Origin: Hypomesus transpacificus
Lineage: Eukaryota > Chordata > Actinopteri > Osmeriformes > Osmeridae
Length of the DNA: 64,000 nucleotides
Assembly: GCF_021917145.1 (NCBI RefSeq)
Contig: NC_061081.1
Span: forward strand, 1,966,562 to 2,030,561
Direction of reading: 5' to 3'
This document shows, one piece after another, positions 1-64,000 of this stretch (position 1 is the stretch's first letter; every line of letters starts with the position of its first letter). A program made the translations under genes and the position numbers. The notes beneath the pieces were generated by a model. The model saw nothing but the letters and a program-made list of their open reading frames with translations. It was not told the origin of the DNA and ran no database searches.

Positions 1-1
1 C

Positions 2-310
2 ACACTAGCTGACTCTCTGAGTGTGCGGAGGTGTCGTCCCTGTGCCCTGCATACTAATGTACTGAAAAGAAACAGAAGTAGAAACCCAAGCCTGCCAATG
101 CTGGGAGTTTGTGAACGAAAGAGTGTAGATGATTTTGACTGCAGATGGAAACCAAGAAGAGTAGAGAGAAGTGTAGAAAACTGGGGTGAAAAGCTCGAGC
201 AAGTGGTACTCGGGCATAGAATACAAACCAGGTCATCCACAAAGGAGAAGTCGTCTAGGCCTGACCAACCCTATAGTATGAGACAGTTCTTACAAACACC
301 TGGGCATTAG
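2..310 (+). CDS. Possible 3' coding exon of an unrecognised gene, cut by the window edge
   Basis: The frame is open from base 2 to a TAG at 308-310, about 102 codons, and enters from outside the window. The peptide is basic and polar, with RKRNRS-like and KPRRVERSVENWGEKLEQ-type stretches, and ends in QFLQTPGH. It has no membrane segment or familiar domain. An AATAAA at 428-433 lies 118 bp after the stop, which fits a terminal exon with a short 3' UTR. I do not recognise the protein. An open frame of this length can arise by chance, so the call rests on length, the nearby polyadenylation signal and sensible composition. No splice acceptor is visible because the exon starts outside the window. 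Confidence 0.3.
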   Translation, partial: TLADSLSVRRCRPCALHTNVLKRNRSRNPSLPMLGVCERKSVDDFDCRWKPRRVERSVENWGEKLEQVVLGHRIQTRSSTKEKSSRPDQPYSMRQFLQTPGH

Positions 311-1137
311 CGTTAGTTCGATAGATACGTACACTAAACAAATTCGTTTTTGTTTTCCTTTTAAGAGGGGACATCTTGCCAATCTAACATAGCAGATTGG
401 CAATTAGCAAATATTTTTCCATAAAAAAATAAAGGCACGGTTGTTTTAGCATACTCTATATTTGCATATCATTCGTAGGGAAAAGCTGTCGCTTGTTGAG
501 CCCTACGGTGGTTTCCGCAAGTTGATAATCAGGTGAATCTTGAGACATGGAACCTGTTCGCGTTCCCATGACAACAGCTGCTCATCGCAAACCGAGTTGT
601 CTTGTCACACAAGTCTGACAGCTAGCCTGCATTAAAAATGTTGTCAAAATATGTAGCTGGCTCCGTTATATCAAGCTAGTAGAGGTTAAACGCTTGATAA
701 GGAAACAAAAACGCTGCCCGCAAGCTAGCCTAGATAACGTTACGCATTGCGTGTTCAATGCAAAAAGCAGCTATGCTGCTAACAACTACAGTACACACCC
801 GTTATGGGTTTCTGGTGTTCGCTAACTAGGCTAGCTAGCTGGGAAGAAACATATCGTTTGTACTATAAAGTCAGTTTTTTCGAACATCACATCTGGCATA
901 CTAACGTTAACATTGCAATGCACGAAACTAGAGCTAGTAACGTAGCTCGTAGGTAAGGCCTTTCCTCGATCTGCCTATGGTACCCGTTGTCAACGCTAGC
1001 TACTAGGCTAGCACTACCAGGCAGTAGTTCGCTAAACTGCATTAGCGAGCTAGCTTACGTTAGCTGTTATCTACAATAACATCGAAAAGGGAGACGCCTG
1101 TCATTCAGCAGAGAGACACATAGAGGTGTCAAGTATC
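311..1137. other. Spacer: possible 3' UTR, then no gene seen
   Basis: The first 120 bp may be the 3' UTR of the exon at 2-310, with AATAAA at 428-433. The rest contains many GCTAGC and TAGCTAG motifs, common in fish intergenic DNA. No coding exon is supported on either strand. Confidence 0.4.
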
Positions 1138-1295
1138 TTACCTGTTTCCAAAATAGTGTATTAATCCCAAAACTTTTGACATAACATTGCACTATACAGC
1201 AACATCAGCGACTGCAATTACTGGTGGCTGCAGCTGCTGTCAACACAAACACAACCAACCTCAAAGCCAGTGCCACTGCGCATGCGTGCTGATGA
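1138..1295 (-). promoter_or_regulatory. Probable promoter and non-coding first exon of a leftward gene
   Basis: On the minus strand an AG|GTAAGATA-type splice donor ends an exon at about 1142. About 140 bp upstream in that orientation lies TGCGCATGCGT (1277-1287), a near-perfect palindromic NRF-1 site of the kind found at housekeeping promoters. No coding frame follows inside the window, so the gene's coding part would lie to the left. The donor and motif are seen; the promoter is inferred. Confidence 0.35.
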
Positions 1296-1437
1296 GTAGG
1301 GTGAGGTTTCTTGATCAACTTTCCGTTTCGATGGTGAGCAGCAGGATTGGTTAGTTCGGATGCAAGTAATGAAACGAAATATGTTGCAAGAGAAGTATTG
1401 CTAGAGAAAATACAGTTTTACAAATATGTTCAGGAAG

Positions 1438-1550
1438 TATAGCTGCAAACAGCAATGGCGGATTCCTCCTCAAAATTGCAAAATATTGTAAAATTTACAA
1501 AACACTATGACATTTGTAGGAGTAATCCGCCATTGCTACTTGCAGCGATA
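1438..1550. mobile_element. Small inverted-repeat element (MITE), about 113 bp
   Basis: Two arms of about 30 bp are inverted copies. The left arm (about 1441-1471) begins AGCTGCAAACAGCAATGGCG, and the right arm (about 1517-1548) reads as nearly the same sequence on the other strand. Only a few positions differ. The AT-rich centre is about 45 bp. This is the architecture of a non-autonomous DNA transposon. I could not define a target-site duplication, so the superfamily is left open. Confidence 0.6.
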
Positions 1551-1721
1551 TTCAAACTACTCTGTCCCAGAGCAACCAGAGACACCACGTTTTATATCAT
1601 GAAGAAATTGTTCTGAGTGAAAACTCGCCCAACAGTCTGACAATAACATAAGTCAATGGTTCTATCTAGTGGACAAATAGCGACACTGCAAGCTGTAGAA
1701 AAAGACATATTTGTATTGGGT

Positions 1722-1870
1722 ATCAGAATCAGAATCAGAATCAGAATGGGATTTATTTGCCATGAAAGTTTGCACAGACAAGGAATTTGCTTTGGCAGGA
1801 AGGTGCATACAGTAAACATATAGGAATCTTAAATTTAAATATGTGGTCTAACTATACTAAGGATACATAA
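1722..1870 (-). repeat. 3' end of a non-LTR retroelement with (TTCTGA)n tail
   Basis: On the minus strand this stretch ends in a short tandem tail of ATTCTG units (four copies read as AGAATC on the + strand at about 1725-1747). Before the tail lies a block that recurs nearly unchanged, in the opposite orientation, at 62,930-63,075, and in a more diverged form at 21,985-22,078. Dispersed copies sharing one end and a microsatellite tail are typical of 5'-truncated LINE or SINE copies. The family name is not assigned. Confidence 0.6.
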
Positions 1871-2362
1871 ACTAGCAATACTAAGTGGAATACAATTAAA
1901 ATAAAATATACAATAAGTAAAATATAAGTTGCCAATTTACAATTGCAAATATGCAAATGTTTAAACCAACAGGTCCAAACCCAGTATAAAAAGTATTTAT
2001 TGAACAACTGAACATTGTGCATAAAAATGAAAGGGAAAGACAAATGTATGATGGCACCTGTAATAGTCTGACATGGAAAGTTGGGAGATATTTGGCAATT
2101 ATTTTCCAAGAAGGAAATAGAGTACACAGGGACAGGGAGTAGCATTGCAAAAAATATATATAAAGTCATACAGAATTAATTGTTATTATACAATCATATA
2201 ATAAACAATGAAAACATCTTACATAGCCTATATGTTATGTTTACATTCACATACAATATACATTTTCAGTTTAAATCAAATATAGTATAATTAATACAAA
2301 TACATACATTTCCTATGTAATGTTGAATTCTCAAGTGAGATCTAGAGTTCAGGTTTTAGTCT
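1871..2362. other. AT-rich spacer, possibly more of the same retroelement
   Basis: This is AT-rich sequence without coding signal. It may be upstream body of the element ending at 1722, but I see no frame resembling reverse transcriptase. Confidence 0.3.
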
Positions 2363-2581
2363 TCACAGAACAAAAGTGTCTTTTAAATGTCCTGACTGAC
2401 TGAAGCTCTTCCCACACTGGTCACAGTGGTACGGCTTCTCTCCTGAGTGAACACGCTGGTGTCTCTTTAAGTCTCCTGAATGACTGAAGCTCCTCCCACA
2501 CTGGTCACAGTGGTGACTAGAAATTCTCTGGTGGTGATGTCTGGCATTTTCCGTGTCCATGCTTCCATTCACTCCTCCCAT
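2363..2581 (-). pseudogene. C2H2 zinc-finger gene fragment
   Basis: Seventy-two codons from an ATG at 2579-2581 encode one complete C2H2 finger ([21 protein letters not shown]), a canonical linker ([10 protein letters not shown]) and the first half of a second finger ([15 protein letters not shown]). The second finger then ends in DTFVL and a stop without its two zinc-binding histidines. Real proteins of this family carry long finger arrays. No splice junction or further fingers are visible in about 700 bp on either side, so this looks like a truncated or dispersed fragment of the large fish zinc-finger family. It could also be the short last exon of an unrecognised gene. Confidence 0.6.
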
Positions 2582-2599
2582 ACCCCTGTTGACTGTAAA

Positions 2600-3099
2600 T
2601 GTACCATTTATGCATATTTTACATAATCATATTCCTCTAATTTTCCTGAAATTTTTTGACCATCTTGTGGGAGCACAAGAGCTAGTGTTTTCTGAATCAC
2701 TAATTGAACCCAAACATTTAAAATGTTGATTTGATTGGTTTGAATACCTATTTAGCCTTAATAGAATAGTAATATCTGGTTAATGTTATAGTAACTGTAT
2801 TCGGTGTGTTTTATTACCATTCTTTGCTAAAGAAAGTTTACCTTTCACATAAAAATAATACAAAGTAGATTTTGTTTTGTGACTTTTATTTTTTAATATT
2901 TTGTTGAAATCAACCGGAAATGATCCTTTTTGAGGCTTGCTCACTATGCTTGCTCACAATGTCGTCAATACATTTATTTTGAAAACCACTACGTTGGCCA
3001 AATGAAACATTGGATTGATAGCTTCCTAAATAGAATCTTATAAATGTTTCTGTGTTTGTGCATAGTTTGATGGGCTTAGTACTGGTTTAACGGTCTCCG
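2600..3099. other. AT-rich spacer, nothing supported
   Basis: No coding frame, repeat or RNA gene is recognised here. Confidence 0.4.
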
Positions 3100-3278
3100 A
3101 CTTTACTGTCGTGTCAATTTATAGCCTATGTCCGTTCACCGGAAGCGGCAAATACGGCTACGGGACATCGAAATGGAGCAGCAATCTGGAATTCGGTGTT
3201 GAAGAAGGGGAACCTTTGCTGAAGCAAACTTTCCACAGCCGCCGGCTGCTTCAGAGATCAGAGGGAAGACGAGCCAAG
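3100..3278 (+). promoter_or_regulatory. prr14l: prr14l promoter region and non-coding first exon with short upstream ORF
   Basis: An ETS-type motif (CACCGGAAGC, about 3136-3146) precedes a GC-richer stretch. The exon ends at a CCAAG|GTTAGT donor at 3278, and the next acceptor is at 3839, eight bases before the main ATG. An upstream ORF in good context starts at 3173 (cgaaATGG), encodes nine codons (MEQQSGIRC) and stops at 3202, so it could damp translation of the main frame. The transcription start is not determined. Confidence 0.5.
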
Positions 3279-3847
3279 GTTAGTAGTTTCCCCTGTACAA
3301 CGACCATTTGGCAAAATATATTTACCCAGCAAAATGCTTGTTGTGTACTACAGGGCCCGATAAGTCCGACCATAGCTAGCTTGCTAGCAGCATGCACTGC
3401 GTCGTTGGGGCCCGAATCTACCGTTGCATTTGCGTAAACTATTCACACATTAGCATGGTTCAATGTGCAATAATGCCCAGAAACGTATACATGTAATAAA
3501 ATCAACCCCTCTAATATTTTCTGAGGGGAGAACTAGATGGTAATGATTGACCAATTAATGTTTCTTGCAAACGAGTTACTAGCTCAAAGTCAACAACCAA
3601 ATGACAGGGTAACAAAACAGACTCCCCAAAACGCGTGCATGATTATTCAGCTTAGGTACTGTACAGTGTGTTCTTTAGCCGCCACAAAGAATTTACAAGC
3701 AATATTGCTGCGAAAGCCGATTCTTTTATCTTCTGTTCATTTTTAGAAGTAAAAAGCATCAGTCACCCATGATACGAGTAAACGAATCCGGTAAATAACT
3801 AACCTCATTGTCTATCTTCTGCTCACCATGTTCTTTTAGCCCATGAG

Positions 3848-9437
<5,590 letters not shown>

Positions 9438-12376
9438 GGATTCCCACAATGCTGTGCTGCCCCCACTTCCTAAACCAGACACAGATCAAGACACAACAGG
9501 GCCATGGTTGAGTCTCCTCACTGTCGGTTGAGTTAGTGTGCTTGAATTATAAAAAAAAGAATTTAGATAGGACTGGTATTATAGAACTGGAGGGTGTTGA
9601 GTACTAATTCTGAAGCACTTGGAATGCCTAGCTGTTCCTATCAGCGTAAGGATGTTGGAAGTTCTCTCAGTGCTAGGGAATAAGAGACCATACGTGTGCC
9701 TTTTTAGTTAACCAGTCCAACAGACTATGCTGTCGAACACAACACAAACATAGTTATCAATAGATTTCTTTGTTCTTTTTAAGACTATTTGAGCCTCAGA
9801 AGCGAATAATTTATAGCATTTGTATATACTGTACTTTGGGAGTGTTTTCTCCCACTCATGCACAGTCAAGGTACATGGTCATGCATCATGAGTAGACTTT
9901 AACAAGCACATGGACCCCACCCCATACCACAGCACTTTGCTTGTCTTTACCTCAACCAGATATCACCTCCACCTCATCCGTCACTTCATCCTCCTCTTCC
10001 CGCCTCTCTCATCACCTCATCGACTGGACACTGATGGGTCATTTGTACACGTCCGTTGCAGATTGGCTCAGCGCAGCTTTGCCTCCTCCACCCTGCTCCA
10101 TCCTCTGTTAGCGTTGACTTCAGACCGGCTGCTATGGACCCACCAGTTTGACTAGGATTGGTCGAGGCACCTGTCTCACCTGTGTCATCAAAACCTGGTG
10201 TGTGCTGGGAAAGGTGGTGGACTCCCGACTCCTTCAATGCCTGTAGCATTGGTCTATTGACAGTTTTGAATCACAGTAGTTAAGGGGAGTATTTTTGCAG
10301 TATTTGTGAAGTTTGTTTAGATTTTTTTTTTTTACTCGACTTACTCTTAGTTTGCACCCTCCTTGTGCTGCCCCAAGCCATCCTTCGGCCATTATGTTTT
10401 CATACGGTTCTACGTCAGTGTTTATTTTCTTTGCTTTTCTATGTTGTATCTTTCTATCCCCATGTGTGAAGGGGGCAGCCTCTTGGTGTTTAACAACCTT
10501 TACCGTGGTCAGCTGAGATGTCACTGATCCCCGGTAAACGAGCGTGGACTCGGGTAACCATGGAGACGGTCCTCACGATGAGCTTTACCACACGCGGAGG
10601 GAGAAGTTAAAGGTTCCATCCTGTGGATCTGTTTTGTGGTCTTGGTACATCTTTTTCTTATTTTTCTTTTTGATGTTAAATATGCAAATGTTTTTGTTTG
10701 TGCTGTGGATTTTGGTATCCACCCGTGTTGTAATTGCATTAACTCTTCCAGAGTTAAGGAGGGACAAAACTGGTTCTCCGCTGAGGCCAAATCATGTAGC
10801 CTGAATATACCTTTTATAGAAATGTGTCCTTTTAAATACTCAGGTGCACTTGATTTACAGGTAGCGTGACTCAGAAAGTAGAAATAGACCTGAAAGTTGA
10901 GAGCAAGTTTGATGTTTGGCAGACTAAATCAAATGCACCTGAAAGAAAGCAAGTGTTAAAAACAACGTGTTGCCAATCTATTTCCATTGTTGAACCGTGA
11001 GTGCATGGCTGGCTGTGTGCTTACAGTTCCTGTCCTTGGTCCTATTGCTGCTACACTCATCACTACGTTATATTTGTATTATGTCACGGTGAAGTTCAGA
11101 CGAAATCTGTAGTTTCATTTCAAATCCGTTCCGATTGACCTAAATTCTGATGTGGAAATGCTGCTTCTTATGACGCCTATTTTTAAAGACCATCACCCAT
11201 CACTGTCCAGTAACCTTACATGCCTAGCCACGGTCAACGGATCTTTTAAGTGTTCCAGATGCCTTTTTAAATGGAGAACTTTCCTGGCTACGTGTATCCA
11301 TCACCGCCTGGTCAACTGGACGGATGGCTACACTCACTCAGATATCTCACTGCCATTGTCACGTGAGTCTGAGTGTGGCTGGTCTTCCAGGTCAAGTTAT
11401 CCAGCTCGACAGATAAAACCGATACTTTAAACCTAGGCTACTCCAGTGGGCCAATATCAAAACCACGTTAGTTATTAAGTTTCGGATTTAAGTCCACTTT
11501 GTAACGCTTCGAGGACGACGTTTTGAAGGTAACCGTGTTTGAGTGACGCGGTACAAGGTCGAACTGTTAAATTGCCCAACTAGGTCAAGTCGTCTTCGAA
11601 GTCCTTTGTCATAATTCCCACAACTGCCTGTTACATCTTTCTTTCATTGGAAATGTTCCTAACTTAGAAAAGGACGTTGGTTATATTAGCAGTTCCTACT
11701 ATGTTGTTTAATGTCATTTGATTTTCCATGGTCATATCAGTAACACAATCAATCACAAACTCATGATCTCCTTAATGAGGTCTGTCACATAAATGAACGT
11801 AATATCCGACGGACCTACAGCAGTTACCCATCATCATTTTAAGGATGTATAATCTCAACATATGTGTTGTTTTGTAGCGTGTTTTTGTATGTGAAGACTT
11901 TACCTAAGGGCACTCGTGCGAATTGCAATCTCTGTGGTTAGACTACTGCTTTGTTTCTCTTGGACCTATTTGTCTTAGTTACCCCCTCCAAAGGTCAGAC
12001 TGAGAGGTTGAAATAAATGAGTGATGTGAAATATATTTCTTTTTGTTCTCTTGGATTTGTGTTTACACTGGTTTGTATTGGAAGTGACACATTTGGGATC
12101 CCTTATAAATAATTTTGTATTGCTTTTTCCTTTATTTTTCATCCCTCCGATTATCATCCAGCCTGTGATGTGATTTCTAAACAAACTGGCCTAGCCTATT
12201 GCATCTCTCAGACCAACACTAAAGGTTAGTATTGTGAATCATTGCAATATATTTTTAAGAATAAAATACTGTTGAACTGTTGTCATCAAGTGTTTCATTA
12301 AACCTTTTAAAGCGTATTATCAATATTTGAGAAGCAAAAAAAAAATCTATCGACAATGTGAAATTGTATTGTTGAG
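9438..12376 (+). other. prr14l 3' UTR and short spacer before pisd
   Basis: No coding exon is supported here. AATAAA signals at 12,012-12,017 and 12,260-12,265 are candidate ends for a long 3' UTR, which would leave only about 200 bp before the pisd start codon. Earlier ends are possible and I cannot choose between them. Confidence 0.4.
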
Positions 12377-12476
12377 ACACTAGGGGGCGACAAAGACCTT
12401 TCGCGAAACAAGAAGCTTCCCTGCACACAACACGCTCTGATTGGTTATCTATACGAGCCTTACAAACATTCACAAG
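12377..12476 (+). promoter_or_regulatory. pisd: pisd promoter: CTCF-like motif and inverted CCAAT box
   Basis: ACACTAGGGGGCGAC (12,377-12,391) is a close match to the CTCF core. An inverted CCAAT box (GATTGGTT, about 12,439-12,446) lies about 35 bp before the pisd ATG. The short distance to the prr14l polyadenylation signals suggests that this compact stretch separates two tandem transcription units. Binding is inferred. Confidence 0.5.
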
Positions 12477-14478
12477 ATGGCAGCGTCCTTAGTAAAGGTG
12501 TGTTATAACCAGCTCCCAGTAACAGCGAGCAGATTTGGCAGGTAACTCGCTTCTGTGTCTAAACCGATTACATTGAATACATTGCAACAGTAAATTCAAA
12601 CAGTTCTGTCTCTTAAAGTATCAAATATCCAAAGTATCCATGGTGTTAGCTGCGTAGTTAGTCTGTCAGTTATCATCCGTATTACTTGTCATTTTATATA
12701 AAGTACTGCACCATACGCTACATTAGTCTCCCCTTCATTAAAATGGCATGGCTTTGAGGTAATCAGTATGAGCTAATGTCACCCAGAATAGCTGCTAACG
12801 GCAACTAGACTAACATGTTCGTGGAAGGTTAAGTAAAATTTCGTTAGCTAGGACTTGATGGTGATGACTGTCAAGTGGCAAGGAAGTGGTCCGTAGCATC
12901 TGTAACATTCCTGTTCACTCGTGACTGAAGAGTTGACATGTCAAATCCTAACCGCCAATGAGATGGTCTGAAAGACAAAACTTTCACCAGAAAAATGTTC
13001 AGTGTTCGCGATTGATTCTGCTTGCGTAGATAAGTTAATACCAGCAGATCCGTTCGATCACCAGGTCTTGCAGCTGTGACAGCTCGATGAAACCACCATG
13101 TTAATTTGACATCTAGATCACATTAAACTCAAGTCTTTGACATGTTCTATTTATGTCTGTCTTCCGCTGCTGTGTGCTTGTGCGAATGTGCATTTGTGTT
13201 TGTTTGTCACTACAGTAGATTGCTATTCTTCAGACCCCAGGCGATCCATCAGAGTCAACAGGGATCATGGCGTTCTCTATTCAGCGGTGAGTTGCCGTTA
13301 CAAAGATCTCTCTAGGGCCCAATCCTCAGTGTGGCTCCTCAAGGTAGATCTAGGGCAGCTAAACTCAGAGACAAGGTCCAGATTCATTCAGACTAGAGAC
13401 TGTAAATAAGTACTGCTACACATGTCGTCATTGAGTTCCGTGAATACACTGCAGGACTGCACTGTTTACAAGGTTGTAGAGTTTCTCTCTGTGATCAGAA
13501 GGGGGCAGTCCCACCTAGTTCAACTGAAGTTGGAACCACAATACCATGGTTGACTTTTTCGTACATAGAAACATCACTGATGGGTTCACACAACTCAGAA
13601 TATTTGGGGCCGCAGTTCAGTTGACTCTAACAAACACCCACCGGTGGTCCTGTGTGCGCTGGTGCGTGACAGGAACACAGAGGCATTAGTGGGAATAGAC
13701 CAGTGGACTAATCATGCTTCTCCAAGTGTCTGTGTGGTCATGACGACGCTGTGTCTGTCTGGGCAGGGCGACGGCGCTTCAGCCCCGTCTCCCTGGGGCT
13801 GCAGGCGCGTCTGAGGCCCCTCCCGCTCATCTTGGCCACGGGCGGGGGCTACGTGGGCTACGACCAGTACGGCCGCTACCGGGACCGCGAGTTAGAGAAG
13901 CTGGGCATCGAGGTGGAGCCGCGTGTCGCCAACGAAGCCCAGGTAGGGAGGAGGGATTGTCCAGGAGGCCTCCGAAGTGTACCGCGTGTGGAAGGCTGCT
14001 CGCCGTGTTCTCACTGGAACGGGCACGCAAGGGCGTTGGCTAGCCCGGCCACGTGATGGTCAGCTTGTCCATCTGTTGTGATTTCTTCCCTGTGACGCTT
14101 TGGGTTCTTTTAAGGGGCAGGATGGGAGGGTACTGCTCACCGCAGGTCCACCTGCCTGCTACTGGCTCTCCAGCTGGTCGTGGAACACGTGTATTCCTCT
14201 TTGAAAAAGGTTGAAGCCCAAAAGCTGTTTGATATCTCTGGATGCTGAGATGTTTTTGGTGGTCTGTCTGTCCAGTATGTGTGTGTGTCTGTATGTCTGT
14301 CTGTCAAGTATGTGTCTGTCTGTCTGTCTGTCTGTCTCCTTGTATGACATCTATGCCAACGTTCTCAGCCTCCACAAGGCCGCTCCATCTGGCTCCAGCA
14401 GGGGACAGCAGTGATTAAGATTGAGACTGACAGAGATCTGCACAGCTGGGTATATCTTTGGTGGAGTCCTGTCAGCTG

Positions 14479-14517
<39 letters not shown>

Positions 14518-17500
14518 CACGGAGGAAATGCTGGTCAGGAGCCAGACTCATTAATCACTCTGGGCCATGTAATTAGTTCTGCATGTAGTCTAGTGTGACC
14601 AAACAGCTGGAGAGTCTGGCTGGACAAATATAGACCTGACTACACCAGGAGGTGTGTGTGTGTGTGTGTAGGCCAGTTTGTGTTTTGGATAAGGGGGCAG
14701 GGGGAGAGAACCTTTCTGCTGCGTGGGGTGAGGTGATCGTTGTGTATGCAGTTGGACTGGTGACCCCGGTGAATGACACTGACTAAGGTTGGCGAGGGGC
14801 TTGTTATTTTCGTGTGATGTTGCCAACAAAGCCAGTGTGACCTCCACTATTTAGAAAAACAATAACATCTCTCAATTTTCTGTTGGTTTACTATTTAACA
14901 CAGTTGATGTTTTGGCTGTTTTTTTTTTTAAGACGTCACATTTATAAAAGTCTTAGATATCAAAGATGAACCTCCTGAAAAAGAATGTGGTGGTATAACC
15001 TAACAATACAAATCAGATTTGTATTTGCCCCTTTTTACAAACAATGTCACAGGGGCGTTCACATACGCCCATTGAACTGTACTCAACCTAAACCCTCAAG
15101 GGTCATACGTCTATTCTACATCATACTGATCATGGGGTCGCAATGTAATAGACTAACTAACAGAATCTGTGGGGGATAGTACTGTCCGCTGTATTTAATG
15201 GTGTGCCTTAGTTTATTGACTGTTGCTATTATACTGCAACACGGGCCATATGCACTATGACCTTAGAAAACTTAGGCCTTGATAAAAGCAGTGTGGTTAT
15301 TGTAGGTGTAGCATGTACCTGGAGTGATTTGTCTGTAAAACAACTGGAGTTGGATCTATCACAGAGGTCATCTGGGGTCTTCACGCCCCCCAGAGAACCG
15401 CCATCTTGTTTTGGTGTGTCCGTCCGTTGTATCTGAACATATCCTGTTATCATCTTCTGAAGGTTAAATATGGTGCCATGTACCCTGTAGACGAGTGTTG
15501 GAGTCGTCATGTGACTGGTCATGTGACCGGTCACTGGAACATCCTGAGAGGATTCTACAGTAAAAATACTCCTGTACGCTCTGGCGATCACTTGACATTC
15601 CGGTCTACACTCTTTCACTCTTGTTGACAGTGTTTTGACTGGTGAGAAAATAGTGTTTCTGTATCAGGGCTGTGTTTTGCATTCGGAAAGTGTGTTCTGA
15701 ACTGTTTTCCAACAAATACTTTGACGTGTATTTAACTCACTCAGAAGTAGCCTTGTTCTTATGCAATGGGACCATCTGTAGCCTTGAATGTCGACCCTGG
15801 ACAATGGGGCCAGTATTGAGTTGGCAGTACAGTGAAACATTCCTGTCTTTTGTGCAACTCTTTTTTGTTGTTGTGCGGCTGTGGGGGCCGCAGTGCGCTG
15901 CCTCTCAATATGCCCTGGCTTCAATGGAACATCGATGTGGGGAGGTTCCGCATTGTGTGGGAATACCAGCGTTGCAGGTTAGAATTGGGGAATTTCCCTG
16001 TGTTAGCTTTATCAGCTTGTTGGTTTGTGAAGATAAACGTACAACGTGGAGCCTGCCTCACTCCAGCCGGGTCCTCAAACCCCATGACTAAACAGAATGT
16101 CATCATCATTAGTAAACATGCCCTTTATCACATTTTCCGAGTCACTCTCTGGCCCATTGTCATTGGGATATTGTCGCCACACACTCGTGCATGCACTACT
16201 TCTCGATCTTTCTGTCAAGCACACACTGTCTATACGACCACACGCTAAAACAAATACACACTGTGACCACACTTCAACCCTGCTGTTTCTGTGCGGGGGA
16301 CGGGGAGGGGGGGGAGGGTTGAATCGGGTCAGAGAAGAGTCTAGAATGGTAATGAACCCTCGGGGACACCAAAAGAGTCGACCTCACTGGTCACTGTGAC
16401 AGGAGAGAGCCGCACCCTCTCTCGGATGTATAAACACATTCACATGCAGACAGCACAAATCAGTGGATGTATTCCTAGAAGAACCAGCCTTATTGTTCTG
16501 GCTGAAGTTCAGGTCTGGCATATTTGTGGTTGCAAATACAGTTTACATTGGGCTATTTACTATAAGATATCTTAAGTTGAGTACTTGAAATTCATTAAAT
16601 GATTCCCAGTTTCAACAGACATATCTTGCACGGCCTTAGCCTCTTCACATTTGCTGCGTTCTTGTTGTAGATTCACACTACTTCAGTGGTACTGGATGTT
16701 TTTTGGGGGGAATACGTCAATATTGTGCTGAGAGAAAGGGTTTGTCTGCCTGTGAGGGATGACCTCATCAAGCCGAGGTTGAAGACCTGGTTCAGTAAGT
16801 GTTCAGCAGCAGTGTAGTCGAGGAGAGAGGGAGGGCCAGAGTGGACAATCCTCCTGTGAGATCACTCTTTGAACCAAGTCCATTGACTTTCGAAAATGGT
16901 CCCACCAAGAGTTACTTTTGGACTGTTTGGCGCAGCGTGATAACGTTTTACCCAGACATCTTTGTGCCTCAGACATGTGATAGTCTGCCCGCCCACTGGG
17001 TTTAAATGGCCTGTGAGCAGGAAGCATCTGTTAGCTCAGAGACAGGAACAGGAACATCAGCCCTCACCTCTCATTGACAAAAGAGAAATAAACCAACATT
17101 TCAGACTCCACTCACCAGGCTTGATGAGGTAAAAGGGCGTTTTTTTTCATCGTAAATTCATTTAGAGAAGTTCTGATTTGTTACATTTAGCTAGCTACTA
17201 ATAATTCTTCATTCAAAAGTTGTCTAATTCGGGCTGAATTTAGTTGGTTTCCGTAGACTCTTTCTTACAATTTGTTGTTCCGTTAACTTTTAGCCTTCAG
17301 ATGTTTGGTGGCATGGAAGCATCAGCAATTTAGGAAGTTATTTCCTGTTTCTTGTTAGACTATAGTTTGGATAACAGAGTGTATCCAGAATATTCTGTTC
17401 TGACTACAAGCTCACATATGAAGTCACAGTGAAATATTTTGTCTTACAATACAGCAACGTCATTTAGTAGAAACATACATTTTGACAATATACATTTCCG

Positions 17501-18473
17501 TTCAAGAACAGCCCTAAAAAGGATCTAGAATATAGACTTCCATCTCCTTTTTAATTTTATTTGGTGTTTTATTCCCATAGTCCACAGTTTATATCCAGAC
17601 TTAAGGAACTGTTTTAAAACCGTTATTAGACATAATGAGTCGTCTGGTTGGACGAGTAGAGGGTCCATCTGTCCGTCTCAGGCCTCTCTTACCCCCCACA
17701 GTGTTCCTGAGCTGGGTGGGGGTTGAGAGCAGGAGTAGAGTTCTGCTGGGGAGAGGGGTTCACCCCCCCACTCTGCTGTCTTCTGTTATAATGCAGTGTT
17801 TAAGTAAACCTAAGTTTAAACCTAAGTTCAAGCTCATCGTCAGTTGAACTCGCTTACATTACACATTACACTACATTTATTCAGCACATGCTTTCATCCA
17901 AAGAGACCAATACGATGATGATAATGTTCAGCTATAATGATAGCGTTCAGCATGGTGTTTGTGTGTGCGTAGTGAAGAGTGTGCACATGGTGAATGTGCG
18001 CAGTGCACAGTGGTCCTCTGCTATAGGGCTACAGCTGGCACTCAGCAGAGCTGACAGGATTATGTTTCTCTCCTCGTTCCATGCCCCCCCCTCTCCCCCT
18101 CTCCCCCCTGGTCGTCTCTGACCAGCCTGCCAGATCGGTGGTGTTCACCAGAGTCACCCCATTTTCTGTCACACCTCCCCCCGCCACCACCCCACCACCC
18201 TGGGACAAAAGACCCCCACATCCCTCGGGGCCCCACAGACCGTGAGAGCGACAGAGAAGAGGAGCAGGCGGAGGAGGAGGAGGAGCGAGAGGATTAGAAA
18301 CCGTGCTGCGTCACATCCGTCCCGTCGGAGGGGGCAGGGCTCGAGAACGGCGGAGGGAGGGAGCGAGCGAGCGCACGAGCGAGAGAGAGAGAGAGAGAGA
18401 GAGCAGTCCAGCGAAGAGAGAAGCAGCAGCAGCAGCTACGCACTCGCTCCCACTCACACGCAGCACAGCAGAA

Positions 18474-18505
<32 letters not shown>

Positions 18506-18880
18506 GAGCCCCAGCAGCGCGCGGAGTGTTTGTCCTCTCCGGTGATCATGTGTCAGAGCAGGAGCGTGCAGAGGGCGGCGTGGAACTCAGGGAAATGGTG
18601 AGATGCTGCAGATCTTTGCACAGCCCTCCGTCTTGCTACAATCTCCACAGAGTTAGGGTTGATGCGCGCAGGCTCCGGCCTCAGAGCTCAGCAGGAGCAG
18701 GGGAGCTGCAGGGAGGCAGCGCAGGAGGAGGAGGAGGAGGAGGAGGAGGTGGCCCCGGGGCTGGCGGAGCCTCTGCTCTCAGCCACCGAAACAGATTCAG
18801 GTACCGTTCGTCTTTCTCATCATCATCCTCATCACCACCCCGAGTGTGAGAGAAGGGGAGGGCGACCACAGTGCCTTCCC

Positions 18881-18926
<46 letters not shown>

Positions 18927-19914
18927 CTGGGCTGCCAACGGTTCCGTGTACATGGCAAACAGCCATTGTTTACATCTGGGTGAGAGGCCGAGCGAGCGAG
19001 GGAGAGAAAGGGTGGATGGAGATATAGAGGGGATTAGAATGTCCTCTCGTGAGAATCGTGCTGTACCAGTTTGTGTAATGTGTGTGTGTGTGCGCGTGTG
19101 TGTTTTGTTGTTGTGTGTGCTAGTTGAGCAGGGGGACAGTAGCGGAGCGGCAGCAAAGAATATTGTGTGCACAGCTCTCTCCCTCCCTCTTTTCTTCTCT
19201 CTCTCTCCTTTCTCTCTCTCTCTCTCTCCATTTCTCTCTCTCTCCATCTCTCTCTTTCTCCATCTCTCTCTCTCTCCATCTCTCTCTTTCTCCATTTCTC
19301 CCTCACTTCTAGCGAGCAGCACAAAGCCTGTGTTTGGCCTAATTGCAGTGTAAAGCCCCTAAGCTTCTGGCAAGCAAACAGGCAGTCGGGTAGTGAGGTT
19401 GGGGGGGTGGGCATTCCAACCTTTGGACCGGCCCAGCCTACGCAGAAATAGGCCTACGCAGTTAGACCTACTGAACAACTCCGGTAGCTCTCAACCAGAC
19501 CAATGGCAGCTAGCCTCATTGTAGCTCCTTTGGCTAAGTAGTGCAATAGTCATACTAGAACACTGACTAGCTACTCCTACTGGAACAATAACTTGCTATT
19601 CCTATAGTCTTAATGGTACACTAGTTGCCAGTCCTGTAGTCTTACTGGAACACTGGATAGGTAGTCTTCCTGGAACAATACCTAGCTATTTTCAGTTTGA
19701 CTGGAACACTGGCTAGCCGGTCCTGTAGTCCACTGGTGCTCCGGCCCCTCACTGTTAGCTCTGAACGGCGAGTTTTTTTTTAAACCAATGAACTATATAC
19801 TGTCTGATGAAGTTGACAAATAGAGAAAGGGGGTAAGGTGCTAGTGGCAGGATGAATGAAAAGAGATCTTCCAAAAAGAGATATTGAGAGAGATATTGAA
19901 AGAGAAAGAGAGAT

Positions 19915-19946
<32 letters not shown>

Positions 19947-22900
19947 ATTAAGAGAGAGAGAGTAACAGACAGAATAACAGACAGAGAGCGTGAGAGGCAC
20001 AGAACGAAAGAGAGATGGAGAGTGTGTGCGTGAGTGAGTGTGAAAGCAAGAGAGTGGGCCAAGAGAGAATGCTATGCAGGCAGTGATTGGCCAATATGTG
20101 TCTGCATTGAGGAAGGAAGGGGGGTGCTGTGTGAGCGTGTTACTGTTTGGTGAAGAGAAGACGAGGGAGATAGTGAGCAAAGGACCTTCTTTAAGGAAGT
20201 GCACAAACATGCTCAGGACTGTGCAGAAGTCTTAGGCACCCAATAGTTTTACATGAACGTTGTCTTAGATATTTGAATTTGTCAAGTATTGTCTGTATTT
20301 GTGCGGCAGTAAAAAAACAACGTTGAGAACATTTTTCTTTTGTCTTTTCATTTCATAATTTCTTAAAGCATTTATGCTTTACTTTGTAAAAGTTTTTATT
20401 TGTGTTTAAGGCTATTGCACAGTGTGCAAAAATACTGTATGTGTATTACGTGTGATATAAATACCGGTACACATTTCTGCCTTGAGACTTTGTTGTCACT
20501 TTGCAGTAAACCCCAGTAGGCCTAGACCCGATACCCTGTAAACGCAGAAACTCTATAAACCCATGAGCTGAAATGAGCTTGAAACCTTTGTCATGCTCAG
20601 AATGTAGCCTTTGGTGTTCTGCATGCGTCGTCTTTGTAAACTTAGTAGTGTTTTCTGGCTAAACTCCCATTAGCTGGCGCTAACTCGTTTTCTATATAGG
20701 TTAGTAGTCGCATGTAAACTCCACTTTCTTTTGAATTGAGCTATCCCCTGAAGGCAAGTGTCCTAATGACTCGTAGTATAATGTAGTACTACGAGTAGTT
20801 ATTCCATGATCATGATTTCTCTGGGTAGTGACGTACTGTATGCATGTTGGATCACTCTTACTGCACCTGGTGGTAAGGAGCTGTCCTGTGTCCTGTTTAG
20901 AGCAGGAGCGAGTGGCTTAGTTAAACGCTGCACGCTAAACTAGGGCACAGCCGGACCGCCAGCCGGACCCTCCTACCGCCCATGGGGGCCGGCCTGGTTG
21001 CTGGCCACTAGGGCACGGCCGAACCCTCCTACCGCCCATGGGTGCCGGCCTGGCTGCTGGCCACTAGGGCACAACTGGACCCTCCTACCGCCCATGGGGG
21101 CCAGCCTGGCTGCTGGCCACTAGGGCACAGCCGGACCCTCCTACCGCCCATGGGGGCCAGCCTGGCTGCTGGCCACTAGGGCACAGCCGGACCCTCCTAC
21201 CGGCCATGGGGGCCGGCCTGGGTGCTGGCTACGGCGTTCTCCAGTTTCCTAAATGCATTAATGTCTGCACTTGAGGTTTGTCTTCAACGGTCAGTTAAGT
21301 TAGTGGTAAAAGCCTTCACGATGTCAAAGCTAGTCCAGGAGCGTGCTTGTGTGCACGTCAAGTTGCTGTTTCATGTAGCTCGTCATCCATCCATTCATCC
21401 ATAGAATCAAGGCTGATTGAGAATGTTGATGTTGTCATCCTCGCAGGTGTCTCATAGCAGTGTCTCCTTATAGGGTTGGTAAATGACAGTCAGATGATGG
21501 CCAGGAAGAGTTGTGGTCATGTGATCTGTTGTCAAGCTACCTTAACCGCGCAAGAGTGCTTAGCTATTACATTATTTAACACTTCACATCAGTCACTATA
21601 AATGGGCTGTTGTTGAAGCCAGTAGATTTATATTCAACAGACTCACTGCCTGGTCACGACACATGGTAGAAAGTGTGTGTGTGTACAATATGCCCTTGTT
21701 GCTCCTGTGAATGGCTGTCATCAAGCTGCTTCAGTGACAATGACCTGGCCCCAGCTAGATACTCTCACTCTTTGTGAAGCTCTCCCACATTTACATTGAG
21801 TGTTTTTTTGCAGACTGGGACATGGATTCCCGATTTCATCTTGTAACATTTCATATTCTATATTTTATATCTATTTAATATCTTCATTGTTTAGCTCTTT
21901 TGGACATGTTTAGCTTTTTAGTATTAGACATCTAAATTGTATTTATACATTCAGCTTTTTCTACTTTGATTTTTGTTGTTGTTGATCTGTATATGTTCGT
22001 TGTATGTACCTTCCTGCCACAGTGAATTCTGTGTTTGTGTTAACTTGCATGGCAAAAAACCCTGATTCTGATCCTGCCGTCTAGCGAGGCAAAACAAATC
22101 ACTCAGGATATGGTCACACACACTGTTGACCCTGATCCACTGTAAGCCCAACTTGTTATGTTTGATATGATACATAGCGTTACCAATTGCCTGTTTTGTG
22201 GAACACTGCAGTGTAGCATTGTGTCCTGTTCTAAACATCAAACATATGAACACACTTGCAGTACTACTTCACATAGCAATGTTACCGTTTGTTGATGTCC
22301 AGCAAACTGTCTGTCACTTGCAAAGGTGTGCGTGTGTTTGTATTAGGTCTGTGTCTTTGCGGAAGGGGTATATGTTAGTGTTACAGCTGTGTATTTGTGT
22401 TTGCTGAAGGTGTGTGTAAGTGACTGTGTGTGTGTCTGTGTGTGTGGGGGAGAGGGTGTCGGTGTCCAAGGTGTGAGAGTATAATGCCCAAACCTGCCTC
22501 TTAACCTGATTGGACAGGACAGGTCTTAGCCCTATAGATAGCCCCGAGCCAGAGGTCCGGTCTGGGCTGGAGAGGAGGAAGGAGCCGCCTCATCACTTCC
22601 ACAGCCAAACATGACCTACATCCCTCTCTGACCCATTAAAGCTAATCTAGCTTTAACAGGCCGCTGCCCTCCCTCCTGTAGCTACAATCCAGTCTAGTCT
22701 ATGCCAGTGCTAGTCCAGTTCACTCTGTGTCCAGTCCATAGACCAATCCAGTCAATGTCAGCTTCAGTCCCATTTACCAGTCCAGTCTATGCCAGTCTCA
22801 GTCTTGTCCACTCCGGCAGCCTCCATGACACAAAGCCAGTAGACTTCCTCCAGACTGCTGCAGAGCCCTCCCTCCCTCCACCACGGCATCAATGCTGCCC

Positions 22901-24712
22901 TACTTCCTGCTATTGTACGGAGCAGCACAAGCACTCAGGCCTGGCCAACCACGCAGTAAAATAGCCTGGCAAAACAGCCTGCAAGAACCGTGGTGAATTA
23001 CAGCCTTCGGCCTTCTACAACGCAGTCAGCCATCCTGGAACAGATGTGTGCTGGGTTAACATGGCGTGTCAGTGCGTTTTTTGTGCTGAGTTGCACAGCC
23101 GTACCTTTGAGAGCCCTCTGGACCATGTAGCTGATCGCGTGTTGGCAGGCAGGACGTGCGTGCTCCTCGATGCAGCTTCCATCCACTGATGATGTTCACA
23201 ATTTGATGGGCTTCCTTTGACATGAGGGACATCTTCTGGATGTTTGAGGTCCATGGTGGATCCAGGAAGCCTTGTGTCCTCCCTGAGGCCCTGAGGGGGG
23301 GCCCTGAGGGGGGGCCCTGAGGGGGGGCCCTGAGGGGGGGCCCTGAGTATCCGAGCCTGGCCTGGTCCCTGGCTTCTTTCTTGGCCAGAGATGCCTTCTG
23401 TTGACCGCCGTGAGTCAGGCAGTCAGCGTGCAGTGTTCTTGAACATGAGTCCAAGAATATTAGTCATGTTAACTTGTAACCAAGGCTACGTAAAGGTGAC
23501 CAACACATACACGCCCACACAAAACAGACACATAAACGATACAAGGGTGCAAAGAGTTTGAAGTGAAACGGCAAAGAACATTAAAAAAATGCATAACACC
23601 TGCACACGGAGCATGGCACACAAATTACAAGCACAATAAGAACTGAAAACCAGTGATCAAACTGCAGTTAAAAATGAATCTTAGAATTCATCAAAGAAAC
23701 CGCTGTGGATTAGTCTCTGTGGTTCTCCTATAATTCCTCATGCCATCCTCTATCTCACACACACACACACACACACACACACTTGTCTGCACCATAACAC
23801 ACAGATTCCCTGCAGAAAGACCGTGTCTGGCCCACTTGAACGTGGCTGACCCAAGCCTGCAGTGCTAGACGAGGGAGAGGGCAGTGCAGGGGGTTGTGGA
23901 TACTGAGAGCCTGCAGTGCTCCTGTGCATCTCCTGCCTGCCTGACCACCGGGGAGCAGATGGAACCTGAGAAGCTTCTGGATACAACATGAAATATTCAT
24001 GGAGGAGGAGTTTTGAGGAAAATAACGATGCTTTTAGACAGTCGGTTGAGATGTACTACCGTGTGTGTGCGTTTGGCACTCCCATTGGGGAATAGACTGT
24101 GGGTGGTGGTTTGTGTGTGTTTGTGTGTGTGTGTGTGACTGCTTTTAGGGAACAGACGGAGTGTGTGGAGGTACTGTATGTGAGGTGACATAACGCAGTG
24201 CTGTACCATCATAGATGGGCCCTATTCTTGTCTTTGTGTACTGCTATTGTGTTGCCTTGTGTGCGTGGGTATAAGAATGTGCAAAGTTGGTCATTTTTAT
24301 TTGTGTGCGTGTGTGTCGGTGAGAATTTCCGAAAGAATAGCATTTCAGAGTAGTCCTCGTTACTGTGTCGTGCATTTGTTTGCGTCTGTGTGCACGCGCC
24401 CACCACGCGCCCACACCTTGTGCGTCGGCCTGTGTGTGAGCGCGTGTGTCGTTCCTGTGCCAACGCGCTGTCCTTCGGTGCGCAGGTTACAGTTCCCCCA
24501 GTTGGCCTTGCGGCGGCGCTTGGGTCAGCTGAGCTGCATGTCCCGGCCCGCCCTGCGGCTGCGCTCCTGGCCGCTCTCCTTCCTCTACTATGTCCTGCCC
24601 CTCAGCGCTCTCAAACCCCTGGCCAAGGTGGGCTGGAGACCCACCTCCCGAGTAAGTACCCTGTGTGTGTGTGTGAGAGTGTGTGTGAGAGTGTGTTTAT
24701 ATAGGCACAGTA

Positions 24713-24762
<50 letters not shown>

Positions 24763-25072
24763 TGTTTATATATTAGCACAGTATCTGTGTGTGTGTGTGT
24801 GGGGGGGGGGGTATATGTATATATGTATTTATGTTTGTGGCTATGTGTGTATACAGATCGTTGTGTGTTTTCTGTTTGTGTGCGTGTGTGGATGGATGCC
24901 TGTGTGTGTCTTTGTGTTGGATGTTTCTGTGTGTTGGATGTTTCTCTGCATCTCTGGGAGGGTTTTGATCTCAGCATCCAGAGGTACCAACTCCCGTAGG
25001 GTTCTGCTGCTTATTGTGTCAGGTGTTTATCTAACCTCGCCTGGTTCACACTTCCTGTCCCTGCAGTGTTGT

Positions 25073-25109
<37 letters not shown>

Positions 25110-26481
25110 TCCAGTGGGCAGCCCCGCTGCGGAGCCCCAGATGGCTGGTCACATACGGGCACACTGTGCTCTGGTGTCCACCGGCCATCAAAGGCCCTTT
25201 GTGTTGGACACACACACAAACACACACACAGACGAGAGCACAGAGGAATGCCTTGTGTCCTGGTGGGGTTGAGGGGACTGAGGGCACCTCAGTCCACAGG
25301 CCCCCCTCCTCCTCCTCCCTCCCCACCTCCACTGTCTTTAGACCTCGAACCTTAATTAAACAAACGTTTGTTCTCATGTCCTGATGTGTAATCAATCTAT
25401 GCATGGACCCTGCTGCAGCCTGCCCCTCCTCTCCCCTCTCCTTGTCCACCTCGTCCCCCCCCCCCCCGTCCCCCCCACATCCGGCAGCTCTGCTCTAATG
25501 TTCTGCTGAAGATGGAGCCCCACTTTCCCCCCCCCAGAGTTTTCTTCCCTCCTTCCTTCCTTCCTTCCCTCCCTCCCTCCCTCCCTCCCTCCCTCCCTCC
25601 CTCCCTCCCTCCCTCCCTCCCTCCCTCCCTCCCTCCCTCCTTCCCTCCCTCCCTCCCTCCCTCCCTCCCTCCCCCCCCCTGCTTTGTTTGTTGACAGATT
25701 GCTGACCGGCTGAGCTCTGATCAGCTTGATGATTTCTAATCCCAACTTCTACGCAGATTGATAATACTGAGCCCTCCACCTTCAGCTCTGCTGGGCTCTC
25801 CTCTTTTTTTCTCTTTTGCTCCTCTCTGCTCTCCTCTCCTCTCTGCTCTCCTCTCTGCTCTCCTCTCCATCCCCCCCCCATCTCTACTCTCCAAACTTCT
25901 GTGGCATTGGTCGATCACGCATCTCAGAGGTCATATCAGTTACAGTCGGGCAGCTCTGCGTTTGATCACGTCTTTCGTTCTGCGTCCTCCCTCAGTAGGG
26001 CCCCGCCCCCCCTGCAGGCCCCCCGTGGGTCAGAGCCCCTCCCCCCCTCTCCTCCTCCCGTCAGGCCCAAAGCTGTGGCCTCCGCTGAAGCGCACTATTA
26101 CGGCGATAAATCGGAACTGCTGACTGGCATGGCCGCAGCACCAGCTATTAACCAGTGCCGATTAAACAGGGCACGGTGACCGAGAGGCCTGTGGGCCAGC
26201 TAGCTAGCGACGCTCCTCCTGCAGGACTAAAAGCGAAGGAGCTAAAAGCTATCGAGTCATCGTTTCCTCCCCTCCCCGCGCTCTGCCAGCTGCCGAGGGG
26301 GAGCTGCCTAATCCACTTAAGCAGAGGCCATTCACAGCAGTGAGCCGCGCCACGAATCAAGTGCACACCATCTGGAGCTCCGGGGGGTTAGAAACGCAGT
26401 CCCAGTCAACTAAGCCGGCTGGTTACAGGTGCTGGCACAGGCCATCTTCGTCATCGTCGTCAGTAGCAGCAGCAGCACACG

Positions 26482-26567
<86 letters not shown>

Positions 26568-29324
26568 TGACTTTTCGTCTTCTGAGCTTCGCCGGCTGTG
26601 TTGATCGTTGGCGGCGCCGAGCCTCCGTCCAGCGGGGAGGGAAGTGGTGTCTGGGAGGGGGGCGGGGGCCAGCTGGACCCAGAGTAAGGACGCCTCCAGA
26701 GAGGCTCCACCTCATGTCTGTTCAGAGGGACCGTAGGTCCCGACCGGGCGTCCAATGAGCTTCTCTCCGCTGCGACGTTTGCCATGCGGCTACTTCAATG
26801 GCCAGTGATCTGGGTGAGTGATCTGGGCGAGCGATCCGTCTCGGTCTTCGCCAGCGCGTGGTGGCGCTGTGATCTGTGGGTGTCACCTGGGCTCGGTCAG
26901 AGCGGGGGGGGGGCAGGAGCCGTCCTGCTGTGACCAGGCCGGGAGGGGTGGGCGTCCAGCGCTCAGCGTTTAGCGTTGACCCTCAGGTGTGGGGGGGTGC
27001 GCTCCGGTAAAACGCGGGCGCTACCTGGAGAAGCTTCCAGAGACTGAAGCCGTTTGCTGACGAGATCTCTAGCGGTAGTTTGAATGACTGCTGTAGCCGT
27101 CAATCATTGACTTCCATTAGCCGACCCTCCCGGCAGGTCGTAGCAGGAAGTAGGGGATTTCATTAGAACTGAAACGGAGACAGTTTGACTCTTTGACTTT
27201 GATGTGCTACGAAAGCCCCGGCCCTCCTCTACGCGTGTGCAAGGCTTGAGAGCGCAGCTTTCTCTCTCTCTCCCTCTCTCACCCCCCTTCCCTCTTCCTC
27301 TCCACCTGCACCCTCATATCTGCCTCTGTCTTTCTCTCCTCCTCCTCTACCAGTCCAAAGCGGATTCAACCCACATTGATCCGTCTGTTTCCAATATAAT
27401 TAACCAGCCTTCCAGCCTTTCTCTCCCTCCCCTTGCAGACCGGTTCAATGACCCCCGATTTTTCGTGGAGAATCCGCACGGAGCAGATCCACGAAACCCC
27501 ATTCCTCCGTCTGTCCCTGTTCTCCATGACGTCGTATCTCTTTGGCGGACGGCCGCTGTGGCCAGTGCCGTCCCCTGCCGTGCGCTGACCCGTTCTGTCC
27601 TCCCCCTCCCCGCCTGCAGGTGGGGCTGTACAAGACCATCCCCACGCGGCTGCTGTCGCGCGCCTGGGGCCGCCTGAACCAGGTGGAGCTGCCCACCTGG
27701 CTGAGGAAGCCGGTGTACAGCCTCTACATCTGGACGTTCGGCGTCAACATGCAGGAGGCGGCCGTGGAGGACCTGCACCACTACCGCAACCTGGGAGAGT
27801 TCTTCAGGCGCAAGCTCAAGCCCCAGGCCCGGCCCGTCTGCGACTCGCACTGCGTGGTGAGAGCGGGGTGGAGGGGACCGGGCCGGGGGGACGGGGATGG
27901 GGAGGGGGGGGGGGTCTCTGGAGAAGTGGGAGATGTTTGCTTGGGTGCTCTTCATTTCTTTCGCATACCGGGGATGATGGTTTGATTCAAAACGCGATTC
28001 AGGCGTTTTCGTGTCAGAGAGATGGGGTCGGACCGTGTGCATTTACCCCCAGGCGCGTTTGTTTTCAACCACAGATCAGCCCGGCAGATGGCAAGATCCT
28101 GCACTTTGGGCGGGTGCGTAACTGCGAGGTGGAGCAGGTGAAGGGGGTGACCTACTCTCTGGAGACCTTCCTGGGCCCACACACCTGGGCGGAGAGTCTC
28201 GTAGACGCCACCAGAAGTCAGTATCTCTCCTCTGTCTAATACTCTTTCTTTCTCCTCTATCTAATACTCTCTCCTCTATCTAATACTCTCTCTCTCCTCT
28301 CTCCTCTATATAATACTCTCTCCTCTATCTAATACTCTCTCTCTCCTCTCTCCTCTATATAATACTCTCTCCTCTATCTAATACTCTCTCTCTCCTCTCT
28401 CCTCTATATAATACTCTCTTCTCTATCTAATACTCTCTCTCTCCTCTCTCCTCTATATAATACTCTCTTCTCTATCTAATACTCTCTCTCTCCTCTCTCC
28501 TCTATATAATACACTCTCCTCTATCTAATGCTCTCTCTCTCTCCTCTCTCCTCTATCTAATACTCTCTCCTCTATCTAATACTCTCTCCTCTCTCCTTTA
28601 TCTAATACTCTCTCTTCTCTCCTTTATCTAATACTCTCTCTACTCTATCTAATACTCTCTCTCTCCTCTATATTATACGCACATCCTAATGTATACGTCT
28701 ACAACGATTGAAGAATGATACATTTTATAGTCCGGTGATGCACTGTGAGGGTGCATGAGCTGTCTACTGGGACAACATCTATCAATCAATCAAATAATGC
28801 ATCGATCTGTGTGTGTGTGTGTGTCCAGATGAGGACGACGCCAGCTCGTTCCAGGACCTGCTGGTGACGAAGGAGGGGAACGAGCTCTTCCACTGTGTGG
28901 TGTACCTGGCGCCTGGAGACTATCACTGCTTCCACTCCCCCACAGACTGGACCGTGGCCCACCGACGCCACTTCCCTGGTCAGTACACACACACACACAC
29001 TTCCATGATCATTACACACGATGAAGATAACACGCGTGCATATATTTATAAAAATGAAACTTGTGTTTGTGTGTCTCTCTACCCAAACCCTAACGTGGGG
29101 ATGTACCGCCCCTGCCTCTGCAGGCTCTCTGATGTCCGTGAACCCGGGCGTGGCGCGCTGGATCAAGGAGCTGTTCTGTCACAACGAGCGGGTGGTTCTG
29201 AGCGGGGAGTGGACCCATGGCTTCTTCTCTCTCACCGCTGTGGGAGCCACCAATGTAGGGTCCATACGCATCTACTTTGACAAGGTGAGGAACACGCACA
29301 CTGTCCCCTGCTGTCTCTCTCTCT

Positions 29325-29398
<74 letters not shown>

Positions 29399-29443
29399 GT
29401 CCCTCTCCCTCTCTCTCATTCTCACTCTCTCTCTCATTCTCAC

Positions 29444-29501
<58 letters not shown>

Positions 29502-31986
29502 GCGCGCACACTCACTGGTTACAGTCCACTGAAGGATTTGTGAGGGTGAGTTTTTTTAGGATCCTAGTTACGTGGTGATAGGCCATGGATAAGTAGATAC
29601 CATCAGTACTAAGCTTTGACACATCATTGACATATATACTTGTTGTACATAGGCACTGTTGGGGTATGTATAGTCACTTTAGTAGGATAACGCCTAAGTA
29701 ATAAGCCTGTTTCAGAGTTATCTAGAGGAGGGAGAGATCACCTGTTTGGCTTAGGGTCCAAGGCCAAGCTCTTTGCTCTCATGACGCATGACGAGGGGGG
29801 AGGAGACAGGTGAGAGGAGGGATGAGCCCAGACGCTCCTTAACTCCCATCTGATTGGCGGAGAGGGAGTGTGGGGGATGGGGGACGGGCGGAAGGGAGAG
29901 AGTATGTTTAGGCCCGTGGTTCTTAACCCTGTCCTCAGGGAACCCCTGGTTGTTTTAGATGTTTCTTGGTTCCAACACACCTGATTCAAATGCATGTTCG
30001 TTACCAGGCTCCTACAGAGCTCGATAACGACCCATTTATTTGAATCTCAAACATGCAGGACAGGGGTTTCCTGAGGACAGGCTTAAGAACCGCTGGTTTA
30101 GGCTAATTTAAGAAAGAGGGGGAGAGAGAGAGAGAGAGCCCGGAGGAGGAGAGAAAGTGGTCTAAATCTCTTCCCACCTGATCTACATCCTGTTGTACCA
30201 GATCTAAATCCTGTTGTACCAGATCAGTCCGAGGCCATTTCCTCAGGTGACGTGATTGGCTAAGCACAGTGTTTCTCCAACTCTTTTGGCTTCAGTGCAC
30301 CCTTCTCTTATTTTTTCTGAATCCAAGTACCCCCTTACACCCATATTCCTATTGCAGAAATACAAATTACATTCATACAAATGATTTTATGACTTGCTCT
30401 CACATTTCTCCATTTCCCACTTCCTCCCATGTGAGAAACACTAGCTTAGAATATGTTTCCCTTTCACTAGGGGGGCTTGACATTGAGGCTCCGATACGTT
30501 GCCTGGGTTACAGCGTGTGTGCAGCTTTTGACTGTGCACTCCAATTGGTTCTCCTTCGCTGGGATCTCTGACATCCGAGATGAAGAAGCATCCATGACTC
30601 TGGTGACCATCTTACCGTGCTGTTCCCAGGGCCGTGACATCATCAGTGACAACCGGACAGTAGTCATTGAATCTGATGTCAGATGAGTGAGTTCTGGGAT
30701 AAAGGAAGGAAGGGAAGGAGAGGAGAATTCATTTAGGGGCCCAAGGGCGGTAAAGATTGAAGATGAAACCTGCCTTCTCTCACCCCTTGCTGGTGGAGGG
30801 CTGCTCCGACCCTCTGGCTCCGCCTGCTTCCTAACAGGGCCGCTTCACATCCTGGTCCTCGGCTTGTGGTTCCAAGGTTCCCACGGGTCCTTGATGTCTT
30901 TGAAAGTTAGTGATTTTGAGGGGGAGACAATCAAGGCCCTGAACGTTTTGGGAAAATAGACATAAATAGAAGTTCTTGAATTGATTTTGTGCAAGAATAG
31001 AAATAGGAAGTGGTGTGCTGTGTTGGAGAAGGCAAGAGACGGCGTCATCTCTCAGCACTGTTGCAGCACGATGTGAGAAGCGATCAAACGTTCGAGCCTT
31101 TTCATCGTCTGTGGTCTCCAGTAAAGCGTGCTAGATCTCATTATAAAGATTCTCAGTGCCGTAACAGTAATTATCCTTGATCTGTGTCTCAAACGATGCC
31201 GCGCTGGGTCCTTGAATCTGAGAGAACTGGCTTTGGAAAGAGCTTGAAAAGTCCTTGAATTTGGACGTTTAAGAAGGTGTGGGAACCTTGAAATTGCTCA
31301 TGGCAATTGTCTCCCTGTCATGAATAGCTGCAGCTGTTGCCACTTTTGTTTGCTGGTTTGATGTTGACCTTGTTGTTAGGTGATCAGCGAGTGTGTTACA
31401 GTTGCCATGGTTAAAATAACCATGTGGGTTGCTAGGTGAGAGAGTCAAACCCTGGGAAGGAGGATCACCTGCTCGCACATGCGCACACCACCTCTTATGT
31501 GGTGTTCAAGAATGTAGTAGAACGAGCCGTGTGTTGTCGGCGTGACAGGACGCGACCTCAATGGCGAGCGCTGCCGCTCATCTAACCCTCCTCACACTGC
31601 CCCCCCTCCATCCCATAATACTGTCTGCGCCCTATCATGGGTTGCTTGCCGCTAAGGCTACAGTCGTGGGTTTTCACGGAGACCTCTCTCCTGAAGGATC
31701 AAAGTATTAAAACCCACTGACCCCCAAATTTCTCTCTCCCCCCCCCTCCCCCCCCTTGCAGGAGCTGCGTACCAACGCCCCCCGCTACAGCAAAGGCTCG
31801 TACAACGACTTCAGCTACATCTCCAACAACAACCGCGAGGGCGTGGCCATGAGGAAGGGCGAGCACCTGGGCGAGTTCAACCTGGGCTCCACCATCGTGT
31901 TGCTCTTCGAGGCCCCCAGGGACTTTGCCTTCAACCTGAAGGCGGGCCAGAAGATCCGCTACGGGGAGCCCCTGGGCTCCATGTGA
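12477..31986 (+). CDS. pisd: Phosphatidylserine decarboxylase, mitochondrial isoform
   Basis: PISD makes phosphatidylethanolamine from phosphatidylserine at the inner mitochondrial membrane. Exons are 12477-12541, 13234-13286, 13767-13942, 27620-27856, 28075-28216, 28829-28978, 29124-29284 and 31762-31986, giving 402 residues (human form about 409). The first three exons give an Arg-rich presequence and one membrane segment ([14 protein letters not shown]). The catalytic part contains SPADG (Asp182), DYHCFHSP (His257, His260) and the self-cleavage motif LGST (369-372), where the serine becomes the pyruvoyl group and splits beta from alpha chain. [12 protein letters not shown] and [10 protein letters not shown] are strongly conserved. 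All junctions are GT-AG with consistent phase. The third and fourth coding exons are 13.7 kb apart because the alternative 5' exons lie between them. Confidence 0.95.
13495..13508 (+). promoter_or_regulatory. CTCF-like motif in pisd intron 2
   Basis: TCAGAAGGGGGCAG matches the CTCF core at 12 of 14 positions by eye. A weaker match (CCAGCAGGGGACAG) is at 14,395-14,408. Both point the same way as the motif at 12,377. Occupancy is not shown. Confidence 0.3.
13943..18239 (+). other. pisd intron, mitochondrial 5' part
   Basis: No further coding exon is supported. A (GT)n tract lies at 14,480-14,516, and (TGTC)n-like repeats at about 14,266-14,338. At about 17,860-17,912 a sequence like CATTTATTCAGCACATGCTTTCATCCAAAG resembles a very common teleost dispersed repeat. 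Open frames around 15,670-16,250 have no recognisable product. Confidence 0.45.
18240..18597 (+). promoter_or_regulatory. pisd: Second pisd promoter region and alternative first exon
   Basis: This GA- and GC-rich block, with CpGs and two (GA)n runs (about 18,380-18,405 and 18,474-18,498), precedes an ATG at 18,548. The coding exon 18,548-18,597 ends in an AAATG|GTGAGA donor. The 17-residue peptide [17 protein letters not shown] (last codon completed by the next exon) parallels the alternative human PISD start, MMCQSEARQ...AAKW. The upstream frame is open but has no ATG, so 18,548 is the chosen start. Confidence 0.75.
18548..31986 (+). CDS. pisd: Phosphatidylserine decarboxylase, alternative N-terminal isoform
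   Basis: Exons 18548-18597 and 24486-24651 replace the three mitochondrial exons and join the shared exon at 27620 in phase 0. The product is 376 residues, against about 375 for the matching human isoform. The second exon encodes [20 protein letters not shown] followed by a hydrophobic stretch ([15 protein letters not shown]) and VGWRPTSR, almost identical to the human alternative N-terminus as I recall it. The N-terminus lacks the GGGY-type mitochondrial anchor. In mammals this splice form has been reported to target lipid droplets, and the hydrophobic hairpin fits a monolayer-bound protein. Catalytic motifs are those of the other isoform. Tissue use is not visible from sequence. Confidence 0.85.
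20218..20423. mobile_element. Short inverted-repeat element with Tc1/mariner-like ends
   Basis: The left end ACTGTGCAGAAGTCTTAGGC and the right end read on the other strand (ACTGTGCAATAGCCTTAAAC) match at about 15 of 20 positions. The 160-bp centre is AT-rich and non-coding. The ends resemble a known Tc1/mariner-type terminus, but no flanking TA duplication is visible, so the superfamily is tentative. Confidence 0.45.
20940..21231. repeat. Minisatellite, 56-bp unit, five copies
   Basis: The unit begins CTAGGGCACAGCCGGACCCT and ends GGCTGCTGGCCA. Starts at 21,008, 21,064, 21,120 and 21,176 are exactly 56 bp apart. The first copy (from 20,940) carries an extra 12-bp CCGGACC duplication. GC content is far above the surrounding intron. 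Confidence 0.9.
21985..22078 (+). repeat. Diverged retroelement 3' tail
   Basis: ATGTACCTTCCTGCCACAG... and TGCATGGCAAAAAACCCTGA, ending in TTCTGAT, match the layout of the elements at 1,722 (inverted) and 62,930 (same strand), with many differences. This is an older copy. Confidence 0.55.
23279..23346. repeat. G-rich 15-bp tandem repeat
   Basis: GGCCCTGAGGGGGGG repeats about four times. The G7 runs could form a G-quadruplex on the + strand. Confidence 0.8.
24652..27619 (+). other. pisd intron before the first shared exon
   Basis: This intron is rich in simple repeats: (TG)n at about 24,716-24,752 and 25,074-25,104, (CCCT/CCTT)n at about 25,548-25,672 and interrupted (CA)n at about 26,484-26,564. 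The stretch 25,900-27,200 is GC-rich but has no coding exon I can support. Confidence 0.45.
28221..28672. repeat. CT-rich minisatellite in a pisd intron
   Basis: About 450 bp is built from variants of CTCTCCTCTATCTAATACTC, with a higher-order unit of about 60 bp that alternates CTATCTAATAC and CTATATAATAC. It fills most of the 612-bp intron between exons ending 28,216 and starting 28,829. Confidence 0.85.
29310..29492. repeat. (CT)n microsatellite in a pisd intron
   Basis: This is near-pure CT with CATT interruptions, starting 25 bp after the donor at 29,284. Confidence 0.9.
29914..30095. mobile_element. hAT MITE with 8-bp target duplication
   Basis: The element is 182 bp. The left end CCGTGGTTCTTAACCCTGTCC and the right end on the other strand (CAGCGGTTCTTAAGCCTGTCC) are matching terminal inverted repeats. 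It is flanked by GTTTAGGC at 29,906-29,913 and again at 30,096-30,103, a perfect 8-bp duplication, the hallmark of hAT insertion. No coding frame is inside. It lies in the pisd intron before the last exon. Confidence 0.8.
30267..30443. mobile_element. Second hAT-like MITE, older
   Basis: The element is 177 bp. The left end CAGTGTTTCTC matches TAGTGTTTCTC read from the right end on the other strand. Flanks GCTAAGCA (30,259-30,266) and GCTTAGAA (30,444-30,451) agree at six of eight bases, a decayed target duplication. It lies 171 bp after the element ending at 30,095 but belongs to a different family. Confidence 0.6.
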
Positions 31987-32534
31987 CCGGGCCTCACGGG
32001 GGTGGGGGGAGTCGTCTACCGCGAGGACGGACTGACTGTCGGCGCGTCCGGCGAGCTGTGGAGCGCGGCAGGCGGACTTGCGCACGGGCGACGAATCCAT
32101 GCGGACTGGCACGCCTCGTACCGCAGGGAGAGGAAGAGGACGTGTCGTGATGCTCGCTCGCACGCACACACACACACGCATCGCCACTGACTCATTTGCA
32201 CACACACATCAACCCTGAGTCGCTCGCAATAGACACACGCGCACACCGATGACTCGCTCCGAGCAGACGCGCTCGCGCGCACCATCCCCACGTCTGTTGG
32301 ACATCTCCGTTCATCTGCAGGGGGGTTTCAGTCGCTATCACATTCTTTCAGTTGTACGTTCAACTGCAAAGGACGCGCTGTACATAGACTGACGAAGTTC
32401 AAACTCACAGCAACTAGGTTTACCATGAAAACTAACACATAGCTTTTTATTTTTGTTATTTTGTTATTTACCCATAATGCCTTTTTCGTCAGGGGTCTCC
32501 TCCTCAGGGGAGATGTTCCGACTTGAGATGACAG

Positions 32535-32566
<32 letters not shown>

Positions 32567-34060
32567 ATACACACATACACCATGAAGAAAGAATGTACCA
32601 GATACTTTATATACCCAACATTCTCTCCCTCAACTCTGAAATGCCTTCCTCCTCTCCTCAGTCTGTCACGCACTTTCCCCATCCAAGTCGGCTTTTACTC
32701 CACCCCCCACACCCCCATCCCCCCTACTCACCCACCCTCCACTACCCCCCCCACCCAACCTGAAGGATCTCTGACTGAGGACTCCCTCACCTAGACAGAG
32801 GGGGACAGCAGGTGGAGGAGGAAGATGAGATGAGAGGGACTGTCCGGGAATGTTCTGTCTGATCTCTCCGCCCTCTCAGCCATGCATCGTCTTAGCCCAC
32901 CTTGACCCTGAGGTGCTACTAACCCTGTCATGCACTAACCCTCCGTAGAGCTGCCAGGGTCAGTCAGCCCTGCCATCCACCGTATCCCAGCCCCACATGG
33001 GCAGCGGCTGCTGCAAAGTCTTGAAATAGACTGGAGGTTCCTTTGTTTTAGCGGACGAGGAGGATGTTGAGGAAGACTTCTTGAGTGAGGGGCAGCCGTT
33101 TCTGTGGTGATTGATGATGATGTTGATGATGCTAATAATGACGATGATGACGTGTGTTTACCCATCCAAACCATTGAGAGTAAAGCCTGCCCTATTTGTC
33201 TCCTGCACAATTCCTGCCTGACCTTTAGAGCTGATCTCTCCCCCCCCCCCAACTGCCTTGGCAATGACTAAAATACAGGCGTGCCAGCCAGCCAGCCAGC
33301 CCACACAGTGGAGTCAGCAGTTAGGGGGAAACATGGCACTGGAGGGAGCTCTCCATTCTTCCATCCAGTGGGCGGGGCTTCTGATCTAGAATCAACCCTT
33401 TAAACCAGATGGGCCAATGGTGTTCCAGCCTGGAAGAGGAGTAGCTGATTATTGTGAAGCTTTCCCAGGTCACCAATACCCAGGGCTCAGATTATCACAG
33501 CTACGATCTTCTTCTGTACGACGGTTTATTTTTTACTTTTTATGTTTTGTTCTTCTAGTAGTGCCAAAAATTATTTTTGGGTTATTGTATTTTCAATTGT
33601 CTTTCTTTTTTTCTTTTTTTTTTGATGGATTGTTTTTGGTTGTTAAAGGTGTTGACTTGTCTTCACTGCGTTCTCGTTGTGTTGCTGCTCAGCTTCACTG
33701 CTGGAGCGTCTTAGGGGAGGACACTTCACGCTCTAACCTATTCTAAAAAGGAACTCACAATTTTGAACTTTGACCTCTGGCCGAACGGTGAATACAGAAT
33801 GTGGGCTGGGTTAGGGTGATTTGGGGTCGAGGGGGGTCATTTATCTTTTGGTTACACCAAAACGCCCCTGACTACTTTGCCACAGAAACCAAACACCAGG
33901 AGGATGTCTCCTAGCAACAGCCCTGTTGCACACTTGTTTTTCTATGTCCATTGTAATATACTTGAATCATGTGACTCATTCTACACTGCATAGATTTTAA
34001 TCTCAAAGTAGTTTGAAAGAAAAAAAAGAAGCAAGAAACATGTCATTAATAAATTTTTGC
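31987..34060 (+). other. pisd: pisd 3' UTR
   Basis: An AATAAA at 34,048-34,053 is the best polyadenylation signal after the pisd stop and implies a 3' UTR of about 2 kb. It includes a (CA)n tract at about 32,545-32,577. No coding exon is seen. Confidence 0.55.
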
Positions 34061-35440
34061 GTATTCTTAAAAAAACAAACGTGGTGTGTGTGGGTGTCCG
34101 TGTGTCTGTCCACAGGGCAGAGAAAAGATGTACTTCACACATGATGGGATTAGAGCTGCTCCGGAAACCTAAACCCCTGCACTGATATATCTAGGACTTG
34201 TATGGTACATGCGGAGGGGAACGCAGTGACACAGTCATTTTCAGTTCAAACAGACTTCTACTCATCATTCTGGGATGAGGGAGCAGTTCCCTTTTGGGAC
34301 TGACCCTGGAACAGTCATGTCTCAACAGAGGAGGGCCAGGTCTGAGGCTGACCCGTATCAGGTCTGAGGCTGACCCGTATCAGGTCTGAGGCTGACCCGT
34401 ATCAGGTCTGAGGCTGACCCCTCTTCAAAGCCCCGCTATATTTTGATACGCTTCAAATGCTTCCCTCGCATCCTTAGCAGGAAAAGGCGCGAGTGGATTG
34501 TCTACGGCAGAGATTCTCAAGGGTTGAGAGGAAAGCAGGTTGGAAGGTAGCATTTTCCACAGTATTCAGACAGGACCAATGTGTGTCCTTGTATCTTTAC
34601 CTTGTATTTTAACCTACCGCCTCCCCCTGCTGGTTGAGGCAGGGTATTGCTCTGACCTCCATTCAGAGAGATGGGTCAGTGAAGGATCAGTTAGACAGAA
34701 CAGAAGCAATGTTCTTTTTAAGTCTACACACTAGCCTGTGGGGTCTTAGCTGCAGAACCCTGTATATGTTTGACTTTTCCACATGTGCCAGTTTTCTGTT
34801 GCTTGGGTGCTTACAAAAATCCCAAGAGAAAAGAAAGTTTAATTTAACTAAGCTAATTATACCTTGTTTTTTCTTTTTAGTCGTGTGCTATAGTACGTAA
34901 CTCCATGGTCATGGGAATGTACTTTTCCCATGAAACACACCTTTGTGATTCAGGCATTGGAGACATAGTTCCCTGAGGAGTCAGTGAAACAGGAAGTCCA
35001 GCCTCCCCATCCTCTGAGGGAGGGGCGAGGAGGGAGGGGGAGGGTGGCACACTGATAGCAATGTTTGTTCACTGAAGTCATGGACTAGGATAGGTGGAGA
35101 GGTCTGGCTGTGGGGAGCAAGGTAAAAACAAGGCATTGTGGTTAACGTTCAAGTGCTCTCTCTCTCTATCACACCACACCTAGCTGCACCCAGATACCTG
35201 GATGAACATCAGACAAATCCAGGGTCAAACACACAGGGAGGGGGGGGGGGGGTCGTGTTTGAAGTTTCACAGACACTGGGTGAGGGGGTTTCCTAAACAG
35301 ACAGGACTGGGAGGCATTACTGGTAGCCATGGCACATACACCTTAATAACTCAGTAAGCCAGCCAAGCAGGTAGGTCACCAGCCAGCCAACGAGCCAGCC
35401 ACGCAGGTAGGCAACCACACCCTCTCTGGGTTTCGTCTTG
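34061..35440. other. Spacer between pisd and cysrt1
   Basis: It contains a 22-bp tandem repeat (AGGTCTGAGGCTGACCCGTA plus TC) at 34,338-34,420, with four copies, the last one partial. A CTCF-like core sits on the minus strand at about 34,621-34,634. No gene is seen. Confidence 0.5.
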
Positions 35441-36368
35441 GTTTGAGGGGGTGTGGTTAGAAGCCTCCCAGCCCTCCATGCACACACAGGAGGAGCGCTG
35501 TTCACCTGAGGGGCAGGACCAGCTGCTACCTCAGACTTCACTAACGACGCACCAGGCTACAGGTGTGACTGGATCCCTGCACACCAGGCTTTTCACCGAA
35601 AGGATCTCTCCCAGGCACCAGAACACCAGATTACCAGACTTCCGGAGGGTTCCGGACACAGCTACCCGTCCACCGGAGGACGAGACAGATGAGATGAGAT
35701 ACCAGACGAGATGGCAGAGCGTGGAGTAACTGACTACTAAGGAATTGTTCCCGCTGAAAAGTGAGTAGCCAGAGCTGGTGTTCTCCAGGGGGGGACTAGC
35801 CCTGCCTGCCTTTGTGAGAAGGCTTTAGTGGAACTGAAGTCAACTGTACTCTAAAAAGACATGGCTGAAAAGAAAAGCTTTTGAATGTCAACTTTTGGGG
35901 ATTGTATGAAAGTAATGTTATTGTTGTGTAAGGGAAACAGAGCAATCGTAGTTGGGAGCCGAGCCTCAGTTTGCCTCAGAGCTTATAAGATCGTGAGTGA
36001 AGAGAGGGGATAAAAACAGGGATATGTGAAGAGATGAGTGACTTTTTAAGACTGCTTTCAGAATGATTTATAATCCTTTCTCTCGAAGTGGTTTCAATAC
36101 AGTCCCAAAGCAGCACAAAATGAAAGCCTTTCGTTCTCACAGTAAGAAATGTGCATGTGGTCATGCTGTCATTCTTCAATGCTTTTTAATCTCCCCCCCC
36201 CCCCAGAGGTTATTTGAGGAGGAGAGATCAGGTCAAAGAGGGTTCCGGAACAGAACAGTGACTCAGCGGACCATCCGAGTTTCACAACTCCCAACATCAG
36301 AATCAGGAGTGACAGGTTGTGACCTCTCCTGTTCAGAGTTCCACACCCTTCTCCGAAATTCCAGCGCC

Positions 36369-36653
36369 ATGAATGTATCCCTGGACAACCCTTACGGCAA
36401 CGTGACCATCCCCCGTGCCAAGCTGAAGAGCGCAGATGACAGCACGGTCATCGTTAACCCCATGGCCCTGGAGTCCACATACAACGCCAAGGCCTCCCAA
36501 AACCCCTACGCAGCCGACCCAGCGGCGAACGGCGAGTCGGCCCAGGGCCCGCCCGGGTACGACGGCAGGAAGTCGTACACGGTGAGGGACGACGAGGAAG
36601 AGGAGGTGGGCCGCTGTCCCGCCTGCTGCTACCGCTGCAGACGGAAGAAGTGA
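36369..36653 (+). CDS. cysrt1: Cysteine-rich tail protein 1 homologue
   Basis: The product is 94 residues. The N-terminus NPYGNVTIPRAKLKS matches human CYSRT1 NPYAHISIPRAHLRP, and the C-terminus is a cysteine cluster (CPACCYRCRRKK), shorter than the human tail. A second SQNPYAADPA motif is at about 60. The cluster beside basic residues suggests palmitoylation and membrane attachment, which is inference. The ATG at 36369 has a good context (gcgccATGA) and no in-frame ATG lies upstream in the exon. A non-coding first exon probably ends at the AAAA|GTGAGT donor near 35,760, and the coding exon begins after the C-tract acceptor near 36,207. rnf224 next door repeats the human 9q34.3 arrangement, which supports the call. 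Confidence 0.75.
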   Translation: MNVSLDNPYGNVTIPRAKLKSADDSTVIVNPMALESTYNAKASQNPYAADPAANGESAQGPPGYDGRKSYTVRDDEEEEVGRCPACCYRCRRKK

Positions 36654-37944
36654 ATGGTCAACCCTCCTCCCCGCCACGGCCCGGTCCCAAACACACCAGG
36701 ACTGCTTCCTCCTTCCCTCGTTTCCTTCCTCCCTTTCTCCCCTCCTGAAGACGACTTCTGTCGTCGTGCCATCAGATCATGTCCGATGAGGGACCTCACC
36801 CAGGAAAGGAGGGAGGGAGGAAGCCTTGTCATTCCACCAGGATCCGGAGCAACCCTGCCACCATAAACCTCTCCTGGGAAGCCCCACACGGTGACGGAGC
36901 AAGGACGACTGTCCAGCATGCTGTTGCCAGGGTACCACACAGGCTATCTCAGAGGCAGTGGCCAATGGGACGTTTCTCTGATCCCATAATAGAGAAAACC
37001 CGAAGAAGATCAAATGGATGTAAGCCTGCAACATGGCACTCTCGCAAAGACGTTCCAAAAGCCTCTGACTTCACAAAGACTCTATTTTTGTCTGCTATCT
37101 CTGTCAACATGACATGTCAACGTGTCCTTTATTCAGCAAATGAAAATGTTTATTTATACCTCAGCACTTTTCGCTATGAGGAAGTGTTTTACCCTGTCAG
37201 AGATTGTATGATGTCAGGACTGCTGTCATTGACCCAAATAGGGGTAGATATGAAGCACCTGTCTGTTTTAAATGTGTGGAAGACAGTTCAGAACCAATGA
37301 AGTAAATATCCGACTTGGAGAACAGCTACGTTGTTGCCTATTAGTGAGTCATTCTTGAACCAACCCATTATTAACCTTCTGGATCTAAAAAGAGAACAAG
37401 CAGAACCGGGGGAGGGAGGTCAAACTGAATGTGTTGGTTTCTGTTTTCTTCCTTCTTGGAACAGAAACACACACTCGACATTGTTTTGTATCACTGTTCC
37501 AAACTACTCAACGCGACTCTGCACTCCTCACCCGGTCCTGCTGATGACTCACAATGATGCCTTTGTCAGAGTCGGCATACAATACCAGAGGCCTCTCTGA
37601 GAGTGTGTGAGTGTGTGTGTATACGTGCATGCTTGGTAGACAGCCCTTTACTGTGGACAAACAGCATGATACCGAGAGGCCTGAAGATAGACTTAAATCA
37701 GTGCTCGGTTGTTCTGACCATGTCTTACTGAGTTTGATGTATCTTTCCTGGTTTGCCCTGGGTCAATATTGATCCCTGCAGTAGAACAAGGCTGTATGGC
37801 CCGTGTCTCTCCTCTGGTACCTCCTGCTCAGCTCCTGGAGGAGGAGGCACTGAGGCACTGCTTGCATGGCAGACAGTCTGTTCTCACTGTCGAGCACCAT
37901 CACACTCCAAGCAAGGTGCTGTTTATCCCATCCTAGCTCCAAGA

Positions 37945-37980
<36 letters not shown>

Positions 37981-38060
37981 CTATCCCCAAATGCACAACT
38001 TCAAATGTTTTTATGATGAAGCTGCAGCTGCTGATGAAATAAAAATGCAATCGATACGTA
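36654..38060 (+). other. cysrt1: cysrt1 3' UTR
   Basis: An AATAAA at 38,038-38,043 implies a 1.4-kb 3' UTR. An (AT)n tract lies at about 37,947-37,976. Confidence 0.5.
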
Positions 38061-39694
38061 GAATGTGATTTTCTGTCAGTGTTTGAATGTGGGGATACTG
38101 TAATAGGCCTGCTTTGGGTGAGGTTAAGCCCTGATTAGGTCCTGGTTTGTCCTCCTGGTTTAAGACCTGTTTGAAGTCTTGTTCACACCAGTCTCTAATG
38201 AAAAACATTCACATGCAGTCTTTGGTCCACAAGTACAAACGTAGGAAGTCACGTGGTTATGACGGCAAGAGCAATAGAACCGGTTTGGGCAAAGCTGAGA
38301 GAGAGAGAGACGGGGAGAGAGAGAGAGATGGAGGGAGAGAGAGAGAGAGAGATGGAGAGAAAGGGGGAGAGAGAGAGAAAAAAAGAGTGGTACATGGCAG
38401 GTCGCTTTTCACTGCCCGGCTCTCTATAACCTTTCCAAGACTTCTAAGTTTTCATTCTGTTAACAATTACCCAGAGCTGCCACTTTGTTTACAAAGGGCC
38501 ACACCCGGCGTGAACACACGGTATCAGAATGGCGGTGTGCTTCATCTAGTGCACACAAGTACAAAGACAGTGATCCAATACTCCCTAAACAAACTGAGCA
38601 AGTGTTCTCTACCTGTAACATATAGCAAACTAGGTGTGCCAAGATATGGTAAGATGATCAGGGGAATAGAGAGAAAGACTCCCAGTTCCAGCAGGTTAGG
38701 GATGCTGTTTCAGTATCTGGAGTCCCCTCCTCAGCAGATTGTCATCTCTGAGCCATTCTTTGTAGAGGATGCACGACTAGCTGAGAATGCGGGTATTTCC
38801 CAGCGTGCGTCTGTGTATGTGCTTTTGCAGAAAGGGAGGGGGAACGAGAAAGGTCGATTCTAGTCCCAGATTGAGTTCCAAGACTTCACCGCTAACAGAT
38901 CGTTAGCAAAGACGTCAGTGAGGGTTACTTCCTGTTCCAGAGAACTGTTTGCCCTGTCCTAAAACACAGCAGGTACAACAACCTTACCACTCGATCGTTC
39001 ATCCACAACACACAGTCACTGTTTCTCCTGCATAGCTTACAGTCCAATGTGAGGGCGTGGACGGACTCATACATCACTACTCTCTATCTATATATATATA
39101 TATATATCTCTTATTCCCCTCTCCTAATATGTCTTCAACGGGTTCCGGAAGGAATGAGTGAGTGACTTCTGAGAAGCCTGTTTAACAGTAACCAGTCGGA
39201 GAGCATAACTGTGACGCTGGTGTCATGGACCATGAATGTCGCTCCAAAACATTCCTGTGGAGGTTGTGATTTGGCGCTGTGATGAGAGGGAAGAGGACCA
39301 GACTGAGGGGTGGAGGACTCTGTCACCTACCTGCTCAGCCGGATCTGGGCCCGTGACGACGGGACCCGCCTGTGTTTGACACCAGGCTTACCCAGTTTCC
39401 ACGGCGATGCTGACTTGTAGAGCAGGCTATACTTGTCCTGAGGCACCCTGCCTGCGACACATCGCACGTCTGCTGTGTGTGTGTGTGTTCCTATGTTCTC
39501 GAGTGTATGTGTTGTTGTATCATCTACATTTGGTTCGTAAAGCTCAAGCGGTTCTTAAGTAACCGTGGGTATCCATGGAAACACAAAGGGTGCACATTAG
39601 TGGCCTTCTCAGAGGACAAAAAGGTTAAGCGCTCGTCAACAAGACAAAAGCTCTGATTGTGTGTGTGTGTTTCCCAGAGCTAGGGAGAGAGAGT

Positions 39695-39834
<140 letters not shown>

Positions 39835-40471
39835 GAGTCGGTAATATAAGGGATCTAGACAGAAAATAGTGGTTAGAGTGGGTGTGTTTCCTCCCACTAA
39901 TGGTTGACAGAGTCAACACAGCTAAATATAACCGCAACACAAGAGCAAGCGTCCAGCCCAGTCTGCAGCAGTAGTCCTGCTCTCCACGAACATCAACACA
40001 AACAGAGAAGACACGAAACAAACACCAAATAATGAGCCCCGGTAGCCCCCGCTGCCACCTTCACCTGTCTGCCATCCATTCATCATCTGAGTCACTCAAC
40101 CAAAACAGCAGACTGGCCAAGGTGTGTGTAGTGTGTGCGTGGCTGGGTGAGTGTGTGTCTTTGTTTATGTATCTGTGGCCTGTGCCTGTATGTGTGTGTT
40201 TTATGTACTCGTGTGTGTGTCTATTAGAGGGACACACTGTCAAATGTTGTGGCAGGATTTGAGCAGACGTCAGGGGTGGCATTTGAATAGTGACACGAGT
40301 GTGTCCCCAGCAGAGGTGGCTGCCAGCATCGCCGTCCTCGTCACTGGGGCCCAGCCCGTCCTCGTCACTGGGGCCCAGCCCGGCTGAGTGGTCACACAGC
40401 ATTCCTACACTCACAGCCTCTCCTCTTTCTTTCTCACTGTGAAAGAACAACAGCAACTAGCACACCTGAGA

Positions 40472-40507
<36 letters not shown>

Positions 40508-40989
40508 GCAAGTCAAGTTTGTTTCGGTATGGAGAGAAAAGAGACATAAGGAGGGAAGATGAGGGGGAGGTTTGTTTAAATTAGCTTGGCAGACAAAGGA
40601 TTTTAAGTGTGTGTGTGTGTATGTGTGTGTGTCTGTAAGGAAGGAAGAATAAGGGAGCATCATTAAAAAGGAATTAAATAATAGCATGCGTTTGTCATAG
40701 CTTAACTATGAGCAAGCAATTGACACCATTGCCCTTGTAGAAGTGGTAGTATTATGTATCAGCAGTAGGCTGAGTATACTTCGACCATGTGGGTAAAATC
40801 TTTATGTACTATGTATACACCTCCATTTCCCCCTAACTACACTACTGTTTCCTCTCTCCAGCATTAAAGAAGGTACCACTTACTTTCTCCATTTGCCCTT
40901 TTTGTCAACAAACAGGGTTCTCTGTTGCCACCTGCTGGCTGCAGTAACACAGTACACTCTCTCATCATTTGAGGAGTTTTTTCAAAGGT

Positions 40990-41450
40990 ATGCTCAAGTT
41001 CAAGTCTTTTATTTGTTACTGTCAGGTACACAGAACAACTCAAGGATAGACTGGGCACTGAAATTCTTAAGACAAGACAACGCAAGCACCTTGCATAACA
41101 TAACATATAAGTACACGGAACATAATTTACATCTATGCTGAGCTTAAATAAGTGAAACTTCCTAAATATACAGATAGCAATAAATAATCGACCATGCTAA
41201 CCCTAATACTAAAACTTCTTAAATTACAGATAACAATAAATAGTACACTATACTAACCCTAAATGCACATAAAACCTATTTCAACCCTATAACCTATTCT
41301 AACCTAAGTGGAGTACAGTACAATAGTGCAAATTTGCAGATCAGTGACTATGTCAATGACCATACAGGAGCCTGGTGACGAGGTACAGTGAGGTACAGTA
41401 GTGCAATGTTACTGATAGAGCAACCAGTAGCTGAAAGTGACAGTGTATAA
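40990..41450 (-). repeat. Probable non-LTR retroelement 3' end, second family
   Basis: On the minus strand it ends in AATAAAAGACTTGAACTTGA. The + strand continues TTACTGTCAGGTACACAGAA and GGGCACTGAAATTCTTAAGA, phrases I recall from dispersed fish repeats with CTTGA-type tails. Inside, CTAACCCTAA-like phrases recur. No reverse transcriptase frame is present. Confidence 0.45.
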
Positions 41451-43440
41451 GATCAAAGAAAAGAGATGACTTCAACCTTAATCAACCTTTAACCTGAGCC
41501 TTCTCCTCACCTTCACGGAGACCCTCCTTCCTCACCTTCCTCACCTTCTTCCATGTTCTCACCCTGCTTCCTCCTACCCTCACCCTAACTTCCACCTTTT
41601 CCCTCACCCCCACAGGTTTCAACCTAACTTCTTTAGGTTTAACCTCATGCTAACCCTGGGTCGAACCCTGACCCTGAGCCTACACAAGTCTTTCAGGACC
41701 CTGTCTTTCCAGCACACTTCCTCAACAGTCCACCAACATCACTTGCCTATCACCACCAAATGTACAAGAATGTACTAGGATGTACTGGGGTCATTCAGAA
41801 GCTCGTGGACTTTCCAACAACACCCAGTACTGACAGATAAGACCAAGACCCCCCCCCCACACACACACACACACACAGAGACACACAGACACACACACCT
41901 CCTGAGCCTGGAAGAGTCGGAGCTGGGTGGAGGGTGTAGGGTTACTGCTGGTGTATTGTAGCCTACGTAAGGTGATCTGATGTCCGCTCCGTGTCCAGAG
42001 GAACGTGAGCCAGGCTCCCCTTTCACCCGCTCAGACGGGAGAGTTTGTGTGCGTGTGCGTGTCGGGGGGGTGGGCACCGACACATAGTGGAGGGGGAGGA
42101 GGTGAGGTGGGGGGGACACACAGGGTCATAGGACTTGTCCACAAGTGAAAGCGTGTGAATGTGAGAGAGAAACGATGAGAGAGAGAGACAGAGAGAGATA
42201 GAGACAGAGAGAGAGATAGCATGTGGTTTGTGTGGCTCTGTCTGGGAGAGAGCGAGAGAGAAAGAGATTTAAAGTGATAGAGAGTGGTTGTTAAACATGT
42301 ATTGCAGGTGAATGAAACTCGCTAGTACCCCCCCCCCCCTTCCTGCCGCTCCCCAGGATAATCACCCGTACCTCCCTCTAAACAGCGTCTCTGTTGTCTC
42401 TGGCCTCTTAAATATATAACATGCTCCACTGACAGGCCTATGAGCTGCAAGGGTTCACAGAGACAAGCAGCCTGAAATATTAAACACACTGGGGACCGGG
42501 GCAGGCTAGAGGGAAGACACGGCATTATTTGTCCTGAGACACTGGAAGTTGAACAGCAGGTTCAACAAAAACCGCAGGCCAGTGAAGTCTGGTCATCACC
42601 CAGGAAGTTGTGGAGGAATAGACTGGGACTTTGAAGGGTTCCCTTTTTCTTTGGAGAACGTAAAGGAGCTTGGTCTCGCTCTCACTCTCTCTCTCTGACT
42701 TCGTGTTTGCCTCATCTGTATCTCTCGTTCTGGATTATTTGTGCACTGAACAGAGGAGGAGTCCTGCAGCTCCTGTCAGAGCAGTTGTTCCCAATACCAC
42801 CCGGCTGAGGAGTGAGGCAGGACCCATTTAAGGACTCAGAGATGGACCACACTGTGAAGACAAAGACTTTGGCTCAACCCCAAAGAACATCAAGACATAT
42901 CCAGGGAACTGCCGGACACCTGTAGCTTTGGAGGACTAACACGAAGGTACAAGCTGTTCTAAGTCTTTTTCTTCTGTCTTTTCTGGGGGTAAAGTCAGGG
43001 TCGGCTCCAAGGGGGCATTGACGGGCAATAACCCCCCGACATAAAAGGAGATATATTTAAGTTTTTCTATTTCCATTGTATTTTTTCTTGATTATTCAAT
43101 CCCATTAACCATTATTGTTCAAGTCGCTTGTGTCCGTGTAGACCGAATTTCTACCATCACACACAGTAGACACCGAGCTGATATGTTCTAATGGTCGTCT
43201 CATCTTTTCACTTACATCGTCCTCGGCAGGAAATAGATATCTCTGTCTAGATATCTCTGTCTCTGCTTACCTAATCAACCAACCCGCTTTTGTTACCCAT
43301 GACACTCATAACGACACCACGTCATTTGTGGTCATATGCGTACATTCACCTACTTCCAAACCATTTCTGTCCTGAAGCCACTTGCCTGGTGCGATGGAAT
43401 ACATGAGTAAAGTGAATCGGTGAATGTTTTCACTCTGTAA

Positions 43441-44376
<936 letters not shown>

Positions 44377-44401
<25 letters not shown>

Positions 44402-44499
44402 CCTGCTGCTGGTGGTGCTATTAGCCTGCTGCTAGTGGTGCTGCTAGCCTGCTGCTGGTGGTGTTAGCCTGGTGGTGCTGCTAGCCTGCTGTCTGTTAG
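44377..44499. repeat. GCT/GGT minisatellite spanning the rnf224 stop codon
   Basis: Units of about 24 bp, like CCTGCTGCTGGTGGTGCTGC plus TAG, repeat four to five times. The first unit encodes the last residues of rnf224 and its TAG stop; the others lie in the 3' UTR. Confidence 0.8.
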
Positions 44500-44966
44500 C
44501 TGGGAGCTCTAAAGCCTCCTGTGTCTGTAACTTGACTGACACCTTCCAGAGTGCACAGCCATGGGGAGTATTGACATACCAGCTCCAGTAGAAGCTCAGT
44601 ACTGGTCAATAAGGACACTGGAACTTATTGATATATGCTTATGGTGACATGGTATGCGACTGTAGTAGGACACATCGGGAAGAGACACTGAAAAGGGATC
44701 ATAAACTAAAGCTACATGATTGAATTGATGTGTGAATTGTTTTGTCAACATGCAGATTAGTACCTATAAGGCAGGTAAGAGCTTGTCTATCAACGACAAT
44801 GAAAAAACACAGATGACACGATTGAAATCCGCTTTTTTATTTAAAAAACAAAACAATTAAACCAACATGGAAATAAAAAATAAAAATAAACACTGTTAAC
44901 CAGTCTTTCGACTGGGTATCCTTTCTTTCTCCATCTCCACTTCTCTTTCTTCTCCTCCTCCTGTGC
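44500..44966. other. Convergent 3' UTRs of rnf224 (+) and prpf4 (-)
   Basis: A minus-strand AATAAA (TTTATT at 44,836-44,841) ends prpf4 about 130 bp after its stop. The rnf224 end is not resolved. Nothing else is seen. Confidence 0.45.
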
Positions 44967-47900
44967 TCACTCTGACATCCAGAGTTTGAAGGTGCGGTCA
45001 TAGGAGCAGGTGGCTATGAGTTGTCCGTCAGGTGACATGTCCACGCCCATCACCTTGCCCTCATGCCCTGCTAGCGTCTTCAGTGGCGACCAGCCAGGGT
45101 GGGTCCACACTTTGGCTGTGTTGTCATAGGCTCCCGACACCAGGAAGTGACCGTCGGTCGCTGGATAACAGGGACGGCATGAGAGGGAAGACAGGGTGAG
45201 TATGGATAAGAGAGAGAACACAACCTGGTTCTTTCCAGAACCATCGTTCTTGAGAACCTTGCCACATCCTGACAATAAACAGCTCTTCAGTTTGTAAATA
45301 AAAAAGCCCACAATATGAAACTGACAATAAGTGTTTCTGTGGACAGACCCAACAGTAGCTCTAAAACGGTCGCATAGAGATAGTTGTTGCATCTGCCTCA
45401 GTTACTTTAGGAGGTTATAACCAGTTATAACAGCACATTTTGAAGCTGTTAAACCTTCTCAGTCCTCCTACTGCCCCAATGCACCACATCCCCAACAAGC
45501 AACCAAGAACCCAGAGAGAGAAACACTGGGAGGAGAGAGAAAGAGAGGGATCATCTCAAACTAGATCGAGAAGCTAGCAGAGGAGAGAGGACTCACGCTG
45601 GAAGCAGACCGAGGACACCAGGTTCTGGTGGGCAGGGATGGTGTAGATGCACCTCCTCCTCCGCAGGTCCCACACTTTGACCGTGTTGTCTCCACTGCCC
45701 GTCGCCACATTGAACCTGAAAACAAGAGAAGAAACAGCCTCAGCCATCACACGTGTACCCGGGTCGCTGCGCCTCCAAACGAAACCTGATCATTGAGCGT
45801 CAACGAGCGCCCGTGTGACATTTCCAGCGTATTCCGTCATGGCGTACCCGTTGGGGGAGAAGTTAATGCTGTAGATCTCTTTGAGGTGACCCTCCAGGAA
45901 CATGACACAGCGACCTGTCCTCAAGTCCCAGATCCTCCCAAAAGAATCCAGACCCCTAAGAGAAAGAAGAAGCCAGAAAAGCGAGATGAGGGAGTGTATT
46001 CGACTGCAAACTGAGCCGTGCGTATGCGACCAGTCCCCAACGCGGCGCACGGCCAGGGGAGGCGGGCGCGGCCCGGTCTTACCCCGTCCCGGCCAGGGAG
46101 CCGTCGGGGTGGAAGTGCAGGTCGTGGACTCCTTTGCTGTGGCCCTCCTGGTGCAAGATCTCCTCCTGAGCCTCCAGGTCCCACAGACGCCACGAGTCGT
46201 CATAGCTTCAGGGAGGAGAGGACAGAAGAAGGGGGGGGCATTAGGACTTCGGCGTGGTTCTTTGGGAGGATCATAAGGGTGCAGCGGGTGGCGTCTGCGT
46301 TTCGCCCACCAGGTGGTCCCGAGGAAGCGTCCGGAAGGATGCCAGGTTACTCTCGCCACCCGCGCCGAGTGGCCCTCGATGTCAGCCACAGGCTCGTCGC
46401 TGCCCGGGAGTGGAGAAAAGAGGTTACTATGGTTACGGGGGACACAAAACAAGCCATCTGCTCGCCTCTATCCCAAGTACACAACACTCATTTCTCACAC
46501 ACACACTTTCTCTCACCTAGGCCTGAGTGATAAGGGAGAGAATGAGAACTTCCATACATAGTAAGACAGAGAAAGATATAGAATGATTAAGTGGATAATA
46601 GTGGAAGGGTCCAGGCTGGTATTGAGAACTTGCCACGTCCTGAGCTCAGACGTTCAGAATCAAAACAGCTCTCCAGTTTGTCAATAAAAAGCCAACATGA
46701 AGTCAATAACTGTTTCTGTGGACAGACCCAACAGTAGCTCTAAAACGGTCGCATAGAGATAGTTGTTGCATCCGCCTCAATTTCTTTAGGAGGTTATAAC
46801 CAGTTATAACAGCACATTTTGAAGCTGTTGAACCTTCTCAGTCCTCCTACGGCCCCAATGCACCATATCCCCAACAAGCAACCAAGAACCCGGAGAGAGA
46901 ACCTCAAAGTGGAGAGAGGGAGTGGTACCTGTCCAGGCTCCACAGCTTGACAGAGCCGTCGACAGCACAAGACACCATGTTGACGTCAGAGTCCTCCAGG
47001 GACAGGGTGGCCTGGGGGTGGAAGCTGATGGCCCCAACGTTAGTGCTGTGGCCTGGGAGAGACGGCGCCACCACACACAGGAACACAACAGGAGGAGTTG
47101 AAACAGACGCTACCATCACAACCGACAATCTCAGATCTCAAAAAGGTAATCTAATCAATACGAACGCGAATATCTCCTAACTCACTCGCCAGCCAGGGAA
47201 AGGGCGTCGGGGGAGGTATATGGAAGGTTGGAACTGTTCTGTAACTTGGTTCTTACCTCTGAGTGTTCTCACCAAGGTGCAGTCTGGGATGGACCACAGC
47301 TTACACAGGCCACTCCTGAGGAAGGACACGGGAGAGACAGGCTTGGGGTCAGGACACAACAGGGAGATGTTTATTGAAGTCAACGTATGTCAAGTTCTCG
47401 GATCAGTATTCCGTATGCACAAGCGGTTCCATTACGGCTCACCAGGATGCCGTCACCAGCATCTTAGAGTTGGGGCTGAACTGGCAGAAAGATATAGGTC
47501 TGTCATCACCAATCTGGCTGCAGAAATTATTCAGGTTCTGAGCAGAGAGAAGGATGAGAGGGAGACAATCAGAAACAGAGGAAAACAGGATTAGATTGAA
47601 GAGGAGAAATCCTCTTCATGTTCTCTCAACCTGACTTGAATACATGGTGTTGGATGGAGAACCTACTCTCAGGTTCTTGTGCAGTTCCTGTTGCTTGACT
47701 GTTCGTGTGGATTCAGGGATCTCCTTGTGAGCTCGGGCAGCCTCTAACCTCTTCATAGCCCTGTACACACAAACCTGAGTAATCCACAAAGCTGCTGGTT
47801 TTCAACAATCAACAGAACCAGCAATCGTGTCAGCAGCACTGCAGCCACCAATTGGACAATCCAACAGTCAATCGCAATGTAGCTACCTAGGCAGAGAGTA

Positions 47901-48752
47901 TTTGGCCAACCAGAGCCTGGCTTCCTTCAGAGTGTTCGGCCCCTCGTGGTACCACGTTTCCTGACGCTGAGAATAAAAAACAAAATGGTGAGTCGGTGGT
48001 CAACCTTATTGATAATACCTGTATGCATACGGATGAAAACAGGAGGCCCCAAGACTGCAACAATAATATCAACAGTTGGATAGAGGAGACTGGACCCTAC
48101 CTCTTCTTGAGAGCGTTTGGATTTGTCATCGTCTTTCTTTGATTTCTTCAGTGCATCTGGCCCGACTACTGAAAGAATATTCCTCAACCTGAAGATGAGA
48201 CAGAGAGGAGTGGGTCATCAAGCAGCTGATATATGCTGACGTTAGGGTCTAAGACTGAGGAGAAGTCCGTGACATTTACCTCTCTCTCCTCTCTGCCGGT
48301 CCTTCTCCAAAGATTATGATGGGCTCACCGAGAGCCCGCAGACAGGCTTTGACCTCGGCATCGTCCGTTGACACGGTGATCTGTCTGGCTCTCCTCCTGC
48401 GTTCAAACTCTGCTAGCACCTCCGACTGTCGCTCACTGACACGCTCCTCCAAGTCCATAGACTCACCTGTGAAAGATACAAGAAGGTGAAAGACACAATA
48501 AATAAAAGTCAGACATCACAACTGCATTAGAATGTTAAAACATGAAAAATGAATCAGGTAGACTATGAACACTATTAGAATGTTACGCTTACCGCTTGAG
48601 ATATTGATGTTGCCAGCTGCGATGCCAGCCTTGACGCCATCTTTCAGTTTCCCCGTGGTTTCCCTGCTTAACCGCTCTCTCTCCTTCTCCTCGAGACTGC
48701 CATAGAAGATCCGCGACTTCTTTACCAATGGGCCTTCGTCTTCGTCCGACAT
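44967..48752 (-). CDS. prpf4: U4/U6 small nuclear ribonucleoprotein Prp4
   Basis: Thirteen coding exons: 48752-48593, 48466-48280, 48188-48101, 47966-47887, 47760-47667, 47537-47443, 47315-47257, 47052-46929, 46399-46310, 46205-46083, 45955-45848, 45715-45597 and 45160-44967. Phases agree and give 506 residues (human about 522). The N-terminal part ([58 protein letters not shown]) is the splicing-factor motif that contacts the U4/U6 partners. The rest forms seven WD40 repeats, e.g. [36 protein letters not shown] and FKLWMSE. It acts in the U4/U6.U5 tri-snRNP. The start MSDEDEGPL is chosen because the upstream ATG at 49,136 reads out of frame. Two introns contain matching RNA-like blocks. Confidence 0.95.
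45335..45468 (-). ncRNA. Candidate H/ACA small nucleolar RNA, copy A, in the last prpf4 intron
   Basis: Read on the minus strand (prpf4 sense), 134 nt fold by eye as two hairpins. The 5' hairpin has lower stem GGAGG/CCUCC and upper stem AACAGC/GCUGUU. A hinge box AAAGUA (ANANNA, at 45,408-45,403) follows one base later. The 3' hairpin has lower stem GGCAGA/UCUGUC, a pocket, and upper stem UAUCUCUA/UAGAGCUA with one mismatch. The end is ACA followed by exactly three bases (GAA), and the upper stem to ACA spacing is 15 nt, within the family's 14-16. The 5' hairpin spacing (17-20 nt) is less ideal. No UGAG loop box is seen, so a nucleolar rather than Cajal-body RNA is more likely. Target and family name are unknown. 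Confidence 0.6.
46714..46847 (-). ncRNA. Candidate H/ACA small nucleolar RNA, copy B, in another prpf4 intron
   Basis: This is a second copy in the intron between the exons ending 46,929 and starting 46,399. It differs from copy A at four of 134 positions. One changes a free base of the hinge box (AAAGAA), one lies in the linker, one in a pocket strand, and one turns an A-U stem pair into G-U (GGCGGA/UCUGUC). No stem or box is lost. Identity falls off sharply just past the ACA end, but continues about 45 bp beyond the predicted 5' end. Confidence 0.6.
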
Positions 48753-49600
48753 CCTGATCCCGTGCACCTGGCTATCTTCGTTCCCAACCAATCTTGACCT
48801 GACGTGGAATTACAAATTCAGAATATCTTAAACCCGCCAACAAGTACTAGCTGGTCGGAAAATGGAAATATGGGTATGCTTATAGCTAGCTACTAGCTAG
48901 TTAGGCTAACTTGAGAGCACGTTGGCAATATCGTCTACAACATACAGCTAAAACCTCAAGTCAAGTTGTGCAAAAAGTTGCAACGCATACATAAACACAG
49001 TCTTTATCCTATATTTTTCGTTAAGGACGGGATTCCGTAAGAAAAAACAAATGTGTATGGCTAATATTAGTACATAACCTACCCGCGTTGGCTTTGCGTC
49101 GAAACGAGATGAAGCCAGTCCAGTAAGGTCTCTCATTTCCGGTTGATTTCATGCGTTTATTTCAAAATAAAGGCTACGTGACAAAACCGAATTTGTACGT
49201 GAAAAATAAACTTTGTTTTGCAAAGAAGATGATAAATACACAAGATACAGTTGCATTTGCAAGATTATCCGGCTTTTCTTGTGTTCCACAGAACGATAAA
49301 AAAACACGTGCATTTTTGGAGCACAATGGACACAATTGTCCTATGCGGCACAAACAATCAGATAATTATGCTCAAAATGAAAAATAATGTTTTTAATGTA
49401 AAAAATAATAATTATATATTTATGTATATATATGTTTTGTTTTTTTCCCAAACATTTTTACAGCGACTTCCAGTGGCATGGAGTGAAACAGCTTTTTCTC
49501 AAATGAAACTACTTTTCCCAGTAGCTCTTGGTGTATAACCTCTGACCTGTCGTAGACCGGAGAAGTGTGTTCAATTTTTCTTGATAAACAACGTCTAGTA
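48753..49600. promoter_or_regulatory. Shared head-to-head promoter of prpf4 (-) and cdc26 (+)
   Basis: prpf4 has an acceptor at about 48,799 and a non-coding first exon with donor at 49,082 (CGCGG|GTAGGT). An ETS-type site (TTCCGG on +, about 49,137-49,142) lies at its upstream edge. A cdc26 non-coding exon probably ends at a CTA|GTAAGT donor near 49,598. About 400 bp of AT-rich sequence separates the two. The prpf4 first exon contains an ATG (49,136) opening a 26-codon upstream ORF that stops about 20 nt before the main start. The same gene pair is head to head in human. Confidence 0.55.
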
Positions 49601-50087
49601 AGTTATTTAAGTCACTTGTATATTTAGTTTTACAAGTTATCTTGTGTAATGTTTAGCTAGTTTATGAATAACTTGGGTACATACATGTCATTATATTTCC
49701 AATGTTTCTTTATTGACTATGTATTGTTGTTCAAGTTAACTAGCTAGCCTGAAGGCTAGCCTAACTAGCTAACCGAGGCGCTTAGCTAAGCGACGTTTAC
49801 TAACCAGTGTGATTAGCCTACCATTTAGCTAGTTAGCTGACGTGTGTGTTAGTGTAGATGTCAAACATGATTAAACACTGTGTTCGTTTATTGTTAATTA
49901 AGGATCATGTCAAGACCGTAAGACCGTTAACTGACTACTCTACATGACTCACACTTGCCTCTGTTTTCCTGCCCTGACTTATACATTGCATTGGTCGACT
50001 TAGCGGATACTAGGTAGCCTAGTAGGTGGGAGGAGAAAAACTGATGCAGTAGATTCCTGGCCGATAGTCATATAGAGAAGATAGAAG

Positions 50088-50601
50088 ATGCTTCGCAGGA
50101 AGCCCACTCGCCTGGAGCTGAAGCTGGATGACACGGAGGAGTTTGAGAGTGTAAAGAAAGAGCTGGAGGTAGCCGAAGTAGTTGGCAAGCTACACGTCCT
50201 TACTTATGTTATTGAACCAATGTCTGGGTGCATAGATGTATTCTGTACCGCCACATCTATCAACTCAATGATAAATTACACACTCACGCCTGACTATTTT
50301 TGTACATATGCCGTAATAGATGACATGCAAAATGACATATATTGGAGTCTAATGCTACACGTGTCCAAATGAGTACATGTCTCATGTTTTCTATGTGCTG
50401 ATTTTATCTGTCTCCCAGAGCCGAAAAAAACAAAAAGACGAAGTAGATGTTGTCGGTGTTGCTACGTCCAGCGAGATGGCAGGAGCAACGGGCGGAGGGG
50501 ACATAAAGTCAAGGGAGCAGATGATTCATGAACGCATCGGCTATAAACCCCACCCAAAACCCAACACCTTGCCGTCTCTGTTTGGTAACCTGCAGTTTTA
50601 G
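50088..50601 (+). CDS. cdc26: Anaphase-promoting complex subunit CDC26
   Basis: Exons 50088-50168 and 50419-50601 give 87 residues (human 85). [20 protein letters not shown] is nearly identical to the human N-terminus; this segment threads into the TPR groove of APC6/CDC16 and stabilises it. [12 protein letters not shown] and [18 protein letters not shown] follow. The intron joins GAG|gtagcc to cccag|AGCCGA in phase 0. The protein is a small structural part of the APC/C ubiquitin ligase in the nucleus and has no enzyme activity of its own. Confidence 0.95.
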
Positions 50602-53230
50602 AATCCATCCATTCAGGGATCTAAAGGGATAAAACCAGGAGAAAAAAACTAATGTTTGCCAGAATTGGTGTGAGTGACACATCATGGCATGGATACTCCT
50701 GGAGAGTTCTGTTCTGACACTCTAGTCCCTTATTGAATTAGGGTCTTGTTTTAACGCCAGATAACTCATTTGTGAATCATCAGCAATGCGAGGATTAGGC
50801 TACCTTTCTGTGGCCAGAACACACACACACCATGTGAACAAGTTGTCTGTGTGAAATGCTTTGCTGTGTGGTGAAATTATTTTCGTACTGAATGGTATTT
50901 TGTACAATACACTTTTGTTTGATGGATAAGAGAAAACAATTTTGTCTGGATCCTTCCTCAGAAATAAGATCTGTTAGGACTACATCTCTACTAAAAGGAC
51001 TACATCTTTCCTATAATAACTAGTCAGTTACATGCAAGAAAGGGAAGTTACATACATTGTCATGAAATACAGATCACATAATGGACAGGAGATAAACACA
51101 CAAACTCCACCTTTTCTTGAATGCTACAATTTATTACCATTATCCATATTTTCTAGACGATTACAACAGTAAATAATGAGTTACTTTGATCCAGAAATGC
51201 GTTTTGGACTGCACAAACAACCCAAGTAATGGCTGCACTATAGTGGCTGTGACATTCTACCTGCTGTTTGGCCACTCTGCTTCAATTGTATAGCAGACCA
51301 GAGCGGTTCTTTACAAGCCTGGTAAGACCAGAATTGCTGCCACCATGTTTTGTTTCACATTGTCAAAACAAGACCAGAATGGTGCAACAGGTGGTAAAAA
51401 ACATTATCCCATAACTCCCCAAAACAGCACTACTCAATGTCATTCAGGCAACAGATATAAACATTTCAAAAATTAAAAATATAAATGTAAACTAAACAAA
51501 AAAGTACTAAAAGCAACATCATTTTATTAGGTTCTTCATATTGACGCCCAAAGATATCAAGTGTGTGTTGTAGTTTGAGGCCTAATGCAGGGATAGGTCA
51601 CAAGGAGGACACTATTTCAAACTTGTCCAGCTTCCTACTTTCCCATAGTCCGTTACTCGTTTTTAGGATGTAAGCACCAATAGGGAAGCAGCATCCGAGA
51701 TGACAGGATATCAAAGTAAAGTCCTGCGGAGCTCAAGCTGTAGTTAACCCTTTTTAAGTCAAGATTTTCAGACACCTACTCCGTTTAGACCATTTCCAGT
51801 CCATATAAATTAGTAAAAAAAAAAACAAATAAAAAGAATATGATTAAAGACTTTGCCAGTAACAATTTAACATAAAAATCTCAACAAAAAAAAAGGCCTG
51901 AACTGCAATTGTACATTGAACAATCAAACGATTGTTGATGCAAGAGACACTAAATCACCTATAAATTTGAAATAACATTGAACCTTTCTAGAATTACAGT
52001 AATTGTCTTGTTCTTTTTCATAAATACCTTCCAGAGGTAGAGGGGGGGTGGGTCTAAACTGTGCTGGGTCGAGTTGAAAGCCATTAGAAATAATTGAAGG
52101 GGTTTTCAGGAGCTATCCATGATTAGACACTGCATGGCAGAGAGAATCAGGAGGAGGGGTCCACATTCTAATTTCAGGTCCACACATCAACAGAATGCCA
52201 CACAGGATTGGCACTTCCCAAACCCACCCACTGAGCCCTGACCCCGATGTACTCGAGGTGATCCGAGTTTGGGATTGGACAGCTAAGCAATATCTTGGCT
52301 GGATTCCAACCGTTCAATCTAAGGAGGGTCTTTATATAACCAAAATATTTACACCTTTCAAAACTCCCATTAGAATTCAGGCACATTGGAGACAGGGTTT
52401 ACAGCTCAGTGTGGGAGCGGCCTTAACATGGATCATCATAGCTTGTCCATTAGAAAAACATATCTTAAGTCACGCTGGCACTTTTGTCAGTAGACCTCCT
52501 ACTTCGTTGCCATGTCTACAGTTGGCCTGTGTGTTACATGTTCCCTCATTTAAGGCAAAGGGTTTAGTAAGGCTCAGGTCGTACAGCCAGGGCTGCTGCA
52601 CCTTCCCCTACCCACAATCCACCAGTATGAGAAATCAGCAGATTGTCATATGGAAGGCAGGAGTTTGTGACGACTCACTGCCTGAAAAGATGATCGCCCA
52701 GGAAAGGGAACAAGGATGCAGTTTGTGTGTGTGAGCATATTACCCTACGGGCCAAACCTGTAAGGCTGAATGACATGTTGACGGGCGATTACTGGTCAAT
52801 AACAAAAGAGCCTGGACTGTGCATGAATGGAAGCTAGTTGAGGAGGAAGATGTAGAGACTGAGACTGGGGAGGGAAGATCAATAACATTGCATCACGGTG
52901 CAATGGCTGTTCCCTAATTCAAGGAGTCTTTGCTCTGTTCACAAAGCGGTTCGTGAATCACAGTGAAAGGACAAAGACCATTTGCCACACATTTTGTCAC
53001 GTCGAATAGTGTCAAAACATGTGGCCTCTCCATGACAAAGTGGGCTGTCCAAAAGTACAAGATCCAACAATACTATACACATTAGGTTGGGGTGCCATGA
53101 TGACAATGGGGATTGAGTGTGAGAAGAATGTCTGTGTGTATTCGTGTGCATGTTGCGTAAGGGCGTGTGTGTGAGGGGAAGGGGGTCGACCGAGACAGAC
53201 AGGGGCAAACGGTAGTGTGCGTGTAGTGTG
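50602..53230. other. Convergent 3' UTRs of cdc26 (+) and slc31a1 (-)
   Basis: A minus-strand AATAAA (TTTATT at 51,130-51,135) implies a slc31a1 3' UTR of about 2.1 kb. No clear + strand signal is seen for cdc26. A 179-codon + frame at 52,195-52,734 lies antisense in this UTR and has no recognisable product. Confidence 0.45.
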
Positions 53231-54523
<1,293 letters not shown>

Positions 54524-56278
54524 GTTTATCTCTCGTCAGCGCTCAGGGCTATGGCAGTCCCAGGAAGTAAAGGAAGAAGACGAAACAGGATTAAAGCTTT
54601 TGCATGACACCAAGAGCATACACTCAATTTTGCATTACACGAAGAGCTTAAGTCTGCACTGGGGATCTATTGAACAACACCGACATCTTTTGTCATGATC
54701 CGTAAGATGTAAAGAACAAAATAACTTTGTTTCCAGGATCTGGAAACCAGAATTTATTTTTGAATCTGTACAAACATTCCGAGCTGTCATATAACCTTTC
54801 ATCAGAGCTTAATCTGTCACACCTGCCAATCTCAGGTAGATTTTGTCATTGTTGTTGGAATGTACGCATGAGGTACAGTATGTTACGGAGCCAGAAATAC
54901 AAGGTTTGGCATTTAGTTATTGCAATGCATTAACAACAGAGGCTCTCTGAGGCAGAGAGGAAAGCCAACTGACCTGAACAAACACCCAGACCCTCAGACT
55001 GTACCTCCTGTTTTCACCAAGTTACCATGAGTCAGTTACTGTGGTACTCTTGATTGGCAGGTGTAGTCTATGAGTACTAATGACTGCAGCCTTGGTGAGG
55101 TCATCTCGACTTCAGGGCAGGACGGGACAGGACGGCACAACACGATATAGTGCGTTTTGGAGCCGGGAGAGAATCCAGACACAATACTCAGAGATTCTCC
55201 CAATCATCAATAAAGTTTCAATGTGGTTCCCCGGGAGGACATCCCAGTAGCAGGTAACCAGAGTAACCTTTCCCATAGCAACGTGGCTCCTGCAGTGCCA
55301 GTCTGAGCACAAGCCCAAGATTCTGTAATCTACCGTAATTTAGCATTAGACCAGCCTACTAGTTGATTAAGACCAGCAGCACAGATTATAAAAGTTAATA
55401 CTGTAATTAAACAAGCTAATAAGTCAAAGGTGCCAAGTGTTACAAGGCAGATGGCATTACGGGTTGAGCCAGGTGGTTCACCTGAACGAACCCCTTAACG
55501 AAACATGTAGAATAAGAAGAGGAATGCTGACTTAAATCACTGGAACACACAGACATCTGAATTGTCTGTTTACATGTTACATATCACAGTTTACCATTAA
55601 AAGAATAACATTTACAGAGACGATATAAATATAAATACTGGTGTTTGTTTTTATTTTTGATCTTGCATAAACTTCCAACTTCAACGAGCATAAACTACAC
55701 ATTCAGCATATTCCCAAAGTAAAGTGTTGACCTGGCAAGCGACAACAGAAACCCTTTCTATCACAGGCCTAAAACATGTTGACCGTTCTTCCTATTGTTA
55801 TATGATTTACTAGCAAATCAAACACCGGTATGGAAAGCCCAGCCGACTACAGGCACAGCCAGTCTTCACAACTCTGTTGAAGGTGCGGACTGGCTGGGAT
55901 GATAATAGACCCTCTCACGTTTCTGCCTTCACACCTGACAACATAATGAGTTAGCTGGTTCTCCTGGTTTGGACTATCCACGTCTACTCAAGATAAGCCC
56001 TCAAACAGCGTGTCTACTTTCACATCTGATCTGGAAGTGAGACCGGACCCGGGCTGATCCCTGCACTCACCATTCAGACCACTTCCCTTCCGTTTCTCTA
56101 GAAAGGGCGGTCAGGCCACAAGAAGCCTACAAGAAAGAAGCCTGCTTACGTCATCTGGAGCTCATCACGCTGGAGGTGCCCTGTCGCCAGGGGTGGCATT
56201 GACATCCCCTTTAGCCGCTGCTTCAGACAGAGAAATCAACTAGAAGAACTGGAATTGGCCACTCCATGTTTACCAGGA

Positions 56279-56280
56279 GC

Positions 56281-56309
<29 letters not shown>
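56279..56309. repeat. Poly(C) homopolymer, about 31 bp
   Basis: This is an uninterrupted C run; its exact length is uncertain because such runs are often misread. Confidence 0.9.
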
Positions 56310-56311
<2 letters not shown>

Positions 56312-57179
56312 CTAATCAAATGGTCAAGCCTCCTCAGGCAATGGGTGTACTGAATGGCATTCATAATCTAATCATTGCCTACTTTAAAACATCAGTGTCA
56401 ATCACTTATAGTCTGACCTTCTCTCGTAAAGACCAGGAAACCCCAGAGGCTGTGATCACATCAACAGAGACAGTAAACAGACTAGACAGATGGAGATTAG
56501 CCATTATTAACAGACCCCAAAATCACATTACTGTAGCTCTGTTTTGTACTCACTGTCCTGACAGAGTATCCATGGGCTGTCACACAGATAAGGTGACACA
56601 ATAAGAAGCTACCCTCCAGCAGGACATGTCAAGGTCAACACCAAGCTGAATTGAACTCTCCCCCAAATGAACCAGGTTGAAACAGATGACCTCACACAAC
56701 CAATGGACGAGGGCGCAAATGGCCGTCCTGTGTGTGAACAAGTCCAACACAACAATCCCCCCCGCCTCGGGAGAATAAATAAACGAGGCAAGCCCAACGT
56801 CCCCCGTGAACTCGGAACGTTGAGACAGCAGGTCCTTGGTCTACTGTGCGGTACGAGCTGGCTTCAGGGGTTTGTGAGACTTCACAGGGCTTCAATGCTT
56901 CTTGCCACCGCAATCTACACAGGAGATTCGGAAGCCATTGTGAAATGTTCCTGTACGTCCGCTACAATAATAAACCCGAAGACTCAGATCTTCTACAGTA
57001 CCGCGGCAAGTCCTGCACAACCATACCACACCAGTGAACAGAATTCTATAGACGTGGTTTGTATTTGACACAGTAAAATGCATGACTAAAACTAAACTTG
57101 CAACACCATGTTGAAAAACATAGAACACCAAGTTCAAAGTAGAACTGAAAGTTGAACTGAATCATCATGAGAGGATATA

Positions 57180-57287
57180 GTTGAAACACACTGCCGATCA
57201 ATGCTGATGAACAGTTAACTACAGCTGAATTTAGTTGAAACACACTGCCGATCAATGCTGATGAACAGTTAACTACAGCTGAATTTT
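57180..57287. repeat. Perfect 54-bp tandem duplication
   Basis: The unit begins GTTGAAACACACTGCCGATC and occurs at 57,180-57,233 and 57,234-57,287 with no visible difference apart from its last base. Confidence 0.9.
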
Positions 57288-59585
57288 TTTATCATCAACA
57301 CCCTTAACCTCAACCACATTAAAAGAACTGGGATGGATCTGACAACATGTTTGTAACTACGGAGGTACATGTTATCCAGGCTATGGCAACAGAGTTTATC
57401 GTATCCATATTCTATAGTCAATAGAAAATAATCTAAACTTACCGGAATGTTTCAGTGGGTTCACAGGCTCAGTCACAGTGCAACAACAAAGTACTTGTCA
57501 ATGTTTAGTGGTGCAACTGTGTGTGTCTGTTCATGCAGATGTGTGGAGCCTATGTTTCTAAGTGTGGAAGAGTGCTCACCCTGCTAGACGCCAGTGGGAA
57601 CATGGATGTGTGATCACACCAGTGCACTAAGCTGCCCTCTTATGACTTGCTTCTCATGTGACCAATCTCCCATTTCCTCAGAGGATCAGGCCAATCACAG
57701 GCCTCGGCAACTGGCCCGCTGAGAAGGTACATTGAATCTCATTCGTCGCTTCCTCTTAACTTTCTTTCCCCATAAGACTGATCTCTAACATGCTTGTCCT
57801 TTGGGAAAACCTGTCCTATGACCAGACCAAGGCTATCTACGCAAATAAAACATAACAATAACATTAAATTCTGCAAATCATAATGATATCAAAAGCCAAA
57901 TCTATATCCAAAACTATATAATATTTTATGAGACAATTAGTAGCCTTGCTAACTTATTTCCTATGCCTGCATCTATCCAGGTAGCTGTTAATTAGTATGG
58001 TTGTTTATGGCATTTTAACAAGAAGACCTTTAAGCCACAGATAAAAGTTGATCCTTGAGGGCTAGATGTAGACAGATTGCAATGTGCCAAGCAGACAACC
58101 CATGAAGACATCACTTTTCTGTCATGTCGCTTTGACCTGACCTTTAGTCCAACTTGTTGGACACCTTTTAAGTTACTGGAAATCCTCATCCACCTAACCT
58201 CCAAGACTGAGGATGATGTGGCATATACGTGACGTTGGGATAAAAATGTTACATACTGGATTATTTCATCAAATGTAGTACTACATCAATGGCCTAATGA
58301 TACTGTATTCTCACTAATGATAGGAACTGCCAAACATCAAGATGAAGGAGTCAGCGGTGAAAGTATCAGAACAGCAGTTCAAAGTTGCAGAATAGCGGAA
58401 AATGCGCTAAACACAATAAACTAGAAAAACATTCCAGTATTGCTCAAACAAGACAAACATGACTATGTACAAGGTTGTCTAGTCTAGAAGGTAAACAACC
58501 ATTCACTCAATAGACTTTAGAGTGAATTACATCAGTAAATTGTGTGTTTGAGCGTGGTGAGTCAAGAGCTTTTGATCTTAGTTTTTTCAGTATTATCCCA
58601 AAATTAAGTTGAATGAAACGACAACCCATGAGGGGACATAAGTCAAAGTAAAACCATTGCTTTCCCGTGATACGAGTTCACTAAATACTTGAATCATTAA
58701 ATGGTAAAAACCGTCCCCAACCTGTCCTTGACCCGATAACTTACAAAACCTTAACTTATCTACAGATTGTTGTTCTTATCAGACAAGTTCACCAACATCG
58801 AGATACATTATCAACTTTGACATGAATGACCTAAACTGGCAGCACCTAGCCTACTAAATAAGACCTTATTGAGACTTAACAACCATTTCAGTTCCAGGAA
58901 AACGTTACTATGCCTCACCTATCTAATTTTGTGTTTGTCCGTTATTAATCCTACTCCGAGGGCCGCTTTCCAAAGAAACACAAGGTCCAGTCACGTAGCA
59001 TAGCGGCAAGAGGCAGGGGGCCAACTAACGATAAAAGCCAGGCCGACAACAGTCTGACCCGGTTTGGATATTGTCACCCCAACCCTGCGCCTCATCAAAC
59101 AAAAGAGCCCTGTTCCTCATACCCACTCAGACATTCCTTTCTTTCATATCACACATTAACAATGGGATATGTCGTGATGACCTTGTTTGGTTCCCTGATA
59201 TTGGTAACAGTCAGACCAAGTGTCCCAAAATGATGCAACATCGAAGTTGGGCTAGTAGGTTTATAGAGTACCAGTGTCCGTGTCTAGAATTTCGTGAGAT
59301 GGATGCAACCAAAACTGATTTTTGAACCCAACTATTTTCCTTTTCCTCTTTCCTTCAATCAAGAATTGAAGCAGCTTCAATCCTGCTTCTGACGGTCAAA
59401 ACTAAGATACTTTATAAGTGGGATGAAGGGTCATGTGCTGAACTACACGAGTTACAGTTATGGAAGAGTATTTCAAAGCTGCTAGCTAGCTCGGCTATCT
59501 TGTACAGTCTCGTAAAGCTGGCTTCAGAGGTCAAAGACAGAGTGAGCGATGGAGGAAGGCTCCAGATATGCAGAAGCATGCTTAC

Positions 59586-59900
59586 CTCACAACATTTAGC
59601 AAATAAGGTTCTTGATTTTTCGTTGATATCGATATCTCGCTATCTAACAATCATCAACAATATGCTAAAGAAAACTTTTAAGATTCAAATATCTACCGAC
59701 TGAAAGCCGACAAGGGTCTAAGTGAGCTGGCGTTTTCCCTTTACTCTGACGTTTAAGTAGACGTAAAACACCGCGGCCAATCAGAGACGCTCGTCTCCCC
59801 TTGACGCTTCTCGGCTCCTCCTCCAAATTCCGATTTTCATTGAGAATGTATTTCAACTCGACGCCTCAACGCGCCGCGCCGCTGTTGGTGTGAATACCCC
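59586..59900 (-). promoter_or_regulatory. slc31a1: Probable slc31a1 promoter and first exon
   Basis: A minus-strand donor (GTTGTGAG|GTAAGC) at 59,585/59,586 ends a non-coding exon. About 150-300 bp upstream in that orientation is a CpG-containing block (CGCGCCGCGCCGC, about 59,870-59,882) with an inverted CCAAT box (GGCCAATCAG, about 59,775). No other nearby start fits slc31a1. Confidence 0.45.
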
Positions 59901-60885
59901 ATTTTGTATCATAATTTCCGCCGCCACATGGGCATCTACAACTTCCCAAAATCGAAAGAACATGATGAACATGAACATATTTTAATATAACTGATTCTAG
60001 TGATAAACAACGACTCACAATGTATTCGATATTTAGTATAGACCTACTCCCCTATACTTTGTTTTGTGTGTAATTATGTCCAAACATTAATAATTATGTA
60101 TCTGCATCATCGCATCCACATGTCAAGTTCATAGAATGTAACAATAACAAACAATGCAGTCATTTGTTTTGAGAGGTAATACCTAGACATATGGAATTTT
60201 AGAATTAGAAATATTCTTAATGCACACAAACTACACAGAAGGTGTTGCTTTCCACCAAAACATTTAATTCCAGTATCTTGTTTCAATTTGTGAATGTTCC
60301 CTATTCATACAAGACCATACAGCCACAGGATGGAGAGGGAAAACAAATGGACAGCAGGTAAATGGGAACTACTGTGTTTCTGTCTCCACAAATATAACAA
60401 CAAAGACATGTGCATCAGATGTAAATAAACATCACATTGCATAGCAAGACCCACACGCACAGTCACAAACACACACTTTAACTTTCACAAAAATGGTCTT
60501 AATGATTCTGCCAGCCAATAAGAATGAACTACAGAGACAAAGACACTGCACCGTATCCAAAACTAAACTATCACCATTGAATGTGTTGAAACAAGCTGAA
60601 ACAATCATACTATATTCTTTACTTGAATCATACCATATTCTTGACATCTGTCTGACTGAACTGTGGGTGTCACTATCTCAACATATAATATACAGATTAT
60701 AACAATAGTGTTGATGAAAGTGGATTTATCAATACTAGAGAGACAAGATCAAATGGAGGAATGTGAAGGTAGATTATCATATAACATACTATGGTGCGTA
60801 TGGACATTGTGATCCGGTGCAAGGTGTGTCTGCCTCAGTTCAGTTTTTCCTTAGTTTAAGGGTTTAATGATAAACGAAAGTAGCG
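59901..60885. other. Spacer between slc31a1 and atp6v1g1, partly atp6v1g1 3' UTR
   Basis: AT-rich, with no coding exon or RNA gene seen. The atp6v1g1 3' UTR probably extends into it. Confidence 0.35.
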
Positions 60886-60938
60886 GGAGGGGGGGGGGGG
60901 GGGGGGGGGGGGAGGAGGAGGAGGAGGGGGGGGGGAGT
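60886..60938 (-). repeat. Poly(C)/CCT tract right after the atp6v1g1 stop codon
   Basis: On the sense strand the 3' UTR starts ACTCCCCCC, then (CCT)n, then a C run of about 22. The + strand reads G runs. Such tracts are candidate poly(C)-binding-protein sites in RNA and G-quadruplex sites in DNA. Confidence 0.85.
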
Positions 60939-62463
60939 CTATCCAGCGAAACGGTAGTTGGCATGGATCTCTGGCTTGATTTCACACACCATCTTCAGCA
61001 GGTTGCCCAGTACAGCCTCCCTGTTTTGCTGGTAGCTACTCTGGATGCAAGCCATCTTATCCACGGTCTCTTTGTCCACCTCCACAGCCGAGTTACCATG
61101 GGAACCAAGAGCCTATCAGAGTGCAAGATGATGCAGAGGGAGGTTAGTCACCTTGTAAGATGTTAATTAATTGATTATAATTTATCACAGCCCCTTCAAA
61201 TGCGCAGTATGAATGTGGATGCAATATAAGCATTGTTATACCCTGTCCTAAGCTCCTTTTACAAATGTAATGACTCAGTGCAATGACTCACCGCTGCCTC
61301 CTTGGTCTTGAACTCCTTCTCCCTCTGCAGGCGATACTGCTCAATCTCAGCCTGAGCCTCTTCCTTCGCCTGCTTCAGACGGCGATTCTTGCCTGATAAA
61401 AAAAAAAACATACATGGACACAATGCAGTCAGGGAACATGAAAAACATGAGTGCGCTGAATAGTTTGTGGTCATTAGGGCATGCAAAAAAACAATTACAT
61501 TATTTGTTTCCTGACTAAGTTTACTAAGTGCACTTGAACAGCCCTTTTTATGGCTGTGCACAACATGTCACAATGGGGATGATTTTTGTTAACAGATGTC
61601 AACACCTGACATCTAATCAAAAACCACTTATTTGATAGGAAATAAAAAGGGAAGTGAGGAAGATACATACTAGCTATACTAGACTAGTTTGCAACGTTGA
61701 AAGACATGGGGGTAGGAAAGAAATAAGGAACTTGTTTTTTGTAAAGTGACTCAATGTCATGTTACTGTAGAAAAAAAATGCATTATGGAAAAGTGAAAAA
61801 CCGACTAGCATGTTTACCTTAAATGTATTAATTTCTACCATTGTGAGGCACTGCCGTCTATTATTTGTTTTGACACAACACAGATAATTGCAAGATAGAA
61901 CCCAGAGTGGATTCTGAGTGATGAGTGGTAATGGAGGCCAAACTAACACGACTACGCCAGATTCCAGATATTTTAAGCCTTTGGCATTGTCTAATTTTGC
62001 GTTACCTTCGTTAGCAAAATGTGGAAATATTCATATTAAATTACAAAATGTAGCTAACAGTCAGTCATAGCTCTATGCTATTTTAGGTAGTTATTATAGC
62101 TAAGATCGATCAAGTGGATAATACCGAAGATGTCCTTCCTCACTGCCAAATATTGGGACAGATTCAATACAACTTTAAATAGAAGATGATCAAGTATTAC
62201 TAAATTACAATTTAGTATGGCAGACTGACGTTTCAAGATACAGTCAGTGAGGCCCAGCGGCCTCTCTCTACTCCTCTACAAGCTAGCTGAAGCTAATTGC
62301 TAGACTACTACTACAGACTGTAGCCGGCCAGCTAACTGCTGCTTGTCGTTAGCCATTCACTGACAGCTAGTTTCAACTTACGTTTGCGAGCTTCGGCCAC
62401 CTTTTCCGCAGCACGTTTTTCTGCTTGCAAGAGCTGTTGAATTCCCTGGGACTGACTCGCCAT
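60939..62463 (-). CDS. atp6v1g1: V-type proton ATPase subunit G1
   Basis: Exons 62463-62382, 61392-61292 and 61112-60939 give 118 residues, the same as human. [20 protein letters not shown] and [20 protein letters not shown] are nearly identical to the human subunit and form the long helix that pairs with subunit E in the peripheral stalk. The C-terminal part ([33 protein letters not shown]) is more variable. The protein joins the V1 ATPase head to the membrane V0 sector for acidifying endosomes and lysosomes. Phases agree at both introns. Confidence 0.95.
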
Positions 62464-62929
62464 TATTAGGTTCGTTAAAATATGTCAGTAAAGAGGAAAA
62501 AATAGCTGGTTTTAACAGATGATGTTGTGTTTGCAGCGAAGGTCGAGGAATTTACTGCAGTCAGCTGACAGCGCGTCACGTCGATGTCAGGCTCACACCA
62601 TGTGATTGGGAAAATTGGTTGGGTACACTTGTTTTGTGAACCGATGTGTCCCAGCTGTGTATTCCATTATCAGATAGCAATTCTGTTATGTGTGCTTGCG
62701 TCCCAAAATCTCCAAATAACGGTGGTGAGTATGGCTTAAAGACCCATTATTTCAATTACCCCACCAGAAAACAGTTGTAAGATAGCGAATAGAGAGACAG
62801 AGAGCATTTCAGCTTTGAATTGAGTCAAGTCTCTCAAGTCTCTGGCATTCGTCTTGAGACTCACGCGAAACATTTTACACGCTCTCGCGCAACACCTTGT
62901 GTTTCTATACTAACAGTATAGTTAGACCA
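62464..62929. other. atp6v1g1 5' flank
   Basis: A CpG-containing stretch with GCGTCACGTCGATGTC (about 62,572-62,587), a CRE/E-box-like site, lies about 110 bp upstream of the ATG and may be the promoter. Beyond it nothing is recognised. Confidence 0.35.
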
Positions 62930-63075
62930 TATATAGTATAGTTAGACCATATATTTAAATTTGAGATTCCGATTCCTATATGTTTATTGTATGCACCTTC
63001 CTGCCAAAGCAAATTCCTTGTCTGTGCAAACTTTCATGGTGAATAAATCCCTTTCTGATTCTGATTCTCATGCTG
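62930..63075 (+). repeat. Retroelement 3' end, same family as 1,722
   Basis: Ends CCCTTTCTGATTCTGATTCTCA. The block before it (GCACCTTCCTGCCAAAGCAA, CTTGTCTGTGCAAACTTTCA) matches the inverted copy at 1,748-1,860 almost base for base. A short tandem TATAGTTAGACCATATAT lies at its left edge. Confidence 0.6.
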
Positions 63076-63823
<748 letters not shown>

Positions 63824-63965
63824 GGCAAGAGAGCCAGAGCCTGAGCGGAAACCCCTCCCGAATCCCCAACTCCGGCAACCGAGCAAAGCTAAAGAAAAGA
63901 GGACTACCAAGGATTCAGGAAACACGGAGAAATACTCGAAGAGACAATAAACAATCATAAGAAAG
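63824..63965 (+). other. Possible non-coding first exon of a gene beyond the right edge
   Basis: Purine-rich, CpG-containing sequence after the microsatellite ends at an AAGAAA|GTGAGT donor-like site. It contains no ATG-led frame of note. This is based only on the donor and composition. Confidence 0.2.
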
Positions 63966-64000
63966 TGAGTGCAACATGTCACTGATTGTAGAAAGCTTCC

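Follow-up and report, generated by a model that had tools for sequence, protein, structure and literature searches.

The prpf4 locus and its two longest introns

We have analyzed a stretch of 64 kb from the genome of the fish Hypomesus transpacificus (assembly GCF_021917145.1, contig NC_061081.1, positions 1,966,562 to 2,030,561), hereafter the window, in whose numbering all coordinates are given. The minus strand carries prpf4, which codes for a protein of the U4/U6 snRNP. Its coding region was reconstructed by joining 13 exons across GT-AG introns, the start at MSDEDEG being provisional (Table 1). When the resulting protein was compared by phmmer with human hPrp4 (3jcr_L) the score was 972.5 bits (E 3.4e-292), and the alignment was near full-length, with residues 4–506 of the query against 18–521 of the chain. 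Introns 8 and 12 each contain a block of 134 nt, designated here copy B and copy A, respectively. Of the 12 introns mapped these two are the longest, with the remaining ten between 91 and 204 nt, so that much of their additional length is taken up by the blocks they contain. Both blocks lie on the same strand as prpf4, as an earlier sequence-only reading of this DNA had described. Judged from their location in the sequence they are intronic and sense to the host, as is the norm for vertebrate H/ACA snoRNAs.

Table 1. Positions in the window of the prpf4 coding region, the two snoRNA-containing introns, the two SNORA47 copies with their motifs and the duplicated blocks around them.
Feature	Positions	Strand	Description
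prpf4 coding region, reconstructed	44967..48752	-	13 exons, 506 aa plus stop; U4/U6 snRNP protein Prp4
prpf4 intron 12	45161..45596	-	436 nt, GT-AG; copy A lies 128 nt from the 5' splice site and 174 nt from the 3' splice site
prpf4 intron 8	46400..46928	-	529 nt, GT-AG; copy B lies 81 nt from the 5' splice site and 314 nt from the 3' splice site
SNORA47 copy A	45335..45468	-	134 nt H/ACA snoRNA gene, prpf4 intron 12
SNORA47 copy B	46714..46847	-	134 nt H/ACA snoRNA gene, prpf4 intron 8
H box AAAGUA, copy A	45403..45408	-	RNA position 61; fits ANANNA
H box AAAGAA, copy B	46782..46787	-	differs from copy A just at a free N position
ACA box, copy A	45338..45340	-	RNA position 129; tail ACAGAA; three bases from the 3' end
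ACA box, copy B	46717..46719	-	three bases from the 3' end
5' guide pocket, left arm, copy A	45456..45463	-	ACUGAGAA; left open by the minimum-energy fold; no difference from the Rfam consensus
5' guide pocket, right arm, copy A	45415..45422	-	GGUUAUAA; begins 14 nt before the H box
5' guide pocket, left arm, copy B	46835..46842	-	ACUGAGAA; same as copy A
5' guide pocket, right arm, copy B	46794..46801	-	GGUUAUAA; same as copy A
Duplicated intronic block around copy A	45277..45539	-	blastn partner 46663-46918
Duplicated intronic block around copy B	46663..46918	-	blastn partner 45277-45539

Within the coding region itself, two stretches of 21 bp, located at 45105-45125 (exon 13) and 45670-45690 (exon 12), are 90% alike. 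Going by its position, this repeat encodes the repeated WD40 motif DNTxKVW.

Assignment of both blocks to the SNORA47 family

A covariance scan with Rfam matched both blocks to SNORA47 (HBI-115; RF01234) over the full length of the model (positions 1–138 of 138). Copy A was matched at 45334-45469 (minus) with 69.8 bits and an E value of 1.9e-12, and copy B at 46713-46848 (minus) with 64.7 bits and an E value of 3.8e-11. The gathering score of the family is 45, and copy B exceeds it by 19.7 bits. The sequence-only reading had classed the blocks as H/ACA-type RNA genes in two introns of prpf4, duplicated from one to the other, and had proposed a check with Infernal and the Rfam H/ACA models. Its reading is supported by the full-length family matches, the two-hairpin fold, the H and ACA boxes and the verification of the host gene.

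No other match reached the gathering threshold in the 64 kb window. Permissive scans, with 6 matches in the prpf4 region and 9 in the whole window, revealed neither a third copy nor a rival family near threshold, the next-best match in the window scan being to a miRNA family (E 0.0017, 35.9 bits, where the gathering score is 90). We set aside, as far under their gathering scores, the weak matches to mir-70, mir-466 (twice), mir-297, SCARNA7, ZEB2_AS1_3 and SMAD5-AS1_2 in the window, and those to mir-3045, mir-184, mir-320 and IRES_Bip in the prpf4 region.

The fish RNAs resemble SNORA47/HBI-115 in matching the whole model, in having both boxes and in being intronic, and the resemblance to the RF01234 consensus is closest in the 5' half, where the left arm of the guide pocket is identical and the right arm starts with the same GGUUA. 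The 3' hairpin, on the other hand, has diverged from the consensus: in copy A only 32 of the 70 alignment columns of the 3' half match, against 47 of 68 in the 5' half. There is also a difference in the host, since the chicken HBI-115 is listed in intron 1 of the mRNA CR523168 (PMC2653536) whereas in this fish two copies are found in a single host, prpf4. A literature search on SNORA47 and PRPF4 together retrieved no paper naming both out of 5.39 million, and in the literature on SNORA47, HBI-115, PRPF4 snoRNAs and teleost snoRNA duplication, which was available mostly as titles and listings, we saw no report of SNORA47 in prpf4. Passages naming SNORA47 in PMC6539089 and PMC12776523 were silent on its target and host, and the human host was looked for in PMC12016144 and not found there.

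Box motifs, differences between the copies and fold

Both copies have the layout of a box H/ACA RNA, i.e., a hairpin, the H-box hinge (AAAGUA or AAAGAA), a second hairpin and an ACA followed by three bases. The consensus of the H box is ANANNA. The stems GGAGG/CCUCC and AACAGC/GCUGUU, and the pairing of GGCAGA or GGCGGA with UCUGUC, had been noticed from the letters together with the hinge and the ACA, and all of them are present. The alignment likewise agrees with the earlier count of four differences, the copies being identical at 130 of 134 positions and differing at RNA positions 18, 65, 68 and 75. Position 65 is the free position of the H box, position 68 is in the hinge and the change at position 75 turns an A-U pair into G-U. 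The sequence-only reading had taken this last one for the only change in a stem, and here it needs amending. At position 18 the U of copy A is a C in copy B, and the U18-A41 pair of the upper 5' stem becomes C.A and is broken, a change that was flagged by cmscan too.

A stable fold with two hairpins, on which the sequence-only reading had made its proposal depend, is predicted for the minus strand of both copies. For copy A the energy was -43.2 kcal/mol, with a z of -4.02 and none of 200 shuffles as good, and for copy B -38.9 kcal/mol, with a z of -2.71 and 2 of 200 shuffles as good. The corresponding values for the plus strand were -36.1 kcal/mol and z -2.61 (2 of 200 shuffles) in copy A, and -30.7 kcal/mol and z -1.36 (18 of 200) in copy B. 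As the plus strand of copy A also beats most shuffles, the fold score alone is no strand-specific proof. In the minimum-energy fold of copy A the ACA box is partly paired, through three overlapping bases (CUG with CAG), a pairing that a real particle would have to undo.

The two hairpins differ in how accessible their pockets are. The 5' pocket, of 8+8 nt, has no paired base in the minimum-energy fold of either copy and is open at no energy cost, and the right arm starts exactly 14 nt before the H box, within the distance of about 14–15 nt at which the guide pocket of an H/ACA RNA is located upstream of its box. The earlier remark that the spacing of the 5' hairpin was loose has to be reversed, the irregular hairpin being the 3' one. 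There, the stem ending 15 nt before the ACA that had been pointed out is indeed present, and of the 15 nt preceding the ACA, where a 3' pocket is expected, 12 (copy A) or 13 (copy B) are paired in the fold. The energy needed to open an 8-nt right arm placed 14–16 nt before the ACA is between 8.7 and 13.0 kcal/mol in copy A and between 8.5 and 9.7 kcal/mol in copy B, where the constrained fold loses the hairpin form. In both copies many pairs of the 3' hairpin of the Rfam model are non-standard, and a different but stable 3' hairpin is formed. With its pocket blocked by internal base pairs, and with more divergence from the consensus than is seen in the 5' half, the 3' hairpin would be structural and probably has no guide function.

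Predicted target in 28S rRNA

The RNA to be modified was left unnamed in the sequence-only reading, and published work identifies it as the 28S pseudouridine 1766 (1779 in the newer numbering). Human SNORA47 is listed as the guide of 28S Psi1779 (1766 in older numbering), a base described as touching ribosomal protein uS19 at the inter-subunit bridge B1a; when FUS is absent from HEK293T cells the modification of this position is given as increasing from 0.75 to 0.92, with SNORA47 up too (PMC9941101). For chicken HBI-115 the predicted target is 28S-1699, through a 6+4 nt pairing of its 5' hairpin (PMC2653536), and a study of Entamoeba pairs HBI-115 with human 28S U1766 (PMC3542256).

We compared the 5' pocket of the fish RNAs with the rRNA of a eukaryotic contig with a G+C of 0.37, judged non-vertebrate. 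The scan covered 2970 columns (parts of SSU, 5.8S and LSU, with N spacers) in one orientation, including 849 U. The pocket forms 6+4 Watson-Crick pairs, the same as in chicken HBI-115, at UCCUCAACC[U]AUUCUCAAAC, i.e., CUCAACC[U]AUUCUCA. Among the 849 it was the only U for which each arm formed 3 or more Watson-Crick pairs, although the contig had been fetched with a motif covering the site, so that the presence of the motif there is not independent and the site was not found blind. When G-U pairs were allowed four sites passed, the other three with totals of 7, 6 and 6 pairs. Out of 2000 shuffled 5' pockets, 5 reached 10 pairs anywhere in the contig. The same rRNA was scanned with the 3' pocket in 30 registers, recording totals of at least 9 pairs, and no target stood out, the best being 9 pairs (3+6) in the register 16 nt from the ACA.

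We take the CUCAACC[U]AUUCUCA stretch to be the one around human 28S 1766. A further U lies 13 nt downstream, in agreement with the next site, 1779 in the older numbering, of the Entamoeba table (PMC3542256). The match indicates that such a stretch exists in a eukaryotic 28S. Of the 10 paired positions, 2 have other letters in the eukaryote-wide LSU consensus of Rfam (cucgaCCuaUUgUCA, lower case), so its exact sequence is not shared by all eukaryotes. The core of the site, ACCTATTCTCAAACTTTAAATGG, is also contained in a primer given for insect 28S (PMC3691250). In the fish, the 28S stretch predicted to hold the target U is CUCAACCUAUUCUCA.

A search of viral contigs with the 28S motif gave no match. 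Further such searches, with other 28S motifs, gave one locus with such a motif, and along its full length, read in one orientation (1377 U), there was no U at which each arm of the 5' pocket formed 3 or more Watson-Crick pairs. Plasmids searched with part of the rRNA contig gave no match either. The rRNA contig itself, the one match obtained from genome contigs, is JAESUE010000410.1, from the record of a Pseudomonadales MAG, in which Rfam identifies SSU, 5.8S and LSU rRNA. The presence of a eukaryotic rRNA operon in this MAG is apparently contamination.

Duplication between introns and alternative readings

The similarity between the two introns extends beyond the RNAs. The duplicated block has 90.5% identity over 263 columns by blastn, in agreement with a repeat search, and the copies are spaced 1379 bp start to start. 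Upstream of the RNA 5' end 42 of 45 positions are identical, as the sequence-only reading had observed. The divergence that it had described just past the ACA is real, but calling it clear was too strong, as it is modest at first (9 of 12 aligned positions matching and 3 gaps in the first 15 columns; 43 of 53 and 7 gaps in the first 60), with the similarity fading later (22 of 59 and 1 gap in the next 60). The corrections to observed details made here and above do not change the interpretation. With a flank almost as alike as the RNA itself, the likeness of the copies is by itself no evidence of selection, the evidence being the match to the family.

This flank similarity would also suit a different situation, in which only one copy works and copy B, in intron 8, is a young pseudogene that still resembles copy A through recent duplication or gene conversion. 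Copy B does have the broken U-A pair, the weaker fold and the lower Rfam score. Nevertheless, both arms of its guide pocket, its H box motif, its ACA box and its lower 5' stem are intact, its remaining three differences fall on a pair that becomes G-U, on the free position of the H box and on the hinge, and it is still well over the gathering score of the family. A pseudogene in intron 8 is on balance unlikely.

It is much harder to believe that the RNA, although made, works mainly outside rRNA modification, for example in splicing of the host gene or in signalling. The half that is best kept with respect to the family consensus is precisely the one carrying the guide pocket with the known 28S pairing. 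The idea comes from papers that link human SNORA47 to tumour phenotypes, one of which (PMC12016144) mentions neither pseudouridyl- nor 28S in its text. Least credible is a dispersed repeat or snoRNA-derived retroposon that landed twice in prpf4, as two near-identical copies in different introns might suggest, since a blastn comparison of each 311-bp block with the 64 kb window recovers the other block and otherwise only pieces of 16–24 bp, and the homology extends to both sides of the mature RNA.

No A-tail was seen after the ACA end, and together with the homology on both sides this indicates that a segment of DNA was copied, not an RNA. Such copying between introns fits the intragenic duplication proposed in chicken as the principal way in which novel snoRNAs have multiplied (PMC2653536), and snoRNA genes are described as occupying different introns or hosts in different vertebrates (PMC3349704). 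The prpf4 pair is one more instance of cis-duplicated snoRNA paralogs within one host, with no difference in kind.

We conclude, with a probability of roughly 0.93, that both blocks are SNORA47 genes copied from intron to intron in prpf4 and with a 5' pocket aimed at 28S 1766 (1779), their expression and the modification in the fish being predictions from sequence. The basis is the family match, the host gene, the introns, the fold and the complementarity of the pocket to a eukaryotic 28S. Intronic H/ACA RNAs are released by splicing, trimmed by exonucleases and protected by the dyskerin complex, accumulating as RNAs of 130–140 nt with dyskerin, NHP2, NOP10 and GAR1. In the mechanism that we propose, a DNA segment of about 263 bp carrying SNORA47 would have been copied between two introns of prpf4, and each RNA, made as part of the prpf4 pre-mRNA, would be released, trimmed and protected in this manner. 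Its open 5' pocket (ACUGAGAA and GGUUAUAA) would pair with the 28S around the CUCAACC and AUUCUCA arms of the site, offering the central U for conversion to pseudouridine. More speculatively, and with rather low odds in our opinion, the doubling of SNORA47 in a core splicing gene might tie the dose of a single pseudouridine of the B1a bridge to the output of prpf4, and the two copies may differ in stability or efficiency.

Significance and neighbouring genes

The analysis gives an identity and a probable target to a pair of intronic RNAs that had previously only been classed. It adds a further example of a snoRNA copied from intron to intron within a gene, and is otherwise routine annotation. 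The SNORA47 family and its target being already known, any novelty is limited to the pair of copies and their host in this fish, and automatic annotation may well list both copies already.

Two reading frames lie in the vicinity of prpf4. The one at 50088-50168 (plus) looks to us like cdc26 and is on the strand opposite to prpf4, in a head-to-head arrangement with it. This suggests a promoter region shared by prpf4 and the cdc26-like frame, between about 48.8 and 50.1 kb. Downstream of prpf4, also on the other strand, the open frame at 43441-43962 (plus) codes near its end for a RING-type zinc finger (Pfam PF13445, E 3e-07), and is perhaps an RNF183-like gene.
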